Shown: piece after piece, positions 1 through 64,000 of the stretch
Layout: each line of letters begins with the position of its first letter
Numbering within the stretch: position 1 is the first letter of the stretch
Assembly: GCA_022072445.1 (NCBI GenBank)
Contig: JAJVHV010000024.1
Location: 62,001 to 126,000, forward strand
Source of the DNA: Phycisphaerae bacterium
Lineage (GTDB): Bacteria > Planctomycetota > Phycisphaerae > UBA1845 > Fen-1342
DNA length: 64,000 nucleotides
Direction: 5' to 3'
Translations under genes and position numbers: made by a program
The notes under the pieces: model-generated
Told to the model about the DNA's origin: nothing
Database searches by the model: none
What the model saw: only the letters and a program-made list of their open reading frames with translations

Positions 1-42
1 GCGCGTGCAGCAGTTGCGCCAGATGGGGCGCGAGCGGGGCGC

Positions 43-46
<4 letters not shown>
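1..46 (-). CDS. Start of a gene coupled to the NxrA-like gene (partial, runs off the window)
   Basis: The NxrA-like gene stops at 43-45 (TGA on the minus strand) and an ATG occupies 44-46, giving the 4-nt overlap ATGA. The frame stays open to the window edge, encoding MSAPLAPHLAQLLHA. The overlap implies translational coupling, so this product probably belongs to the same enzyme system. By position it could be an assembly chaperone (TorD/NarJ type) or an iron-sulfur beta subunit, but 15 residues do not distinguish these and no cysteine motif is visible yet. Confidence 0.55.
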
Positions 47-3522
<3,476 letters not shown>

Positions 3523-3598
3523 GGTCGCACTCCGCTCTCGTTCCGCGGCCCTCGGGGAGGCCGTTGCTCAATTCGCGTATCGCGCGTCGACTCGACGC

Positions 3599-5290
3599 CT
3601 ACTCGATCACCAGTTTCTGCCAGATGCTGATGTTCTTCTTGCCATCACGGTCGCCCGCGCTGCCGTTCCAGATGGCGAACGACACCGGCAGGTAATCGCC
3701 CGGCTTGAAGGCCCGCTCGTCCTCGACGCCTTCGGCGCCCGCCGCCGAGTGTTCGCACGGCAACGCCATCGTCCGCTGCATCTGCACGTACCAGACGCCG
3801 CGCTCGTACACCGCCGAGCCCTGCACGAGCTGGACGGCGGGCGGTTTTCCGGCCAGCGTGCCGGGTCCCTGGGCGACGAGACATTCGACGGGTGTTTTCA
3901 GCGTCGGGTCCGCGACCAGGTTTCCGGCGCCCCAGGCGGTGACGTACTCAGGAAAGTGGTCGCCAACCTCGCCGCGCGGCCACTCGACGACGGACATGTC
4001 CTGAAGCTTGAAATCCTGCTGCGGGTAAATGTCCACGGCACCCGCCGGAAACGCGGCCGCGACGTCCTGAAAGCCGGATTGGATGTTCCGCTGCCGGTCG
4101 GCCTTCCACATCCAGATGTTTACGCCGCCGTTGTGGCTGCGGTCGCCCATGTAGAAGGGCGGGTCGCTGGTGAGCGAGAACTGGACGGCGACGGCGTCGC
4201 GGAATTCGTCGGTGCGGACGGCGCGGTCGTCGGTGGTAGGGTCGATCCAGGCGAACCGCAGCGCGAGCTCGGTTTCATTGTGGATCGCCTGGACGAGCAC
4301 ACCCTCGATGCGATCCTCGCTCCACCACAGCGGCGTCAGCGCGACGTAAAGCGGCCGGGCCTGGTCCCAGGCCGGCTCCATCGGCCCGCTGGGCAGCTTT
4401 TCGGCGCGCGGCGCGCTGAATGTGCTCTGCCGGAGCTGGGCGCGTTCCTGCGCGCCGTCGCGGGCCAGCGACTGGACGTAGTGAATGAGGTCCCACAGTT
4501 CGTCATTGCTGTAGACACCCTCGTAGGCCGGCATCGGCGTGCCGGGCATGCCCTTGACGATGCGGACCCAGAGCTGGCCGCTTTCGCTGCCGCCTTTGAA
4601 GATGCCGTTCACGAACGAACGCGGCGGCACGGGATAGCCCTCTTCGTCGAACTTGACGGCCTCGGGCACGGGCTGGCCGTTCGCGCCGTGACAGCTCGCG
4701 CAGGCTTCGAGGTAAATGCGGCGGCCGCGGAACCAGCGGAAATCGTCGAAGGCGGGTTCGGGCGGGACGACGACCTGCGGGCCGGGCTCGGTGCGGGCGG
4801 CGAGGGTGGCGGCGGCCTGTTCGGAGGTCAGTCGGCCAGCGGCGCGCTCCTGGTCGAGGTTGCGGGCGGTGGCGTCGACGAAAATCTGCTGGACGAACGT
4901 CGCCAGCGCGTCGAGGTCGGAGACGGGCAGATGTCCCCAGGGTGGCATGGCGGAGCCGGGCATGCCGCGGGAGATCGTGCGGATCAGGTCTTCCCTGGTC
5001 GGCACGTGGTTCTGCGTGCTGACGAGCTTGAACTTGCCAAGCAGCAGATTCCTCGGCCGCGGGTTCATCAGGTAGGCGAACTTTCCTCCGCCGTCGCCGG
5101 CGTCGCCGTGGCAGATGGCGCAGTTTTTGGCGAAGAGCTGAGCGCCGCGCTGGTTGGCGGGCTGAGCGGCGGGTTGCGGTGCGGGGGTTACCTGCGGGGC
5201 CGGGGCGCGTGTTTCGGAGCGTGCGGCGAAGGCTCCGACGATGCCGGGTGGCAGGGCGAGGGCGGCGATGATCAGAAGGCGTCGCGACAT
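3599..5290 (-). CDS. Di-haem cytochrome c fused to an ethylbenzene-dehydrogenase gamma-type domain
   Basis: Start set at the ATG ending at 5290 because GGAG lies 6 nt upstream; a longer reading frame begins at 5320. The 563-residue product has a signal peptide (SRRLLIIAALALPPG), two class I cytochrome c domains with haem sites CAICH (57-61) and CASCH (197-201), each followed by a Met-containing loop (RGMPGSAMPPW, KGMPGTPMPAY), and a C-terminal part (about 300-563) resembling the haem-binding gamma subunit of type II DMSO reductases (EB_dh family). This suggests an exported electron-transfer subunit for the adjacent molybdoenzyme, passing electrons from a gamma-type haem to c haems. Usual gamma subunits are separate small haem-b proteins, so the fusion is distinctive. 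No beta subunit gene separates it from the catalytic gene. Confidence 0.82.
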   Translation of the reverse strand: MSRRLLIIAALALPPGIVGAFAARSETRAPAPQVTPAPQPAAQPANQRGAQLFAKNCAICHGDAGDGGGKFAYLMNPRPRNLLLGKFKLVSTQNHVPTREDLIRTISRGMPGSAMPPWGHLPVSDLDALATFVQQIFVDATARNLDQERAAGRLTSEQAAATLAARTEPGPQVVVPPEPAFDDFRWFRGRRIYLEACASCHGANGQPVPEAVKFDEEGYPVPPRSFVNGIFKGGSESGQLWVRIVKGMPGTPMPAYEGVYSNDELWDLIHYVQSLARDGAQERAQLRQSTFSAPRAEKLPSGPMEPAWDQARPLYVALTPLWWSEDRIEGVLVQAIHNETELALRFAWIDPTTDDRAVRTDEFRDAVAVQFSLTSDPPFYMGDRSHNGGVNIWMWKADRQRNIQSGFQDVAAAFPAGAVDIYPQQDFKLQDMSVVEWPRGEVGDHFPEYVTAWGAGNLVADPTLKTPVECLVAQGPGTLAGKPPAVQLVQGSAVYERGVWYVQMQRTMALPCEHSAAGAEGVEDERAFKPGDYLPVSFAIWNGSAGDRDGKKNISIWQKLVIE

Positions 5291-5345
5291 GGCGGGCTCC
5301 AACATGACATCATGATCCACATATCATCTTTCTGGCCTGCAACCA

Positions 5346-5795
5346 TCAGCGCGGCCGGGCGACGCGCGCCCGGCCGGGCCGCGCCGCACGCGCCATCCCT
5401 TCGGAACCGACTTCGGCCAGCGTCGTGTTTTCGAGCAATTGGCGGTACGCCGCCGCCACCGGTTTCCAGAACTCGTGAAAGCCGCACGGGTGATGATCGC
5501 TGCAATGCGGCTGGCCGAACGGGCACTGCGAGCAGCCCAGCACGTCGTCGAACGGTCCCAGTATCTCGATCAGCCGGATCTTCGACGCCGCCCGTGCCAG
5601 ACGAAAGCCGCCGCCGATGCCGCGCGTCGATTCCAACAAGCCGGTGCGAACGGCCTCGCGCAGAATCTGCGACAGATACTGCAGCGGCACGCCGGTCTGG
5701 GCGGCGATGTCTCGCGCGAGGACCGGCTGGTCGGCGTTCTGATGGGCGATGTGCGTGAGGGCACGCAAGGCGTACTGGGCGGTCTTGGACAGCAT
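5346..5795 (-). CDS. Rrf2-family transcriptional regulator with cysteine cluster
   Basis: A 149-residue winged-helix regulator of the Rrf2 family (IscR, NsrR and relatives): the N-terminus MLSKTAQYALRALTHIA and the segment GVPLQYLSQILREAVRTGLL followed by RGIGGGFRLAR are typical. Four cysteines, C88, C91, C98 and C104, lie where Rrf2 proteins bind an iron-sulfur cluster, so it may sense NO, oxygen or Fe-S status. It is first in a leftward unit with the cytochrome and the NxrA-like gene (55 nt to the cytochrome start). GAGG lies 7 nt before the ATG. A 14-bp palindrome overlaps its promoter, suggesting autoregulation. The C-terminal tail is Arg/Ala-rich and probably disordered. Confidence 0.85.
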   Translation of the reverse strand: MLSKTAQYALRALTHIAHQNADQPVLARDIAAQTGVPLQYLSQILREAVRTGLLESTRGIGGGFRLARAASKIRLIEILGPFDDVLGCSQCPFGQPHCSDHHPCGFHEFWKPVAAAYRQLLENTTLAEVGSEGMARAARPGRARVARPR

Positions 5796-5806
5796 TAAAA
5801 TACCTC

Positions 5807-5843
5807 TATATCAAGATATACATTATACTTTCGGAGGCGTCAA
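5807..5843 (-). promoter_or_regulatory. Promoter and operator-like palindrome of the Rrf2/NxrA-like operon
   Basis: Read on the minus strand: TTGACG (5838-5843), a 17-nt spacer, then TATATC (5815-5820) as -35 and -10. A TATAAT hexamer also sits at 5822-5827 and is an alternative -10. A perfect inverted repeat, TATATC-TT-GATATA (5807-5820), covers the -10 and probable start site, about 12 nt before the ATG at 5795. This is a classic position for repression by the encoded Rrf2 protein. The sites are seen directly; the regulation is inferred. Confidence 0.6.
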
Positions 5844-5898
5844 GCGGCGGGTGGATGATTTTCCGGGATTTTTCGGCCGAAAGCGTTCACGATCAATA

Positions 5899-6645
5899 TC
5901 AGCCGGCGGGCGGCTGCCGCGATGCCCTGATGCGGGCGACGATCTTCTCGCGGCCCCGGCCGCCGAGCCAGCCGACCGAGAAGCCGACCACGCCCAGCAG
6001 GGCGTACGTCATGCCCGCCAGGCCGACCCAGCGGAGCGGAACGGTGTTGGCGATGAGCAGCGAGATGAGGCCGACGGAGGCGTAGAGGAGGTTGTCGACG
6101 ATGGCCAGGCGTGTCTCGAAGAGTTCCAGCTCATCGAGTTGCAGCGCCGCGCGGCGACCGAGCGCCCGCAGGTAGAGCAGCGCGAACGTCACGAAGATCG
6201 CGATGAACCCGAGCCCGTAGATGGTGAAGAGCAGCGGCACTTGCGTGACATGGACGATGGGCAGGTCGCCGGCACCCGAGAACACCCCGATCGCGAGCGT
6301 GAACAGGAATTTCAACGGATAGACGTACAGCAGGATGACGAAGAGCAGCAGCCCGTTCAGCGCGACGGTCAGCAGATCGTGCAGGCCGTAGCGGCGGAAG
6401 TAGACGTAGTGGCGGTACCAGACCTGCAAGAGCAGCGCAAAACAGATCGCGAACGCCGGGACGCCGCGCATCAGGCGGAGCAGATCGTCGAACGAGCGCG
6501 GCATCTCGAGCGAGACGACGATGAGCGTGATGGCGAAGCCGAGCACCGCGTCGCTGAGCCCTTCGATGCGCGAGACGTCGCGGCCGCGCCAGCGGAAGTG
6601 CGGCGTGGCGGCGAAGTCGTGCTCGACGAGGGTCTGGCGGATCAT
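5899..6645 (-). CDS. TMEM175-family (DUF1211) potassium-channel-like membrane protein
   Basis: A 248-residue protein with about six hydrophobic helices. The segment RIEGLSDAVLGFAITLIVVSL (about residues 26-46) matches the first-helix signature RxxxFSDAVxAI of bacterial TMEM175 potassium channels, with Leu in place of the first Phe. A second charged break near residue 170 (LQLDELELFETRLAIVDNLLY) starts the later helices. The start codon overlaps the stop codon of the upstream protease gene (ATGA, 6642-6645), so both are likely co-translated. Ion selectivity cannot be judged from sequence alone. Confidence 0.75.
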   Translation of the reverse strand: MIRQTLVEHDFAATPHFRWRGRDVSRIEGLSDAVLGFAITLIVVSLEMPRSFDDLLRLMRGVPAFAICFALLLQVWYRHYVYFRRYGLHDLLTVALNGLLLFVILLYVYPLKFLFTLAIGVFSGAGDLPIVHVTQVPLLFTIYGLGFIAIFVTFALLYLRALGRRAALQLDELELFETRLAIVDNLLYASVGLISLLIANTVPLRWVGLAGMTYALLGVVGFSVGWLGGRGREKIVARIRASRQPPAG

Positions 6646-7643
6646 GGGGCTTGGTGCCGGGTGGTCAGGTGGGAGTCGGGCAGATCGAGCGTTTCATCGC
6701 AGTAGTCGATCACAACCCGCTTCCAGCGGTCGAGTGTGTAGTTGGCGATGAACCCGGGCGTTTCGTCGTTTGCGAAAATGCCCTGCCGGGGCTGCACGAT
6801 CGCCAGAGGGCGCTCCAGTACGAGCGAGCCCAACGTCACGGCGGCGAGGCGGTAGACGGGCAGTTCGACCGCGCCGCCCACGCCGCTGCCGGAGAAGCGC
6901 GCTTCGGGCGGGTCGGAGAAGCCGTGCTGCCGAAGTGCTTGGAGCATGGACGAGGTGATGTTCAGATAGGCGTCGGGCGTGTCGAAGAGCGACGCGCCGG
7001 TATCGATGCGGAATTCGGCGGCCACGCCGCCCGGCAATTCGCCGCGGATGCATGGGATTCCGTCGTCGAGGCGGAACGACGTGGAGCGGTCGGCTTTCAG
7101 AGCTCCCTGGCGCAGCGCGAGCTGCTTGTTCTCGTAGTCGATGTCGACGGCAAAGTGCTTCAGGAAAGGATAGCCGATGATGAAGTTGACCGGTTCGCCG
7201 CCGGGGCCGGGAAGCAGCGCGAGCGGATAAACCGTCGTCTCCACATCCGCCACCGCGCGGCCGAAGACCGCCAGCGAACCCAATCGTGCGCTCCGCGCCT
7301 GCGTTGTGCCGGCGGTGCCGTGCACCTCCACGGTCTCCGACATCGCGATGCCCAGCCGCTCCGCCAGGCGTTGATCGAGCGCACATGCGGTCGCGCCGGT
7401 GTCGAGCAGCGCCAGGCCGGCGTCGACGCCGTTGATCGAGGCCGGCACCAGCAGCAGATGCTGGTAGTAGATGAACACCCCGCCGCCGACTTCCGCCGGC
7501 CTGCCAGCGGCCGCGGCGCTGGGCGATTCGCGATTTGGGTCGCGCTGCGTCGCGGACCGGCAGGCGGACAGGGCGAGTAGCGTTGCCGCGATCGCGGGCA
7601 GGGGCGAGCGTCGCTGAGCGATGGGCACGAACTGCGGGGACAC
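6642..7643 (-). CDS. Retropepsin-like aspartyl protease lipoprotein
   Basis: A 333-residue predicted lipoprotein: hydrophobic N-terminus ending in a lipobox LSAC with C28. Two aspartic-protease motifs are present, LLDTGAT (D81) and RIDTGAS (D214), each followed by a pepsin-like lobe. One chain therefore holds both catalytic lobes, as in bacterial pepsin-like or duplicated retropepsin-like proteins. It should be anchored in the periplasm or outer envelope. The gene is coupled to the TMEM175-like gene downstream by a 4-nt overlap, and is divergent from the GDSL hydrolase gene. Confidence 0.75.
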   Translation of the reverse strand: MSPQFVPIAQRRSPLPAIAATLLALSACRSATQRDPNRESPSAAAAGRPAEVGGGVFIYYQHLLLVPASINGVDAGLALLDTGATACALDQRLAERLGIAMSETVEVHGTAGTTQARSARLGSLAVFGRAVADVETTVYPLALLPGPGGEPVNFIIGYPFLKHFAVDIDYENKQLALRQGALKADRSTSFRLDDGIPCIRGELPGGVAAEFRIDTGASLFDTPDAYLNITSSMLQALRQHGFSDPPEARFSGSGVGGAVELPVYRLAAVTLGSLVLERPLAIVQPRQGIFANDETPGFIANYTLDRWKRVVIDYCDETLDLPDSHLTTRHQAP

Positions 7644-7681
7644 AGTCTGATCCTCGAAATCGGGTTGCCGGCCGCCGGGTA

Positions 7682-7711
7682 TTGAACGCCGGGGCGCGTG
7701 TGACGTAAAGT
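7682..7711 (+). promoter_or_regulatory. Possible promoter of the GDSL hydrolase gene
   Basis: TTGAAC (7682-7687) and TAAAGT (7706-7711) are separated by 18 nt, 25 nt before the ATG at 7736. Each hexamer matches 4 of 6 consensus bases, so this is only a plausible sigma-70-type promoter. Confidence 0.35.
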
Positions 7712-7735
7712 GTTGGGAGGAAAGGAGTGCCCGTC

Positions 7736-8956
7736 ATGTTTGCCGCCGCCCGCCGCCATTCTGCTTTCTGCATCGGGGCAGCACTGCTGTCCGTTTCGCT
7801 CGTCCCGGCCGCAGCCGCCGATCCGATCCGCCTGGGCGTGATGGGCGACAGTCTGAGCGATGAGTACCTGGAGGAGAGCTATTCGTACGCGCTGAACTGG
7901 GTGCAGCAGGCGTCTGAGTTTGCGGGCGTGGACGTCGGTCCGACGGCGGCGGAAGCGGGGATGACGACCTGGGGCGCGCCCCGACGGAAGGGCTACAAGT
8001 TCAACTGGGCGCGGGCGGGCGCGACGAGCGGCTCGCTCCTCTCGCAGGGCCAGCACACCGGCTGCGCCGGGCAGGTCGCCAGTGAAGGGCTCACGCACGC
8101 CACACTCTTGATCGGGGCGAACGACTTCATCCCCATCAACTTCCCCTTCTTCGCATACTACGAAATCTACAACGGAAACTGGTCGCAGTCGCAGATCAAT
8201 TCGTACGTGGCGGACGTGGTCGGGAACATTCTGACCGCCGCCGACGCCGTCCTGGCCGCCGGGGCCGACCTGGTGCTGTGCGGCCTGCCGGACTACGGCG
8301 TCACAGTTTCGGTGCGCGACAACTTTCCCGACGCCGTCAAGCGCGACCGCGTCACCGCCGTCCTGCGGCATCTCAATGACGATCTGCGGGCGGCGGCGGC
8401 CGCGCGGCGGATCGTGTATATCGACACGCTCGCGCTGACCAACGCGATCTTCGGGCCGAACCAGAGCCCCAAGTCCACGCTGCTGATCGGCAACGTCGCC
8501 ATCAACCTGAACCAGGCCGACACGAGCTCGAACACGATTCCGACGGCTGCCTTTGTGCACGACGGCACGCACCCGCACACGCACATCCAGGGCATCTTCG
8601 CGAACGTGATGCTCGAGGCGCTCGACTTCGGCTACGGCGCCGGCGTGCCGCTGTTCAGCGAGGGGCAGATTCTCGATCACGCCGGCATTGCGTATGGCGG
8701 CAGCGACACGCTGGCCGCCGAGATCGGCGCGTATCGGGACTACATCTGCAACTTCGCCGCGTCGCCCGGCGATGTGAACTGCGACGGGTCGGTCAACGGT
8801 TTCGACGTCGACCCGTTTGCGTTGGCGCTTTCGTCGCCGGCGCAGTACGCGCTGGACTTCCCGTGCTGCGACATCAGCAAGGCGGACGTGAATCTGGACG
8901 GATCGATCAACGGGTTCGACGTTGATCCGTTCGTCGAGCTTCTGTTGGGGCCGTAG
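7736..8956 (+). CDS. Secreted GDSL/SGNH hydrolase with dockerin-like C-terminal tail
   Basis: Start placed at ATG 7736 because AGGAG lies 8 nt upstream; an in-frame GTG at 7727 sits inside that site. The 406-residue protein has a signal peptide (to about A28), then block I MGDSLSD with nucleophile S39, block III GANDF and block V DGTHPHTH, the features of SGNH esterases or lipases. The last 65 residues hold two dockerin-like calcium-loop repeats ([16 protein letters not shown] and [16 protein letters not shown]). The same tail ends two other proteins here, at 30535-32163 and 40003-42258. The substrate is unknown. Confidence 0.8.
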   Translation: MFAAARRHSAFCIGAALLSVSLVPAAAADPIRLGVMGDSLSDEYLEESYSYALNWVQQASEFAGVDVGPTAAEAGMTTWGAPRRKGYKFNWARAGATSGSLLSQGQHTGCAGQVASEGLTHATLLIGANDFIPINFPFFAYYEIYNGNWSQSQINSYVADVVGNILTAADAVLAAGADLVLCGLPDYGVTVSVRDNFPDAVKRDRVTAVLRHLNDDLRAAAAARRIVYIDTLALTNAIFGPNQSPKSTLLIGNVAINLNQADTSSNTIPTAAFVHDGTHPHTHIQGIFANVMLEALDFGYGAGVPLFSEGQILDHAGIAYGGSDTLAAEIGAYRDYICNFAASPGDVNCDGSVNGFDVDPFALALSSPAQYALDFPCCDISKADVNLDGSINGFDVDPFVELLLGP

Positions 8957-9261
8957 CGCCATCCGGACGCGCCATAGCGCCGTCCGGACCCCGACCTCGG
9001 CGCCAAGCGTGAGCCGGACCGCGCTCGGGTTTGGATGAAACGTCGGGCGGCATGCTCTCGCCGTCAGGCCTGAGCATGCTGTGCGTCGGGTCGAGCGACC
9101 TCCGCGCCCGTGCATGCGTTGGCTGACAAGACCCGTCGCTGCCGCTCCGGGTTCGGATGGCGGGAGGCTGCGCGAAGGGGCGCTTTCTCCGGCCGCCGCT
9201 CCCTGACGGTCGCGGCTCTGGCAGCCCCTGTCGGTCGCCAGCCGGCGCTTCCTGACGATCG
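8957..9261. other. Intergenic stretch with repeat-like sequence between convergent genes
   Basis: No convincing gene. The sequence is GC-rich and contains fragments such as CTCCCTGACGGTCGCGGCTC and TTCCTGACGATCGC (about 9200-9262) related to the repeat units at 32.4-32.6 kb. The right edge merges into the unusual Arg-rich C-terminus of the E1 gene. Confidence 0.4.
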
Positions 9262-11589
9262 CTATGACGCGCGCAGCGATCGTCCGGGGCGCGCCCGCGG
9301 CTCGCGCTTCGCGCTCGGCTGGTGCGAGGCGCACGGCTCGCAAAGCGCTTGCGCCGCCGAGACGATCGCGGCTTCGCTCGGCAGAACGAGGTTTGCGGCG
9401 GCGCCCAGGGGTATGTAGACGTCTTCGGCAGTTACACGACCGATGCGGCAGGCCCGCTCGCCCAACCCTTCGACCAAGGCCGCGATGATCGGCTCGGCCA
9501 TGCCGCCGCTGCGGCGGCATTCGTCGACGACCAGCGCGCGGCCGGTCAGCGCGGCCTCGCGGCAGATCAGCTCGGCGTTGAGCGGGGCGAGCCAGCGCAG
9601 ATCGACGACGCGGGCGCGAATGCCGTGCTTCTCGGCCAGCGTCCGCGCGGCACGGAGCGAGAGGTACACGCCGTTGCCGAAAGTGATGATCGTCAGGTCG
9701 CGGGCGTCGTCGTGGTAAACGCGGCCGTCGCCCAGCGCCGTGAACTCGCCCGGCGGCGGGTAGTCGAAGCTCCACCCGCGATCGTCGGTCTCGTGCAGGT
9801 CCTTGGTCATGTAGAGCGCGATCGGCTCGAGAAACGCAACCACGCGCCCGTCGACTTTCGCCAGCGCCAGGCAGGTGCGCAGCATGCGGACGGCGTCGTC
9901 GCCGCGCGACGGCAGCGCGACGACCAGGCCGGGGATGTCGCGCAGCGCCGCGACGCTGTTGTCATTGTGAAAGTGTCCGCCGAAACCCTTCTGATAGCCC
10001 ATGCCCGCGATGCGCACGACCATCGGATTGCGGTACTGCGCGTTGGAGAAATACTGCAGCGAGCAGGCCTCGCCGCGAATCTGGTCCTCGGCGTTGTGGT
10101 AGTAGGCCAGATACTGGATTTCGGGGATCGGGAGCAGTCCGAGGTGCGCGGCGCCGATCGCCAGTCCGAGAATCGACGTCTCGTCGAGCAGCGTGTTGAA
10201 GACCCGCGCCGCGCCGAAACGCTTGTGCAGCCCGGTCGTCACGTGATAAACGCCGCCCTTCTGCGCCACGTCTTCGCCGAAGACCAGCGCCTGCGGGTTT
10301 TGCAGCAGCAGATCGTGCAGGCCGGCGTTGATGTTGACCGCCATGTGCCGCGGCCCGCGCTTCTCCGGCAGCAGCGCCGCGCCGCCGAAGTGAGCGCTGC
10401 GGCGGTCGTCGGGCGGGGCGAGGGCGGCTTCGGCGGCGACGGCGTTGGGGTGATAGGGCGCCAGCGGGGCCATGACTTCGGCGGCGGAGCGCAGCTTCGG
10501 CCGGGCGGCAGCGGCGCGGGCTTCCTCCCGCACGCGCCGCCCGAGCTGATCGTAGCGCTCGCGCACCGCCGCGGTCGTGACGTAACCCTCGTCGAGCAGC
10601 CGCCGGGCGCTGGCGATCAGCGGGTCGCGGGCCTCGACGGCTTCGATTTCGGCGAGCGTGTGATACTCGGTTTCGACGTCGCTGCCGGCGTGGCCGAGCA
10701 TGCGGATGGTGCGCAGGTGGAGGAAGGTCGGGCAGCGCAGCGCGCGGCAGCACTCCACAGCGCGGCGCGCGGCCTGGTATGCGTCGACCAGATCGAGGCC
10801 GTCGGCTTGAAAATATTGAAACGCGGGCCGGCCGCGGATGCTCGTCTCGACCCAGCCGGGCGGCGTGTGCACCGAAATGCCGATGCCGTTGTCCTCGCAC
10901 ACGAACAGAATCGGCACCGGCACGCGCTGATAGGCGGTCCAGCTTGCCGTGTTGAACGCGCCCTGTGCCACGCTGTGATTCACCGACGCGTCGCCGAAGC
11001 TGCACAGCACGATGGAGTCCGCCGGCACCGGTGCTTCGACACGCAGCTTGCGCAGCCGCCCCAGCGCGATCGCCATGCCGACCGCCTTGGGCACGTGGCT
11101 GGCGATGGTGCTGGTTTGCGGCGGGACCCAGAGCGGCACGCTGCCGAAGACCTTGTGGCGCCCGCCGGCGATCGGCTCATCGGCGGCGGCGGCGTAGGAG
11201 AGCACGATGTCGCGGATCGGGTCGATTCCGGCGACGTGTCGGGCGCGCTCCACCATGAGTGCCCCGCTGCGGTAATGGAGCAGGGCCGGATCGGTGTGCC
11301 GGGCCAGCCGGCCGAGCACGACGTTGCCCTCGTGGCCGCTGCTGCCGATGGTGTAGAACCCCTCGTCGCGGGCCCGCATTTCGCGGGACACCAGGTCGAG
11401 CTGCCGGCAGGCGAGCTGCGACTCGAACAGCTCCCACAGCAACGTTCCGTTGACGCCGGCGGAGGTCTCCAGCCCCGCGGGCGGGGCGTCGAGCGGCCGC
11501 GGCTCGGGCGGGGCGGGATGCTCCTTCTCCCAGGCGTCGAGAAAAGCGAGGAAATTGCGATGGATGATCTCGGCGCGATTCAGCGTCAT
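9262..11589 (-). CDS. Fused alpha-beta 2-oxoacid dehydrogenase E1 component
   Basis: A 775-residue thiamine-diphosphate enzyme. Residues about 60-350 are the E1-alpha half, with the ThDP motif FGDASVNHSVAQGAFNTAS ending in EDNGIGIS, plus SGHEGN and HVPKAVGMA. Residues about 395-740 are the E1-beta half (FGEDVAQKGGVYHVTTGL, LDETSILGLAIGAA, PEIQYLAYYHNAEDQ). In most bacteria these are two genes; the fused form is known for branched-chain or acetoin-type E1 enzymes. The reaction is oxidative decarboxylation of a 2-oxoacid with transfer to lipoyl-E2. No E2 or E3 gene is nearby. The last 15 residues are Arg-rich and coincide with repeat-like DNA, so the end may have been extended by repeat sequence. 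Confidence 0.85.
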   Translation of the reverse strand: MTLNRAEIIHRNFLAFLDAWEKEHPAPPEPRPLDAPPAGLETSAGVNGTLLWELFESQLACRQLDLVSREMRARDEGFYTIGSSGHEGNVVLGRLARHTDPALLHYRSGALMVERARHVAGIDPIRDIVLSYAAAADEPIAGGRHKVFGSVPLWVPPQTSTIASHVPKAVGMAIALGRLRKLRVEAPVPADSIVLCSFGDASVNHSVAQGAFNTASWTAYQRVPVPILFVCEDNGIGISVHTPPGWVETSIRGRPAFQYFQADGLDLVDAYQAARRAVECCRALRCPTFLHLRTIRMLGHAGSDVETEYHTLAEIEAVEARDPLIASARRLLDEGYVTTAAVRERYDQLGRRVREEARAAAARPKLRSAAEVMAPLAPYHPNAVAAEAALAPPDDRRSAHFGGAALLPEKRGPRHMAVNINAGLHDLLLQNPQALVFGEDVAQKGGVYHVTTGLHKRFGAARVFNTLLDETSILGLAIGAAHLGLLPIPEIQYLAYYHNAEDQIRGEACSLQYFSNAQYRNPMVVRIAGMGYQKGFGGHFHNDNSVAALRDIPGLVVALPSRGDDAVRMLRTCLALAKVDGRVVAFLEPIALYMTKDLHETDDRGWSFDYPPPGEFTALGDGRVYHDDARDLTIITFGNGVYLSLRAARTLAEKHGIRARVVDLRWLAPLNAELICREAALTGRALVVDECRRSGGMAEPIIAALVEGLGERACRIGRVTAEDVYIPLGAAANLVLPSEAAIVSAAQALCEPCASHQPSAKREPRARPGRSLRAS

Positions 11590-11753
11590 ACGGGCAGCAT
11601 AGCGGGTGCGACGTGATGTCGCACAGCCGCCTCGTCAGCCGGGCTTTCACCGACTGCCGCCGGACCGGCATCGTCTGGCGGCACCGCGGCTGCACAGCCG
11701 GGGGCGGCTGTGCTACGTGTGCCACAAACTAGGGCTGAAAACGAGCGACGCTG

Positions 11754-11762
11754 TGTTACAAT
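11754..11762 (+). promoter_or_regulatory. Possible extended -10 promoter for the prepilin-like gene
   Basis: TGT followed by TACAAT (11757-11762) forms an extended -10 element, 62 nt before the ATG at 11825. No good -35 is visible at 17 nt, which extended -10 promoters can tolerate. Confidence 0.4.
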
Positions 11763-11824
11763 GGAATTGCCATCTCATCGCGACTGAGGCCGGTCCGAAT
11801 CGTCGATTTTCCGAGGGCACGCGT

Positions 11825-12637
11825 ATGCGGTTGAAAGTCAAGACGCAGCGGCGCGGCGTCCGCGCGTTCACGCTGATCGAGCTGCTGGTGGTTGTGGCCA
11901 TCATCGCGGTGCTGATGGCGATTCTGCTGCCAGTGCTGAGCCAGGCCCGCGAGCAGGCCAAGCAAACGGTCTGCCTGGCCAATCAGCGGACGCTGGCGCT
12001 CAGCTTCGCGCAGTACGCCAACGAATACCGCGACGCCATCGTCAGCTCATTCACCGATGCCACCGGCTGGGTCGACTGGCCAAAACGCGAGGACGGCGGC
12101 TACCTGAACAACAACCAGATCCGCCGGCAGACCGACTCCAACGCCGAGTGGCGCGGCATCCGCGACGGGCGCTTGTTCCCCTACACGCGGCAGGTCGAAG
12201 TCTATCGCTGCCCCTCCGACCGGCGCAACACACTCTCGCGCGAATTCGGCGCGCTGGCCTATCGGACCTACTCGATGCCGAATTATCTCAGCGGCGACGC
12301 GGGCTGGGAGAGTTCGATCGGCGGGACGCGCGTCAGCGCGCGCGTCACGCAGCTTCGCCGGCCGGCCGACAGTTTTGCATTCGTCGAGGAATCGGACCCG
12401 CGCGGGATCAACATGGGGTCGTGGGTGATGTACCTCAACAAGCAGGAGTGGATCGACCCGCTCACCGTGTGGCACTACGACAAGGGCACGATCGGTTTTT
12501 CCGACGGCCACGCGATCGTGCACGCCTGGGTCGATCGCCGCACCATCATCATGAGCCGCGATCAGCAGTTCTACCTCGATGCGAGCAACAACGCGGATCA
12601 TGAGTATCTGCGGACGCGCTGGTGGGTTGACCCGTAG
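11825..12637 (+). CDS. Prepilin-type protein with H-X9-DG motif
   Basis: Start at ATG 11825, with GAGGG 7 nt upstream; a longer frame from GTG 11606 has no support. The 270-residue protein begins with a short basic leader and the type IV pilin/pseudopilin methylation motif FTLIELLVVVAIIAVLMAIL, which would be cut before the Phe by prepilin peptidase. Near the C-terminus WHYDKGTIGFSDGH matches the planctomycete H-X9-DG signature found in large families of prepilin-like proteins. The product is probably membrane- or pseudopilus-associated; its exact role is not known. It precedes the convergent DUF885 gene by 17 nt. Confidence 0.85.
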   Translation: MRLKVKTQRRGVRAFTLIELLVVVAIIAVLMAILLPVLSQAREQAKQTVCLANQRTLALSFAQYANEYRDAIVSSFTDATGWVDWPKREDGGYLNNNQIRRQTDSNAEWRGIRDGRLFPYTRQVEVYRCPSDRRNTLSREFGALAYRTYSMPNYLSGDAGWESSIGGTRVSARVTQLRRPADSFAFVEESDPRGINMGSWVMYLNKQEWIDPLTVWHYDKGTIGFSDGHAIVHAWVDRRTIIMSRDQQFYLDASNNADHEYLRTRWWVDP

Positions 12638-12654
12638 GCGCGAAGGGCGCGCGA

Positions 12655-14469
12655 TCAGGGCGATTGCGGCGGCGCGGCGAGCCAGGCGTCGACGCGGCGC
12701 TCGAGCACGTCGAGCGGAAGCGTGCCAGCGCTGAGCAGCAGCTCGTGAAACGCGCGCACGTCGAAGCGCGGACCCAGCGCCTGCTCGGCCCGTTTCCGCA
12801 GCTCGCGGATCTTCAGCTCGCCCAGCTTGTACGCACACGCCTGGCCCGGCCACGCAATATAGCGGTCGATTTCGGCGTTGATGTTCACCTCGCTCAGCGC
12901 GGTATTGTCCAGCATGAACTGCACCGCCCGCTCGCGGCTCCAGCCCAGCGCGTGCATGCCCGGATCGACCACCAACCGGCAGGCGCGCCACATCTCGTAG
13001 AGCAGCCGGCCGAAATCGTCATACGGGTCTTCAAACAGGCCCATCTCGATGCCCAGCCGTTCGGCGTAGAGCGCCCAGCCCTCGCCGTACGCCGTGAACC
13101 ACTCGCTCTTGCGGAATTCGGGCACGTCGGTCATTTCCTGCGCCAGCGAAATCTGGAAATGATGCCCCGGAACGGCCTCGTGCAGCGAAAGCGCCATCAT
13201 CTCGTACTTCGGCCGCTGATCGAGCGCGAAGGTGTTCGCATAGAAGTAACCCGGCTGCGCGTTGCGGATGTCGCCCTGGCTGTAATACGCGGTGGTCTGG
13301 TGCGCCGCCATGAAGTCCGGGATCTTGCGCACGCCATAGGGCAGCCGCGGCAGGACGCGGAACATCTTCGGCAGCTCGGCGTCGATGCGCTTGCAGATGT
13401 CGCGATAGGTCGTCAGCAGCTCGTCTTCGGTCTTGCAGTAGAAGCGCGCCTCGGTCCGCAGATACTTCAGAAACGCGGCGAACAGCTCGTCCTCCGCGGC
13501 TTGCTGCGTTTCGGCCGATCCGCCCTTCGCCTGCCCCAGTCCAGGAAACTTCCGCACGAAATCCGTCTTGCGGATGACCTGCATCATCTCCGCGCGAATG
13601 CGGGCCACTTCGCGCAAACCAATCTCGTGGATTTCGCGCGCCGTCAGCGGCGTGGTAGTCATCGTGCGCAACTGGTACGCGTAATACGCCTCGCCGTCGG
13701 GGTATTCGCACGCTGCGATGCTCTCGCGGCAGGCCGGGATGTACTCGTTCGTGACGTAGTCGCCCAGCCGACGCAGCGCCTCGCGCACCGCCGGCAGCGA
13801 CACGCCCTCAAAACGCCGCTTCAGTTCGTCGCGCCGCACCGGCGAGACGCTCTCGGGCAGGCGCTCAAACGGCTCGACCAGTGCGTCCAGCCCGCCCGCC
13901 GCCAGCTTGGCGAACTGGTCCGGCACGAGCTTCATGGTCACTTTCGGCGGCGTCCGTTTTTCGACCACCCCGCGGCGAAGCTTCTCGATCGTGTCGTCGA
14001 TGTCGCGCGGAACGAGCTCGAGCCGCGTGAGGTAATTCTCGTAATCCAGCGCATCCTTGAAACGCGCCCGCACGTGCATCTGCGGGTATTCCTGCTGCGG
14101 GCCCCAGCGGGCCGCAACCGCCATCAGAAACGTGCGAAACGCGTGCCCCTCGATCGCCTCCTTCAGCTTCAGCTCGAACAGCTCGTAGTTCAGCCGCTCG
14201 GCGTCGCCCAGCGCGGCGGCGTCGATGGCGTGCAGCCGCTCCTGAAAGCGCTGCATCTCGCCGTGCCGCCGCTCAATCGCCGCCAGGCTGCCGTCGGTGA
14301 GGCGGTGGGCGTTGGAGTAGTCGCCGCGCGACATGGCGGTCTCGGGGAATTCGCGCATTTCCCAGGCGTAGTGTTCGTCGAAGAGGGCCCGCAGCGCGGT
14401 GCCGGCATCAGGATGGGGCTTGGACATGGCGGTCTCCAACGCAAACAACATCAGTAACGTCACAAGCAT
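12655..14469 (-). CDS. DUF885 family zinc metallopeptidase-like protein, exported
   Basis: Start moved to the ATG ending at 14469, which has GGAG 6 nt upstream and begins a short hydrophobic leader (MLVTLLMLFALETAMS); the frame extends to 14538. The 604-residue product fits the DUF885 family. The motif HEAVPGHH (430-437) is the family's HExxPGH-type zinc site, followed by a long helical C-terminal half (GEGWALYAERLG, IDRYIAWPGQACAYKLGE). Family members are gluzincin-like peptidases related to M32/M2 enzymes, with poorly known substrates. An exported carboxypeptidase-like role is inferred. Confidence 0.8.
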   Translation of the reverse strand: MLVTLLMLFALETAMSKPHPDAGTALRALFDEHYAWEMREFPETAMSRGDYSNAHRLTDGSLAAIERRHGEMQRFQERLHAIDAAALGDAERLNYELFELKLKEAIEGHAFRTFLMAVAARWGPQQEYPQMHVRARFKDALDYENYLTRLELVPRDIDDTIEKLRRGVVEKRTPPKVTMKLVPDQFAKLAAGGLDALVEPFERLPESVSPVRRDELKRRFEGVSLPAVREALRRLGDYVTNEYIPACRESIAACEYPDGEAYYAYQLRTMTTTPLTAREIHEIGLREVARIRAEMMQVIRKTDFVRKFPGLGQAKGGSAETQQAAEDELFAAFLKYLRTEARFYCKTEDELLTTYRDICKRIDAELPKMFRVLPRLPYGVRKIPDFMAAHQTTAYYSQGDIRNAQPGYFYANTFALDQRPKYEMMALSLHEAVPGHHFQISLAQEMTDVPEFRKSEWFTAYGEGWALYAERLGIEMGLFEDPYDDFGRLLYEMWRACRLVVDPGMHALGWSRERAVQFMLDNTALSEVNINAEIDRYIAWPGQACAYKLGELKIRELRKRAEQALGPRFDVRAFHELLLSAGTLPLDVLERRVDAWLAAPPQSP

Positions 14470-14828
14470 CGATCGCTCCGGAGGGGAATTTCGGCCGGCG
14501 TGCGGAGTGTGCGGCATGCCCGCGGGCTTGGCAAGCACCGGAATATGGAGAGCCGTTGGAGAGCAGCCGCCCCCGGGCGCACTCCCGTCCCCGCCTGAAC
14601 TCCGAGCCGGCGTGTCCTCACGCCGGTTGATTGCGAACGATGATCATCCGCGCGTGCCGCAACGGCCTGCGGCGCCAACCGGGCTGGGGACAGCCCGGCT
14701 CGGTTGCACGCGCGCCGGACGCGCGCGTGACTTCGCGCGCGTTGTAGCTCGCCCGCGGTCGAACCCCTCGCTGGCGCTCGGGGCTCGGCGCGGCGCGCCG
14801 CCCCCGACTGCGTAGAGCCGCGCCGCGC
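14470..14828. other. Intergenic GC-rich stretch without a gene
   Basis: No supported gene. It contains runs of CGCG-rich sequence and a segment (about 14760-14800) whose GAACCCCTC and CGGGGCTCGG parts resemble the 29-bp inverted repeat at 34.1-34.2 kb, so it probably carries relics of the same repeat family. Confidence 0.4.
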
Positions 14829-16232
14829 CTAGCGCGCCGCGGGCTGCGACGACGCCGGCGCCGAAGTCGGTGCATCGGCCGCCCGCCGCTGGGCGCGAGT
14901 CGGCAGGCGTTCAAGCCGCGGCTTCAGCTCGCGTTCGAACACTTCCTTAACCGGCCGGAGCAGCCTGTCCGCCGCCTCCTTGATCGCCCGCGGCTCGTCA
15001 AGCGACTTTGATCCGACACGATCGCGATGCCGCAGAATCAGCGCGTCAGCGGTGCTCTGACACGAGCGCAGAATCTGAAACGCCTTCTGGCTCTGCTCGT
15101 CGTTGAGCCGATACCGCTCGATGAACGCCCGGACGTAGCGCTCCCACTCCGAGAGGTAGTCCGCCCGCGTCAACTTCTCGACGTTTTTACGAATCAGCAG
15201 GGCCGAATCGGGATGAAGGTACTCGCCACGAAGTCGCATTTCCTTCAGAAACGCAAGCAGCGGACCATCGCGCGCCTCGCCTCGCTCGACCCGCGCCTGC
15301 CACGCGCTTTGTAGTACAAGCTTCTCGCGGTCCCAGACCTGAAATTTCGACGCATCGACCTTTCCGGCCTCCTGCCGGCGGATGAGCATTCCGGCGTCGA
15401 CGCCGATGTCCTTGAGTGTGAGCGTGCGCGGGTGGTCCGGCGCGTTGATGCTGACTTGCTCAACTTCGATCTCATCGGTGATCTTGCCATTCTCGTACGT
15501 GCGGATCGCGACCGGGAACCACGCGTCGCCGCACTTTTGGAGATCGGACTCTCGGCGCAGTTCGTCGCCGTCCCACAGCAACGTCACGCACTCCGGGTTC
15601 CAGCCTTTCTCCGCGTTGATCCGCCAGGTCATCTTGAGTCCCGAAGTCGCGGTGGAGACGACCGTGTGAATCGGCCCGTCGACGCCGGTCTCATATCGAA
15701 ACGTGTCGCCGGGGGCGCCGAACCGCAACGCCGCCGGCGAAACGTCGCGGTTATGCGCTGCGGCGAGCGGCAGCGGATTCAGACCGAACACCCGTAGGTC
15801 AGTCTCCATCCCATGCGGGTTGTTGCGGCGTTCGGGATGGTAATCCGGCCCCAGACTCCAGTCGTCGTGGCAGTAGACGCCGGCATCATCCGGTGTGTAG
15901 AGCGACCGTTTCGGCACAACCGAGGCGGGAGAGCCATCTGGAAATGTCGCGACGACCGCGCCATCGAGGCCCAGGATCGCGTGTGCAATCGCCCCGTCCG
16001 CGGCGCGTGTCGCGCTGTGAAGGCAAGCCCCGCCCGGCGTTACAGCTCCGGACCAGTGCGACGTGTACCAGAAGCGCATGTCGAACGTCTTGATCGCGGC
16101 ACGCGACTCCAGCATGCGGCGGAGCGCTTCAGGCAGCGGCGCATCGTCCGCGGCGCGCGCCGGCTGCACCGCGGGCCGCGCCGTCTGAGCCGTCGCGAGT
16201 GTGAGTGCCGTGATTACGATGGAAGTGAGCAT
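14829..16232 (-). CDS. Secreted protein of unknown function (467 aa)
   Basis: I do not recognise a family. The N-terminus has a signal peptide (MLTSIVITALTLATAQTARP). The middle (about 45-330) looks like a beta-rich lipoprotein-carrier-type fold: alternating strands, a DDAGVYCHDDW segment, and DIGVDAGMLIRRQEAGKV. The last about 130 residues are helical with many charged residues, and the tail is Ala/Pro/Ser-rich. The layout resembles the secreted protein at 53312-54334, with shared phrases such as DAWFPVAIRTYENG versus DGHWFPSVAKFESD, but the relationship is weak. It is a single gene, upstream of the aminotransferase region but not obviously in an operon. Confidence 0.65.
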   Translation of the reverse strand: MLTSIVITALTLATAQTARPAVQPARAADDAPLPEALRRMLESRAAIKTFDMRFWYTSHWSGAVTPGGACLHSATRAADGAIAHAILGLDGAVVATFPDGSPASVVPKRSLYTPDDAGVYCHDDWSLGPDYHPERRNNPHGMETDLRVFGLNPLPLAAAHNRDVSPAALRFGAPGDTFRYETGVDGPIHTVVSTATSGLKMTWRINAEKGWNPECVTLLWDGDELRRESDLQKCGDAWFPVAIRTYENGKITDEIEVEQVSINAPDHPRTLTLKDIGVDAGMLIRRQEAGKVDASKFQVWDREKLVLQSAWQARVERGEARDGPLLAFLKEMRLRGEYLHPDSALLIRKNVEKLTRADYLSEWERYVRAFIERYRLNDEQSQKAFQILRSCQSTADALILRHRDRVGSKSLDEPRAIKEAADRLLRPVKEVFERELKPRLERLPTRAQRRAADAPTSAPASSQPAAR

Positions 16233-16276
16233 TGTTCGAGCCGCCTTGTGGCAAGGATGCAGTCATCGCTTCACAG

Positions 16277-17470
16277 CTAGCGCTCCCGCGCCGCGCGCAG
16301 CGCCGCCTCGAACCCGCCCAGGCTGCGCTCCACCGTCTCGCGCTCCACCGCGTACGCCAGCCGGAAATGCCCGCCGCGGCCGAATCCGCGGCCCGGCACC
16401 GCGATGATCCGCTGCTCCATCAGCAAGTCGCAGAAGCGCTTGTCGTCAGCAATCGGACTGAACGGGAAAAGGTAGAACGCCCCGCCCGGCGTCGGCACCT
16501 CGTAGCCCATCCGCCGCAGCCCACCGGCCAGCAGGTCGCGGTTGCCGCGGTAAAACGCCGTGTCGCAGCGCGCTTCGACGCACTCGGGCAGAACGCGCTG
16601 CATCAGCGCCGGGGCGTTCACGTAGCCCAGCGTGCGGTTCAGCATGCCCATCGCACCCATCAACTGCTCGCGCTGCGGTGTCGTGTCCGGCAGCGCGATA
16701 TAGCCGATCCGCTCGCCCGGGATGCTCAGGTCTTTCGAGAAGCTCGACACGACGATCGAGCGCGCGTAGTGCTCCGCCGCCGCCGGACAGCGCTCCATGT
16801 CATAAACCACCCGGCGATAGATGTCGTCGCAGATCAGGTAGATCGGCCGCTCGGGGCGATCATGTCGTCGCAGCAGATCGCCCAGCGCCCGGCAGCGGGC
16901 CTCGGGGTAGACGACGCCGGTCGGGTTGTTCGGCGAGTTGACGATGATGGCCCGCGTGCGCTCGTTGATGGCCGCCTCGATCGCGCCAATGTCCGGCTGG
17001 CAGTCGCGATCGGTCTCGACCAGCACCATCCGCCCCTGGCATTGCTGGATGTAGAAGCGATATTCGACGAAATACGGCGACAGGACGATCACCTCGTCGC
17101 CGGGATCGAGCAGCGTCCGCAGTACGACGTTCATCCCCCCCGCCGCGCCGCAGGTCATGACGATGTCGGCCGGGTCGAAGCGCAGGCGATACTCGTGTGA
17201 CAGAAAGCCGGCCAGCGCCTCGCGCGTCGCTGCGAAGCCGACGTTGGTCATGTAGCGATGCGCGGCCGGGTCGGGCTCGTTGGCCAGTCGGCGCAATGCG
17301 TCGAAGAACGCGGCGGGCGGCGGTACGTTTGGATTGCCCAGCGAAAAGTCGAACACGTTCGCCGCCCCGTGCTGGGCCTTGAGCTTCTGGCCCACCTCGA
17401 ACATGGCGCGAATCCACGACGCCGAGGTCATGTCGCTGGCCACCTGCTGCCCGATCGCAAGCCGATTCAT
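16277..17470 (-). CDS. Class I/II pyridoxal-phosphate aminotransferase
   Basis: Start at ATG ending 17470 (MNRLAIGQQ); the upstream in-frame extension only translates a heptamer repeat. The 397-residue protein has fold-type I aminotransferase motifs: NSPNNPTG, DDIYRRVVYD, and SSFSKDLSIPGERIGY with the PLP-binding Lys in SFSKD, plus a C-terminal FRLAYAVE substrate-binding Arg. It likely acts on an aromatic, aspartate-like or alanine-like amino acid; specificity is not readable. It is divergent from oleB, with 104 nt between starts. Confidence 0.85.
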   Translation of the reverse strand: MNRLAIGQQVASDMTSASWIRAMFEVGQKLKAQHGAANVFDFSLGNPNVPPPAAFFDALRRLANEPDPAAHRYMTNVGFAATREALAGFLSHEYRLRFDPADIVMTCGAAGGMNVVLRTLLDPGDEVIVLSPYFVEYRFYIQQCQGRMVLVETDRDCQPDIGAIEAAINERTRAIIVNSPNNPTGVVYPEARCRALGDLLRRHDRPERPIYLICDDIYRRVVYDMERCPAAAEHYARSIVVSSFSKDLSIPGERIGYIALPDTTPQREQLMGAMGMLNRTLGYVNAPALMQRVLPECVEARCDTAFYRGNRDLLAGGLRRMGYEVPTPGGAFYLFPFSPIADDKRFCDLLMEQRIIAVPGRGFGRGGHFRLAYAVERETVERSLGGFEAALRAARER

Positions 17471-17477
17471 ACGCGTT

Positions 17478-17522
17478 CTCTGTTCCCTGTTCCCTGTTCC
17501 CTGATCCCAGTTCCCTGTCTCT
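17478..17522. repeat. Short tandem heptamer tract upstream of the aminotransferase
   Basis: A run of TGTTCCC/GTTCCCT units (about five, one altered to TGATCCC) lies directly upstream of the aminotransferase start, in the region that should hold its promoter or leader. Copy number could vary by slippage. Confidence 0.6.
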
Positions 17523-17574
17523 CCGATATCATCCGCCATCGCGGCGGGACTCTCAATGCGCCGCGGCGGCGCCC

Positions 17575-18513
17575 ATGGACATCGACCGCAGCCGATTCGT
17601 CGAGTTCTACCCCTTCAGCGGCCACACGCTGGACCTGGCCGGCTTGCGCCTGCACTACCTCGACGAGGGCGCCGGCGACCCCGTCGTCTGCGTCCACGGC
17701 AACCCGACCTGGTCGCTCTACTTCCGCCGGCTCGTGCTTGAGCTTCGCCGCGACCACCGCGTCATCGTCCCAGATCACATCGGTTGCGGGTTGTCGGACA
17801 AGCCCGGCGACGATCGCTATGAATATCGCCTCGCGCGGCGCGTCGACGACCTGTGCGCTTTGCTGGAGCACCTCGACATTCGGCGCAGTATCACGCTCGT
17901 CGTGCACGACTGGGGTGGCATGATCGGCTTGGCCGCCGCCATGCGCTCGCCGCAGCGCATCGCCCGGCTGATCGTCATGAACACGGCGGCGTTTCCGCTG
18001 CCCGCGGGCCGGCGGCTGCCCTGGCGGCTGCGCGTCATTCGCGACTGGCCGGTCTTCCGCGAGATCGCCGTGCTGGGCTTCAACGCATTCGCCGTGCTGG
18101 CGACGCGCATGGCGACAGCCCGCGGGCTTTCTCCGGCGCTGCGCCGCGCCTACACCGCGCCGTATGACTGCTGGGCCCATCGCATCGCGACGCTGCGCTT
18201 CGTGCAGGACATTCCGCTCTCGCCGGCCGACCCGAGCTACGCGCTGCTGGATCAGACGCAGCGCCGCCTCGGCGAGCTGAGCGGCGTCCCCATGCTGATC
18301 CTCTGGGGTCTGCGCGATTTCGTCTTCGATCACGCCTTCCTGGCCGAATGGCAGCGGCGATTTCCTGCCGCCGAAGTGCACACGTATGCCGATGCCGGGC
18401 ACTACGTGCTCGAGGACGCCGCTGATGAGTGCGTCGCGCGGGTTCGCGCGTTTGTCGACGCGACGCCCCTCGCCGGCACTGCCGATGCACCCGCGCTGCG
18501 AGTCAGCCGATGA
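17575..18513 (+). CDS. oleB: OleB-like alpha/beta hydrolase (beta-lactone decarboxylase candidate)
   Basis: A 312-residue alpha/beta hydrolase of the haloalkane dehalogenase-like group. It has the oxyanion segment HGNPTWSLYFRRL, the nucleophile elbow VVHDWGG with Asp112, and a C-terminal GHYVLED histidine. In ole clusters OleB converts the beta-lactone to an alkene. The assignment rests on context: its TGA overlaps the ATG of an OleC-like gene, which is followed by an OleD-like gene. Alone it would be called a haloalkane dehalogenase-like protein. No clear Shine-Dalgarno sequence precedes it. Confidence 0.8.
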   Translation: MDIDRSRFVEFYPFSGHTLDLAGLRLHYLDEGAGDPVVCVHGNPTWSLYFRRLVLELRRDHRVIVPDHIGCGLSDKPGDDRYEYRLARRVDDLCALLEHLDIRRSITLVVHDWGGMIGLAAAMRSPQRIARLIVMNTAAFPLPAGRRLPWRLRVIRDWPVFREIAVLGFNAFAVLATRMATARGLSPALRRAYTAPYDCWAHRIATLRFVQDIPLSPADPSYALLDQTQRRLGELSGVPMLILWGLRDFVFDHAFLAEWQRRFPAAEVHTYADAGHYVLEDAADECVARVRAFVDATPLAGTADAPALRVSR

Positions 18514-20237
18514 GCACCGCCCCGCCGGCTGCAAGCGGCACGCGGCCCGGCGCCCCGGCGGCGCGCGGCACCGCCAACATCGCCGCCGCCCTCGCCGATG
18601 CGGCCGACCGTCATCCCGAGCGACTGGCGGCCATCATCGCCCGCGGCGTCGACTCGGCCGGGCGCGGCCGCTATGAACGTCTGACGTTTCGCGAGCTGCA
18701 CGCCGACAGCGACCGCGTCGCGGCCGGCCTGCGCGAATTCGGTCTGACGCGCGGCATGCGCACCATCCTCATGGTCCGGCCCGGCGCCGACTTCTTCAGC
18801 CTGGTCTTCGCGCTCTTCAAACTCGGCGCCGTCCCCGTCGTCGTCGATCCCGGAATGGGGCGAAATCGAATGATCGACTGCCTCGCCGAAGCACGCGCCG
18901 AAGCGTTCATCGGCGTGCCGCTGGCGCAGGCCATGCGGATCGCGTATCGGCGGCGTTTCTCCGACGTTCGCCACGTCGTGACGGTCGGGAGCGGTTGGAG
19001 CTGGGGCGGCACGACCCTCGCCCGGCTTCGCAACGCGGCGCCGCGCACGCCGTTTCCCGCCGCCGACTCGGCTCCGGACGAGACCGCCGCGATTCTCTTC
19101 ACCAGCGGCAGCACCGGCCCGGCCAAGGGCGTCGTCTATCGGCATCGCACGTTCGCCGCCCAGCTCGACGCGCTGCGCGGGCTGTTCGACTTCGGCGACG
19201 ACGAGATCGATCTGGCGACGTTTCCGCTCTTCGCGCTCTTTGACCCGGCACTGGGCATGACCTGCGTGATTCCCAAGATGGACTTCACCCGCCCGGCCCG
19301 CGCCGACCCGCGGAAACTCTTCCGCACGATTCACGAGCTGGGCGTCACCAGCATGTTTGCCTCGCCCGCCCTGCTGGACCGACTCGGGCGCTACGGCGAG
19401 GCTGGCGGCGTCCGGCTGCCGACGCTGCGCCGCGCCGTCTCCGCCGGAGCGCCCGTCTCGCCGCGGATTCTGGAGCGTTTTGCCACGCTGCTGTCGTCCG
19501 AAGCGCGGGTCTTCACCCCCTACGGCGCCACTGAGGCGCTGCCGGTCGCGTCGATCAATCACCGCGAGATCGGGGGCGAGCTGCGCGCCATCACGGCGCG
19601 CGGCGGCGGCGTGTGTGTCGGCCGGCCGGCCGGTGACGTCGACGTCCGCATCATCCGTGTCACCGACGATCCGCTGCCGGCCTGGTCCGACGAGCTGACC
19701 GTCGCGCCGGGGCAGATCGGCGAAATCGCCGTCCGCGGCTCCGTCGTCACGCGCGAGTATTGGTCGCGCCCCCAGGCGACGGCCGCAGCCAAGATTGGCG
19801 CGACAACTGGCGACTTGTTCCACCGCATGGGCGACGTCGGATACTTCGACGAACAGGGGCGGCTCTGGATGTGCGGCCGCAAGTCGCAACGCGTCGAAAC
19901 GCCAACCGGTCCGCTGTTCCCGGTTTGCGTCGAGGAAATCTTCAATCAGCATCCGCGCGTCCTGCGCACTGCGCTCGTCGGCGTCGGCACAGCGCCAGCT
20001 CAGACGCCCGTGCTGTGCGTCGAAGTGCAGCCAGGCGTGCGCTGGTGGCAGCGCGGCATCATCCGCCGCGAGCTGCTCGCGATCGCCGCCGGGCACGCGC
20101 TGACCCGCGAAATCGGCATCGTCCTCTTCCATCCGCGCTTTCCGGTCGACGTCCGGCACAACGCCAAAATCTTCCGCGAAAAGCTCGCCCGCTGGGCCCA
20201 ACGCCGACTCGGCCCGCACCCGCAGGCCGGGAGCTGA
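18510..20237 (+). CDS. oleC: OleC-like AMP-dependent ligase (beta-lactone synthetase)
   Basis: Start at ATG 18510, overlapping the oleB stop (ATGA). The 575-residue adenylate-forming enzyme has the P-loop-like motif LFTSGSTGPAKGVVYRH, the TPYGATEALPVAS motif and the MGDVGYFDEQGRLWMCGRK hinge region. OleC activates a 2-alkyl-3-hydroxy acid with ATP and closes it to a cis-beta-lactone. The long VVDPGMGRNRM and FFSLVFALFKLGAVPVVVDP stretches are also typical of OleC. It sits between oleB and oleD and is 7 nt from the latter. Confidence 0.85.
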   Translation: MSTAPPAASGTRPGAPAARGTANIAAALADAADRHPERLAAIIARGVDSAGRGRYERLTFRELHADSDRVAAGLREFGLTRGMRTILMVRPGADFFSLVFALFKLGAVPVVVDPGMGRNRMIDCLAEARAEAFIGVPLAQAMRIAYRRRFSDVRHVVTVGSGWSWGGTTLARLRNAAPRTPFPAADSAPDETAAILFTSGSTGPAKGVVYRHRTFAAQLDALRGLFDFGDDEIDLATFPLFALFDPALGMTCVIPKMDFTRPARADPRKLFRTIHELGVTSMFASPALLDRLGRYGEAGGVRLPTLRRAVSAGAPVSPRILERFATLLSSEARVFTPYGATEALPVASINHREIGGELRAITARGGGVCVGRPAGDVDVRIIRVTDDPLPAWSDELTVAPGQIGEIAVRGSVVTREYWSRPQATAAAKIGATTGDLFHRMGDVGYFDEQGRLWMCGRKSQRVETPTGPLFPVCVEEIFNQHPRVLRTALVGVGTAPAQTPVLCVEVQPGVRWWQRGIIRRELLAIAAGHALTREIGIVLFHPRFPVDVRHNAKIFREKLARWAQRRLGPHPQAGS

Positions 20238-20244
20238 ATTCGAC

Positions 20245-21237
20245 ATGCGCGCCCTGATCACCGGCGGCGGAGGCTTTCTGGGACGGGCCATCGCCGAACG
20301 GCTGCTGGCCGGCGGACACGAGCTGCGCTCGCTGTCCCGCGGCGATTATCCGGAACTGCGCGCGATGGGCGTCGAGACGCGCCGCGCCGACCTGGCCGAC
20401 GCCGACGCCGTCCGCTCCGCCGCCAGCGGTTGCGACGTGGTTTTTCACGTGGCGGCGCGGGCCGGCCTGTGGGGTCCGTACGCCAGTTATTACGACGCGA
20501 ACGTCCGCGGCACGGAGCACGTCATCGACGCCTGCCGCGCCGCCGGCGTCCCGCGCCTGGTCTACACCAGTTCGCCCAGCGTCGTATTCAACGGCTCCGA
20601 CCTGGAGAACGCCGACGAGCTGCTGCCCTATCCCGACGAGTACCTGGCGCACTATCCGCGCACCAAGGCGGTCGCCGAACGCCTCGTGCTCCGCGCCGCC
20701 GACGCACGTCTGAGAACCGTCGCCCTGCGCCCGCACCTGATCTGGGGCCCGCGCGATAATCATCTCGTGCCGCGCATCCTGGCGCGGGCGGCGCGGCTGC
20801 GGCGGATCGGACGCGCCGACAAGCTGGTGGACTCGACCTATGTCGACAATGCCGCGGAGGCGCACGTGCTGGCGGCCGAGGCGCTGGACCGAAAACCGGA
20901 GGTGGTCAGCGGCCGGGCCTACTTTATCAGCCAGGGCGACCCGCGACCGGTCTGGTGGCTGATCAACGCGATCCTGAGCGCCGGCGGGAAACCGCCGGTG
21001 CGGCGGACGATCCACCCGCGGCTGGCGCGCTGGCTGGCGCGCGGCTGCGAGCTGGCCTGCGGCCTGCTGCGGCTGCGGGGCGAGCCGCCACTGACGCGCT
21101 TTCTGGTCGAGGAGCTGACGACGGCGCACTGGTTCGACCTTTCGGCGGCGCGGCGTGATCTGGGTTATGAGCCGCGGGTGTCGATCGACGAGGGGTTGGA
21201 TCGGCTGGCGGCGTGGCTGTCGGCGCCGCGGGGATGA
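20245..21237 (+). CDS. oleD: OleD-like NAD(P)-dependent 2-alkyl-3-ketoalkanoic acid reductase
   Basis: A 330-residue extended short-chain dehydrogenase. TGGGGFLG at residues 6-13 is the dinucleotide-binding loop, YTSSPSVVF holds the catalytic Ser region and YPRTKA gives the YxxxK pair. It belongs to the 3-beta-hydroxysteroid dehydrogenase-like group to which OleD belongs, and would reduce the beta-keto acid made by OleA before OleC acts. It is last in the oleBCD unit. No thiolase-like oleA is present anywhere in the window. Confidence 0.85.
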   Translation: MRALITGGGGFLGRAIAERLLAGGHELRSLSRGDYPELRAMGVETRRADLADADAVRSAASGCDVVFHVAARAGLWGPYASYYDANVRGTEHVIDACRAAGVPRLVYTSSPSVVFNGSDLENADELLPYPDEYLAHYPRTKAVAERLVLRAADARLRTVALRPHLIWGPRDNHLVPRILARAARLRRIGRADKLVDSTYVDNAAEAHVLAAEALDRKPEVVSGRAYFISQGDPRPVWWLINAILSAGGKPPVRRTIHPRLARWLARGCELACGLLRLRGEPPLTRFLVEELTTAHWFDLSAARRDLGYEPRVSIDEGLDRLAAWLSAPRG

Positions 21238-21380
21238 CCCTGCGGCGGGAGCGGTGCGGGAGGGGCCGCGCGGCGGGGGCGGTGGGCGCCGGGCCGCCGC
21301 GCGGCGAGCGAGGACCGGGCGGGTGGTGCGGGCTGCGGGTGGGGGTTGACAGATTCTACTGATCCTATAAGCTGGTTGCA

Positions 21381-21409
21381 TTGACAAACAGGCGTTCAAC
21401 TGATAGAGT
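21381..21409 (+). promoter_or_regulatory. Sigma-70-like promoter of the small gene at 21461
   Basis: TTGACA (21381-21386), a 17-nt spacer, then TAGAGT (21404-21409) preceded by TGA, giving a consensus -35 and an extended -10. It lies in an AT-richer stretch than its surroundings. A second TTGACA at 21346 followed by TATAAG after only 14 nt is less well spaced. Confidence 0.6.
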
Positions 21410-21460
21410 TCCTAGGAAGAGCGCAGCGCGGCGGACGTGCCGCGCCTGGAGATACCCGCG

Positions 21461-21775
21461 ATGACACGACGCAAGCCGCAGATCAACTTTCAGGTCGACG
21501 ACGCCATGAAGCTGCTGTACGAAGAGGCCAAGGAATCGGGTCACTGGGTGACGCGGTTCTGCGCGGCCGGCTTCCTGCTGATGGTCGAGGACGGCGCGGC
21601 CCGGGCGCGGGCCATCAGCCGCCTGCGCGACTGGGAGGCCGAATACGCAGACGCCTCGGCGGCCGAGATTCGCGCGTTCGTCGAGGGTGCGCGAGACGCG
21701 ATGCAAACCGACGGTCGAGGAAGTCGGCCAGGCCGGACAGCTCGCCGCTCGAAAAGAACGGCAAGACGCGAATGA
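21461..21775 (+). CDS. Small protein, possible ribbon-helix-helix-like DNA-binding protein
   Basis: Start at ATG 21461 with GGAG 9 nt upstream; an earlier in-frame start at 21437 is weaker. The 104-residue product begins TRRKPQINFQVDDAMKLLYEEAKESGHW, whose basic arm, short strand and helix recall ribbon-helix-helix repressors. It continues with a helical middle and an Arg/Lys-rich tail (GRTARRSKRTARRE). The family is not recognised with confidence. Its end overlaps the convergent small gene on the other strand by about 160 nt. A strong promoter precedes it. Confidence 0.6.
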   Translation: MTRRKPQINFQVDDAMKLLYEEAKESGHWVTRFCAAGFLLMVEDGAARARAISRLRDWEAEYADASAAEIRAFVEGARDAMQTDGRGSRPGRTARRSKRTARRE

Positions 21776-21851
21776 TGCGCAGGATGGTCTGATCCGCCGG
21801 TTGCGGCGCGGGCTGCGTGCCGCGGGGGACGGCGACGGACGAGTTGGACAT
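21615..21851 (-). CDS. Small convergent reading frame with strong ribosome-binding site
   Basis: A 78-residue frame (MSNSSVAVPRGTQPAPQP then TILRIIRVLPFFSSGELSGLADFLDR). GGAGG sits 8 nt before its ATG and a consensus promoter lies about 170 nt upstream at 22022-22050. The Leu/Phe-rich middle looks like a genuine amphipathic segment; the Arg-rich end lies antisense to the gene at 21461-21775. No family is recognised. It may be a real short protein or the longer leader of an antisense transcript. Confidence 0.4.
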   Translation of the reverse strand: MSNSSVAVPRGTQPAPQPADQTILRIIRVLPFFSSGELSGLADFLDRRFASRLAHPRRTRESRPPRRLRIRPPSRAGG

Positions 21852-21902
21852 GGGCGCTGCCTCCGTTAACGATCGTGCCGGCGGCGGTTGACGGGCCGGG
21901 CG

Positions 21903-21919
21903 GGTGAACGGGGTTCACC
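21903..21919. repeat. 17-bp inverted repeat in the leader of the minus-strand transcript
   Basis: GGTGAACGGGGTTCACC: 7-bp perfect arms with a 3-nt centre. It lies between the promoter at 22022-22050 and the start at 21851, so it could be an operator or an RNA hairpin. Confidence 0.45.
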
Positions 21920-22021
21920 GTATTGCAGACGGGCGGCTCGCCATCCGTGGCGACCGATTCCTTGGCCGAACAGCCCGTATGACTTCGGGGCGGCATTCGC
22001 ATCGACGAATCCAACACGAGA

Positions 22022-22050
22022 AGTGTACGGTATTTGTTAGGTATTGTCAA
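22022..22050 (-). promoter_or_regulatory. Sigma-70-like promoter reading leftward
   Basis: On the minus strand TTGACA (22045-22050), a 17-nt spacer and TACACT (22022-22027) match consensus well in an AT-rich patch. The transcript would run toward the small gene at 21615-21851 with a long leader. The rest of 21852-22215 shows no other gene. Confidence 0.6.
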
Positions 22051-22215
22051 GTCGGCGGCCAAGAAATTTCCGGCTTCCCGTCGGCCTGGCCCGCAACGAT
22101 GACGCCGGCAACGCTGGACTTTTTATCGGAAGCGAACCGAATCGGGCAAACACCTTGATTTTGAGGGGTTTGCACTACAGGCAGTTGCCCGCACAGCGCG
22201 GTCGCCCGACTCACC

Positions 22216-22851
22216 CTACCGGCTTCGGGCGATCAGGGCGGACAGGTCGACGGCGCGGGCCGGATTGAGACTCGGCCGCAGCTTTCCGGTCAGGCGGGTC
22301 TCGCCGAGCGGGTCGTCAGAATCGTGCGTGTCGCCCGCCTGGGGTCTCGTATGCTGTTGCGGGCTGAGCGGGCGGATGGTGCCGCTTTCGACGGCGCAGC
22401 GCAGCGTGGAGTCGCCCGGTTTTCCGCGCAGGTAAACGAAAGCGGTGCCGCGGTAGGTGCGCGTCTGACCGGAGCGGCGGATGACGTAGTTGACGAGCGC
22501 GTCGACCGTGGTGGGATTGCTGAACGTGCGTTCCGGCCGGGGCCGCCAGGTGGTCCGGATTTCGAGCAGGTGTTCACCCGCATCGCCGCCCGGATCGGCG
22601 CCGGCTCCGCTGGCGACGATGTAGTAGTCGTTGTCGGCGCCGACACGGTAATAGCACTCGCCGAAGTGGACGGTCGTGTGTTCGGGAAAGGCCGGGTCGC
22701 GGAAGGATTCGAGTGTCAGCTCGCTGCGCGGAGCGCAGCCCGCGACGGCAAAGCAGAATGCAGAAAGCAGAATGCAGAAGCGTGGGCACGGAGCGCCGAC
22801 GCTACGGGCAGCGCAGGACGAAGAATGCGGGCGAGCGAGGGGGAGCCACAT
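22216..22851 (-). CDS. Predicted lipoprotein of unknown function
   Basis: Of a longer open frame reaching 23406, only the part from the ATG ending at 22851 looks coding. The 211-residue protein has a hydrophobic leader ending in the lipobox VAGC (C39), then a compact domain (about 40-160: TTVHFGECYYRVGADNDYYIVASG, TVDALVNYVIRRSGQTRTYRGTAFVYLRG) and a polar tail. No family is recognised. Part of the leader is encoded by AAGCAGAATGCAGAAAGCAG, a short direct repeat. No clear Shine-Dalgarno site precedes the ATG, so the start is uncertain. Confidence 0.6.
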   Translation of the reverse strand: MWLPLARPHSSSCAARSVGAPCPRFCILLSAFCFAVAGCAPRSELTLESFRDPAFPEHTTVHFGECYYRVGADNDYYIVASGAGADPGGDAGEHLLEIRTTWRPRPERTFSNPTTVDALVNYVIRRSGQTRTYRGTAFVYLRGKPGDSTLRCAVESGTIRPLSPQQHTRPQAGDTHDSDDPLGETRLTGKLRPSLNPARAVDLSALIARSR

Positions 22852-22916
22852 TAGAGCACGAAGCGCCAGCGAGTGAGGGGAGTGCAGCCGAAGGCGGCGA
22901 GTGCAGATGGGGGCGA

Positions 22917-23804
22917 TCACTCGTCTTCGACGACCGTCGAGGCGGCGGGCGCGGGGCGGCGCTCGGCGATGCCGAGCAGGGCCAGGGCGTCGCGTTCGAC
23001 GATGCCGCGCAAATTCTCGCGCGGGATGGCGGGCAGGTTCGTACCGTGGCTGATCTGGTTGATCGAGTAGAGCGTTTCGATGCACGAGGCCGGCGAGCGG
23101 AACGGAAAATCGCTGCCGAAGAGCAGCCGGTCGATGACGCCATACTGATACGCCGACAGCAATGCGTTGTAGGCGATCCAGGGCTGAGAAAGCAGGCCGG
23201 AGATTTCGGCGTAGACGTAGCGGTGCTTGCCGAGCATGACGATGGTCTCGTCGATCCAGGGATACCCGGCGTGTGCGATGACGATGCGCAGATCGGGGAA
23301 GTCGGTCGCGACCTCGTCGAGGTGGATCGGGCGCGCGTATTCCAGCCGGCTGGCGGGGTTGCGGTTGTTCTGCTGGAAGAGCACGGGCATGCGGCGCTGG
23401 GCACACTCGTCATAGACGCGCATGGCGCGCGTGTCGCAGGGATGGAAGTCCTGAAGCCCGGGCGAGAGCGTGATGCCCTTGAGTTTGAGCACTTCCTGGG
23501 CCTGAGCCAGCTCGGTCAGGCAATTCGGGTCGGTCGGGTCGATGCCGGCGAAGCCGACCAGCTTGGTCGAGTGGCGGCGGACGTAGTCGGCGACGAAGGT
23601 GTTCGAAATCTCGGCTTCGAGGTAGCGGCTCTTGAATCCCAGGACAATCGAGCGGTCGACCGGCTCGCTGGCCGCGAGATGCCAGGCGGCGTCAGCCCGT
23701 AATTCGTTTGACGAGCCAAGGTTGAGATGCCGAACCTGCGCAGACGAATCCCAGATTTGCGTGTGGCAATCGACGATCACTGTCTCGTGGTCCCTGATGA
23801 GCAC
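22917..23804 (-). CDS. Amidohydrolase-2 family metal-dependent hydrolase
   Basis: A 295-residue TIM-barrel protein of the amidohydrolase 2 group (ACMSD/decarboxylase-like). It has the C-terminal FGSDFPF motif with the metal or catalytic Asp, HAGYPW for the barrel histidine, and an N-terminal VDCHTQIW. The usual HxH pair is H-x-Q here (H14, Q16), so metal binding may be altered. It would hydrolyse or decarboxylate a small carboxylate or ring compound; the substrate is unknown. It lies 65 nt upstream of the lipoprotein gene in the same direction. Confidence 0.75.
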   Translation of the reverse strand: MLIRDHETVIVDCHTQIWDSSAQVRHLNLGSSNELRADAAWHLAASEPVDRSIVLGFKSRYLEAEISNTFVADYVRRHSTKLVGFAGIDPTDPNCLTELAQAQEVLKLKGITLSPGLQDFHPCDTRAMRVYDECAQRRMPVLFQQNNRNPASRLEYARPIHLDEVATDFPDLRIVIAHAGYPWIDETIVMLGKHRYVYAEISGLLSQPWIAYNALLSAYQYGVIDRLLFGSDFPFRSPASCIETLYSINQISHGTNLPAIPRENLRGIVERDALALLGIAERRPAPAASTVVEDE

Positions 23805-24022
23805 ATGGGCGCACCCGTCGCCGCGCCTCGACGAGGGATCTCGCTGAAACGGGCGCGGTTATAACAGCATAGGGGACACCGGTCAAGGGCTTCTGACGGA
23901 CTTTCGTCAGACGGCATTCGTAACAGCCACCACATATAGTGCACTGATCTCTGCGTGCTCCTTGTGGCGGTGGGGATGCGCTGGTCGACGTGTCGGCGGA
24001 TTTCTGAGACGAGTTGACGCGA

Positions 24023-24550
24023 TCACGCTGCCAGATACGCCGCGAGCTGATCGCACGCCGCCGCCGGGCTAGGCGCGATCGTCAGCGGAACGGCGTCGGG
24101 CTGCTGCGTCAGGATGCGGTCAACCACGGGCCGCCAGAAATCGCCGAGCAGGACGAGCGGCCGGGGTGGGCGCAGGAGCGTCTTGTTGAGCAACTCCCAA
24201 ACGGCGGCGAACTCGAGCAGCGTGCCGGTTCCGCCCGGCAGGACGACATAGCCGCGGCCGAGGCGCACCAGCGTGTTCAGCCGATGGAAGAGGTCGAAGG
24301 TCGGCACTTCCTGGCGAATGTATGCGTTGGCCCTGGCACGGCCGAGCGTGCGGAGCGTGACGCCGATGGTGTGCCCGCCGGCCTCCACGGCGCCTCGTGC
24401 GGCCGCCTCCATAGTTCCGCCGTAGCCGCCGTTGCAGAGCGTCCAATCGCGGCTTGCGACCTGTCGGCCGAGGTCGTGGGCGATGTCGTAGTCGGGTTGA
24501 CCGGGTCGTGGAGCGGAGCTGCCGAAGAGTGTGACGATTGTTTCAGACAC
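24023..24550 (-). CDS. LOG-family (Lonely Guy-like) protein
   Basis: The open frame extends to 25012, but upstream of about 24600 it only translates tandem repeats. I place the start at a GTG ending at 24550 (VSETIVTLFGSSAP), giving 175 residues. The Rossmann-like fold has LCNGGYGGTMEAAARGA and VVLPGGTGTLLEFA; the latter is the PGGxGT motif of LOG phosphoribohydrolases, formerly annotated as lysine decarboxylases. Family members release free bases from nucleoside 5-monophosphates. The start codon is uncertain because no strong Shine-Dalgarno sequence is present. Confidence 0.75.
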   Translation of the reverse strand: MSETIVTLFGSSAPRPGQPDYDIAHDLGRQVASRDWTLCNGGYGGTMEAAARGAVEAGGHTIGVTLRTLGRARANAYIRQEVPTFDLFHRLNTLVRLGRGYVVLPGGTGTLLEFAAVWELLNKTLLRPPRPLVLLGDFWRPVVDRILTQQPDAVPLTIAPSPAAACDQLAAYLAA

Positions 24551-24599
24551 GGGGTTCTCGAACGTAGCGGCGCGAGCGGACAGTGTAACGGGTGTCGTC

Positions 24600-24806
24600 G
24601 TGGGGCGTGGGTCTGCCGTCCAGCCCTGGCGACGCAACGGCCGTCGGCAGGGCACCCCAGCGCGACGTTGTGGGGCGTGGGTCTGCCGTCCACAGCCCTG
24701 CCGACGCAACGGCCGTCGGCAGGGCACCCCAGCGCGACGTTGTGGGGCGTGGGTCTGCCGTCCAGCCCTGCCGACGCAACGGCCGTCGGCAGGGCACCCC
24801 AGGCAC
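24600..24806. repeat. Three-copy 70-72 bp tandem repeat with internal hairpin
   Basis: Copies start at 24600, 24670 and 24742 with GTGGGGCGTGGGTCTGCCG. Each holds a hairpin with arms CCCTGCCGAC and GTCGGCAGGG around GCAACGGCC. The first copy has one arm mutated (CCCTGGCGAC). The same hairpin occurs inverted at 54538-54569. It lies between the LOG gene and the divergent 910-residue gene. Confidence 0.85.
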
Positions 24807-24986
24807 CCCCGGCGGCTGGAGGCTGGGAACGTGGGAAGGTGGCAAAGTGCCAAGGTCGGGAGGCGGTGCGGGTGCCGAGTCCGCTGCGCCGCGGGTGAGT
24901 TCGAGGTGCGGTGGTGACACGGCGGACCGGTGCGCCGCCGGGTAGAATGTCGCGGGTCGGCGGAGCGAATCGATAGCGGAGTGGCC

Positions 24987-27719
24987 ATGACTGGACACTG
25001 GACGCGCGTCATGTTTCTGATGTTGGCGGGCCTTCCGGCGTTGGCTCAGGAGAGGCCGCTCGAGCCGGCAACGCGCGCCGTCGCCGCCGAGGAAGCGCCG
25101 ATCGAGGAACAGCCGGTCGAAGCACTGGTGGCGCGGCTGGGGGATGACGACTATCAGCGGCGCGAAGCGGCGATGTGGCAGCTCGTGGCGCGCGGCAGCG
25201 GCGTCGCCGACGAACTTGGGGCGCGGTTTCGGATTGAGAGCGACCCGGAAATCCGCCACCGGCTGAAGTTCGTCCTGGAGGCGGTGCTGCCGCCGGACCA
25301 AGCCGTGCTGGTGGTGCGGGCCAGCCTGGAGAGTCCGATCCAGCCCGGCGACTGCATCACGCATGTGAATTTCCGACGGATTCGACGGACGTCGGAGCTC
25401 GCGGCGCTGTCGCACGAGGGCGCGACGACCTACAGCGTCCGCGTTCACGGCCCGAATGGTCCGCGCGAGTTGTCGAATTTTGACCTGCGGATGCTGACGA
25501 CCTGCCGCGAGTATCGCGCGCCGCGCGGACCGACGTTGGCCGAGATCGTGCGGCTCTACCACCAGGGTTACGCCGAGGAGGCCTACGCGCGGCTGGAGCA
25601 GCTTCCGGGCGCCGTGCCGCCGGATGAGCTGTCGCCCCTGCTGCGGGCGCTGATCACCTTCACGGCGGGTCATGAGACCGCGGCGCTGGCGGAGCTGACC
25701 GGGGAATCGGACGTGGTGAACCCGGTGAACCGGCGGTCGTCGGACGCGTGGAGCAGTCCGTCGCCGCTGGACCTGGCGGGTCCGTTCGAGGCGCCGTATC
25801 ACCTGGAGGAGCTGATCTGGCGTGGGCGGACCGAGTCGGGGGAGCGCAGCAGCGCGCGGGATCGCGATCTGGCGATTCAGCGCGTGCTGGTGCCGGCGGG
25901 GCGATACTCGGACGCGGCGCTGCGGGCATGCGCGATGTGGTTCAACGAGTTTCGCGGGGCGCAGCCGATGCGGAGCCGCTCGGCGGAGGTGGGCAACACG
26001 CTGGCGGTGGCGAGCTGGATGCTGGCCGAGATGGGGCTGACGTCGGAATGCGTGCGGCTGATCGAGCCACGGAGCCGGCTGCTGGGGGCGACCTGGGTGC
26101 GCGTGCATCTGCGCTGCTGGCCGACGTTTCTGGAGGGGCGCGCCAGCGACGCGCTGGTCGAGGTGTACGACGACGCGCGCGACATCATGCAGCGCGAGGA
26201 CATCATGTTCCCGGCGCTGATTCGCAACCCGCACGTGGCGGCGTCGGTCGCGTTCTTTCTGTACCAGTCGCCGGACGAACAGCGAATCGGCGAGATGCTC
26301 GACGCGGTGACCGATCCGGCGCGGCCGGGCTACAGCGCGATGGGAGATTACGCCCGCTGGATGTGCTTCGGCGTGACGCCGGCCAATCACGTGCTCGTGC
26401 GGCGCGATCTGACGCGGCTGGTGGACAAGCTCACGATTCCGCATCGAGCGGAATATGCCCGCGCGCTGGCACTGCTGGAATACGTGCAGGACAAGCCGAA
26501 TGGCGCGGCGATCGACGCGGCGCGCGAGATCATCGCCGGATCGCCCGCGTCGCCGCTGCGGGCGCAGTGGCTGACGGAGTGCGAGATTCTGAAGCTGCTG
26601 ACGGAGGATCGGCCGCGCGACGTCTTGCAGATACTCGCCGGCCAGTCGGACCTGCGGCCGTTTGCGGCGTGGCGGTCGACCGCGGCGCTGCGGCTGGAGC
26701 CGCCGGTAGGGATCGAGCCGCGCGACATTCGCCTGGCGGTGCCGTGCGGTATGGACGGCGCGGAGTGGCTGGTGCTGGATAGCGACCGGCGGATCACGCG
26801 CGTGACGGCTCGGGATGGGCGGCGGCGGGCGGTCCAGATGCCGGCCAACTGGTTTCCCGGACCGGCGAACTGGCCGTGGCTGAGCCGGGAAGAGTCGAGC
26901 GGGCGGACGTGGACGTACGACCGGCGGCGGGTGATCGAGCTGACGGCGGACGAGAAGCTGGGGCTGCGGCTGAACATCGAAGTGGCGGACATTCCGCTCT
27001 TCGAGCGTTACGCCGGGGCGCGGTTCAGTTTGCTGGACGCGGCGCTGCGCGGTTACTCAGCCGACGGGGCGGAGAACGGCGAGTTCCGCCGGGAGGACAT
27101 TCGCGCGAACGCGGAATTCGTGGCCGATCCGGACCTGCCCGAGGTGGGCTCGATCCGCCCGATCCGCGGGCAGGAGCGGTTCGTCAGCGTGGCGATCCGC
27201 GGCGGAGCGCAGCTGCTGCTGGACACGGAGACCGACCGCGCGTGGTCGTCGGTCTGGTTCGCCGAGCGGCTGGGAATCCCGCGCATGCCGGTGTTCGACG
27301 TCATCGCGGCGCCGAGCCAGTCGACGCCGGTGCTGATGCTGACGACCGATCTGGGGCTGGTCCGGTTCGACGTGGCGGAGGAGCGCGTCAGCCGGATTCC
27401 GCTGCCGGATGAGCCGTCCGGTCCGGCGGTGGTGCCGGAAAACGTGCCGTATGAGCGCAGCGATCCGCGCTGGATGTACGTGGCGCGGCTGCCGCGCGAC
27501 GGCGGGCAGGTGTATCGCGTGAACCTGGCGGACAACGGCGTCGAGCGCGTCGATCTGATCAACGAGGCACTGCCGGACAGGTATTACCGGCTGCGGACGC
27601 GAGGGGAGATTCGCGCCGCGGTCGATGCCGACTTCCTGGCCGGCGGGCTGCCGAAGCTGGTCGATCTGATCGCCGATGCGCAGCAGATCGTCAAGCAACT
27701 GGTCGAGGCCGAACCGTGA
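24987..27719 (+). CDS. Large secreted HEAT/PDZ-like protein of unknown function
   Basis: Start at ATG 24987 with GGAG 5 nt upstream. The 910-residue product has a signal peptide (FLMLAGLPALAQ). After it comes a HEAT-like helical repeat (VEALVARLGDDDYQRREAAMWQLVARG) and a PDZ-like strand pattern (DQAVLVVRASLESPIQPGDCITHVNF). A long TPR-like helical middle (about 180-560) is followed by a beta-rich C-terminal third (VLDSDRRITRVTARDG, VLMLTTDLGLVRFDV) that may be a propeller. The overall family is a planctomycete-type unknown. Its TGA overlaps the GTG start of hutH (GTGA, 27716-27719), so the two are translated together. Confidence 0.65.
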   Translation: MTGHWTRVMFLMLAGLPALAQERPLEPATRAVAAEEAPIEEQPVEALVARLGDDDYQRREAAMWQLVARGSGVADELGARFRIESDPEIRHRLKFVLEAVLPPDQAVLVVRASLESPIQPGDCITHVNFRRIRRTSELAALSHEGATTYSVRVHGPNGPRELSNFDLRMLTTCREYRAPRGPTLAEIVRLYHQGYAEEAYARLEQLPGAVPPDELSPLLRALITFTAGHETAALAELTGESDVVNPVNRRSSDAWSSPSPLDLAGPFEAPYHLEELIWRGRTESGERSSARDRDLAIQRVLVPAGRYSDAALRACAMWFNEFRGAQPMRSRSAEVGNTLAVASWMLAEMGLTSECVRLIEPRSRLLGATWVRVHLRCWPTFLEGRASDALVEVYDDARDIMQREDIMFPALIRNPHVAASVAFFLYQSPDEQRIGEMLDAVTDPARPGYSAMGDYARWMCFGVTPANHVLVRRDLTRLVDKLTIPHRAEYARALALLEYVQDKPNGAAIDAAREIIAGSPASPLRAQWLTECEILKLLTEDRPRDVLQILAGQSDLRPFAAWRSTAALRLEPPVGIEPRDIRLAVPCGMDGAEWLVLDSDRRITRVTARDGRRRAVQMPANWFPGPANWPWLSREESSGRTWTYDRRRVIELTADEKLGLRLNIEVADIPLFERYAGARFSLLDAALRGYSADGAENGEFRREDIRANAEFVADPDLPEVGSIRPIRGQERFVSVAIRGGAQLLLDTETDRAWSSVWFAERLGIPRMPVFDVIAAPSQSTPVLMLTTDLGLVRFDVAEERVSRIPLPDEPSGPAVVPENVPYERSDPRWMYVARLPRDGGQVYRVNLADNGVERVDLINEALPDRYYRLRTRGEIRAAVDADFLAGGLPKLVDLIADAQQIVKQLVEAEP

Positions 27720-29239
27720 CCCGGCCGGCGGTAATGCTGGATGGCGAGACGATCGACCCGGCGTGGCTCGACCGCCACGCCGGACAGCCGCTGCGCGTCG
27801 AGATCGGGGCGCGGGCGCTGGAGCGGGTGGCGCGGGCGCGGGGCTGGGTGGAGTCGCTGATCCAGCGTGGCGGGGCGGTCTACGGGCTGAACACGGGTTT
27901 CGGGCAGTTGCGGCGCGTGCGGATCGAAGCGGAGAACATCGAGCAGCTTCAGGAGAATCTGATTGTGTCGCACGCCGTGGGCGTCGGGCCGCCGGCGCCG
28001 TCTGAGATCGTGCGGCTGATGCTGCTGTTCAAGCTGCACATGCTGTTGGCGGGCCATAGTGGCGTGCGGGTCGAGACGGTGCGGCTGATGGCCGGGATGC
28101 TGTCGAACGATCTGCTGCCGGAGGTCCCGACGCGCGGGTCGCTGGGGGCGAGCGGCGACCTGGCACCGCTGGCGCACCTGGTGCTGCCCATGATCGGGCG
28201 CGGAACGCTGCGAACGCCGGGCGGCGTGCTTCCGGCGGCGGGGGCGCTGGCGGCGTGTGGGTTGGCGCCGCTGCGGCTGGCGGCGAAAGAGGGGCTGGCG
28301 CTGATCAACGGAACGCAGTTCATGTCGGCGTATGCCGCGGAGATTCTGGTGCGGGCGTCGCGGCTGGCGGATTTGGCCGACGTGATCGGCTGCATGTCGC
28401 TGGAGGGGCTGCGCGGGAGCATTCGGCCGATGGATCCGCGGCTGCACGCGCTCCGGCCGCACCCGGGCGCGGCCCGCGTGGCGGCCAACGTGCGGCGATG
28501 CCTGGCCGACAGCGAGGTGCTGGAGTCGCATCGCGACTGCGACCGCGTGCAGGACCCATACTCGGTGCGCTGCCTGCCGCAGGTGCACGGCGCTTTCCGC
28601 GACACATTGGAGCACTTCACCGGTGTCGTGGTTCGCGAGATCAACAGCGTCACGGACAATCCGGTGCTGTTTGAGAACGACGCGATCAGCGGCGGCAATT
28701 TCCACGGCGCGCCGATCGGAATGGTGCTGGATTTTCTGGCGATCGCCCTGACCGACCTGGCGAGCATTTCCGAGCGGCGGATTTATCTGCTGCTGAGCGG
28801 CGAGGACGGCCTGCCCAACCTGCTCATGGCGGATACCGGGCTCAACAGCGGATTCATGCTGCCACAGTACACCGCTGCGGCACTGGTCAGCGAGTGCAAG
28901 ATCCTGGCGTCGCCAGCTTCGGTCGACTCAATACCGACGTCGCTGGGGCAGGAGGATCACGTCAGCATGGGGGCGACGGCGGCGGTGAAGTGCCGGCAGG
29001 TGCTGGAGCACGTCGAGACGGTGCTGGCGATCGAGATGATGTGCGCGGCGCAGGCCATCGACTTTCGCGCGCCGCTGCGGCCGGGCGTCGGGCCGCGGGC
29101 CGCGCACGAGATCGTCCGCGCGCGAATCACGCATGCCGATCGCGATCGGGCGTTCGGGGAAGACATCGCCGCTGCGCTGGAGATTGTGCGCGGGGGCGAA
29201 CTGATCGAGGCGGCGCGGCGCATCCTGGGCGACGGCTGA
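27716..29239 (+). CDS. hutH: Histidine ammonia-lyase
   Basis: A 507-residue aromatic amino-acid lyase. The MIO cofactor triad is in SLGASGDLAPLAH (A145-S146-G147). Tyr56 in VYGLNTGFG is the catalytic Tyr, and NGTQFMSA and QDPYSVRCLPQVHG are also typical of HutH. It converts histidine to urocanate and ammonia. It starts at a GTG coupled to the stop of the 910-residue gene, an odd partner. No other hut gene is in the window. Tyrosine or phenylalanine lyase activity is less likely, because His-specific segments such as EQLQENLIVSHAVGVG are present. Confidence 0.88.
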   Translation: MTRPAVMLDGETIDPAWLDRHAGQPLRVEIGARALERVARARGWVESLIQRGGAVYGLNTGFGQLRRVRIEAENIEQLQENLIVSHAVGVGPPAPSEIVRLMLLFKLHMLLAGHSGVRVETVRLMAGMLSNDLLPEVPTRGSLGASGDLAPLAHLVLPMIGRGTLRTPGGVLPAAGALAACGLAPLRLAAKEGLALINGTQFMSAYAAEILVRASRLADLADVIGCMSLEGLRGSIRPMDPRLHALRPHPGAARVAANVRRCLADSEVLESHRDCDRVQDPYSVRCLPQVHGAFRDTLEHFTGVVVREINSVTDNPVLFENDAISGGNFHGAPIGMVLDFLAIALTDLASISERRIYLLLSGEDGLPNLLMADTGLNSGFMLPQYTAAALVSECKILASPASVDSIPTSLGQEDHVSMGATAAVKCRQVLEHVETVLAIEMMCAAQAIDFRAPLRPGVGPRAAHEIVRARITHADRDRAFGEDIAAALEIVRGGELIEAARRILGDG

Positions 29240-29242
29240 GGA

Positions 29243-30043
29243 TCAGCGCGCTTCCGCGGGAAGCGGCGGCACGAGCGCGGCGTCTTCAGCGCGGCGGAGG
29301 CGATCGGAGCGGACGCGCGCACAACTCTGGAACAGCGGCTCGCCGCGCGCGTACCGCTCGGCCGCGTCGGGGTGGTCGAGCGCCCGCCGCAGCGCGCTGT
29401 GAAATTCGAGCTGCTGCGCGTGGAGGCCTGCGCGGCGCAGACCGCGTTCGAGCCCCTCGGTCGAGCAGCCGGCGGCCCAGAAGGCGATTCGATCCTGCGG
29501 TCCGGAATGGCCGGACTCGCTGGTGGTCAGGGCGGCGTCGCAATCGGCCTTGGAGAACGACGTCCAGCCGCGGCAGCCCAGCGGCCTGAACGGGTGGATC
29601 GAGCAGGCCCCCTGTTCGTCGAGCAGGGCGCAGGGGACGCGGGCGAGGGCACGCTCTTCGATCGTCAGGTGCGAGACGCGCCGTTCGGTCGCGGCGATGC
29701 GCGCGTAGGCGGCGCTGTATTCGGCCGGCGTGAGGTGATCGCGCAGCCGGACCGAAATGTAGATCGCCTCGATCGGAAGCATCGAGACGCTCATGTGGCA
29801 GCAGGATGAGCAACCGGCGCGGCAGGCACGCCGCTCCCGATCCGGCGAGGTCGCGGCGATGCGCTCGAAGCACGCGTTGGCGCTGGCGACCGTCTCGAGC
29901 ACCCGCAACCGGGTGGAGCCGGCCAGGCATGCCGCATCGTCCTCGCGCGATTCCACGACGTGCTCGGCAATCTCGTCCAGGGCGGCGTTTGAACCGGCCG
30001 ATCGCGGCGTCGCGTCGTTCGAGCCGAGGGGCGCGGTGAGCAT
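29243..30043 (-). CDS. YkgJ-type cysteine-cluster protein
   Basis: Start at the ATG ending at 30043 (MLTAPLGSND); the longer frame is not supported. The 266-residue protein carries a YkgJ-like metal-binding cluster: CRAGCSSCCH, then CALLDEQGACSIHPFRPLGCRGW. Such proteins are thought to bind zinc or an iron-sulfur cluster; their functions are mostly unknown. It is convergent with hutH (3-nt gap). A second YkgJ-like protein with a different C-terminal domain lies at 32717-34006. Confidence 0.72.
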   Translation of the reverse strand: MLTAPLGSNDATPRSAGSNAALDEIAEHVVESREDDAACLAGSTRLRVLETVASANACFERIAATSPDRERRACRAGCSSCCHMSVSMLPIEAIYISVRLRDHLTPAEYSAAYARIAATERRVSHLTIEERALARVPCALLDEQGACSIHPFRPLGCRGWTSFSKADCDAALTTSESGHSGPQDRIAFWAAGCSTEGLERGLRRAGLHAQQLEFHSALRRALDHPDAAERYARGEPLFQSCARVRSDRLRRAEDAALVPPLPAEAR

Positions 30044-30534
30044 GCCGTGATGATAGCGGGTCCTGGAGGCGGCGGTGAGCTTGCCGGGCGGGTGCATTTC
30101 GCTGCGGATTCTCGCACATGCATAGCGCGAAACGGCACGTCCGGCGCCGCCCGCGGGCCCACGTCCGGGCGAGAGCCGTCGGCGGCGGGCGGAATTCGGG
30201 GCTGCGGCGATGGGACAGCCGTGCGCTCCGCGCACGGCACGCCGCTTGCTGCGTCAACTGGCAATACCCTCGAAGGGAGGAGTGCGCGCGGCGGTAGGCT
30301 TTTCTGGTGGGCTCGATTTCGAGCGGGGCGGGCGTGGCACGAGTCTGGCGGCGGCACGCGGGCCGGCCGGGCTCGAGAGGAGACTCGCAAGAAGCACACG
30401 TCGGTTTGCGGTTGGTCGGATCACTCGAAGCTGGAAGGTTGAATGGCGCTCCCGCGGCGGTTGCCCGCTGCGCAAGGGGTCGGTGTGCCGCTGGCGCTGC
30501 TGCTACCGCGCTATCCCCACTGGGAGCACACAAC
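30044..30534. other. Divergent intergenic region (491 bp) without a gene
   Basis: Separates the minus-strand YkgJ gene from the plus-strand dockerin-tailed gene. A short palindrome GTGCGCTCCGCGCAC is near 30220. No convincing reading frame; candidate frames are Arg-rich shadows. Promoters for both flanking genes should be here but I could not assign hexamers. Confidence 0.4.
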
Positions 30535-32163
30535 ATGAAACTGCGATTCTGCTTCCGCGCGGCGGCCGCCGCGCTGTTGAGTTCGTTTGCGCTCGGGCAA
30601 TGCGGTGAATGGGCCGCCGACTGGTGCCCGACGGCGCGGGTGATTCCCGGAACGCCGGGGGTCTACGAAATTCTGATGGACGTTTCGACGGCGACCGGCG
30701 TCGAGACGCACTGCGGCATCACGGTCGGGCACACGGTCTATTTCACGATCACGCCGACCATCAACGGCACACTCACGTTCAGCACGTGCCACTGGAACAC
30801 GACGTATGACACGGTCGTGGAGGCGTACAGTGGTGGTGATGGGCAGTGCGAGTGGATGACGTCGATTCAGTGCGTGGATGACTCGCCGGGCGCGGACTGC
30901 GGCAACGGCTGCTCGGGCGCCAGCTCGCTGCTCACGTTTCCTGTGTCGGCGGGCGTGAAGTACACGTTCTGCGTCGGCTCGTACGGCAACAACCAGGCCG
31001 GCTGCACGCTCTGCCTGGGTGTCGTCGTCACGCTGTGCAACAACGACACGACCCCGCCCGTAACGCAGATCACCTATCCCGACGGGCTGGAGTGCGTCTG
31101 CGACTTCGTCGACGTGCTCGGCAACGTCTACGACCCCGACGGGACGCTCCGCGGCTACACGCTGGAATACGCGCCGGCCAGCGGCGGCGGCTGGACGACG
31201 ATCGCCACCGGCACCAGCCCGGTCTACAACGGCCTGCTCGGCTCGTGGCTCACCTACGGCCTGCCCGGCGGATACTACCTGCTGCGCCTGACCGCCGAGA
31301 ACATCTGCGGCGAGGTCAGCTCGACGGTCGTGCTGCCATACGTGAATAACGGGTTCGCCGACCTGACCGTCCGCTCGCCGCGCCCGGGCGACATCCTGGG
31401 CGGATCGGTGTGCGTCGACGGGACGGCCTGGGATCACTGCGGGCCCGGCTGGCTGATGATCGAGCATCGCCCGTTGGGCGGCGACTATGACCCGTTCGAC
31501 GTCATCTACGCGCCCTTCATTCTGTACGACCCGCTGGGCGAGTGGGACAGCCGGGCGGTCGTCGACGGCAGCTACGAAATCCGCACGACGGCGGGCGACA
31601 TGTGCGGCTACTACGACGACGACACGCGCGTCGTCACGATCGACAACACCGCGCCGGTCGCCTACATCAGCGATCCGCTCGAATGCGCGACGGTCTTCGG
31701 CCTCGTCACGGTACGCGGCACCGTGATCGACACGCATCTCGATTCGTGGACGCTCTACTTCGCGGGCGGCGACTATTCGTACTGGGTCCCGATCAGCTCG
31801 GGCACCTGGCAGGTCAACAACGGCGTGCTGGGCTACTGGAACACGACCGAGCTGCAGCGCTGCGCCTACGCCCTGCGGCTGGTCGTCAGCGACCGCGCCG
31901 TGCTGAACTGCAACGGGGCACTGCACAATCAGGCTGAGTACGTCGTGACGGTCTCGACCATCGGCGTGCGCGGCGACATGAACTGCGACGAGTCGGTGAA
32001 CGGCTTTGACGTCGATCCGTTCGTGCTGGCGCTGACCGACCCGGAAGAATACATCGAGCAGTACTTCTTCTGCGACATCGATCACGGCGACGTGAACGAA
32101 GACGGCTCGATCAACGGCTTCGACGTCGATCCGTTTGTAGACATCCTGACCGGCGGCGGATGA
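30535..32163 (+). CDS. Secreted Ig-like/beta-sandwich protein with dockerin-like tail
   Basis: Start at ATG 30535 with GGGAG 9 nt upstream. The 542-residue product has a signal peptide (KLRFCFRAAAAALLSSFALG). It then has a Cys-rich first domain (about 22-165, many Thr/Cys, resembling planctomycete bacterial pre-peptidase-type domains), two or three beta-sandwich segments (TPPVTQITYPDGLECVCDFV, DNTAPVAYISDPLECATVFG, similar phrases suggesting internal duplication), and a tail with two calcium-loop repeats ([32 protein letters not shown]). It probably sits on the cell surface or is secreted. No enzymatic motif is seen. Confidence 0.7.
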   Translation: MKLRFCFRAAAAALLSSFALGQCGEWAADWCPTARVIPGTPGVYEILMDVSTATGVETHCGITVGHTVYFTITPTINGTLTFSTCHWNTTYDTVVEAYSGGDGQCEWMTSIQCVDDSPGADCGNGCSGASSLLTFPVSAGVKYTFCVGSYGNNQAGCTLCLGVVVTLCNNDTTPPVTQITYPDGLECVCDFVDVLGNVYDPDGTLRGYTLEYAPASGGGWTTIATGTSPVYNGLLGSWLTYGLPGGYYLLRLTAENICGEVSSTVVLPYVNNGFADLTVRSPRPGDILGGSVCVDGTAWDHCGPGWLMIEHRPLGGDYDPFDVIYAPFILYDPLGEWDSRAVVDGSYEIRTTAGDMCGYYDDDTRVVTIDNTAPVAYISDPLECATVFGLVTVRGTVIDTHLDSWTLYFAGGDYSYWVPISSGTWQVNNGVLGYWNTTELQRCAYALRLVVSDRAVLNCNGALHNQAEYVVTVSTIGVRGDMNCDESVNGFDVDPFVLALTDPEEYIEQYFFCDIDHGDVNEDGSINGFDVDPFVDILTGGG

Positions 32164-32234
32164 GCCGCTCGACATCGAGACCGGCTTATCTGCCGCCGGT
32201 CTTGAGACGGGCTCCGTTGCCGCTGGTACTCGAA

Positions 32235-32596
32235 GGGTGTCGCCGGTCGTGACGGGTGTCGCCGGTCGTGACGGGTATCGCCGGTCGTGACGGGTATCGC
32301 CGGCGGCGAGTGGTATCGCGCCGTCTGAACCGCGCAGCGGGATCTGAGCCGCGCAGCGGGATCTGAGCCGCGCAGCGGGATCTGAGCCGCGACCGTCAGG
32401 GAGCGGTTTCTTAGCCCCGCGCGAGAATCCTTCGACCGCAGTTCGCACTCCGGCTCGGCTGAGAAACCGCTTCCTGACGGGCGCGGCTCGGTCTGAGAAA
32501 CCGCTTGCTGACGCGCGCGGCTCGGTCTGAGAAACCGCTTCCTGACGGGCGCGGCTCGGTCTGAGAAACCGCTTGCTGACGCGCGCGGCTCTGGCA
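32235..32596. repeat. Cluster of three tandem repeat families in the 553-bp gap
   Basis: First, a 19-bp unit GGGTGTCGCCGGTCGTGAC, four copies starting at 32235, 32254, 32273 and 32292. Second, a 19-bp unit beginning CCGCGCAGCG, three copies at 32330, 32349 and 32368. Third, a 34-bp unit containing GAGAAACCGCTT at 32461, 32495, 32529 and 32563, alternating CCTGACGGGC and GCTGACGCGC. No gene is seen in 32164-32716. Confidence 0.85.
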
Positions 32597-32716
32597 GGCC
32601 ATCGTCGAATCGCGGTGGGCGGCGGATAGCCCGGTCAGATAAGTCGCGGGCTCAAGCTCCTCGGTCGGACCGCCGAGAGGCAAGTGCGGGCGCGCTTGCC
32701 CCGCCGAGGAGCCGCC

Positions 32717-34006
32717 ATGCGCCTGCAAGTTATCGATCCCAACGCGAATTTCGCCTGCAAGAGCTGCACGCGCTGCTGCGACCAGCCCTGGCTGACGTTG
32801 ATCGAGCCGGAGAAGGTCGCGGCGCTCGATGCCGTCGACTGGGTGGCGGCGTTTCCAGACATGGCCGGGCGGACCCTCTATCGCCGGAAGCGGCGCGGCA
32901 GCACAACCGTCGTCGAACTGGGCAAGGGCGATGGCAACCGCTGCGTGTTTCTCGACACCGACGGCCTGTGCCGCATTCACAAGACACTCGGCTACGACGC
33001 CAAGCCGCGGATGTGCAAGCAGTTCCCCTTCTTCGCGGCACGCGCCTGGGACGCCGACTATGTCTCCGCGAACTACGGCTGCCGCGCGATCCAGGAGCAG
33101 GCCGGTCCGCCGATGAGCACCCAGGCCGAAGCGGTGCGGCGGCTGGTGCCGCTATCGGACGTGCCAGCGCGGCCGGATGCGCAGTTCACGCTGGCCGCGA
33201 ATGTGCTGATACCGCCGGTCGTCGCCGCGGTGCTGCGTGAGCGGCTGGGGCGCCTGGCGACCGGAGACGATGAAACCGCCGGCGGCGCACGTGACGGCAT
33301 CGCGGCGCGGCTGGCGCGGATGCTGGCGCTGGTGCAGCACGCGGCCGCGACACCCGTCGCGGAACTGAGCAAACACCTCGCGGCCGGTTTCACGCCGTCG
33401 CTGGACGAGAGCCTGTATCTCGCGTTCGCGTCGGCCGCCGAGGCACCGATTGCTTCTCGATTTCTCTTTGCGGCGACGCTGTTTCCCGACACGCTGCCGC
33501 CGGACAGCACGGCGAACCTCGGCTTCTTCCGACGGCTGTCGCTGGTGCCGCGGCTGATGGCGTTAACGAAGATGCGCGGCGTGTACGCGAGCCGGTTCCT
33601 GGGGCGCAACGTGCAGGTGGACGAGATCATGTGCGCGCCGGCGACGATGGTCTTGGATGACGAGGGCGTCGCGCTGCTGGGGCGCTACCTGCGCGCGCGC
33701 GTCTGGCAGCAGTTCCCGGGCGGGACGCAGCTTCCGCTGTGCGCCGCGCTGCACCAGCACATCATGGACGTCAACGCGGTGGTGTTCTACGCGATCGCCG
33801 AGGCGCGGCGGGCCGGCCACGACCGGCTCGGCGTCGAAGCGGTGCAGCGCGGGCTAATGCACGTCGAGTTTCATTTGGCGACGCAGCCGCGGCTGTACCA
33901 CCAGGTCTTGCGCGGCTATCTGCGTGGAGCACTGGCCGATCCGGCGTGTGCGTGGGCGTCGCTGCGGATGATGCGCTGCGCGCGCGCGGCACTGGCGGTG
34001 TCGTAG
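32717..34006 (+). CDS. YkgJ-type cysteine-cluster protein with long helical C-terminal domain
   Basis: Start at ATG 32717 with AGGAG upstream. The 429-residue protein opens with a cysteine cluster: FACKSCTRCCDQPW, then CVFLDTDGLCRIHK and PRMCKQFPFF, the YkgJ/Fe-S-type pattern. A helical region of about 280 residues follows (VLIPPVVAAVLRERLGRL, TLFPDTLPPD, MALTKMRGVYASRFLG, ending LRMMRCARAALAVS). It may bind zinc or an Fe-S cluster. Function is not assigned. It lies between two repeat-rich gaps, so it is probably a single-gene unit. Confidence 0.7.
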   Translation: MRLQVIDPNANFACKSCTRCCDQPWLTLIEPEKVAALDAVDWVAAFPDMAGRTLYRRKRRGSTTVVELGKGDGNRCVFLDTDGLCRIHKTLGYDAKPRMCKQFPFFAARAWDADYVSANYGCRAIQEQAGPPMSTQAEAVRRLVPLSDVPARPDAQFTLAANVLIPPVVAAVLRERLGRLATGDDETAGGARDGIAARLARMLALVQHAAATPVAELSKHLAAGFTPSLDESLYLAFASAAEAPIASRFLFAATLFPDTLPPDSTANLGFFRRLSLVPRLMALTKMRGVYASRFLGRNVQVDEIMCAPATMVLDDEGVALLGRYLRARVWQQFPGGTQLPLCAALHQHIMDVNAVVFYAIAEARRAGHDRLGVEAVQRGLMHVEFHLATQPRLYHQVLRGYLRGALADPACAWASLRMMRCARAALAVS

Positions 34007-34015
34007 CTCCGCACG

Positions 34016-34428
34016 AAAGCGCGCCCAGCCGAGCGCCAAAGCGCGCCCAGCCGAGCGCCAAAGCGCGCCCAGCCGAGCGCCAAAGCGCGCCCAGCCGAGC
34101 CCCGACCGTGAGGGAGGGGTTCGACGGAGAAATGCCATCGGACTTGGCGCCGAACCTCGCCGAGCCCGTCGACGCCCTCCGTCCGAACCCCTCCCTCACG
34201 GTCGGGGCTCGGCTGGGGACGCGATTCGGCTCGGCTGGGGACGCGATTCGGATCGGCTGGGGACGCGATTCGGATCGGCTGGGGACGCGATTCGGATCGG
34301 CTGGGGACGCGATTCGGATCGGCTGGGGACGCGATTCGGATCGGCTGGGGACGCGATTCGGATCGGCTGGGGACGCGATTCGGCTCGACTGGGGATGCGA
34401 TTCGGATCGGCTGGGGAGGCAACTCGAC
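34016..34428. repeat. Large composite palindrome of 22-bp arrays around a 29-bp inverted repeat
   Basis: Left arm: four 22-bp units from 34016 (period exactly 22, core CCCAGCCGAG), then a 29-bp arm at 34095-34123. A 60-nt loop follows, then the perfect reverse complement at 34184-34212. Right arm: ten 22-bp units starting at 34209, 34231, 34253 and so on to 34407 (core CTCGGCTGGG or ATCGGCTGGG). The two unit families are related in opposite orientation. The array ends 2 nt before the stop codon of the next gene. No protein gene is supported here. Confidence 0.88.
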
Positions 34429-34430
34429 GT

Positions 34431-35618
34431 TCAGCTCTTGCTCACCTTCTCACCGCCGTTCCGGCGCGTGAGCTGCTCGACGTGCTGTCGGGCGATGCGC
34501 GACCAGTCGCTCGAAGGGTCGAGGCGCAGGTACTCGCGCCAGTGGGTCAGCGCTTCGCCGACGCAGCCGGTTTGCTCGTAGCACAGCGCCAGGTTGAAAT
34601 GCGCGTCGCAATAGGACGGGCTGGCTTGCAGCGCCGCCCGTAAGCAGCGTATCGATTCTTCCACCCGCCCCTGCTCTTCGTGAACGTCTGCCGCGTTGTA
34701 CCACGCCTCGGCCAGCGTCGGATCCTGGGCGGCGGCGAGATGGTACATCTCGATCGCGGCGTCGGGCTTGGCCAATCCACGCAGCGCGTTGCCGAGGTTG
34801 AAGTAGACCTCGGGGAAGCGCGGCTCCAGGGCGATGGCCCGGCGATAGGCGTTGACCGCGCCGTCGAAGTCCTGCTCGTCCTCCAGAAGCTGGGCGCGCT
34901 CGAACCACTCCGTGGCACTCTCGTCGTCGTGGCGGAGCTTGAGCGTCTCGGGCGCGGGGGCGTCGGTGCGCTGCGGGTCGAAGTTCAGCAGCAACTGGCC
35001 ATCCGGCCGGACGCGCAGATCGCCGATCTCGGCGACGATCTGCCGCGGGCTGTCCGAGACGAGTCGAAGCTGCGCCAACGGCCGTTCCGTACCCGGCAAG
35101 AGCGGCGCCAGCGAGCGGAGGCTTTCGGCGATCTTCTCAGCGCGCACGCCGCGCGCCACCAGATCGGCGATGGCCCGCAGCGAGACGATGTCGGCGTAGT
35201 CGTACGAGCCATGCTGCGACGTCACCAGGCCGTGCCGCTCCCAGGCGCGCAGTGCCGCGGGTGTGACGTTCAGCAGCCGGCAGATCACGTCCGCGGTGTA
35301 GGGCTTGCCCGGCGGCGCCAGCGAGTCGCGGCCGACCAGCTTCAAAAAGGCATGCTCGGGCACGATGCGCACGTCCAGCTCGCGCGCCCGCCGCAGATTC
35401 CCGCTGACGCTGCCGTCGGACTGGAGCGGCCAGCCGTGCTGGCCGACGACGAGCAGGTCGGTGCGGCGGCTGACGACGCCGGCGGGGCGGCCGCCGGCGC
35501 TGCGTACGGCGCGCCAGGCGTCCTTGTGCGTCATCGAGCTGAGCTGGCCGGCAAAGACGACGCGGGCGCCGGCGGGCAGGCGGAGGGGCAGGGGCGACGA
35601 GTCGTGGGATTGCGGCAC
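34431..35618 (-). CDS. BRCT-MerR-TPR multidomain protein
   Basis: I choose the GTG ending at 35618, because GGAGG sits 8 nt upstream and it clears the mreC stop; earlier ATGs lie inside mreC without a ribosome site. The 395-residue protein has an N-terminal BRCT-like domain (about 16-94: GARVVFAGQLSSMTHKDAWR, VSRRTDLLVVGQ). A MerR-type helix-turn-helix follows (about 107-175: YTADVICRLLNVTPAALRAWER), then several TPR repeats (about 235-380, e.g. VYFNLGNALRGLAKPDAAIE). This could be a DNA-linked regulator with a protein-interaction tail. It follows mreBC in the same direction, so co-expression with the shape genes is plausible. Confidence 0.78.
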   Translation of the reverse strand: MPQSHDSSPLPLRLPAGARVVFAGQLSSMTHKDAWRAVRSAGGRPAGVVSRRTDLLVVGQHGWPLQSDGSVSGNLRRARELDVRIVPEHAFLKLVGRDSLAPPGKPYTADVICRLLNVTPAALRAWERHGLVTSQHGSYDYADIVSLRAIADLVARGVRAEKIAESLRSLAPLLPGTERPLAQLRLVSDSPRQIVAEIGDLRVRPDGQLLLNFDPQRTDAPAPETLKLRHDDESATEWFERAQLLEDEQDFDGAVNAYRRAIALEPRFPEVYFNLGNALRGLAKPDAAIEMYHLAAAQDPTLAEAWYNAADVHEEQGRVEESIRCLRAALQASPSYCDAHFNLALCYEQTGCVGEALTHWREYLRLDPSSDWSRIARQHVEQLTRRNGGEKVSKS

Positions 35619-35634
35619 GATCGAAGCCTCCGCG

Positions 35635-36567
35635 TCAGTGCGGTGCGATGACATACACGGCTCGCACGCTGGCCGCATCCACCAGCAGCCGGCCGCTCAG
35701 GTTGAAGACCAGCGGCGCGCCTTTCACCGGCGCGGACGCCACGAGTTCGCCCAGCAGGAACTGACCCGGCAGTTGCGCGTCGCGCGGCACCAGGATGAAG
35801 CGATAGTCCTGCTTGAAGAAATCGCCCGGTGCCTCGCGGATCAGCAGCTTGCCGCCGCCCGCCCCGTACAGCAGACAGTCGCGCTCCAGCGGCGAGAGCG
35901 CGCCATCGGCCAGCGCCGCGGCCATCCGCACGCGGCGCGGGCCGAAGTGCCGGTCGGTGGCCAGTTGCACGCGGCTCGTGTACGGGAACACCTCGCTGAC
36001 GACGCCGATGAGCGACTGGCGCATCAGCACGGTCCGTCCGTCGTCCGCCGCGGCGTCCGACCCGCCCGCCGCCACCCACTGTCCGACGGCGATGGGCGCG
36101 TCGCGCGAGGACGCGCCCCGGTCGATCAGCAGGCTTTCGCGGCCGGGCGCGGCGTCGGCCGCGACGACGTGCGCCAGAACCAGCTTGGCGCCGGCGTCGC
36201 TGAACTGGCCGCGCAGCCCGCTGAGCACGGCGACCTGCTCTTCGAGGTCGCCGACGCGCAGCTCCTGGTGCCGCACCTGGCGCTCCAGCTCTTCGCAACG
36301 GCGCTTCAGCCGCTCGCTCTCGTCGGGGCTGAGCCGGGCGGCCGAACCGGCGGGCAGCGCGTCGCGCGCCGAGTTCGCGGCGCTGTCGACACCGGCCTGA
36401 AGCCAGACCAGGGCCTGCATCGGCGAGCGCAGGCAACCCGTCCAGGAGGTGGGAAGCAGCGCCAGGATCAGCCCCAGCACCATGAGCAGGACGTGCGTTC
36501 GCGTGACGGCCTGGTGCCGCCGGCGGTGCGGCGCCAGCGACCTAGAACTCGTCGTCATCCGACTCAA
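35635..36567 (-). CDS. mreC: Rod-shape protein MreC
   Basis: A 310-residue protein with a cytoplasmic basic leader, one transmembrane helix (about 25-40, HVLLMVLGLILALLPTSW), a coiled coil (about 80-125, SERLKRRCEELERQVRHQELRVGDLEEQV) and a beta-rich periplasmic domain with LLIDRGASSRDAPIAVGQWV and IGVVSEVFPYTSRVQLATD. MreC is the periplasmic scaffold that links MreB filaments to peptidoglycan synthesis. Its start overlaps the end of mreB by 26 nt (or 17 nt from a second ATG). mreD, mrdA and rodA are absent from this neighbourhood. Confidence 0.85.
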   Translation of the reverse strand: MSRMTTSSRSLAPHRRRHQAVTRTHVLLMVLGLILALLPTSWTGCLRSPMQALVWLQAGVDSAANSARDALPAGSAARLSPDESERLKRRCEELERQVRHQELRVGDLEEQVAVLSGLRGQFSDAGAKLVLAHVVAADAAPGRESLLIDRGASSRDAPIAVGQWVAAGGSDAAADDGRTVLMRQSLIGVVSEVFPYTSRVQLATDRHFGPRRVRMAAALADGALSPLERDCLLYGAGGGKLLIREAPGDFFKQDYRFILVPRDAQLPGQFLLGELVASAPVKGAPLVFNLSGRLLVDAASVRAVYVIAPH

Positions 36568-37594
36568 TGGTCTGGTGCCATTCGTCGATGTGTTCGAGGT
36601 AGGCGCCCGTGCCGCGCGCCACGCAGGTGAGCGGGTCGTCGACCACCTTGACGCTGATGCCGGTGGCCTGGGCCATGACCTTGTCCAGCCCGCGCAGCAG
36701 CGCCCCGCCGCCGGCCAGATGAATGCCGTTGTCCACCAGATCGGCCGCGAGCTCGGGCTCGACCTGTTCGAGCGTGTGCAGGACCGCGTCGATGATCTGC
36801 CCCACCGGCTCCTTGAGCGCCTCGCGGATTTCCTCGCTGCTCACGACCGCCTTGCGCGGCAGGCCGCTGATCATGTCGCGGCCCTTCACTTCCTTGCTCA
36901 GCTCCTGCTCCAGCGGCGCCACCGAGCCGATTTCGATCTTGATGTCTTCGGCCGTCTGCGGTCCGATCATCAGGTTGTAATTCCGCTTCATGTGGTTGAC
37001 GATCGACTCGTCCATCTCGTCGCCCGCGACGCGCAGCGACACGCAACTGCTGATGTCCGAGAGGCTCATCACGGCGACCTCGGTCGTCCCGCCGCCGATG
37101 TCCACGATCATCGACGCCGTCGCCTCGTGAATCGGCAGCCCCGCCCCGATCCCCGCCGCCTTCGGCTCCTCCACCAGGTACACCCGCCGCGCCCCAGCCC
37201 GCTCCGCTGAGTTGAAGACCGCCCGTTTTTCCACCGCCGTGATGCCGTAGGGGACGGCAATCACGACGCGCGGCGCGGCAAACCCCCGATTGCCATGAAC
37301 CTTGCGAATGAAATACCCCAGCATCGCCTCGGTGATGTCAAAGTCGGCAATCACGCCGTCCTTCAGCGGGCGAATCGCCGTGATGCTCCCCGGCGTACGC
37401 CCGAGCATTTCCTTGGCAACCAGCCCGACCGCGTTGCCGTTGTTCAGGACGCGGTTGGTCCCCTTCCGCACGGCCACCACGGAAGGCTCATTCAGGACGA
37501 TGCCCTCGCCCCGCACGCAGACCAGGGTGTTGCAGGTCCCCAGGTCGATTCCCATGTCGGTGCTGAAGAGTCCCTTGAATCGCCGCCACCACAC
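36542..37594 (-). CDS. mreB: Actin-like cell-shape protein MreB
   Basis: A 350-residue actin-fold ATPase. It starts at a GTG (MWWRRFKGLFSTDMGIDLGTCNTLVCV); the DMGIDLGT phosphate-1 loop, VDIGGGTTEVAVMS phosphate-2 loop and HLAGGGALLRGLDKV adenosine motif are clear, and the length fits the family. It forms membrane-associated filaments guiding wall growth. The extra Trp/Arg N-terminus is the usual membrane-binding amphipathic segment. Followed directly by mreC. Confidence 0.92.
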   Translation of the reverse strand: MWWRRFKGLFSTDMGIDLGTCNTLVCVRGEGIVLNEPSVVAVRKGTNRVLNNGNAVGLVAKEMLGRTPGSITAIRPLKDGVIADFDITEAMLGYFIRKVHGNRGFAAPRVVIAVPYGITAVEKRAVFNSAERAGARRVYLVEEPKAAGIGAGLPIHEATASMIVDIGGGTTEVAVMSLSDISSCVSLRVAGDEMDESIVNHMKRNYNLMIGPQTAEDIKIEIGSVAPLEQELSKEVKGRDMISGLPRKAVVSSEEIREALKEPVGQIIDAVLHTLEQVEPELAADLVDNGIHLAGGGALLRGLDKVMAQATGISVKVVDDPLTCVARGTGAYLEHIDEWHQTIESDDDEF

Positions 37595-37746
37595 GTGATC
37601 GCGCTCCGTGCTCTATTGGTTCGCCGATTCCTGCGGATCCGTCCGTCGGCGTGTCGACGATGGGCGGGATTGTAAGCGCGATCCGCGACGTGCGGCAACT
37701 GCAATCTGCCTGGGCTGACCGAAGGTGAGCGCGACTGAGGGGTGCG

Positions 37747-37905
37747 TCAGCTACCCGCTGGCGGCAGGAGCGAGCCGAAGAGCACCGTGGCTCGGTAGCA
37801 GACGTAGACCGTCGCTATCAGCAGGAAAACGAACGAAACGAGCGACAGCATCGTGTAGATGTCGTTTTCGGCCCGAGGTGCCGCGGCGCGAGGCGTGCTA
37901 GCCAT
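37747..37905 (-). CDS. Small single-pass membrane protein (52 aa)
   Basis: Sequence starts MASTPRAAAPRAENDIYTML and continues with a hydrophobic helix SLVSFVFLLIATVYVCY (about 21-37), then RATVLFGSLLPPAGS. GGAG lies 10 nt before the ATG. It directly follows the coiled-coil membrane protein gene (29-nt gap) in the same direction, so it is probably co-transcribed. The family is not known to me. Too short for a standard gene caller cutoff, but the hydrophobic pattern and ribosome site support it. Confidence 0.6.
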   Translation of the reverse strand: MASTPRAAAPRAENDIYTMLSLVSFVFLLIATVYVCYRATVLFGSLLPPAGS

Positions 37906-37934
37906 GACGATCAGTCTCCGTTCCGGGGCCGCTG

Positions 37935-38798
37935 CTACTTGTCGAGTCCGTAGACGACGCGGTCGCCGACGCTGACCTGCCCGTTCAGCATGGTCAGCTT
38001 GCCGCCGGCCTGCTTCGGCTCGACCGAGGCGATCACCAGGTCGCCGACGTAGTTGCCGCCGCGGTCGATGATGAAGCGCATGCCTTCGACCACCCCGGCC
38101 GCCTCGCCGATGTCGATGCTGGCGTATTGCCCGTCAATCTCGGTGATGGTGCCCTTGATCCGGCCCGCGACCGTCGGCCGGACGGCCTCGGCCCCGCCCG
38201 CGGCGGCCGGCTCTTCGGCCGCCACCGTCCGCACGCCGCCGCGCTGCGCCTCGGCGACCTGCCGTTCACAGGCCAGGACCTTGGCCTGAAGATTGCGCGT
38301 TTCTTCGGTCAGGATGCTGACGTTGGCGGTCAACTCGAGCACGCGGCTGTTGAGGCGCGTGTTGCGGCTCTGAAGGTCGATGTTCTGATCGAGCAGCGAG
38401 CGATTGTGCTCCTGGGCGGCGGTCCGCTCGTTGGTCGCGACCTTGAGCAACTGCTCCAGATTGGTCCGCGAGGCGTCGCAGGCCATCGCATCCTGCTGCG
38501 CCCGCACGACTTCGCTATTGAGCTTCGCCAGCTTGTCGGCCTGATCCTGAATCTGCTGCTGAAGCTGCGAAATGAGCACGCCGCGCTCGTTCAGGGCCTC
38601 GTCCTTCATCGCCAAGGCCGCTTCCATGCTGGCCCGCGTGTTCATCCGCAGCGTGATTTCAGCGTCGCGCTGCATCTGATAATCGACCGCGAGCTGCCGC
38701 CAGTTATCCCACTGGGCGGCGGCGGAAATGAAGAAGCACGACAGCGCCACGGACAGCACGGCGTTGAGGACCACGAAAACTTTGGTCATCGTACTCAC
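37935..38798 (-). CDS. Membrane-anchored coiled-coil protein
   Basis: Start chosen at a GTG ending at 38798, because AAGGAG lies 7 nt upstream; an ATG nine bases on (MTKVFVVLN) is the alternative. The 287-residue protein has an N-terminal transmembrane segment (VVLNAVLSVALSCFFISAAAQW). A long coiled coil follows (about 40-190, many Gln, Asn, Glu and Leu), then an Ala/Glu linker and a compact beta domain (about 210-287: RIKGTITEIDGQYASIDIGEAAGVVEGMRFIIDRGGNYVGDL) resembling planctomycete coiled-coil periplasmic proteins. The role is unknown; its position beside mreBC and a small membrane protein suggests an envelope function. Confidence 0.75.
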   Translation of the reverse strand: MSTMTKVFVVLNAVLSVALSCFFISAAAQWDNWRQLAVDYQMQRDAEITLRMNTRASMEAALAMKDEALNERGVLISQLQQQIQDQADKLAKLNSEVVRAQQDAMACDASRTNLEQLLKVATNERTAAQEHNRSLLDQNIDLQSRNTRLNSRVLELTANVSILTEETRNLQAKVLACERQVAEAQRGGVRTVAAEEPAAAGGAEAVRPTVAGRIKGTITEIDGQYASIDIGEAAGVVEGMRFIIDRGGNYVGDLVIASVEPKQAGGKLTMLNGQVSVGDRVVYGLDK

Positions 38799-39009
38799 AA
38801 ACAAGCTCCTTCTGCTGCGCGAACGGATGGCAGCGCAACCAGCAGCGACGACGGCGCCAGCCCGCGGTCGCACACGCAATTATCGCGGCCGGATTCTACG
38901 CGGCAACCCCCCGCACGCAAGTCCCCCCTTCGAACCCTTGGCCTGTTGGCCCCTCAACCCCTTGGCCCCTCGACCCCGCGGCCCCTCAATCCGTTATCAT
39001 CACACCCAC

Positions 39010-39091
39010 GCGGACGTGGCGGAACTGGCATACGCAAAGGATTTAGGATCCTTCGGGGAAACCCATGCGGGTTCGACTCCCGCCGTCCGCA
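39010..39091 (+). tRNA. tRNA-Leu (anticodon UAG)
   Basis: An 82-nt class II tRNA. The acceptor stem GCGGACG (39010-39016) pairs with CGTCCGC (39084-39090), with discriminator A. The anticodon stem AAGGA/TCCTT encloses loop TTTAGGA, so the anticodon is TAG, which reads CUA. The long variable arm forms GGG-GAAA-CCC, and the T arm is GCGGG-TTCGACT-CCCGC. CCA is not encoded. Confidence 0.95.
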
Positions 39092-39101
39092 ATCCGGGCC
39101 C

Positions 39102-39905
39102 CTACGGCTCGACGCCGGTTGGGGATGGACGGACGCCGAGCCCTTCGAGCAGCGCGGCGTACGCCGGCCGCGGGTCGGGGAATCGACCCTTGGGCGGCAG
39201 GTTCCACTTTTCGAACAGCCGCTCGTTATCGCGCGTCCGCGTCTCGCCCGCGTCCGCCGCTTTGCGCTCATCGATCAGCTCTTCGTGATACACGCATGCG
39301 CCGGGTAACCCGACCACCGGCAACCCGGCACCGAGCGACACCTTCAGCGACAAATCCGGGTCCCAGGCGCAAAACTGATAGTCAGTGTCGAGAAATCCGA
39401 CTCGCGCCAGCGTCTCGCGCCGCAACAGCCCGAAATTCGCATAGGGATGCCCGCGCACGTGCAGCACTCCGAAATGAAGCCCGTCGCGGTCGAATCCGTT
39501 CAGCTCGTTCCACGGCTGCGCGTGATTGTGATAGAACGCCACCATGCCGACGTCCCGGCGGACTCGCAGAAACGACAGCGCGGCGTCGACCGAACCCGGA
39601 AGCGCATACGCGTCGTCATTCAGCCACATCACGAATTCGCCGCGCGCCAGGCGAAACGCAGCATCGTACGCGCGGCAACAGCCCCGCCGCGGACGCTGGA
39701 CGTGCAGCCGCACGCCCCGCTGCTGCGCGAGCCACGCCGCCGACCCATCGGTGCCCCCACCCTCAACAACCACGAACTCATATCGGACGTTGAGCGTCGC
39801 GCGCGTTTGCGTCACACAACGCTCCAGCCGTTCACGCCGCTGATAAGTCGCCAGCACGACGCTCAGTTCGGGTGGCGCGGCGTCGGGCGAAGGGGCTGTT
39901 CTCAT
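39102..39905 (-). CDS. Family 2 glycosyltransferase
   Basis: A 267-residue GT-A-fold enzyme. LSVVLATYQRRERLERCV is the usual family 2 N-terminus and FVMWLNDDAY holds the DxD-like metal site. FLDTDYQFCAWDPDLSLKVS follows, typical of rhamnosyl or glycan chain transferases. The gene begins with MRTAPSPD and ends ten bases from tRNA-Leu on the opposite strand. Acceptor and sugar are unknown. Confidence 0.85.
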   Translation of the reverse strand: MRTAPSPDAAPPELSVVLATYQRRERLERCVTQTRATLNVRYEFVVVEGGGTDGSAAWLAQQRGVRLHVQRPRRGCCRAYDAAFRLARGEFVMWLNDDAYALPGSVDAALSFLRVRRDVGMVAFYHNHAQPWNELNGFDRDGLHFGVLHVRGHPYANFGLLRRETLARVGFLDTDYQFCAWDPDLSLKVSLGAGLPVVGLPGACVYHEELIDERKAADAGETRTRDNERLFEKWNLPPKGRFPDPRPAYAALLEGLGVRPSPTGVEP

Positions 39906-40002
39906 GACGCCCTGATCGGCTAGAATCGGCGTGTCAGGTAAGGCGTCTGCGTCCGAAAATCTCGGATCCGCCTAGTCCTTCTTTCACTGCGCTGAGGCAA
40001 CC

Positions 40003-42258
40003 ATGAGTCCGACTTCCCGCCGCCTCGTACTCACGTGCTTTTTTGTTGTCACCGTCAGCGACGCGCTGCTCGCGCAACTGGTCAGTTACGCGGACCATCG
40101 CGTGGTGCGCGTTCAGGTCGCTACTCCCGCCGACGTCGCGAAGCTGCTCACGCTCACCGACGACGTGTGGAGCCACGAGGTCGTGAACAACGAACTCGAC
40201 GTGCGTGTGACGCCCGAGCAGTTTGCCGAACTTGAGAAGTCGGGTATGAGCTTTGAAGTGCTGATCGCCGACTTGCAGCCGCTGGTCGAAGCGAGCCTGC
40301 TTGGTAACCCCGGCCGCGGCACCTATGACAACTACATGCAGTACGCGGACGTGAATAACTACCTGACTTCGCTGGCCGCCGCGCGGCCCGATCTCGCCCA
40401 GACCTTCGTCGTCGGATCGACGCACCAGGCCCGCAACATCGTCGGAATTCAGATCACCGGCCCCGGCGGCGGCAACAAGCCCGGCGTGCTCTACTTCGGC
40501 GGCGAGCACGCCCGCGAGTGGATCACCGTCCCGGTGGTCATGTACTTCGCCGATCAGCTCATCAACCAGTACGACACCGACCCCGGTATCAAGAAACTGG
40601 TCGACCGCGCCGTCTTCTATCTCATCCCGATCTTCAACGCCGACGGCTACGTCTACACCTGGACCAACGAACGCCTGTGGCGCAAGAACCGCCGCAACAA
40701 CGGCGGGGGCGTCTACGGCGTCGATCTGAACCGCAACTGGAGCGTCGGCTGGGGCGGGGAAGGCTCGGACAGCGCGCCCAGCAGCGATATTTACCGCGGC
40801 CCCTCGGCCTTCTCCGAGCCCGAGACCGCCGCGCTGAGCAACTTCGTCCTGGCGCACCCGAACATCGCCACGATGAACGACGTTCACAGTTTTTCGCAAT
40901 ACATCCTCTTCCCGTACGCGTACAAATCCGGCCTGCCGGCTAATCAGTCCGAGTACGTCGCGGTCGGCACCGCGATGGCCTCGCTGATCCTCGCCGAGCA
41001 CGGGCTGGTCTACGAGCCGATGAACACGTACAGCGGGCTTTATCCGGCGGCGGGCGCGTCGATGGACTGGGGCCACGACATCGCGGGCGCATTGGCGATG
41101 GCGGTCGAGATGCGCGACACCGGCGAATTCGGATTCGTGCTGCCCGCCAGCCAGATCATTCCGGCGTGCGAGGAGATGTTCCCGGCCCTGCTCTATCAGG
41201 CCGACTGGGCCACGACGCCGGTGCGCATCAGCTATCCGAACGGTCAGCCGGCCAATTTCGTCCCCGGTCAGGCCACGAACATGACGGTTCAGATCGTCGC
41301 CGCCAATGAAAGCGTCGACACGAGTAGCGCGCTGCTCTATGTCCGCACCACCGGCGCCGGCGCCTACACGGCCTACCCGATCACGCACGTCAGCGGCAGC
41401 ACCTTCAACGCCACTTTCCCCTCGCGAAACTGCGGGCCCGACACCGAGTACTACGTCACGGCGGAAGGCACTGGCGGCACGCTGGCATACAGTCCGTCCG
41501 ACGCGCCAACGAGCGTCTTCAGCGCTCCGGTCGGCACGCTGACGACGTTCTTCAGCGACAACTTTACGACCAACCTGAGCTGGACCGTGCAGGACACGAG
41601 CCTGACGTCGGGTAGCTGGGTGCGCGTCGATCCGCGCGGCACCTCGGCGCAGCCCGAAGACGACAACCCCGCCGGCACGGGCACGATGTGCTACGTCACC
41701 GGCCAGGGCAGCGTGGGCGGCAGCGTCGGCGAAGCCGACGTGGATGGCGGGCCGACGCGGCTGATCTCGCCGGTCATGGCCCTCGCCGGTCAGGACCCCA
41801 CCATCAGCTACTATCGCTGGTTCTACAACGACGACGGCGACGACACGCTGGTCGTCGAAGTGACCGGCAACGGGACGACGTGGGTGACGGTCGAAACGGT
41901 CGGCGCCAGCCCGTCATGGACGCCGCACAGCTTCCGCCTGGCCGATTTCGTGACGCCGAGCAACAGCGTCCGCATCCGCTTCAGCACGTCCGACAATCCG
42001 AATAACTCGATCACCGAGGCGGCGATCGACGACGTGCTGGTCTCGACCATCGAGTGCGTGGGCGGACCGGTGAAGGGCGACACGAACTGTGACGGTTCGA
42101 TCGACGGCTTCGACATCGACTCGTTCGTGCTGGCGCTGACCAATCCGGCGCAGTACGAGCTTGATTATCCCGACTGCGACATCGACAACGCCGACGTCAA
42201 CGACGACGGCTCGGTCAACGGCTTCGACGTTGATCCGTTCGTCGAGCTGCTGTCGTAG
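40003..42258 (+). CDS. Secreted M14 zinc carboxypeptidase with dockerin-like tail
   Basis: A 751-residue exported peptidase with signal and propeptide (1 to about 105). The M14 catalytic domain has zinc ligands in GGEHARE (H169, E172), substrate Arg/Asn in [10 protein letters not shown], a third zinc His in [13 protein letters not shown] and catalytic Glu in [13 protein letters not shown]. About 300 further residues form beta-sandwich domains, the last with a jelly-roll look ([20 protein letters not shown]). The end has two calcium-loop repeats ([32 protein letters not shown]). It should trim C-terminal residues of proteins outside the cell. Confidence 0.88.
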
Positions 42259-42302
42259 AAGCGCGCCGCGCCTCTTTCGCCCGGCAGAACGCACGGTCGT
42301 GG

Positions 42303-42448
42303 CCAGGGGCTCTGAGCCCCTGGCGGGGCGGGTTTCCAACCCGTACAGACCGGTCGGAGGCTGGTCCCCCAGCACCGAGACCAACCGGAGGCCGGATTGG
42401 ACCGGACGGTGTCTGGTCCCGGCAGGTCGCCAACGGCGGCGACCTGCC
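42303..42448. repeat. Hairpin elements between convergent genes
   Basis: A perfect hairpin CCAGGGGCTC-T-GAGCCCCTGG (42303-42323), followed by a GGGTTTCCAACCC hairpin, and a second dispersed hairpin, GGCAGGTCGCC and GGCGACCTGCC (42421-42448). They lie between convergent gene ends (42258, 42472), so they could act as bidirectional terminators, though no T-run follows. Confidence 0.75.
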
Positions 42449-42471
42449 GGGACTACAGAAATAGGGCGCGA

Positions 42472-44076
42472 TCAGCGCTTCGTCGTACCGACTTGTACGC
42501 CGTTGATCACGGTTCGCACGCAGTGCGTGGTGAACTCGAACGGATCGCCGTCGTACAGTGCGGCGTCGCCGTCCTTGCCGACTTCGAGCGAGCCGACGCG
42601 CTGCTCGATGCCGAGAATCTTCGCCGGCTGGATCGTGATCGTGGCCAGCGCCTGCTCGGGCGTCAGGCCGTTCGACGCGGCCATCGCCGCCTCGAACAAC
42701 ACGACGCGCACCTTGGGCACGTAGTCTTCGTAGCCGCCCTGGATCGCGACCGGGATGCCGGCCTTCATGAGCTTGCTGGCGGTCTCGAAGCTCAGATTCT
42801 CGGTGTCCTCGTAAGCGCGGTACATCGTCGGGTGCACCAGCACGGGCACGCCCGCGGCCTTGATCTCGTCGGTCAGCAGATACGCCTCCGCGGCCATGTC
42901 GAGGATCAGGCGGACATTGAACTCCTTTGCGAGGCGCAGAGCGGTCGCGATGTCGTGCGCGCGGTTGCAGGTGACGACCAGCGGCAGCTCGCGCTTCAGC
43001 ACGCGGACGAGCATCTCGCTGCGCAGGCTGCGATCGGGCTTCTTGTCAGGCTCGGCGGCCTTGTCCAGCTTCTGCTGATACTCCTGGGCCTTGATCAGCT
43101 CCTGCCGCAGGAGCGAAACCATCTTGCTGCGCGTGCCGGGCGATTTGCCGTCGCCTTTCTGCGCCCAGGGGCTGAGCGTCGCGACGACGGCCGCGTCGGC
43201 GACCAGCGTGGCTTCCTCGACCGTGTTGCCTGTGGTCTTGAGGATCGCCGTCTGGCCGGAGATGACTTCGCCGGGTGCATGACCGGTGTGAACGGTCGTG
43301 ACGCCGAAGCCGCGCAGCCACTCGATCAGCTTTTCCTGCGGGTTGTAGGCGTCGATGGCGCGGAGCTCGGGCTGAAGCGGCGCGGAGTGCTCGAGTTGGT
43401 CGCTGTCGTGCTTCTGGTTGTAGATGCCGGAGAGGCCGACGACCGTGTGCGCGTCGATCAGCCCGGGCGTGACGACCGCGGCGTCGAGCGTCTTCGTGCC
43501 GGCGGGAATCTGCACCTGCGCCGCCGGTCCGACGGCGGCGATCTTGCCGTCGCGGATCAGCACGGCGCCGTCCTTGATCGTGCCGGCGGGGCCCATCGTG
43601 TGAATGATCTTGCCCTTGATGGCGATCGTCTGACCGCTGGCGACGCAGACAGACGCGAGCGCCGCCGTGATCGCCGCGAACGCGGCGACGCGTCCCCTTC
43701 GTCGCTGCGTCGCTCTCTCCGCGCCTCGTCGTTCACGCACCGGCCGGAGGCCGATGCTCCCCTTCGTCGCTGCGTCGCTCCGTCGCTGCCTCAGCACCGG
43801 GCCGTTCACGCACCGGCCGGAGGCCGATGCTCCCCTTCGTCGCTGCGTCGCTCTCTCCGCGCCTCGTCGTTCACGCACCGGCCGGAGGCCGATGCTCCCC
43901 TTCGTCGCTGCGTCGCTCCGTCGCTGCCTCAGCACCGGGCCGTTCACGCACCGGCCGGAGGCCGATGCTCCCCTTCGTCGCTGCGTCGCTCTCTCCGCGC
44001 CTCGTCGTTCACGCACCGGCCGGAGGCCGATGCTCCCCTTCGTCGCTGCGTCGCTCCGTCGCTCTTCTTGCGTCAT
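42472..44076 (-). CDS. Amidohydrolase-like paralog lacking the HxH metal motif, with N-terminal repeat expansion
   Basis: Start at the ATG ending at 44076, overlapping the upstream stop (ATGA); no alternative start lies closer to the signal segment. The 534-residue protein begins MTQEE, then 123 residues of near-identical repeats (residues 6-128), then a signal-like segment RVAAFAAITAALASVCVASG (129 on) and an amidohydrolase-like TIM barrel (TPGLIDAHTVVGLSG, VVTCNRAHDIATALRLAKEF, VQIPAGTKTLDAAVV). The usual HxH is DAHTVVG here, and the later barrel His and Asp ligands are not evident (IQGGYED in place of the Asp motif). It may be a non-catalytic partner of the upstream amidohydrolase. Confidence 0.7.
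   Translation of the reverse strand: MTQEERRSDAATKGSIGLRPVRERRGAERATQRRRGASASGRCVNGPVLRQRRSDAATKGSIGLRPVRERRGAERATQRRRGASASGRCVNGPVLRQRRSDAATKGSIGLRPVRERRGAERATQRRRGRVAAFAAITAALASVCVASGQTIAIKGKIIHTMGPAGTIKDGAVLIRDGKIAAVGPAAQVQIPAGTKTLDAAVVTPGLIDAHTVVGLSGIYNQKHDSDQLEHSAPLQPELRAIDAYNPQEKLIEWLRGFGVTTVHTGHAPGEVISGQTAILKTTGNTVEEATLVADAAVVATLSPWAQKGDGKSPGTRSKMVSLLRQELIKAQEYQQKLDKAAEPDKKPDRSLRSEMLVRVLKRELPLVVTCNRAHDIATALRLAKEFNVRLILDMAAEAYLLTDEIKAAGVPVLVHPTMYRAYEDTENLSFETASKLMKAGIPVAIQGGYEDYVPKVRVVLFEAAMAASNGLTPEQALATITIQPAKILGIEQRVGSLEVGKDGDAALYDGDPFEFTTHCVRTVINGVQVGTTKR
43693..44061 (-). repeat. 138-bp tandem repeat inside the amidohydrolase-like gene
   Basis: About 2.7 copies, period exactly 138 bp (markers GCGCCTCGTC at 43721, 43859 and 43997). 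138 is 46 codons, so the reading frame and absence of stops are preserved. Each unit holds two halves of 73 and 65 bp that share CACCGGCCGGAGGCCGATGC. The array sits between the start codon and the signal segment. Confidence 0.9.
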
Positions 44077-45386
44077 TGCCCCTCCTCCTGCTCCGCGCAG
44101 CACAGATACGGTTTCAGCGGGCTGCCGGCGCCGTAGCCGCCGACGGCGTGCAGATAGTCCTTCGGGTCGCTGCGGTCGAACACCTTGACGCCCTCGACCC
44201 ACGTCTCCAGCACCTTGGAGTACACACTCAGCGGGTCGCCCGACAGAATGATGAAATCCGCGTCTTTTCCAGCTTCGAGCGAGCCGATCCGCGCGTCGAG
44301 GTCCATCATCTTGGCGCCGTTCAGCGTCAGCGACGCCAGCGCCGTCTTGCGCGACAGCCCGCCGCGCACGCCCAGCGCCGCGCTGCGGAGAAACCAGCGC
44401 GCGTCGGTGATCCAGTCGTCAGTGTGATAGGCCAGCAGCACGCCGGCCTTTTCCAGCACGGCGCCGGTCTCGAACGAGATTTCCGCCGCCTCCAGCTTTC
44501 CGCCCGGGCTGTCGACGATGATCGCCGAGCAGGGCGCCTTGGCGGCGGCGATTTCGTCGGCGACCTTCCACGCCTCGCTGACGTGGTGCAGCACGACGCG
44601 GAAGCCGAACTCCTTGCTGAGCCGCAGCACGGTGATGATGTCGTCGGCACGGTGCGTGTGATGGTGCACGATGCGCTTGCCCTCGAGCACCTCGACCATG
44701 GCCTCGAGGCCGATGTCGCGCGCTGGCACTTTCTCCGGGTCGCCGGCGGCGCGTTGAATCTTGTCGCGATACTCCTGCGCCTTGATGTACTGCTCGCGGA
44801 CCAGCGCGGCCGACTTGCCGCGCGTGCCGGAGAAGGGCGGATCGCGCATCGAGTTCGTGCCGTTGGCCATCTTCATGCCGCCCATCAGCCAGCCCGACGC
44901 GTCGCGGATGCCCATCTCCTCGATCGTCTTGCAGCCCTTGCGGAGCTTCACGTAGATCGTCTGGCCGCTCATCAGGTGCCCAGAGCCAGGCATGATGTTC
45001 AGCGTCGTCAGACCGCCGGCGACGCCACGGCGGAAGCCGGCGTCGAAAGGGTTCAGCGCGTCGTAGACGCGCGTGTCGGGCTGGATGGTGGCGCTGCCGT
45101 CGGCCCCGCCCCAGCCGCCCATGTGGTTATGCGTGTCGACCAGTCCGGGCATGATGAATTTGCCCGTCGCGTCGATCTTCCGCGCGCCGTCGGGAATTTT
45201 CACCGCCCCAGCCGCGCCCGCGGCGACGATCTTGCCTTTATGTACCACCAGCACGCCGCCGTCGACCTCGTCGCCGGCGATGGTGATCAGGTGCGCGCCG
45301 GTGAAGGCGAGCGGGGCGTCCTGGGCGCGGGCCAAGACCGCCGCGGCCATGGCCGCCAGCGCGGCCAGCAGACGAAAGTGCTTCAA
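44073..45386 (-). CDS. Secreted imidazolonepropionase-like amidohydrolase
   Basis: A 437-residue exported amidohydrolase. It has a signal peptide (KHFRLLAALAAMAAAVLARA), metal motif PGLVDTHNHMG with H86 and H88, barrel histidines in KRIVHHHTHRADD and VVLHHVSEA, and catalytic Asp in LAYHTDD. It probably hydrolyses a cyclic amide or a dipeptide-like substrate outside the cytoplasm. Its stop overlaps the start of the metal-less paralog (ATGA), so the two are likely made together, perhaps as a complex. Confidence 0.82.
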   Translation of the reverse strand: MKHFRLLAALAAMAAAVLARAQDAPLAFTGAHLITIAGDEVDGGVLVVHKGKIVAAGAAGAVKIPDGARKIDATGKFIMPGLVDTHNHMGGWGGADGSATIQPDTRVYDALNPFDAGFRRGVAGGLTTLNIMPGSGHLMSGQTIYVKLRKGCKTIEEMGIRDASGWLMGGMKMANGTNSMRDPPFSGTRGKSAALVREQYIKAQEYRDKIQRAAGDPEKVPARDIGLEAMVEVLEGKRIVHHHTHRADDIITVLRLSKEFGFRVVLHHVSEAWKVADEIAAAKAPCSAIIVDSPGGKLEAAEISFETGAVLEKAGVLLAYHTDDWITDARWFLRSAALGVRGGLSRKTALASLTLNGAKMMDLDARIGSLEAGKDADFIILSGDPLSVYSKVLETWVEGVKVFDRSDPKDYLHAVGGYGAGSPLKPYLCCAEQEEGQ

Positions 45387-45632
45387 GATTGGACTCCTTG
45401 CTTCGATCGTGCCCGCTGAAAGCGGGGATGTTATCGCCGGCGCCGGCGCTTCTCCAGTAGGCGCCCCGAGCGCCTCCGCGGCCCCGCGTCCGCGGCGGCG
45501 TCGCGGCTCGCGTCCCCCGCGGCCGGCGCGGTAACATGCGGCGCCTCAGACCCCTCTCCCTTGTGGGGAGAGGCCGGGAGAGGGGCAAAACGCGTGCGAA
45601 GATAAGACCCTCCCAATAGGAGCGTGACTCTC

Positions 45633-46556
45633 ATGATGTCCGATCGCGTCAAGCAGATCCTGAGCTGGTACGAATCCGACAACGCCGGCGTGCTGGCGAA
45701 TCTCCGCCGGCTGCTGGGCAGCGGCACGCTGCGCGACACGGGTAAGCTCGTGATCCTGCCGGTCGACCAGGGTTTTGAGCACGGCCCGGCCCGCAGCTTC
45801 GCGCCCAATCCGCCGGCGTATAACCCGCACTATCACTTCGAGCTGGCTTTGGAGGCCGGCTGCAACGCCTACGCCGCCCCGCTCGGATTTCTCGAAGCCG
45901 GCGCGCGGACTTACGCGGGCGAGTTGCCGCTGATTCTCAAGCTGAACAACAACGACTCGCTCTACGGCACGAAGAACCCGACTCAGGCCATCACCGCCTC
46001 GGTCGAGCACGCCCTGCGGCTCGGCTGCTGCGCCATCGGCTTCACGATCTATCCGGGCTCGGCGATGTCGCAGGGGCAGTATGAGCAGCTCAACCAGCTC
46101 GCCGAAGAAGCCAAGAGTGTCGGACTGGCCGTGATCGTCTGGTCCTATCCGCGCGGCGAGGGGCTGAGCAAGGAGGGCGAGACGGCGATCGACGTGACCT
46201 GCTACGCCGCCCAGATCGCCTGCCAGCTCGGGGCGCACGTGGTGAAGGTCAAGCCGCCCGCCGCCCACATCGAGCAGGCCGAGGCCAAGAAGGTGTACGA
46301 GAAGCACAAGGTGCCGATCGGAACGCTCGCCGAGCGCATCCGCCACGTCGTGCAGAGCAGCTTCGACGGCCGGCGGATCGTGATCTTCTCGGGCGGGGCC
46401 GCCAAGGACGAGGCGGCCATCCTGGACGAGATCAAGGGCATCCATGCGGGCGGCGGCTTCGGCAGCATCATGGGCCGCAACGCCTTCCAGCGGCCGAAGA
46501 AAGAGGCCCTGGCGCTGCTGAAGAAAGTGATGGACGTGTATGCCGGGAGGGCGTAG
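45633..46556 (+). CDS. Class I fructose-bisphosphate aldolase (archaeal/DhnA type)
   Basis: Start at ATG 45633 with AGGAG 10 nt upstream; an in-frame GTG at 45624 is a weaker candidate. The 307-residue TIM barrel has ILPVDQGFEHGP, LKLNNNDSLYG and VVKVKPPAAH, which holds the Schiff-base Lys of the DhnA/FbaB class, and IFSGGAAKDEAAIL for phosphate binding. It cleaves fructose 1,6-bisphosphate into two triose phosphates in glycolysis and gluconeogenesis. It stands alone; neighbours are unrelated. Confidence 0.88.
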   Translation: MMSDRVKQILSWYESDNAGVLANLRRLLGSGTLRDTGKLVILPVDQGFEHGPARSFAPNPPAYNPHYHFELALEAGCNAYAAPLGFLEAGARTYAGELPLILKLNNNDSLYGTKNPTQAITASVEHALRLGCCAIGFTIYPGSAMSQGQYEQLNQLAEEAKSVGLAVIVWSYPRGEGLSKEGETAIDVTCYAAQIACQLGAHVVKVKPPAAHIEQAEAKKVYEKHKVPIGTLAERIRHVVQSSFDGRRIVIFSGGAAKDEAAILDEIKGIHAGGGFGSIMGRNAFQRPKKEALALLKKVMDVYAGRA

Positions 46557-46574
46557 CGTCTATCAGCCTTACGA

Positions 46575-46877
46575 GTGCAAAGAGAACCACCCGTGCGATC
46601 CGCGAGCGAGCATCATTGGACACCGAATGAAGACCTTGTGGCGATGTATTTGTCTCGGCACGGCTCGGAAAAGCTCGGCCTGACTTTGGCGGGGATTGGA
46701 CACAAGCTCGGCATTCGTGTCGGGACACTCAAGATGCGAATGTCGAACTTCAAGTGGATCGATGGTCGCGGAGGATTGTCGAAGCCGTCGAAGCAATCGC
46801 ATGATGTCGGAGCCACGTACGGTGGACTGAGCGAGCCGGAGATGCGCGGCATTGTGATGAAGGTACTCGGCTTGTAG
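46575..46877 (+). CDS. Small protein with helix-turn-helix-like region
   Basis: A 100-residue frame from GTG 46575; a GTG at 46593 is possible. The segment WTPNEDLVAMYLSRHGSEKLG then LAGIGHKLGIRVGTLKMRMSNFKWIDG looks like a winged or bihelical DNA-binding domain of the kind found ahead of nuclease domains. Here no nuclease follows. It is 18 nt downstream of the aldolase gene. The codon use is less GC-biased than its neighbours, so horizontal origin is possible. Confidence 0.55.
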   Translation: MQREPPVRSASEHHWTPNEDLVAMYLSRHGSEKLGLTLAGIGHKLGIRVGTLKMRMSNFKWIDGRGGLSKPSKQSHDVGATYGGLSEPEMRGIVMKVLGL

Positions 46878-46911
46878 CCAAGTACTCCCCGAACGTCACG
46901 GCGGTGTGGGT

Positions 46912-46942
46912 GGCATGGCTATCGCGCCAGCATAGCCATGCC
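46912..46942. terminator. Hairpin downstream of the small helix-turn-helix gene
   Basis: GGCATGGCTAT and ATAGCCATGCC (11-bp perfect arms, 9-nt loop). A related but imperfect hairpin with TGGCTGT and ACAGCCA arms lies at about 46994-47014. Position fits a terminator, although no T-run follows; it may equally be a dispersed repeat. Confidence 0.45.
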
Positions 46943-47112
46943 GGCCGCGAGTGGGCGATGATCTGCCAAGTCGCGCGCTGCTTCGACCATCGGCATGGCT
47001 GTGCTTCGCGACAGCCACGAAACGACGAAGCGAGCCACCCAACGGCGGCCCCGCGTTGCAGGGGCGCTGGGCGCCATCCGACGCACGCGAGATAGCTGGA
47101 GCCAGTGGCAAC

Positions 47113-47970
47113 ATGACGGAGACCCGCGAGCCGACGGCGTGCGTCCTGGCGATTGAAACGTCCAGCGGCGAGGGCGGCGTGGCGCTGGCGTCGGGCGGAC
47201 GCGTCCTGGCACAGCGCGAGCTGCCGCTGGATCGGCGGCACACGTCGCAGCTTCTGCCGGCGATTGGCGAGCTGGTGAGCGCGGCGGGCTGGACGCCGAG
47301 GGAGCTGACGTCCGTCTATTTCTCGGCCGGGCCGGGGAGTTTTACCGGGCTGCGACTGGCGGCGACGACGGCGCGGATGCTGCAATGGAGCGTGGGGTGC
47401 CAGGTGGTGGCATGTCCGACGCTGGAGGTGATTGCGCGGAATTCGCTCGATACGGGCGCGTGGCCACAGAGGGCCGACGCCACGGCCGGCGATTCGACGT
47501 GGCCGCGGAGAGCCGACGCTACAGAGCAGCGGCAGACGGCCGACGCGACGGAACGGCCAGGAGAAGCGGGCGCGTACGTTGCGCCGATGCTGGATGCGAA
47601 ACGCGAGCAGGTCTTCGCGGCGTGCTATCGAATCGCGGCCGGTGCGGATTCGGACGAGTTGATCGAGTTCGAAACCGCCGGACTCCGCGATCCGGCGACG
47701 TGGTTGGCGGGGCTGCCGCGGCCGCTGGTGGTGGTGGGCACTGGCCTTGCGCGGCATCGGGCCGCCGCGGAAGCAACGGGCGCCATCGTACTGGCCGAGC
47801 ACGCGTGGCGGCCTCGGGTGGAGCAGCTCGTCGTCGTCGGAGACCGCCTGGCGCGACGCGGCCGATTCTGCCTGCCGCAAGAAATCGTGCCAACCTACAT
47901 CCGCCCGCCGGAAGCCGAGGAGGTCTACGAGACGCGGCGGGCGGCAGCGCGCGACCGGCGAGGCGAATGA
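47113..47970 (+). CDS. tsaB: TsaB, partner in tRNA t6A modification
   Basis: Start at ATG 47113. The 285-residue protein has the actin-like N-terminal motif VLAIETSSGEGGVAL and the family signature FSAGPGSFTGLRLAA. TsaB is the scaffold that, with TsaD and TsaE, transfers threonylcarbamoyl to A37 of ANN-decoding tRNAs. Between about residues 113 and 152 it carries an unusual loop made of WPQRADATAG, WPRRADATEQ and QTADAT units, encoded by a dispersed GC-rich repeat. C-terminal CLPQEIVPTYIRPPEAEE is normal for the family. It precedes a glycosyltransferase gene by 1 nt. Confidence 0.85.
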   Translation: MTETREPTACVLAIETSSGEGGVALASGGRVLAQRELPLDRRHTSQLLPAIGELVSAAGWTPRELTSVYFSAGPGSFTGLRLAATTARMLQWSVGCQVVACPTLEVIARNSLDTGAWPQRADATAGDSTWPRRADATEQRQTADATERPGEAGAYVAPMLDAKREQVFAACYRIAAGADSDELIEFETAGLRDPATWLAGLPRPLVVVGTGLARHRAAAEATGAIVLAEHAWRPRVEQLVVVGDRLARRGRFCLPQEIVPTYIRPPEAEEVYETRRAAARDRRGE

Positions 47971-47971
47971 C

Positions 47972-49114
47972 GTGAGCAACGCCGGTGTTGCGGACGTCTC
48001 GAGCGCGGCGGCCGGCGGAGGGGCGGTGGCGGCGTCGGCTGTGTTGACGCATCACTGGCTGGTTCGGCGGCGGGGCGGCGAGAAAGTGCTTGAAGCACTG
48101 CGCGGCTTTGCGCCGCACGCGCCGCTCTACACGCTCGTCCACGATCGCCGCGCCGACGCCGGCGACTGGCCCGACGTGCGCACCTCGGCGCTGCAACGCC
48201 TGCCCGGCGCGGCGCGGCACTATCCGAAGCTCCTGCCACTCATGCCGTGGGCGGCGCGGCGGATGCATCTGCCGCCGGTCGAGCTGGTGCTCTGCTCCGA
48301 CGCGGCTCTGGCCAAGGCGATGACGGCGCACGCCGACAGCTTTCTCGTCTGCTATTGCCATTCGCCGATGCGCTACGTTTGGGATCTGTCCGACGTCTAC
48401 GAGCAAACGCTGCCGCGCTGGCTGCGCCCGGCCTGGCGAAGCATGATCCCCTGGTTGCGGCGGGTCGACGCACAGGCCGCACAGCGCGTCGACGTGTTTG
48501 TCGCCAATTCACAGCACGTCGCCGAGCGCATTCGCCGCTGTTACGGCCGATCCAGCGTGGTGGTTCATCCGCCGGTCGAACTGCCGACGGCCCCCGCCAG
48601 CGATTCGCGGCGTGAGAGATTTCTCCTGTGCGTTGGATATCACGTCGGCTACAAGCGGCTGGATATCGCGGTCGATGCGTGCGAGCGCTTGGGTCGCGAG
48701 CTGGTCGTGATCGGGGATGGGCCCGATGTGGCGCGGTTTCGGGCGAAGCACCTGCGCTACGTACATTTTCTGGGCTGGACGCCGGACGACGTCATCATCG
48801 ACCACTACCAGCGTGCGGCGGCGCTGCTCTTTGCCGGCGAAGAGGATTTCGGGATCGTGCCCGTCGAGGCGATGGCGCATGGTTGCCCGGTGGTGGCGTA
48901 TGCCGTGGGCGGGGCGCGCGAGACGGTGATTCCGGGCAAGACCGGCGTCTGGTTCGAGCAGCAAAGCGTCGAATGTATGATGGACGCGATCAACCGCTGC
49001 GAGCGACTGCGATTTGATGCGGCGGCGATGCACGCTCACGCCAGTTCGTTTGGAATTGTGCGCTTTCGGCGCGAGATCGCCGCCGTGCTCGCGGAGCGGC
49101 GACGCCGGGCGTAG
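47972..49114 (+). CDS. Family 4 glycosyltransferase
   Basis: Starts at GTG 47972, just after the tsaB stop. The 380-residue GT-B enzyme has a Leu-rich N-terminal domain (LTHHWLVRRRGGEKVLEAL), VANSQHVAERIRRCYG and FLLCVGYHVGYKRLDIAVDA in the nucleotide-binding half. The GT4 motif GEEDFGIVPVEAMAHGCPVVAY follows. It resembles mannosyl transferases of polysaccharide synthesis; sugar and acceptor are unknown. Likely co-transcribed with tsaB only by proximity. Confidence 0.85.
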   Translation: MSNAGVADVSSAAAGGGAVAASAVLTHHWLVRRRGGEKVLEALRGFAPHAPLYTLVHDRRADAGDWPDVRTSALQRLPGAARHYPKLLPLMPWAARRMHLPPVELVLCSDAALAKAMTAHADSFLVCYCHSPMRYVWDLSDVYEQTLPRWLRPAWRSMIPWLRRVDAQAAQRVDVFVANSQHVAERIRRCYGRSSVVVHPPVELPTAPASDSRRERFLLCVGYHVGYKRLDIAVDACERLGRELVVIGDGPDVARFRAKHLRYVHFLGWTPDDVIIDHYQRAAALLFAGEEDFGIVPVEAMAHGCPVVAYAVGGARETVIPGKTGVWFEQQSVECMMDAINRCERLRFDAAAMHAHASSFGIVRFRREIAAVLAERRRRA

Positions 49115-49142
49115 CGCACGCGCTGGTCTCAGGGAAGGTCAG

Positions 49143-50594
49143 ATGATCCAACAGATCGACAATTTCATCGGCGGCGAACTTGTGGCGCCGGCCGGCGGGC
49201 GCTATCTCGACAACTTCGATCCGGCGGTCGGACGCGTCTATTCGGGCGTTGCCGACAGCGACGCGCGCGACGTCGAGCGCGCCGTGGCAGCGGCGCACGC
49301 GGCGTTTGCGAAGTGGTCGGCGACGCCGGCCGATGAGCGCTGCCGCGTGCTGTTCCGCGTCGCCGACATCATCGAGCGCGATCTGGAGAAATTCGCGCTG
49401 GCCGAGTGCGTCGACAACGGCAAGCCGCTGACGCGCGCCCGCACCGCCGAGATTCCCCGCGCCGTCAAGAATTTCCGGTTCTTTGCTACGGCCCTCTTGC
49501 ACGAGCGCAGCGATCTGCACGTCGTCGACCGTGAAGCGCTCAATTACACGCTGCGCCGGCCGCGCGGCGTGTGCGGGCTGATCTCGCCGTGGAACCTGCC
49601 GCTGTACCTGCTGACGTGGAAGGTCGCGCCGGCGCTGGCCGTCGGCAACACCGCGGTGGCCAAGCCGTCGGAAGTCACGCCCATGACCGCCCGGCTGCTG
49701 GCCGACGCGTGCGTCGAAGCCGGGCTGCCGGCGGGCGTGCTGAACATCGTGCATGGCAGCGGCACGCAGGCCGGCGCGGCACTGGTGTCTCATCCCGCGG
49801 TGACGACGATCTCATTCACGGGTGGGACGAAGACGGGGCGGGCGATCGCGGCGGCGGCGGCGCCGATGTTCAAGAAGCTGTCGCTCGAGCTGGGCGGCAA
49901 AAACCCGAATCTGGTGTTCGCCGACGCCGACATGGGCGCGGCGGTCGACGCGAGCGTTCAGGCCGCGTTCGCCAACCAGGGGCAGATCTGCCTGTGCGGC
50001 TCGCGGGTTTACGTCGAGCGGCCGGCGTATGACGAATTCGTGGCCCGCTTCGTCGAGCAGACGCGGCGGCTGCGCGTCGGAGACCCGCTTGATCCTGCCA
50101 CGCAGCAGGGAGCCATGGTGTCGCGGGTCCAGCTTGAGAAGACACGCGAGTACGTCGAGTTGGCGCGGCGCGAAGGCGGACGCGTGCTGAGCGGTGGCGG
50201 ACCGCCCGTCGAGTTGCCGACGCGCTGCCGCGATGGCTACTTCCACCAGCCGACGGTGATCGTCGATCTCCCGCCGGAATGCCGCGTGAACCAGGAGGAG
50301 ATCTTCGGCCCGGTGGTGACGATCGCGCCATTTGAAAACGAAGCCGACGCGATCAAGTTGGCCAACGGCACGGAATTCGGGCTGTCGGCGAGTGTGTTCA
50401 CGCGGGACGTGAACCGCGCGCACCGCGTCGCCGACGCCATCCAGGCCGGAACCGTCTGGGTGAACTGCTGGCTGCTGCGCGACCTGCGCGTGCCGTTCGG
50501 CGGGATGAAGCAGAGCGGCGTGGGGCGCGAAGGCGGCGACGAGGCGCTGCGCTTTTTCAGCGAGACGAAGAACGTGTGCGTGAAGGTTGGGTGA
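49143..50594 (+). CDS. ALDH8A1/2-hydroxymuconate-semialdehyde-type aldehyde dehydrogenase
   Basis: Start at ATG 49143. The 483-residue NAD-dependent enzyme has catalytic C283 in NQGQICLCGSR and E249 in LSLELGGKNP, with SPWNLPLYLLTWKVAPALA upstream. The double-Cys phrase ICLCGSR and the following VYVERPAYDEF resemble 2-aminomuconate and 2-hydroxymuconate semialdehyde dehydrogenases (ALDH8A1), which act in aromatic ring cleavage or the kynurenine path. No ring-cleavage gene is nearby. It sits 28 nt after the glycosyltransferase gene in the same direction. Confidence 0.85.
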   Translation: MIQQIDNFIGGELVAPAGGRYLDNFDPAVGRVYSGVADSDARDVERAVAAAHAAFAKWSATPADERCRVLFRVADIIERDLEKFALAECVDNGKPLTRARTAEIPRAVKNFRFFATALLHERSDLHVVDREALNYTLRRPRGVCGLISPWNLPLYLLTWKVAPALAVGNTAVAKPSEVTPMTARLLADACVEAGLPAGVLNIVHGSGTQAGAALVSHPAVTTISFTGGTKTGRAIAAAAAPMFKKLSLELGGKNPNLVFADADMGAAVDASVQAAFANQGQICLCGSRVYVERPAYDEFVARFVEQTRRLRVGDPLDPATQQGAMVSRVQLEKTREYVELARREGGRVLSGGGPPVELPTRCRDGYFHQPTVIVDLPPECRVNQEEIFGPVVTIAPFENEADAIKLANGTEFGLSASVFTRDVNRAHRVADAIQAGTVWVNCWLLRDLRVPFGGMKQSGVGREGGDEALRFFSETKNVCVKVG

Positions 50595-50624
50595 GGAGTG
50601 ATCGCCCTGCCGCCATGCCGGTAG

Positions 50625-50830
50625 GGCAGGTCGCCGCCGTCGGCGACCTGCCAGTGCGGGCTCCTATCCGGTGTGGCACAGGCTATTAGCCTGTGTGCCT
50701 GTGTGCCTGTGTGGCACAGGCTATCAGCCTGTGTGCCTGTGTGGCACAGGCTATCAGCCTGCGTGCCGTGTGGCACAGGCTATCAGCCTGTGTGCCTGTG
50801 TGGGCAGGTCGCCGCCATTGGCGACCTGCC
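50625..50830. repeat. Hairpin-flanked tandem array
   Basis: Four copies of a 29-38 nt unit starting GTGTGGCACAGGCTAT (50671, 50709, 50739, 50768). Each forms a hairpin GGCACAGGCT-ATC-AGCCTGTG; copy one reads ATT. The array is bracketed by two copies of a hairpin with arms GGCAGGTCGCC and GGCGACCTGCC (50625-50652, 50803-50830), also present at 42421. Between 50831 and 51016 I see no gene. Confidence 0.85.
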
Positions 50831-51016
50831 GTACCGTAGGAACGCGTCGCTACTTCGGAGGAACACGCGGGCGCCAAGATTTCGTGAAGTTCAGGCGTTC
50901 ACCTTCATTCCAAGTGCGCCTCGAGCGTGCGGCGTAGTGCGGCGGCGATATCATGTCGGCGCCGACCCCGACAGGCGTCATGTCATCCCGGCGGGGCCAC
51001 CAGAAGGGAGATCATC

Positions 51017-52654
51017 ATGAGAGCGAAGGTCGATACTGCCGCGCTGAACGTGCGGGCTTACGCCGGTACGCACGTCGTCAGCATTGGTCTGAACATGCCG
51101 CAGGCCGCGACCGCCGGTCTGCTCGGGTTTGCGATCCGGCGCAGGGATCCGGTCGAAGATGAGGAGTATTGGCTTTCGGGTTTCAAGACGTTTGAATCGG
51201 TCTATCCCAACCCGCCGCCAGGAGCGCTGGTCAGCTCGCGCGATTATCCGGTGCAGAGCTTTCTGTGGGCCGACTACACGGCCAAGCCGAATCGGAAGTA
51301 CACGTATTTCATCGTGCCGATGCGCGGCAAGCCGAGGAACCTGAAGCCGGACGCCGAAGTGCCGATCGAGGTGACGACCGAGAGCGAGGACAAGGGCGAG
51401 CACGCGATTCACTTCAATCGCGGGGCCGCCGGCAGCCAGGCGTATGCGCGGAAGTTCGGCGTCCGGAAACCCAAGGACGTCGGCCCCGACGCGTTCAAGT
51501 GGCTCTCGCGCGGGCTGGAGGAGGCCATCCTGCGTTTCATCGCGCAGGCCAACGGGCCGCAGTTCGGGCTGCGCGTCGCGGCCTATGAGTTCTCGCACAT
51601 GCCGGTGCTCAAGGCGCTCAAGCAGGCGGCGCAGAGCGGCGCCGACGTGAAGATCGTCTATGACGCCAAGACCGGCGCCGGCAAGCCGGCGAAGTCGAAC
51701 CTGGCCGCGATCAAGAAGGCGAAGATCGCCTCGCTGGTGACGCCGCGGACGGAGAATCCGTCGTACATCTCGCACAACAAGTTCATCGTGCTGCTCAAGA
51801 ACGGGCAGCCGATCGAGGTCTTCACCGGCTCGACCAATTTCACGCAGGGCGGCATCTTCGGCCATTCGAACGTCGGGCACATCGTGCGCCGGCCGACCGT
51901 CGCGCAAGCCTACCTCGATTACTGGACGCGCCTCGCCGCCGATCCCGCGGCCGGCGCGCTGCGCGCCGGCAATCTCGCCGCCACGCCCGATCCGCAGGCC
52001 GCGCCGCCGCCCAACAGCATCACCAGCTATTTCAGCCCGCGACCCGACCTGACGCTGCTCGACTGGTATGCCACGCGGATGAACGCGGCGAGTGATTCCG
52101 TATGCCTGACGGCGGCGTTCGGCGTGAACAAGAAGCTCGCGGGTGTGCTGGGGCAGGCGGGCTCGCCTTTCCTGGGATACGTGCTGCTCGAAAAACCCGG
52201 CGAGACCTTCAAGCAGTTCGCCAGCGACCGCGACATCAGCGTCGCGGTGGGGGCGTTCCTCAAGGACGACCTGGTCTACCGCTGGCTGCGCGAGATCGAC
52301 CCTGGCCTGAACAGGCACGTGCGCTACATTCACACCAAGTACATGCTGCTCGACCCGACCAGCGACGATCCGGTCGTCATCTCCGGCTCGGCCAACTTCA
52401 GCGACGCCTCGACCAAGAACAACGACGAGAACATGCTCGTGATCCGCGGCGACACGCGCGTCGCCGACGTGTACCTGGGCGAATTCATGCGGCTGTTCAA
52501 CCACTTCGCCTTCCGCCAGCACGAAGATCGCCTGCGCGCCGCGCCCGCCTCAAAGGCCCGCCAGGCGGCGTATCTCAAGGAAGACGCCTCGTGGACGGCC
52601 AAGCACTACGTGCCCGGCTCGAAAGCCGCACGCCAGCGCGAACTGTTCGCGTAG
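51017..52654 (+). CDS. Phospholipase D-like phosphodiesterase with two HKD motifs
   Basis: Start at ATG 51017 with GGGAG upstream. The 545-residue protein has a beta-rich N-terminal domain (1 to about 110), a first HKD-type site ISHNKFIVLLKNGQPIEVFTGSTNF and a second IHTKYMLLDPTSDDPVVISGSANFS, as in PLD-family nucleases and lipases. The absence of a signal peptide points to a cytoplasmic or self-exported enzyme. It may hydrolyse nucleic acid or phospholipid; the sequence does not choose between them. Confidence 0.82.
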   Translation: MRAKVDTAALNVRAYAGTHVVSIGLNMPQAATAGLLGFAIRRRDPVEDEEYWLSGFKTFESVYPNPPPGALVSSRDYPVQSFLWADYTAKPNRKYTYFIVPMRGKPRNLKPDAEVPIEVTTESEDKGEHAIHFNRGAAGSQAYARKFGVRKPKDVGPDAFKWLSRGLEEAILRFIAQANGPQFGLRVAAYEFSHMPVLKALKQAAQSGADVKIVYDAKTGAGKPAKSNLAAIKKAKIASLVTPRTENPSYISHNKFIVLLKNGQPIEVFTGSTNFTQGGIFGHSNVGHIVRRPTVAQAYLDYWTRLAADPAAGALRAGNLAATPDPQAAPPPNSITSYFSPRPDLTLLDWYATRMNAASDSVCLTAAFGVNKKLAGVLGQAGSPFLGYVLLEKPGETFKQFASDRDISVAVGAFLKDDLVYRWLREIDPGLNRHVRYIHTKYMLLDPTSDDPVVISGSANFSDASTKNNDENMLVIRGDTRVADVYLGEFMRLFNHFAFRQHEDRLRAAPASKARQAAYLKEDASWTAKHYVPGSKAARQRELFA

Positions 52655-52856
52655 CGCGCGGTGCCGGCGTGGCACTGGGTGCCGCGGGTGCACGGGGGGC
52701 CCGACCAGGATCCCGCGTCGGCAGCGCGAGGCCGAATGGATACGTGGAACGGCTTCTTCCCCCCCGGAGAGCACCGGGGGAAGAGTTGAAATTCACGGCG
52801 CGCGCCGTGACAGGGAGCGCTTTGTCATGGATACCCAACTTACCACGCCGGATCGG

Positions 52857-53315
52857 CTATACGGCGAGAGAAACCCGTGGCGTGCCCGAAGCACGCCAGT
52901 GGCAGAGAGCGCGTGGCACAAGCAGCAGCGCGAGCAAGCCGCCGTTGCGGGCGATCGCCATGCCGATGGTCGTTTCAATCCCCGGTGTGCATCCGCAGGT
53001 CATGCCCCAGCCGACCCGCAGCGCGACGAGAGTCAGCACCATCGAGAACGCGAGCAGCGCCAGCGCCGTCGCGAGGAAGGACGCGCCCCGCCGCCAGTCG
53101 CTCACGACCCACGCGCCGAGCGCGATCTCCACGTACGGAAGCGATGACGCGACGGCGATCAGGACACTGGAGTCAGACACGCCCGTCAGGAACAGCAGGT
53201 GCTGGACGCCGCCGTCCGAGCCCGCGATCAACTTCGACATGCCGGCGAAAATGAAGAAGAAGGCGACCGCACTATCGGCCGCCCTGCGCAGGGAGCTGGC
53301 GCTGACGCCCTTCAC
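52857..53315 (-). CDS. MauE/DoxX-like membrane protein
   Basis: I set the start at a GTG ending at 53315 because it overlaps the upstream TGA (GTGA); an ATG at 53342 is the alternative. The 152-residue product has four transmembrane helices (AVAFFFIFAGMSKLIA, LPYVEIALGAWVV, FLATALALLAFSMVLTLVALRV, GGLLALLLVPRAL) and the loop GMTCGCTPGIETTIGMAIARN typical of MauE-like redox-associated proteins. Such proteins often support disulfide or quinoprotein maturation. It is co-translated with the 340-residue secreted protein. Confidence 0.75.
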   Translation of the reverse strand: MKGVSASSLRRAADSAVAFFFIFAGMSKLIAGSDGGVQHLLFLTGVSDSSVLIAVASSLPYVEIALGAWVVSDWRRGASFLATALALLAFSMVLTLVALRVGWGMTCGCTPGIETTIGMAIARNGGLLALLLVPRALCHWRASGTPRVSLAV

Positions 53316-54334
53316 GCGGCCTGCTTCCGGCGTTGGATCCATCGGCCAGCCAGGACCGCGAAGATCAGTCCAGCCGACGCCGCACTGGCGCCGAGCATGC
53401 TCGACCGCTGTGCGGGACTGTCAGGGCGCGCTGGATGAATGACGTGGACCGGCACCAGTTTTCCGTCCTCCCCGGCAGAGAAGGCGCGTGACTTCCCGTT
53501 CTTGTCGAGCGTGCGATGATCGGTCACGAGCGTACCTCGCGCGAACTGGAGCGTGAACGCGCTTTGGGGAGGCCGCTTGAGTGAGGCGGACACGGTCCGC
53601 ATCGTCGCGCGCCGCACGGCGCGCGCGTCGCTGTCGGATTCGAACTTGGCCACGCTGGGGAACCAATGCCCGTCGGGCTGCCTCTCATACTCGACCGTGA
53701 AGCGCGTGTTGCATTCCTCACACGACCAGCCGGTCGCGAGGTAGCTATCGTCGCGATTCTCCACGCGAACCGAGACCCGCTTCTCGGGTGCTTCCGGCAG
53801 CGCATACCGCAGCTCGATCACGTGCGGGCTGAGGCGCGTCGCTTCGAACTTGGCGCCAGCACGCTCGAGTTCTGCAAAGTCCCGGCGTGTGCCGGGGCGA
53901 AGAAAGTCGAGCGGAACAAACACAGCGGGAACGTCATGGCCCGCCGCGGACAGGATACCTTGGTGCGTCGCAGGAAAAGACTCGACGATTCCATCCGACG
54001 TTGACACAATCACCTGGTCCTGAAAGCCGTGCAGCTCGGCCCAATGCGGCGTGTCGAAGAATCGCCGCTCCATCCGCTCCGACTCGCCGGATCGGAACCA
54101 CTTGTACTTGGCAGTAAACTCCTCCGCCGTCTTCAGAACGAAGCTCAGCTCGAACTCGGCCGTCACGGCGTTCATGATCTCCTGCTGCGTGGCGACGCGC
54201 CGAACGACCTCGATGGCCTCGCTCTCAGAAAGCCGCTCTGGACCGCGGCTGTCGATCTGGCCGATTGAGGTTGATGCGAACCCGCTTGCCAGAAGCGGGG
54301 CGCAGAATGGGATAAGGGTGGAAACCGCGCGCAT
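53312..54334 (-). CDS. Secreted or tail-anchored protein of unknown function
   Basis: AGGAG lies 7 nt before the ATG. The 340-residue product has a signal peptide (1 to about 25), a beta-rich middle (TAEFELSFVLKTAEEFTAKYKWFRSGESERMERRF, SCEECNTRFTVEYERQPDGHWFPSVAKFESDS) and a C-terminal hydrophobic helix (ASAASAGLIFAVLAGRW) followed by RRKQAA, so it may be anchored at its C-terminus. The fold looks like a lipoprotein-carrier (LolA/LppX-like) domain. The CEEC motif might be redox-active, fitting its coupling to a MauE-like protein. Confidence 0.6.
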   Translation of the reverse strand: MRAVSTLIPFCAPLLASGFASTSIGQIDSRGPERLSESEAIEVVRRVATQQEIMNAVTAEFELSFVLKTAEEFTAKYKWFRSGESERMERRFFDTPHWAELHGFQDQVIVSTSDGIVESFPATHQGILSAAGHDVPAVFVPLDFLRPGTRRDFAELERAGAKFEATRLSPHVIELRYALPEAPEKRVSVRVENRDDSYLATGWSCEECNTRFTVEYERQPDGHWFPSVAKFESDSDARAVRRATMRTVSASLKRPPQSAFTLQFARGTLVTDHRTLDKNGKSRAFSAGEDGKLVPVHVIHPARPDSPAQRSSMLGASAASAGLIFAVLAGRWIQRRKQAA

Positions 54335-54349
54335 GTTGGATCTCCTGTT

Positions 54350-54537
54350 TCACTGCGGCAGGTTACACCCATCCGTCTGGGTGTAGAAGATGTTACAGAA
54401 GTTGTTGCAAACGGTGTCTTTGTAGTACGTTTCGCGGAAGCAATTCTTCAATTCCTGATCGCAGTTCTCACCCTCTGCGGTAATGCAGGCCCTGTACGAA
54501 ATGTTCTCACCTTTCTTCGAGTGCGAGACGCACGGGT
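54350..54537 (-). pseudogene. Cysteine-rich C-terminal reading frame lacking a start
   Basis: Ending at TGA 54350-54352, the frame reads CVSHSKKGENISYRACITAE, then GENCDQELKNCFRETYYKD and TVCNNFCNIFYTQTDGCNLPQ: seven Cys in about 60 residues, AT-richer than the surroundings. No ATG, GTG or plausible TTG start is found upstream; the frame runs into a dispersed hairpin at 54538-54569. It is 15 nt upstream of the 340-residue gene. It may be the end of a small Cys-rich exported protein whose start was displaced by the repeat. Confidence 0.45.
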
Positions 54538-54569
54538 GCCCTGCCGACGGCCGTTCGCGTCGGCAGGGC
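54538..54569. repeat. Dispersed hairpin, inverted copy of the 24.6-kb element
   Basis: Arms GCCCTGCCGAC and GTCGGCAGGGC around GGCCGTTCGC, one base different from the reverse complement of the hairpin in the 24600-24806 tandem copies. It abuts the broken Cys-rich frame. Confidence 0.8.
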
Positions 54570-54605
54570 GGGATGAGGATCGCCCGACGACGCGGATGTC
54601 GCCGT

Positions 54606-55169
54606 TCAGCTCGCCGCCGGCCAGAGCCACGCGAACGTCGCGCCGGTGACCAGGCCGTAGACCACGCCGTCGAAGATGAACTTGAACGTCGAGCCCCACG
54701 GCGCGCCTTTCCAGATCGAGTCTTGGAAAGGGCCCATGGCGTAGGCCAGGATGCCGGCGGTTCCGGCCACTTGAAACACCTTCATATACGCCGCCCCAGG
54801 GCCCAGCGCGTGCCAGCCCACGTAGCCGACCAGGGCGCTGACCAGCAGCGAGAGGCCGAACCACTGCATCAGACTGACGTTCATGTTGAACCCACCCGGC
54901 GGCACGACCGTCATGAAGCCAACCGGCCCGCGCTGCACTTTCGCGGTCATCTCGGGCGTGCACATGTCCTTCATCGACGTGGCGCCGGGAAACATGTACA
55001 TGCCCGGCTCGACGCCGCCGGCACGCATCGCGTCGAGCACGGCGTCTTCGCCCTTCATTTTCTTGCAGTCGCCTTTGTGAATCGGCAGGGCCATGTGAAT
55101 GATCGAGCTGACGATGAAGACGAAAACGGCAGAGAGGATGATCGGAAGCCAGAGGGCGGTGAGAGACAT
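54606..55169 (-). CDS. Integral membrane protein of unknown function
   Basis: Start at the ATG ending at 55169, with GGAG 8 nt upstream. The 187-residue protein has an N-terminal transmembrane helix (LWLPIILSAVFVFIVSSIIHMALP), a polar segment with HKGDCKKMKGEDAVLDAMRAGGV, and three further helices (WFGLSLLVSALVGYVGWHAL, AGTAGILAYAMGPFQ, FIFDGVVYGLVTGATFAWLW). No enzymatic motif is seen. I have seen this type only as hypothetical proteins. It is divergent from the isomerase gene at 55430. Confidence 0.7.
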   Translation of the reverse strand: MSLTALWLPIILSAVFVFIVSSIIHMALPIHKGDCKKMKGEDAVLDAMRAGGVEPGMYMFPGATSMKDMCTPEMTAKVQRGPVGFMTVVPPGGFNMNVSLMQWFGLSLLVSALVGYVGWHALGPGAAYMKVFQVAGTAGILAYAMGPFQDSIWKGAPWGSTFKFIFDGVVYGLVTGATFAWLWPAAS

Positions 55170-55429
55170 GTGCGGTTCTCCGGTGATCTGATGCCGGGCG
55201 CTGCCGGCGCGGCCCGTCGCGCCGGCCCCCGGACGGGCGACAGAATACCCGCGAACGCGGCAGCGGGCGAGCCGCAACGGAGCCGCCGGATGCCGCCAGA
55301 TCGGCGCCGCCCGATTGCGCTGAGCGCCGTGCACGGGCCAGCCGGCGGCGGCTGGCCCGGGCGGCGGCTTCAAGATAGATTCTCGATTGCGGGGCCGAGT
55401 GGACGAACGCGGTCTCTGGGAGAAAGCCG

Positions 55430-56398
55430 ATGAAACTAGGCGTGATGGCCGCCGGTCTGGGCGGCATGGGCTGGGACAAGGCGCTGGACTACTGCCAGCA
55501 GGTGGGGCTCGACGCGATCGAGCTGCCAGTCGGTGCGTACCCCGGCCGGCCGTTTTTCGACCCCGCCGAGGTGCTGAAGGACAAGGCGGCACAGAAGAAG
55601 ATCGTCGATGACTGCAAGAAGCGCGGGCTGAAGATCATGGGATTGGCGGTGCACGGCAATCCCGTCAGCCCCAACCCCGAAACGGCGAGCCAGCACAACA
55701 AGGAGCACGACGTCGCCGTCCGGCTCGCGCCGAAGCTCGGCACCGACGTGGTCATCAATTTCAGCGGCTGCCCGGGCGGCAGCAGCAAGGACAAGCAGCC
55801 GAACTGGGTCACCTGCGCCTGGCCGCCGGAGTATGGCGAGATTCTCAAGTATCAGTGGGACGACGTGCTGATTCCGTATTGGAGCAAAAAGAACAAGGAG
55901 GCGGCCGACGAAGGCGTGAAGATCGCGTTCGAGGCGCACCCGGGCTTCTGCGTCTACAACCCCGAGACGATCCTGAAGCTGCGCAAGGCGGGCGGCAAGC
56001 AGCTTGGCGCGAACCTCGACCCGTCGCACTTCTTCTGGCAGGGCATCGATCCGGTCGAGGCGGCCCGCGCGCTGGGCGACGCCAAGTGCATCTACCACGT
56101 GCACGGCAAGGACTGCGGCATCGACCCGGCCAACATGCGCACCAACGGCGGGCTGGACACCAAGAGCTACGGCGACCTGGACAACCGCTCGTGGGTCTTC
56201 CGCACCTGCGGCTACGGGCACGGCGACGAGTTCTGGAAGCCGTTTGTGAGCATGCTGCGCTGCAAGGGGTACGACGGCGTGATTTCGATCGAGCATGAGG
56301 ACAGCTACATGAGCGTGCAGGAGGGGTTCGAGAAGGCGGTGAAGTACCTGCGCGGCGTGATGATCCAGGAGAAGGCGGGGGGGGCGTGGTGGTTCTAG
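55430..56398 (+). CDS. Sugar phosphate isomerase/epimerase-like TIM barrel
   Basis: A 322-residue xylose-isomerase-like (AP endonuclease 2 family) protein. Metal-binding residues are expected in VKIAFEAHPGF (Glu), GANLDPSHFFW (Asp, His), YHVHGKD (His) and GVISIEHED (Glu). The WDKALDYCQQVGLDAIELPVG N-terminus is typical. It probably isomerises or epimerises a sugar or sugar acid, or acts in inositol catabolism; the substrate is not predictable. It starts 260 nt from the divergent membrane protein gene. Confidence 0.82.
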   Translation: MKLGVMAAGLGGMGWDKALDYCQQVGLDAIELPVGAYPGRPFFDPAEVLKDKAAQKKIVDDCKKRGLKIMGLAVHGNPVSPNPETASQHNKEHDVAVRLAPKLGTDVVINFSGCPGGSSKDKQPNWVTCAWPPEYGEILKYQWDDVLIPYWSKKNKEAADEGVKIAFEAHPGFCVYNPETILKLRKAGGKQLGANLDPSHFFWQGIDPVEAARALGDAKCIYHVHGKDCGIDPANMRTNGGLDTKSYGDLDNRSWVFRTCGYGHGDEFWKPFVSMLRCKGYDGVISIEHEDSYMSVQEGFEKAVKYLRGVMIQEKAGGAWWF

Positions 56399-56718
56399 GG
56401 AGACCGACGGGCTTCGGCTCACCCTGAACCGGATTTTCGCCCTCGGCAGTTAACACGCGCCGCGGGTCGAGTGATTTCTCGACTTCACGACGTAGACTTA
56501 TCGCCTTGATGCCAAAACGGATGGAACGAATGCCGAGCGGTACCCCGGCCGATCGGCGGGCCGCTCCGCACAGGCTTTGGCGCCGGCGACGTTGAGAGGC
56601 CACCACGCGCGTGGCAGGTTCGGCCGCCGCCCCGCACTCGCGTGCGGGGTTCGGTTGGGCGCTCTTAGCTCGATGGGCCGAAATCTGCTATCCTGTGGTG
56701 ATCGGGAGGCGTGATGTC
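56399..56718. other. Intergenic region (320 bp) with no supported gene
   Basis: Contains a moderately AT-rich stretch (about 56470-56520), and a TATCCT hexamer at 56689 that could be a -10 for the next gene. A short minus-strand frame here has a vague flavoprotein-like phrase (REVEKSLDPRRVLTAEGENP) but no start-to-stop structure I trust. Confidence 0.35.
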
Positions 56719-58560
56719 ATGTTCCAGGTCCGGTCCGCCGCGGCATTTCTGGGATTGTGGTTATTCGGGTCGATTTCGGCCTTCGGGCAGCAGCCGCCGG
56801 CCAGCATTTCGCGCAGCGACTACGCCGACCGTCTGCACGGGATGTGGCTGGGCGAGTGCATCGCCAACTGGACGGGGCTGCGCACCGAGGGGATGTTCAT
56901 TCAGCCGCCGTTCCTGACCGACGCCGACTGGGGGCAGGACTTCGGCCGCGGGCCGATCGACTTCCGCACCGATCTGAATCCGTGGTTCGCCGACGACGAC
57001 ACCGACATCGAATACACCTATGTGCATCTGCTGCACACGCTGCAAGCGACGAGGCTGACGCCGCAGCAAATTGCCGACGGCTGGATCGCGCACATCAACC
57101 GCTTCATCTGGGTCTCGAACGCGACGGCGCGTCAATTGATGGGCCAGGGCGTGCGGCCGCCGGCGACGGGCATGGGCGTTCCGAACGGCAATTACCTGAT
57201 GATCGACGCGCAATTGACGACCGAGGTCTTCGGCGCGCTGGCGCCGGCGATGCCGGGCCGCGGGCTGCGGATCGGGCTGCTGCCGATGCAGACGACCTCG
57301 TCGCGCTTCGCGCTGCACGCCGCGCAGCACTTCGCGCTGCTCTACGCGCTGGCGCCGTGCGTGGATCAAGCGCTGCCGCGCCGCGAGCAGATGCTCTGGC
57401 TGGTGCGCGAAGCGCGCCAGTACATCCCCGACACGTCCAAGAGTGCCGAGATTGTGGATTTCGTCGTGGCCGATTATCTGGCCAACCCGGACGTCAACAA
57501 CTGGGAGCTGACGCGCGACAACATCTACGAGCGCTATCACCGCGACGCGATGCAACATGGCTACAAGTACATCTTCTGGTACGAGTCGTCGGTCAACTTC
57601 GCCACCGGTATCATGTGCCTGCTCTATGGCGAAGGCGACTACAAGCGCACCGTGCAGATCGGCACGTTGAGCGGCTGGGACTCCGACAATCCCACCGCGA
57701 CCATGGGCGGCCTGCTCGGACTGCTCTACGGCTACGACGAGATCGTCAACGCTTTCCCCGGCGTCAGCCTCTCCGACCGCTACGACATCGACCGCACGCG
57801 CGACAACCTGCCCGATTATCTGCCGGGAGACTTCTTCGCCGAGGACACGCTCGGCATGCTCGCGCAGCGCATGCTGCCGATCATCGACCGCGTGGTGGCC
57901 GAGTCGGGCGGCACCGTCGATCTGGCCAACGACCGCTGGGTACTCCCGCCACGCGACCATCGCCCGCCCCTGCTCCAGAACCCGGCGCAGCGCGAGTGGC
58001 GCCGCAGCGCCAACTGCCGCCTGCGGCAGCGCGGCTTCGACGTCGCGGCCAGCGCAACGTTCGGCCCCGGCATGCCGGGCGACCCCAACGGCGACGACCC
58101 GGCCTATTTCGCCAACGGCTTCGAGCAGGACTACTCCGGCCGCGAGCCGCAGGACACCGCTCGCCGCGCCTACGTGCCCGGTCCGGCGGCGCGCGGCATT
58201 CACGCGACGGCGTCGCTGAGCGTCGATTACGGCGAACCGGTTGACGTGCAGACCGTGCGGTTCATCGAAGGCGCGCACTTTCCCGACGGCGGCTGGTTCC
58301 AGACCATCGCCGTTCAGGTGCGGATCGGCGGGCAGTGGATGGACCCGCCGGGCGGGGCGATCGCGAGCGAAGCGCTCGATAGCGCCGCGCCCTATCAGGT
58401 GATCGAATTTCAGTTCGCGGCGCCGCTGCGCGTCGACGGCGTGCGTGTCAGCGGCGAGACCGGCGGTTCCGGAAAGTACGTCACCTGCTGCGAACTGGAC
58501 GGGCTGTCGCCCGGCGGCGCGCTGAACACGGCGGGGCCGACGTTCGCGCCGAGCCCCTGA
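56719..58560 (+). CDS. Secreted ADP-ribosylglycohydrolase-like protein
   Basis: Start at ATG 56719 (MFQVRSAAAFLGLWLFGS), preceded by GGAGG. The 613-residue product has a signal peptide, then an ARH-fold helical domain: DYADRLHGMWLGECIANW, DDDTDIEYTYVHLLH for metal binding, and GWDSDNPTATMGGLLGLLYGYDE for the second metal and conserved C-terminal motif. About 190 C-terminal residues form a beta-sandwich or F5/8-like domain. ARH enzymes remove ADP-ribose or related groups, normally inside cells; secretion suggests a different glycosidic substrate. Confidence 0.75.
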   Translation: MFQVRSAAAFLGLWLFGSISAFGQQPPASISRSDYADRLHGMWLGECIANWTGLRTEGMFIQPPFLTDADWGQDFGRGPIDFRTDLNPWFADDDTDIEYTYVHLLHTLQATRLTPQQIADGWIAHINRFIWVSNATARQLMGQGVRPPATGMGVPNGNYLMIDAQLTTEVFGALAPAMPGRGLRIGLLPMQTTSSRFALHAAQHFALLYALAPCVDQALPRREQMLWLVREARQYIPDTSKSAEIVDFVVADYLANPDVNNWELTRDNIYERYHRDAMQHGYKYIFWYESSVNFATGIMCLLYGEGDYKRTVQIGTLSGWDSDNPTATMGGLLGLLYGYDEIVNAFPGVSLSDRYDIDRTRDNLPDYLPGDFFAEDTLGMLAQRMLPIIDRVVAESGGTVDLANDRWVLPPRDHRPPLLQNPAQREWRRSANCRLRQRGFDVAASATFGPGMPGDPNGDDPAYFANGFEQDYSGREPQDTARRAYVPGPAARGIHATASLSVDYGEPVDVQTVRFIEGAHFPDGGWFQTIAVQVRIGGQWMDPPGGAIASEALDSAAPYQVIEFQFAAPLRVDGVRVSGETGGSGKYVTCCELDGLSPGGALNTAGPTFAPSP

Positions 58561-58582
58561 GAGCTGCGCTTCTCACGGGTGG

Positions 58583-58601
58583 AGCGGGCATCCTGCCCGC
58601 T
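58583..58601. terminator. Hairpin between convergent genes
   Basis: AGCGGGCA-TCC-TGCCCGCT, between the ends of two convergent genes (58560, 58685). A further GGCAGG/CCTGCC hairpin follows at about 58615-58630. No T-run is present, so bidirectional termination is only suggested. Confidence 0.4.
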
Positions 58602-58684
58602 ATGGTGCTTCCAGGCAGGCGACCTGCCCCACCCGACGCCGGTGCATGCCTGCGCCTTCGGCGTGAGCATGCCACGCGCCGCTG

Positions 58685-60778
58685 CTACTGATGCCGCTTG
58701 CTCAGCACCTCGGTCAGCCCCTGTACGTGATCGGCCCCGTTCGGCACGGTGATGCTCGATCCGTCCAGGTCGTCGCCGATCGGCTCGGCCTGCCCGCCGA
58801 GGTGTTGCGCCAGAAAGGCCTCGGTCACCGCGAAGAACGCCTTGTTGTTGACCGGGCGGGCGAAGCCGTGCCCCTCGTCGGGGAACAGCACGTACGTCAC
58901 GGAGATCTTCCGCTCGTTCATTGCCCGCACGATCTGATCCGACTCCGCCTGCTTGACGCGCGGATCGTTCGCACCCTGCCCGATCAGCAGCGGACGCTTG
59001 ATCCGCTCCACCAGGTTCAGCGGCGAGCGCGAGTTCAGCAGCGCCCGCCCCTCCACCGTGCGGTGATCGCCGACGCGCGACGTGAACATGTTCAGCAGCG
59101 GCGTCCAGTAGGGCGGGATCGACTCCAGCAGCGTGATCAGATTCGACGGCCCGACGATGTCCACGCCGCAGGCGAATTTCTCGGGCGTGAACGTCAGCCC
59201 CACCAGCGTCGCGTAGCCGCCGTAGCTTCCGCCCATGATCGCGACGCGCTGCCCGTCGGCGACGCGCTGCCGGACGGCCCAGTCGACCGCGTCGATCAGG
59301 TCGTCGTGCATCGCCGCGGCCCATTGCTTGTCGGCCGCGTTGATGAACTTCTTTCCGAAGCCGGTCGAGCCGCGGAAGTTCACGCTGAGCACGGCGTAGC
59401 CGCGGTTCGCCAGCCACTGGTGCAGCGAGAAGTATCCCCAGTCGTCGCGGCCCCACGGCCCGCCGTGCACCAGCAGCACCATCGGCAGCGGCTTGCTCGG
59501 CCGGCCGTTTCCGTCGCGGTCGGTCCACCAGGGCAGCGACAGGTAGCTGACCAGCGAGAGCCCGTCGCGGGCCTTGATCGCGGTCGGGTGCATCCGCGCC
59601 AGGTTCTTGCCTTCGAGCTGCGCGCGATCCGTGAACAGAAACCGCGCGCTGCCTGCCGCCCGATCGTAGTGATAGAAGCGCTGCGGGCCGGCGTCCATCT
59701 CGAACGCCACCAGCCAGTGCTGATCGTCCAGCGTCCGGCTCAGGATCGACAGGTCGCCTTTCGACACTTTCTTGAGATACGCAAAATCCCGCTCGACCGA
59801 CTTGTCGAGCACCTTCCACTCCTTCCGCAGCCGGTCGAACGCGACCGCCTGCGGGGCTTCGGTGCCGGGATGGACGGCGACGTCGTCGACGTCCACCTCG
59901 TCGCTGGCCGCCAGCACGGTCGATTTCTCGCTGGCGGTATCGACGGCGAGCAGCGCCGACGTGTCGCGTCCGCGGCTGTCGTACCAGTAGGCCGTCTTCC
60001 CGTCGTCGCTGAGGCCGACGATGGCCGTGGTCATCGAGTCGGCCTGCGAGGCTTGCGCAAACGTCTTCAGTGCGCCGCCGGCATCCGCCTTGAGAAACTC
60101 GAGCCCGCCGTCCGCGGTGATGTTCATCGCGTACCGCACGCGGAATTGCGCGTCGGTCGAAATCTGCGCGGCACCCGGGTTCTCATACAGCAGCGCCGTC
60201 GCGCCAGTCCGCAGATTCACGCGATGAATGTCGTGCACCTGCGGATTGCGGTTGTTCAGCGCGACGAGAATCTCGTCGGGAAAGTGCTGGCTGAGCTGCT
60301 GCACGCGGGCCTGCACGTTGTCGAACGGCGTCAGGTCGCGTGTCTGCTGCGTGGCCACGTCGGCGACGTACACGCGCCAGTTCTCGTCGCCGCCCTTGTC
60401 CTGCAGATAGATGATCTGCTCGTTGTTGTACGCCCAGAAATATTGCCGGATGCCGCGCTTGTCGTCCTTGGTCACCGGCGTCGCCGCGTCGGGCTTGTCC
60501 ACCGGCCCGACCCAGACGTTCAGCACGCCGTTCACTTCCGCCAGGTACGACAGCCGCTTGCCGTCCGGACTGAGCCGCGGCGCGGTCTTGTCCGGGTTCC
60601 CGAACAGCAGTTTCCGCGCGATCAGCTCGCGCTCGTTCGAGGCCGCTGCCGCCCGCGGCTTCGCCCCATCGGGCTGGGCTCCGCTGTCGGCCATTTCGTG
60701 CGTCGCGCAGCCGGTTGCGGTTGCAAGACCAAGTAGCAACGGCCACACGCCAGACCATGATCGAAAGGAAGCCGTCAT
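58685..60778 (-). CDS. S9 family prolyl oligopeptidase-like lipoprotein
   Basis: Start at the ATG ending at 60778 with GGAG 9 nt upstream; an ATG at 60793 is possible. The 697-residue exported peptidase has a lipoprotein signal ending ATGC, a beta-propeller (about 60-410, e.g. PRLSPDGKRLSYLAEVNGVLNVW) and a C-terminal alpha/beta hydrolase. The nucleophile is in IMGGSYGGYATLVG, the Asp in GANDPRV and the His in DEGHGFAR. It is an acylaminoacyl-peptidase or dipeptidyl-peptidase type enzyme that should act on short peptides in the envelope. Confidence 0.88.
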   Translation of the reverse strand: MTASFRSWSGVWPLLLGLATATGCATHEMADSGAQPDGAKPRAAAASNERELIARKLLFGNPDKTAPRLSPDGKRLSYLAEVNGVLNVWVGPVDKPDAATPVTKDDKRGIRQYFWAYNNEQIIYLQDKGGDENWRVYVADVATQQTRDLTPFDNVQARVQQLSQHFPDEILVALNNRNPQVHDIHRVNLRTGATALLYENPGAAQISTDAQFRVRYAMNITADGGLEFLKADAGGALKTFAQASQADSMTTAIVGLSDDGKTAYWYDSRGRDTSALLAVDTASEKSTVLAASDEVDVDDVAVHPGTEAPQAVAFDRLRKEWKVLDKSVERDFAYLKKVSKGDLSILSRTLDDQHWLVAFEMDAGPQRFYHYDRAAGSARFLFTDRAQLEGKNLARMHPTAIKARDGLSLVSYLSLPWWTDRDGNGRPSKPLPMVLLVHGGPWGRDDWGYFSLHQWLANRGYAVLSVNFRGSTGFGKKFINAADKQWAAAMHDDLIDAVDWAVRQRVADGQRVAIMGGSYGGYATLVGLTFTPEKFACGVDIVGPSNLITLLESIPPYWTPLLNMFTSRVGDHRTVEGRALLNSRSPLNLVERIKRPLLIGQGANDPRVKQAESDQIVRAMNERKISVTYVLFPDEGHGFARPVNNKAFFAVTEAFLAQHLGGQAEPIGDDLDGSSITVPNGADHVQGLTEVLSKRHQ

Positions 60779-61019
60779 CGCTGTTGTCTCCATGCCTTGA
60801 AATCCGGGGCGGCTCGGCCCCGTGAGACTGCAGAGAATACGCCCGCACGGATTCGCCGCAAGTGCGCCATTATTCTGCAACCCTGCGTGCGGCGGGCGGT
60901 ACCAATGCCAGGACGCCTGTGGCGACGCCGCGGGCCGGCCGCACCGCCACCGGGTCATTGTGACCTTCCGCCCCGTCGCGACGGGCCAGGGTCAAGCTGC
61001 CACATACGGAGAACCACTC

Positions 61020-61991
61020 ATGAAGTCTCTCAGATCCGCCGCATTGCTGCTTATCGCGCTGTTTGCGTATGCGACCCTGGCGCAGGATTCGCCGGCGCGG
61101 CCGGCCAACCAGGATCGCACCGCGCAGAATCGTCCCGCACAAGAGCGCGCCGCGCAAGATCGGCCCGCACAAGAGCGCGCCGCGCAGGAGCGCTCCTCGG
61201 GCCAAGACCGCGGCCGCTCCGCCGAACCGCAAACGTCCGACAACCCGCAGGCCGGACAGGGCGGCGGCCGGCGCGGCCCCGCCGTGCCGACCGTGACACG
61301 CGTCGTCCGGCTGCAGAATGCCAACTGCAAGCCGATTATGGAGGTGATCAGCGCGATCTTCCGCGGCGGGGTCGTGATCTGCGCGGATGGCGCGACCCGT
61401 ACGATTGTCCTCGGTGCTTCCGACGACGAACTGCTGCGCAGGGCCTGCGACCTGGTCGCAGAGCTCGACAAGACGCCGCCCTCAGCGGCCGAACCGTCGG
61501 TCGCCGGCACGGTGTACGAAACGGTCATCGAATATGTCTCGCTGAAGCTCTGCCGCGCCGATGAGGTCGTGAGGCACCTCGGGCCGATCGCGCATGCCTA
61601 CGGCTACGCCGATGTCGTCGCCCTGGCCGACGAGCGTTCCAACACGCTCTGCCTGTGCGGGCCGGCCGAGGGCGTCAAGAAGCTCGTCGCCGTGGCGCGC
61701 GAGTTCGAGGCCCGTGCCACGGCCGCCGTCGAGGGGTCAGGCTCGGCCCAGCAGACGCACTTCATCGCGCTCAAGCACGCCGACGCCCGCAACGTCGCGA
61801 ATCTGCTCGCCCAGTACTTCGCCCAGCTCAATCGCCGCGTACCCGTGCTGGCCGACGACGCCTCCGGGCAGATCATCGCGTATGCCAGCGAAGCGGAAGC
61901 CCAGCTCGTGACGAAGATCGTCGAGGCGCTCGACGTGCCACCGCGCGCCAACGTCGCCCGCGCTCCGCGCAATCAGGCGGAGCCGAAATAA
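61020..61991 (+). CDS. Secretin N-domain protein with low-complexity linker
   Basis: Start at ATG 61020 with GGAG 8 nt upstream. The 323-residue exported protein has a signal peptide (LLLIALFAYATLAQ). An Ala/Gln/Arg-rich linker with QNRPAQERAAQDRPAQERAA repeats follows. Two secretin short-domain (N1/N2-like) folds come after, VVRLQNANCKPIMEVISAIFRGGVVICADG and FIALKHADARNVANLLAQYF. No pore-forming secretin C-terminus is present, so it is probably an accessory or soluble relative of GspD/PilQ rather than a channel. It is divergent from the S9 peptidase gene. Confidence 0.75.
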   Translation: MKSLRSAALLLIALFAYATLAQDSPARPANQDRTAQNRPAQERAAQDRPAQERAAQERSSGQDRGRSAEPQTSDNPQAGQGGGRRGPAVPTVTRVVRLQNANCKPIMEVISAIFRGGVVICADGATRTIVLGASDDELLRRACDLVAELDKTPPSAAEPSVAGTVYETVIEYVSLKLCRADEVVRHLGPIAHAYGYADVVALADERSNTLCLCGPAEGVKKLVAVAREFEARATAAVEGSGSAQQTHFIALKHADARNVANLLAQYFAQLNRRVPVLADDASGQIIAYASEAEAQLVTKIVEALDVPPRANVARAPRNQAEPK

Positions 61992-62131
61992 GACTCGTCG
62001 TTCGCGCGTCGCGAACGCGGTCGCTGCTGACGCGCCGATCAGGAGCGGGGCGTTCCAGAACAGGGAATGCCTTCGCAGGCGTCGTGCGGTGCGTTCCGCG
62101 TTGAGGGACGAGGACACTACGACACGCTCCG

Positions 62132-62347
62132 TCACGCCGGGATGGAGAGCATGGCGGCGTGGGTGGTGGGTTTGGGCGGCGGTTCGCCGTTTTCGCGCAT
62201 GCCTTCGAGGTGGAATTCGATCGCTTCTTTCATGCGGCGCTCGACCTGGCGGCGGGTCTTTCCCGTGGCGATGCAACCGGGCAGGTCGGGGGCGTAGGCC
62301 GACCAGTTGCGCTTGCCGCGTTCGTAGATGACGGCGTAGGTCTTCAC
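62132..62347 (-). CDS. hicB: HicB-like antitoxin
   Basis: Starts at a GTG ending at 62347, with GGAGG 7 nt upstream, overlapping the hicA-like stop by GTGA. The 71-residue protein KTYAVIYERGKRNWSAYAPD, followed by LPGCIATGKTRRQVERRMKEAI and EFHLEGMRENGEPPP, fits HicB, a partial RNase H fold that binds and inactivates HicA. The C-terminal DNA-binding part is short. Order hicA-hicB is usual. Confidence 0.8.
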   Translation of the reverse strand: MKTYAVIYERGKRNWSAYAPDLPGCIATGKTRRQVERRMKEAIEFHLEGMRENGEPPPKPTTHAAMLSIPA

Positions 62348-62505
62348 GTCGCGTCCTCCAAGCCGGCCTGCCGCCAAACGCTCTTGAGCGTCTTGGGATT
62401 CACGTCGTCGTTCGGATGACCGGAGACCGTAACCGTACCCGGCTTCGCCGGATGGTGAAGCTGCCGGTGGCTACCCTTGGTCCGCACGATAATCCAACCA
62501 TCGCC
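62344..62505 (-). pseudogene. hicA-like toxin remnant lacking its N-terminus
   Basis: The frame GDGWIIVRTKGSHRQLHHPA then KPGTVTVSGHPNDDVNPKTL is a clear HicA double-stranded-RNA-binding-like core with the catalytic His in GSHRQLHH. Upstream codons (APPRHNHCPTR) do not match the usual HicA leader, and no start codon lies within 60 nt; a repeat-like GGGTTTGTAACCC sequence follows. The toxin is thus probably truncated, while hicB is intact. Confidence 0.6.
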
Positions 62506-62590
62506 GCGCGTCGGACAGTGATTATGGCGTGGCGGAGCAGCAACGTCCCGGTGATAAGGCCGGGTTACAAACCCGCCGTACGAATTCCCC

Positions 62591-62725
62591 TCACCCCGGC
62601 CCTCTCCGCGCCCGGCGCGGGATGAGCGAGACGCTGGCGCCCGAATCCACGAGAATAACTGCTTTCCACGGCCGCTTGCCGTTGGCAACCGGTTGAACGG
62701 CGACGGTGGTGTGCGTGATGCCCAT
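62591..62725 (-). pseudogene. Truncated retropepsin-like reading frame
   Basis: A 44-residue frame MGITHTTVAVQPVANGKRPW then KAVILVDSGASVSLIPRR and a short Arg/Gly tail. VDSGAS is the aspartic-protease motif of small clan AA proteins, which are normally over 100 residues. The frame breaks where a GC-rich CCGGCCCTCTCC sequence begins. It starts 12 nt after the antitoxin-like gene, as in known two-gene modules. Confidence 0.6.
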
Positions 62726-62737
62726 TCGACGACCCGA

Positions 62738-62923
62738 TCAAAGTCGCAGCCAACGCGTGGGCCGGCGCTTGGCTTCGTCGTGCGAAATGACGCGGCCCTG
62801 TTGGAGGTCGCGCAGGCCGCGGTCCACTTTCTGGCGGAAGTAAAGCTCCGCCATGATGTCCTCCAGCGTGGCGGAATCGGGGAGCTTCTCGATGGCCTGA
62901 ATGGCGGACTGCTTTTCGCTCAT
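62738..62923 (-). CDS. Antitoxin-like small protein
   Basis: A 61-residue protein: MSEKQSAIQAIEKLPDSATL followed by EDIMAELYFRQKVDRGLRDL and QQGRVISHDEAKRRPTRWLRL, with GAGG 7 nt before the ATG. The pattern LPDSATLEDIMAELYFR and VDRGLRDLQQGRVISHDEAKRR is that of addiction-module antitoxins. Its partner slot holds a truncated retropepsin-like frame. Confidence 0.7.
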   Translation of the reverse strand: MSEKQSAIQAIEKLPDSATLEDIMAELYFRQKVDRGLRDLQQGRVISHDEAKRRPTRWLRL

Positions 62924-62943
62924 CGCGACACCTCGAAGGGCAG

Positions 62944-63238
62944 CATGGGTTGCCCTCGGTGCTGTTCACCATACCGGTTGGTGCGGGGATTCGCGAAATG
63001 CCGATCCGAACCGGCGTTGACGCCGCGGACGCGGTCGGCCGGCTGAGCGGCAGTGTTGGGGTGGGCGGGCCAACCTGGATTGGCTCGGCGACGCGGACGA
63101 GGGTCCGGCCCATGCCGGGTCCGAGACCCTTGACGCCGCCCACGCCGGCATTCAGCGAACAGCCTCGCCCGCCGCCGGCAGCACCGTCACCGTGGTGCGC
63201 GACTTCTGCTTGCCGCATGCGATCGTCACCCCCGCGCC
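62944..63238. other. Intergenic stretch with no supported gene
   Basis: Frames on both strands look like shadows or Pro/Thr/Arg-rich translations of GC-rich DNA. No ribosome site with convincing protein was found. Confidence 0.35.
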
Positions 63239-63406
63239 ACGGACGGCGCGGCAGGTGACTCCTTCGGCAATGCCGTGGCGATCTCGGGCAAATCGGCTGT
63301 GGTCAGAGCCTATGGCGACGCCGATCACGGGGTTTCGACCGGTTCCGCACACGTGTTCCAGAAACCGGGCGGCGTCTGGACGCTGGCAGCCAAACTCCCC
63401 ATTTAG
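63239..63406 (+). pseudogene. FG-GAP-like repeat fragment
   Basis: One frame reads TDGAAGDSFGNAVAISGKSA then VVRAYGDADHGVSTGSAHVF and QKPGGVWTLAAKLPI before TAG at 63404-63406. GDSFGNAVAISG and a GSAHVFQ ending match FG-GAP propeller blades of surface proteins. No start is seen. The fragment ends exactly where the convergent partial gene ends. Confidence 0.55.
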
Positions 63407-64000
63407 TTCGCCACCGTCGCCGTCACGATCACGCGCATCCCCGCAAAGCGACTTTCCATCCAGCCAAACGCTCCCGCCAACCCGCCGGAGGCGATCGATC
63501 CGCTTGCGGAGGACAATCCAAAGCTATACCCGCCGCCCACCTCCACGATCGGAATGCTGCCGGTGGGCGGGTTGCCGGAAAAGCTCCACGAATAGCCGGT
63601 GCCGTAATACGCACTGTCATGCATGCCCTGCCCGACAATGCGATAGCTGATTGCGCCCTGCACTTTGGGGATGTAAACCCGCGCGACCACATTGTAGTAG
63701 TCGGAATCCGCGCTCTCGTCGCGCGAGAGGTAATATCCAAAGGTGTTCACGGTTCGCAACTTCGGATCGACCTGCACCGTTGCACTGGCCGGACCATTTA
63801 CCAGCTCCCTGCCATCCGAGAGCGTCTCAATCGCCTTGACCGTTATCGTGAAGGTCGCCGCTTCGGTGAACGCGGTGAACACAGCCGTTTTGGAATCCGG
63901 CGAGGATTGCAAATCCCCCGCCCCGGCCAGCCCCGTCATGTTCCACTCATAGCGGAAGTTCAGGTCATCCTGGCCGCTTGTCCCGCTGAGTGCTTCAAGA
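63403..64000 (-). CDS. Partial secreted Ig/PKD-like protein (N-terminus beyond the window)
   Basis: The frame is open from the window edge (LEALSGTSGQDDLNFRYEWN before the first internal Met) to TAA at 63403. The visible part has a PKD- or Ig-like segment (TAVFTAFTEAATFTITVKAI, ATVQVDPKLRTVNTFGYYLS) and a Gly/Ser-rich C-terminal domain (GYSWSFSGNPPTGSIPIVEV, ASGSIASGGLAGAFGW). The gene is probably a large surface protein whose end only is seen. Confidence 0.7.
   Translation of the reverse strand, partial: LEALSGTSGQDDLNFRYEWNMTGLAGAGDLQSSPDSKTAVFTAFTEAATFTITVKAIETLSDGRELVNGPASATVQVDPKLRTVNTFGYYLSRDESADSDYYNVVARVYIPKVQGAISYRIVGQGMHDSAYYGTGYSWSFSGNPPTGSIPIVEVGGGYSFGLSSASGSIASGGLAGAFGWMESRFAGMRVIVTATVAN

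Follow-up and report, generated by a model that had tools for sequence, protein, structure and literature searches.

The window analysed here is the whole 64,000-nucleotide stretch of a Phycisphaerae contig, and its coordinates are the contig coordinates minus 62000. It carries on the minus strand two adjacent paralogous amidohydrolase genes, with a tandem repeat at the junction between them. The downstream gene, hereafter the host gene, encodes an amidohydrolase-family enzyme that matches the Pfam domains Amidohydro_3 (8e-13) and Amidohydro_1 (4e-12), and its open reading frame (ORF) runs through the repeat up to the end of the upstream paralog, the counterparts of which in relatives are likewise neighbours, at 62-77% identity. 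The features of the locus are, in the direction of transcription:

44073..45386, minus strand: paralogous amidohydrolase gene located 5' of the host gene, with a signal-peptide-like start of its own (Pfam)
44079..44088, minus strand: GGAGGAGGGG, a putative ribosome-binding-like sequence 5' of the ATG
44073..44076, minus strand: ATGA, in which the host-gene start overlaps the stop of the upstream paralog (sequence; the same kind of overlap is found in relatives)
42472..44076, minus strand: host gene, downstream member of the tandem paralog pair (ORF of 534 aa including the extension)
43693..44063, minus strand: tandem array of 371 bp, a 138-bp unit in 2.69 copies, 100% identical (TRF and direct check)
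44013..44036, minus strand: REP copy 1 (genome pattern search)
43948..43971, minus strand: REP copy 2 (genome pattern search)
43875..43898, minus strand: REP copy 3 (genome pattern search)
43810..43833, minus strand: REP copy 4 (genome pattern search)
43737..43760, minus strand: REP copy 5, a GGAG head followed by a 9-bp stem with a 3-nt loop (genome pattern search; contig positions 105737-105760)
43633..43689, minus strand: predicted hydrophobic core of the signal peptide, VAAFAAITAALASVCVASG (hydropathy maximum)

ATG44076 is a well-supported predicted start of the host gene, given its ATGA overlap with the paralog's stop, which relatives share; the overlap also supports this upstream ATG as the ancestral start. 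Translated from ATG44076 to 42472, the ORF reads MTQEE-[array]-RVAAFAAITAALASVCVASGQT and is free of stop codons. This bears out an earlier note, made by a model from the letters of this DNA, according to which the array lies in frame inside the ORF and adds about 123 residues; indeed, 2.69 exact 138-bp copies are contained in the 534-aa amidohydrolase ORF. The span given there, 43693-44061, was right at its start, but the array reaches 2 bp further, to 44063. The extension contains 35 Arg, 3 Lys and 9 acidic residues without a hydrophobic stretch, and its hydropathy maximum is 0.09, compared with 2.21 for the top windows, which start at residues 130-132. The hydrophobic core, undamaged and preceded by the Arg-rich segment, is the sole signal-peptide-like segment in the N-terminal 200 residues of the ORF. 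The earlier note expected the insertion to change or block export; the sequence gives no sign of a block. The earlier expectation that the array-free leader, MTQEE-RVAAF, would be a normal signal peptide did not hold, its n-region being acidic and not typical. Furthermore, the edge repeats share 23 bp, and recombinational collapse between the edges would leave MTQEERRSDAATKGRVAAF, not MTQEE-RVAAF.

Structure of the 138-bp array

TRF reported a period of 138, 2.7 copies, a 100% match and 0 indels, and a direct comparison at an offset of 138 gave 0 mismatches, with the repeat extending past neither edge. The unit is itself near-duplicated, consisting of half-units A (65 bp) and B (73 bp), which have in common a 33-bp start (GGGGAGCATCGGCCTCCGGCCGGTGCGTGAACG) and an 18-bp end contributed by a linker repeat. 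On the minus strand, the array runs from the end of the linker through A(65)-B(73)-A-B-A to the start of another REP. A 28-nt core, GCATCGGCCTCCGGCCGGTGCGTGAACG, is found 5 times in the real sequence, against 0 in shuffled versions of the window, far more than chance would give.

Four of the 6 frames of the GC-rich 138-bp unit are open, compared with 3-5 in most shuffles, and the stop-free unit was rejected as a sign of selection because the shuffles are equally open. Nor is the RNA structure of the whole array more stable than that of its shuffles (z 0.69), which leaves a large RNA switch unsupported; single hairpins alone stand out in the folding. The codon model does not score the array as coding, which counts against translation, yet is what would be expected of a recent insert. 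Four other tandem arrays are present in the window, at 24596-24802 (72-bp unit), 32231-32591 (19/34 bp), 34016-34417 (22-bp unit) and 50671-50803 (30 bp), and the codon-based gene model places all four between genes, unlike the 138-bp array.

According to the earlier note, a change in copy number would never shift the frame. This is true of 138-bp steps but not of 65- or 73-bp steps: with one half-unit lost, the ORF stops at 46 or 65 codons and does not reach the signal peptide, whereas loss of a full unit preserves it. Such a difference is what a contingency switch would exploit, with slippage between adjacent REPs (65/73 bp apart, 51 bp shared) turning the enzyme off and 138-bp steps keeping it on, and the exact identity of all copies suggests recent change. 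However, the array is found in one genome only and there is no hint that phase variation of this enzyme would be useful, and we regard a switch as quite unlikely. It is also very unlikely that the array is an assembly artefact, in the sense that the real one would be shorter or longer than assembled. The genome is a draft of 50 contigs, and short reads hardly fix the copy number of perfect 138-bp repeats, but the contig is 140 kb long, the flanks are unique, the half-units differ, the edges are distinct and the in-frame reading is kept; the doubt is confined to copy number.

The REP family and embedded transposases

Each 138-bp unit contains two REP-type hairpins with the 24-nt core GGAGCATCGGCCTCCGGCCGGTGC. 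This core matches 61 sites of the genome with ≤3 mismatches, as opposed to 0 for a control pattern read backwards, and a degenerate REP pattern recovers 73 copies in the same genome (G000). The family is present in 17 of the 27 genomes of the taxonomic family, with 278 copies in G015. The REP folds into a 9-bp stem with a 3-nt loop (-16.8 kcal/mol); among 16 sequence variants, the innermost stem pair is C-G in 9 and G-C in 7, a compensatory exchange, and 92% of the cells are paired in this stem register compared with 19-50% in slid versions.

The repeat unit, which the earlier note had left unnamed, firmly belongs to this dispersed REP family. Its members have the characteristics by which REP elements are recognized: an imperfect hairpin-forming palindrome of 20-40 bp, tens to hundreds of dispersed and mainly intergenic copies (as judged from codon-scored flanks), and a RAYT with REPs in inverted orientation on its flanks. 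Outside the array, where the copies are mostly intergenic, many form head-to-head pairs 36-77 nt apart and are REPIN-like. The array itself is not a REPIN, that is, two inverted REPs with a short spacer, since all five of its REPs have the same orientation. Nearly all copies carry a GGAG head, with GTAG seen only occasionally; the family thus lacks the terminal tetranucleotide of the GTAG/CGTC superfamily and was not filed as a GTAG family. REPs are extragenic by name; those of the array lie inside the ORF of a conserved protein with the frame kept, as in intragenic in-frame REP clusters. Parts of the linker repeat (GCGACGCAGCGACGAA and neighbours) also match many other sites in the genome. 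The array is almost certainly a tandemly amplified REP cluster in mosaic with this linker repeat.

REP copies beside long open frames at three further loci (L121, L130 and L134) were considered as in-frame cases and rejected, because the REP there falls in sequence with a poor coding score, at the likely start or ahead of it. At these loci (about 2060-2170), REP pairs lie within a larger repeat, the ends of which resemble TGTAGTGCCTCAG ... CTGAGGCAGTACA and give it the look of a MITE with inverted ends.

Y1 transposase matches number 10 in G000. One of them, a RAYT on contig 27, is flanked by the REP of the array, with 14 plus-oriented REPs spaced every 42 bp upstream, and one plus-oriented and two minus-oriented REPs downstream. 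It passes NF047646, the NCBI model of REP-associated tyrosine transposases (85 bits, cut-off 80), and its HUH and Tyr motifs are intact. This RAYT and its REPs are embedded in frame inside ileS (contig 27, L106:861-5801, plus strand, ORF of 1647 aa), and the RAYT-bearing ileS is the only G000 gene passing the ileS model.

Similar arrangements were seen in other host genes. In G000, two different Y1 transposase domains lie in frame inside alaS (L107:1280-6337, minus strand), and a RAYT-like domain lies within the single purH (L108:1369-4263, plus strand). Across the genomes of this family, in-frame Y1/RAYT domains recur in genes that are essential or central, namely ileS (G000, G008, G010, G015, G016 and G019), purH (G000, G007, G013, G018 and G024), alaS (two in G000), valS (G015) and gcvP (G015 and G019), the loci in relatives being L138-L149 (G007, G008, G010, G013, G015, G016, G018, G019 and G024). 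In ileS, one insertion site lies between DDPSVFVKF and LLVWTTTPWTL, and a second between STLLF and PYKTCIVLGHV, ahead of KMSK. A tree of the embedded domains groups them by host gene (ileS 95/88, alaS+valS 100/97, gcvP 92/92), with purH in two groups; its branches are long, and few RAYTs of this class that stand alone could be included for comparison. A separate locus (L109:3112-4383, minus strand) carries a Y1-transposase-like ORF in which the peptide TTPGPNARVPKDA is repeated about ten times.

We consider the in-frame RAYTs in ileS, purH, alaS, valS and gcvP more surprising than the array itself. A search of the literature for transposases embedded in synthetases turned up nothing relevant, and none of the papers found describes this arrangement; one survey dropped proteins that were unusually long, taking them for fused genes or errors of annotation (PMC6006769). 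More tentatively, and with some doubt on our part, a RAYT/REP system of this planctomycete family might live in frame in host genes, with transposases in essential enzymes and REP arrays in leaders, both being kept open by selection and the element being co-translated with genes indispensable to the cell, in which case the array would be its non-autonomous outpost.

The paralog junction in related genomes

To place the array in context, we compared the junction in 43 genomes carrying the amidohydrolase gene pair, G000 included. The array is absent from orthologs at 60-70% identity, most of which combine an overlapping start with a short signal peptide, in agreement with the earlier note's reading of the array as an insertion. 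The junction is compact in 33 of the 43 genomes, with ≤74 nt from the paralog stop to the signal-peptide core, and most compact junctions have an in-frame start at the overlap followed by a short signal peptide. The remaining 10 genomes carry junction inserts of at least 100 nt. In 5 of these 10 loci (G000, G063, G085, G064 and G022), the coupled start keeps its frame and reads through to the core without a stop, where 0.56 would be expected from shuffled inserts, or 0.91 if chance start codons are allowed (P about 8e-5 to 8e-4), the G000 locus having been chosen for its in-frame state; when G000 is excluded on this account, 4 of 9 are in frame (P 0.0007-0.004). These counts support frame keeping above chance across the junction inserts of several lineages.

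The inserts that were examined are mutually unrelated. That of G063 combines other repeats into a mosaic, which matches the G063 genome 65 times. G003, which was left out of the ten because a contig end cuts the upstream gene, carries a third repeat, for which 40 matches were scored in its own genome. For the leader insert of G085, the rest of the genome offers only two weak matches, so a high copy number is not a feature of all junction inserts.

The keeping of the coupled start in frame above chance argues that the long leader is translated from ATG44076, which we judge fairly likely. Alternatively, the array could be effectively 5' untranslated, affecting mRNA stability or gene coupling, with translation starting downstream, most probably from a GTG of the last REP. 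In-frame GTGs are located at -51, -108 and -120 nt from the core, the candidate start lying 17 codons before it (MRERRGAERATQRRRGRVAAF...), and the in-frame GTG codons within the last REP make a shorter leader possible. Many N-terminal REPs in other genomes are probably extragenic given a downstream translation start (PMC3733652), and the insert-bearing genomes G096, G097, G098, G031, G036 and G112, without an in-frame junction start, need a nearer one. However, there is no ATG from the array to the core, the GTG is within a REP stem with the nearest GGGGAG 16 nt away, and the in-frame state of half of the inserts would be unexpected if the upstream start were unused. We regard an untranslated array as possible but rather unlikely.

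For the locus as a whole, we consider it quite probable that a RAYT-linked REP cluster was inserted at the coupled junction, expanded and is translated as a leader. The REP (GGAG head and hairpin), mixed with the second dispersed linker repeat GCGACGCAGCGACGAA, would have entered the stop/start junction of the two translationally coupled amidohydrolase genes, its arrival presumably driven by a RAYT, and would then have been expanded into exact 138-bp units by recombination or slippage. Owing to the insert length and the reading frames of the REPs, the ORF would have stayed open and the coupled ATG would still initiate. The second enzyme would thus be made with an Arg-rich extension of ~123 residues before an intact signal-peptide core, and export would presumably tolerate this extension as a very long n-region.

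The 43-genome comparison allows the question of whether such inserts are translated to be asked directly, with the frame being kept several-fold above chance, and the junction inserts, from 0 to 383 nt, form a natural series for testing the tolerated length of the signal-peptide n-region. RAYTs with intact catalytic motifs in ileS, purH, alaS, valS and gcvP would, in turn, bear on the settlement of selfish elements in essential genes.

Comparison with known REP systems

An in-frame tandem REP cluster is of a known kind, and is unusual here in its length and context. REPs in frame inside ORFs were described in 2013, with clusters that encode 43-82 residues, a notable share of them N-terminal (PMC3733652). 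Like the array, these GTAG/CGTC intragenic clusters are composed of short palindromes that are high in copy number and RAYT-linked, and some are in frame. By contrast, the array has a GGAG head, encodes ~123 residues in exact tandem and separates a coupled start codon from a signal peptide, and unrelated repeat inserts occur in parallel at the same junction in other lineages. The tandem REP/REPIN clusters with repeated flanks of Pseudomonas fluorescens SBW25 (PMC3116915, 2011) also consist of evenly spaced REPs, with inverted doublets elsewhere and REPs beside RAYTs; REPs there are described as extragenic, whereas the cluster studied here is inside an ORF, with all copies in one orientation. 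Rickettsia palindromic elements (RPE, as described in PMC3733652) are likewise palindromic repeats in frame in protein genes, N-terminal positions included; the present case differs in having a RAYT with the same REP and in its tandem expansion. Finally, BIMEs and RAYT-flanking REPs (PMC2817692, 2010) share with our system the mosaic of REP and spacer repeat and the RAYT flanked by inverted REPs, but here the REP-flanked RAYT is itself embedded in frame in ileS.
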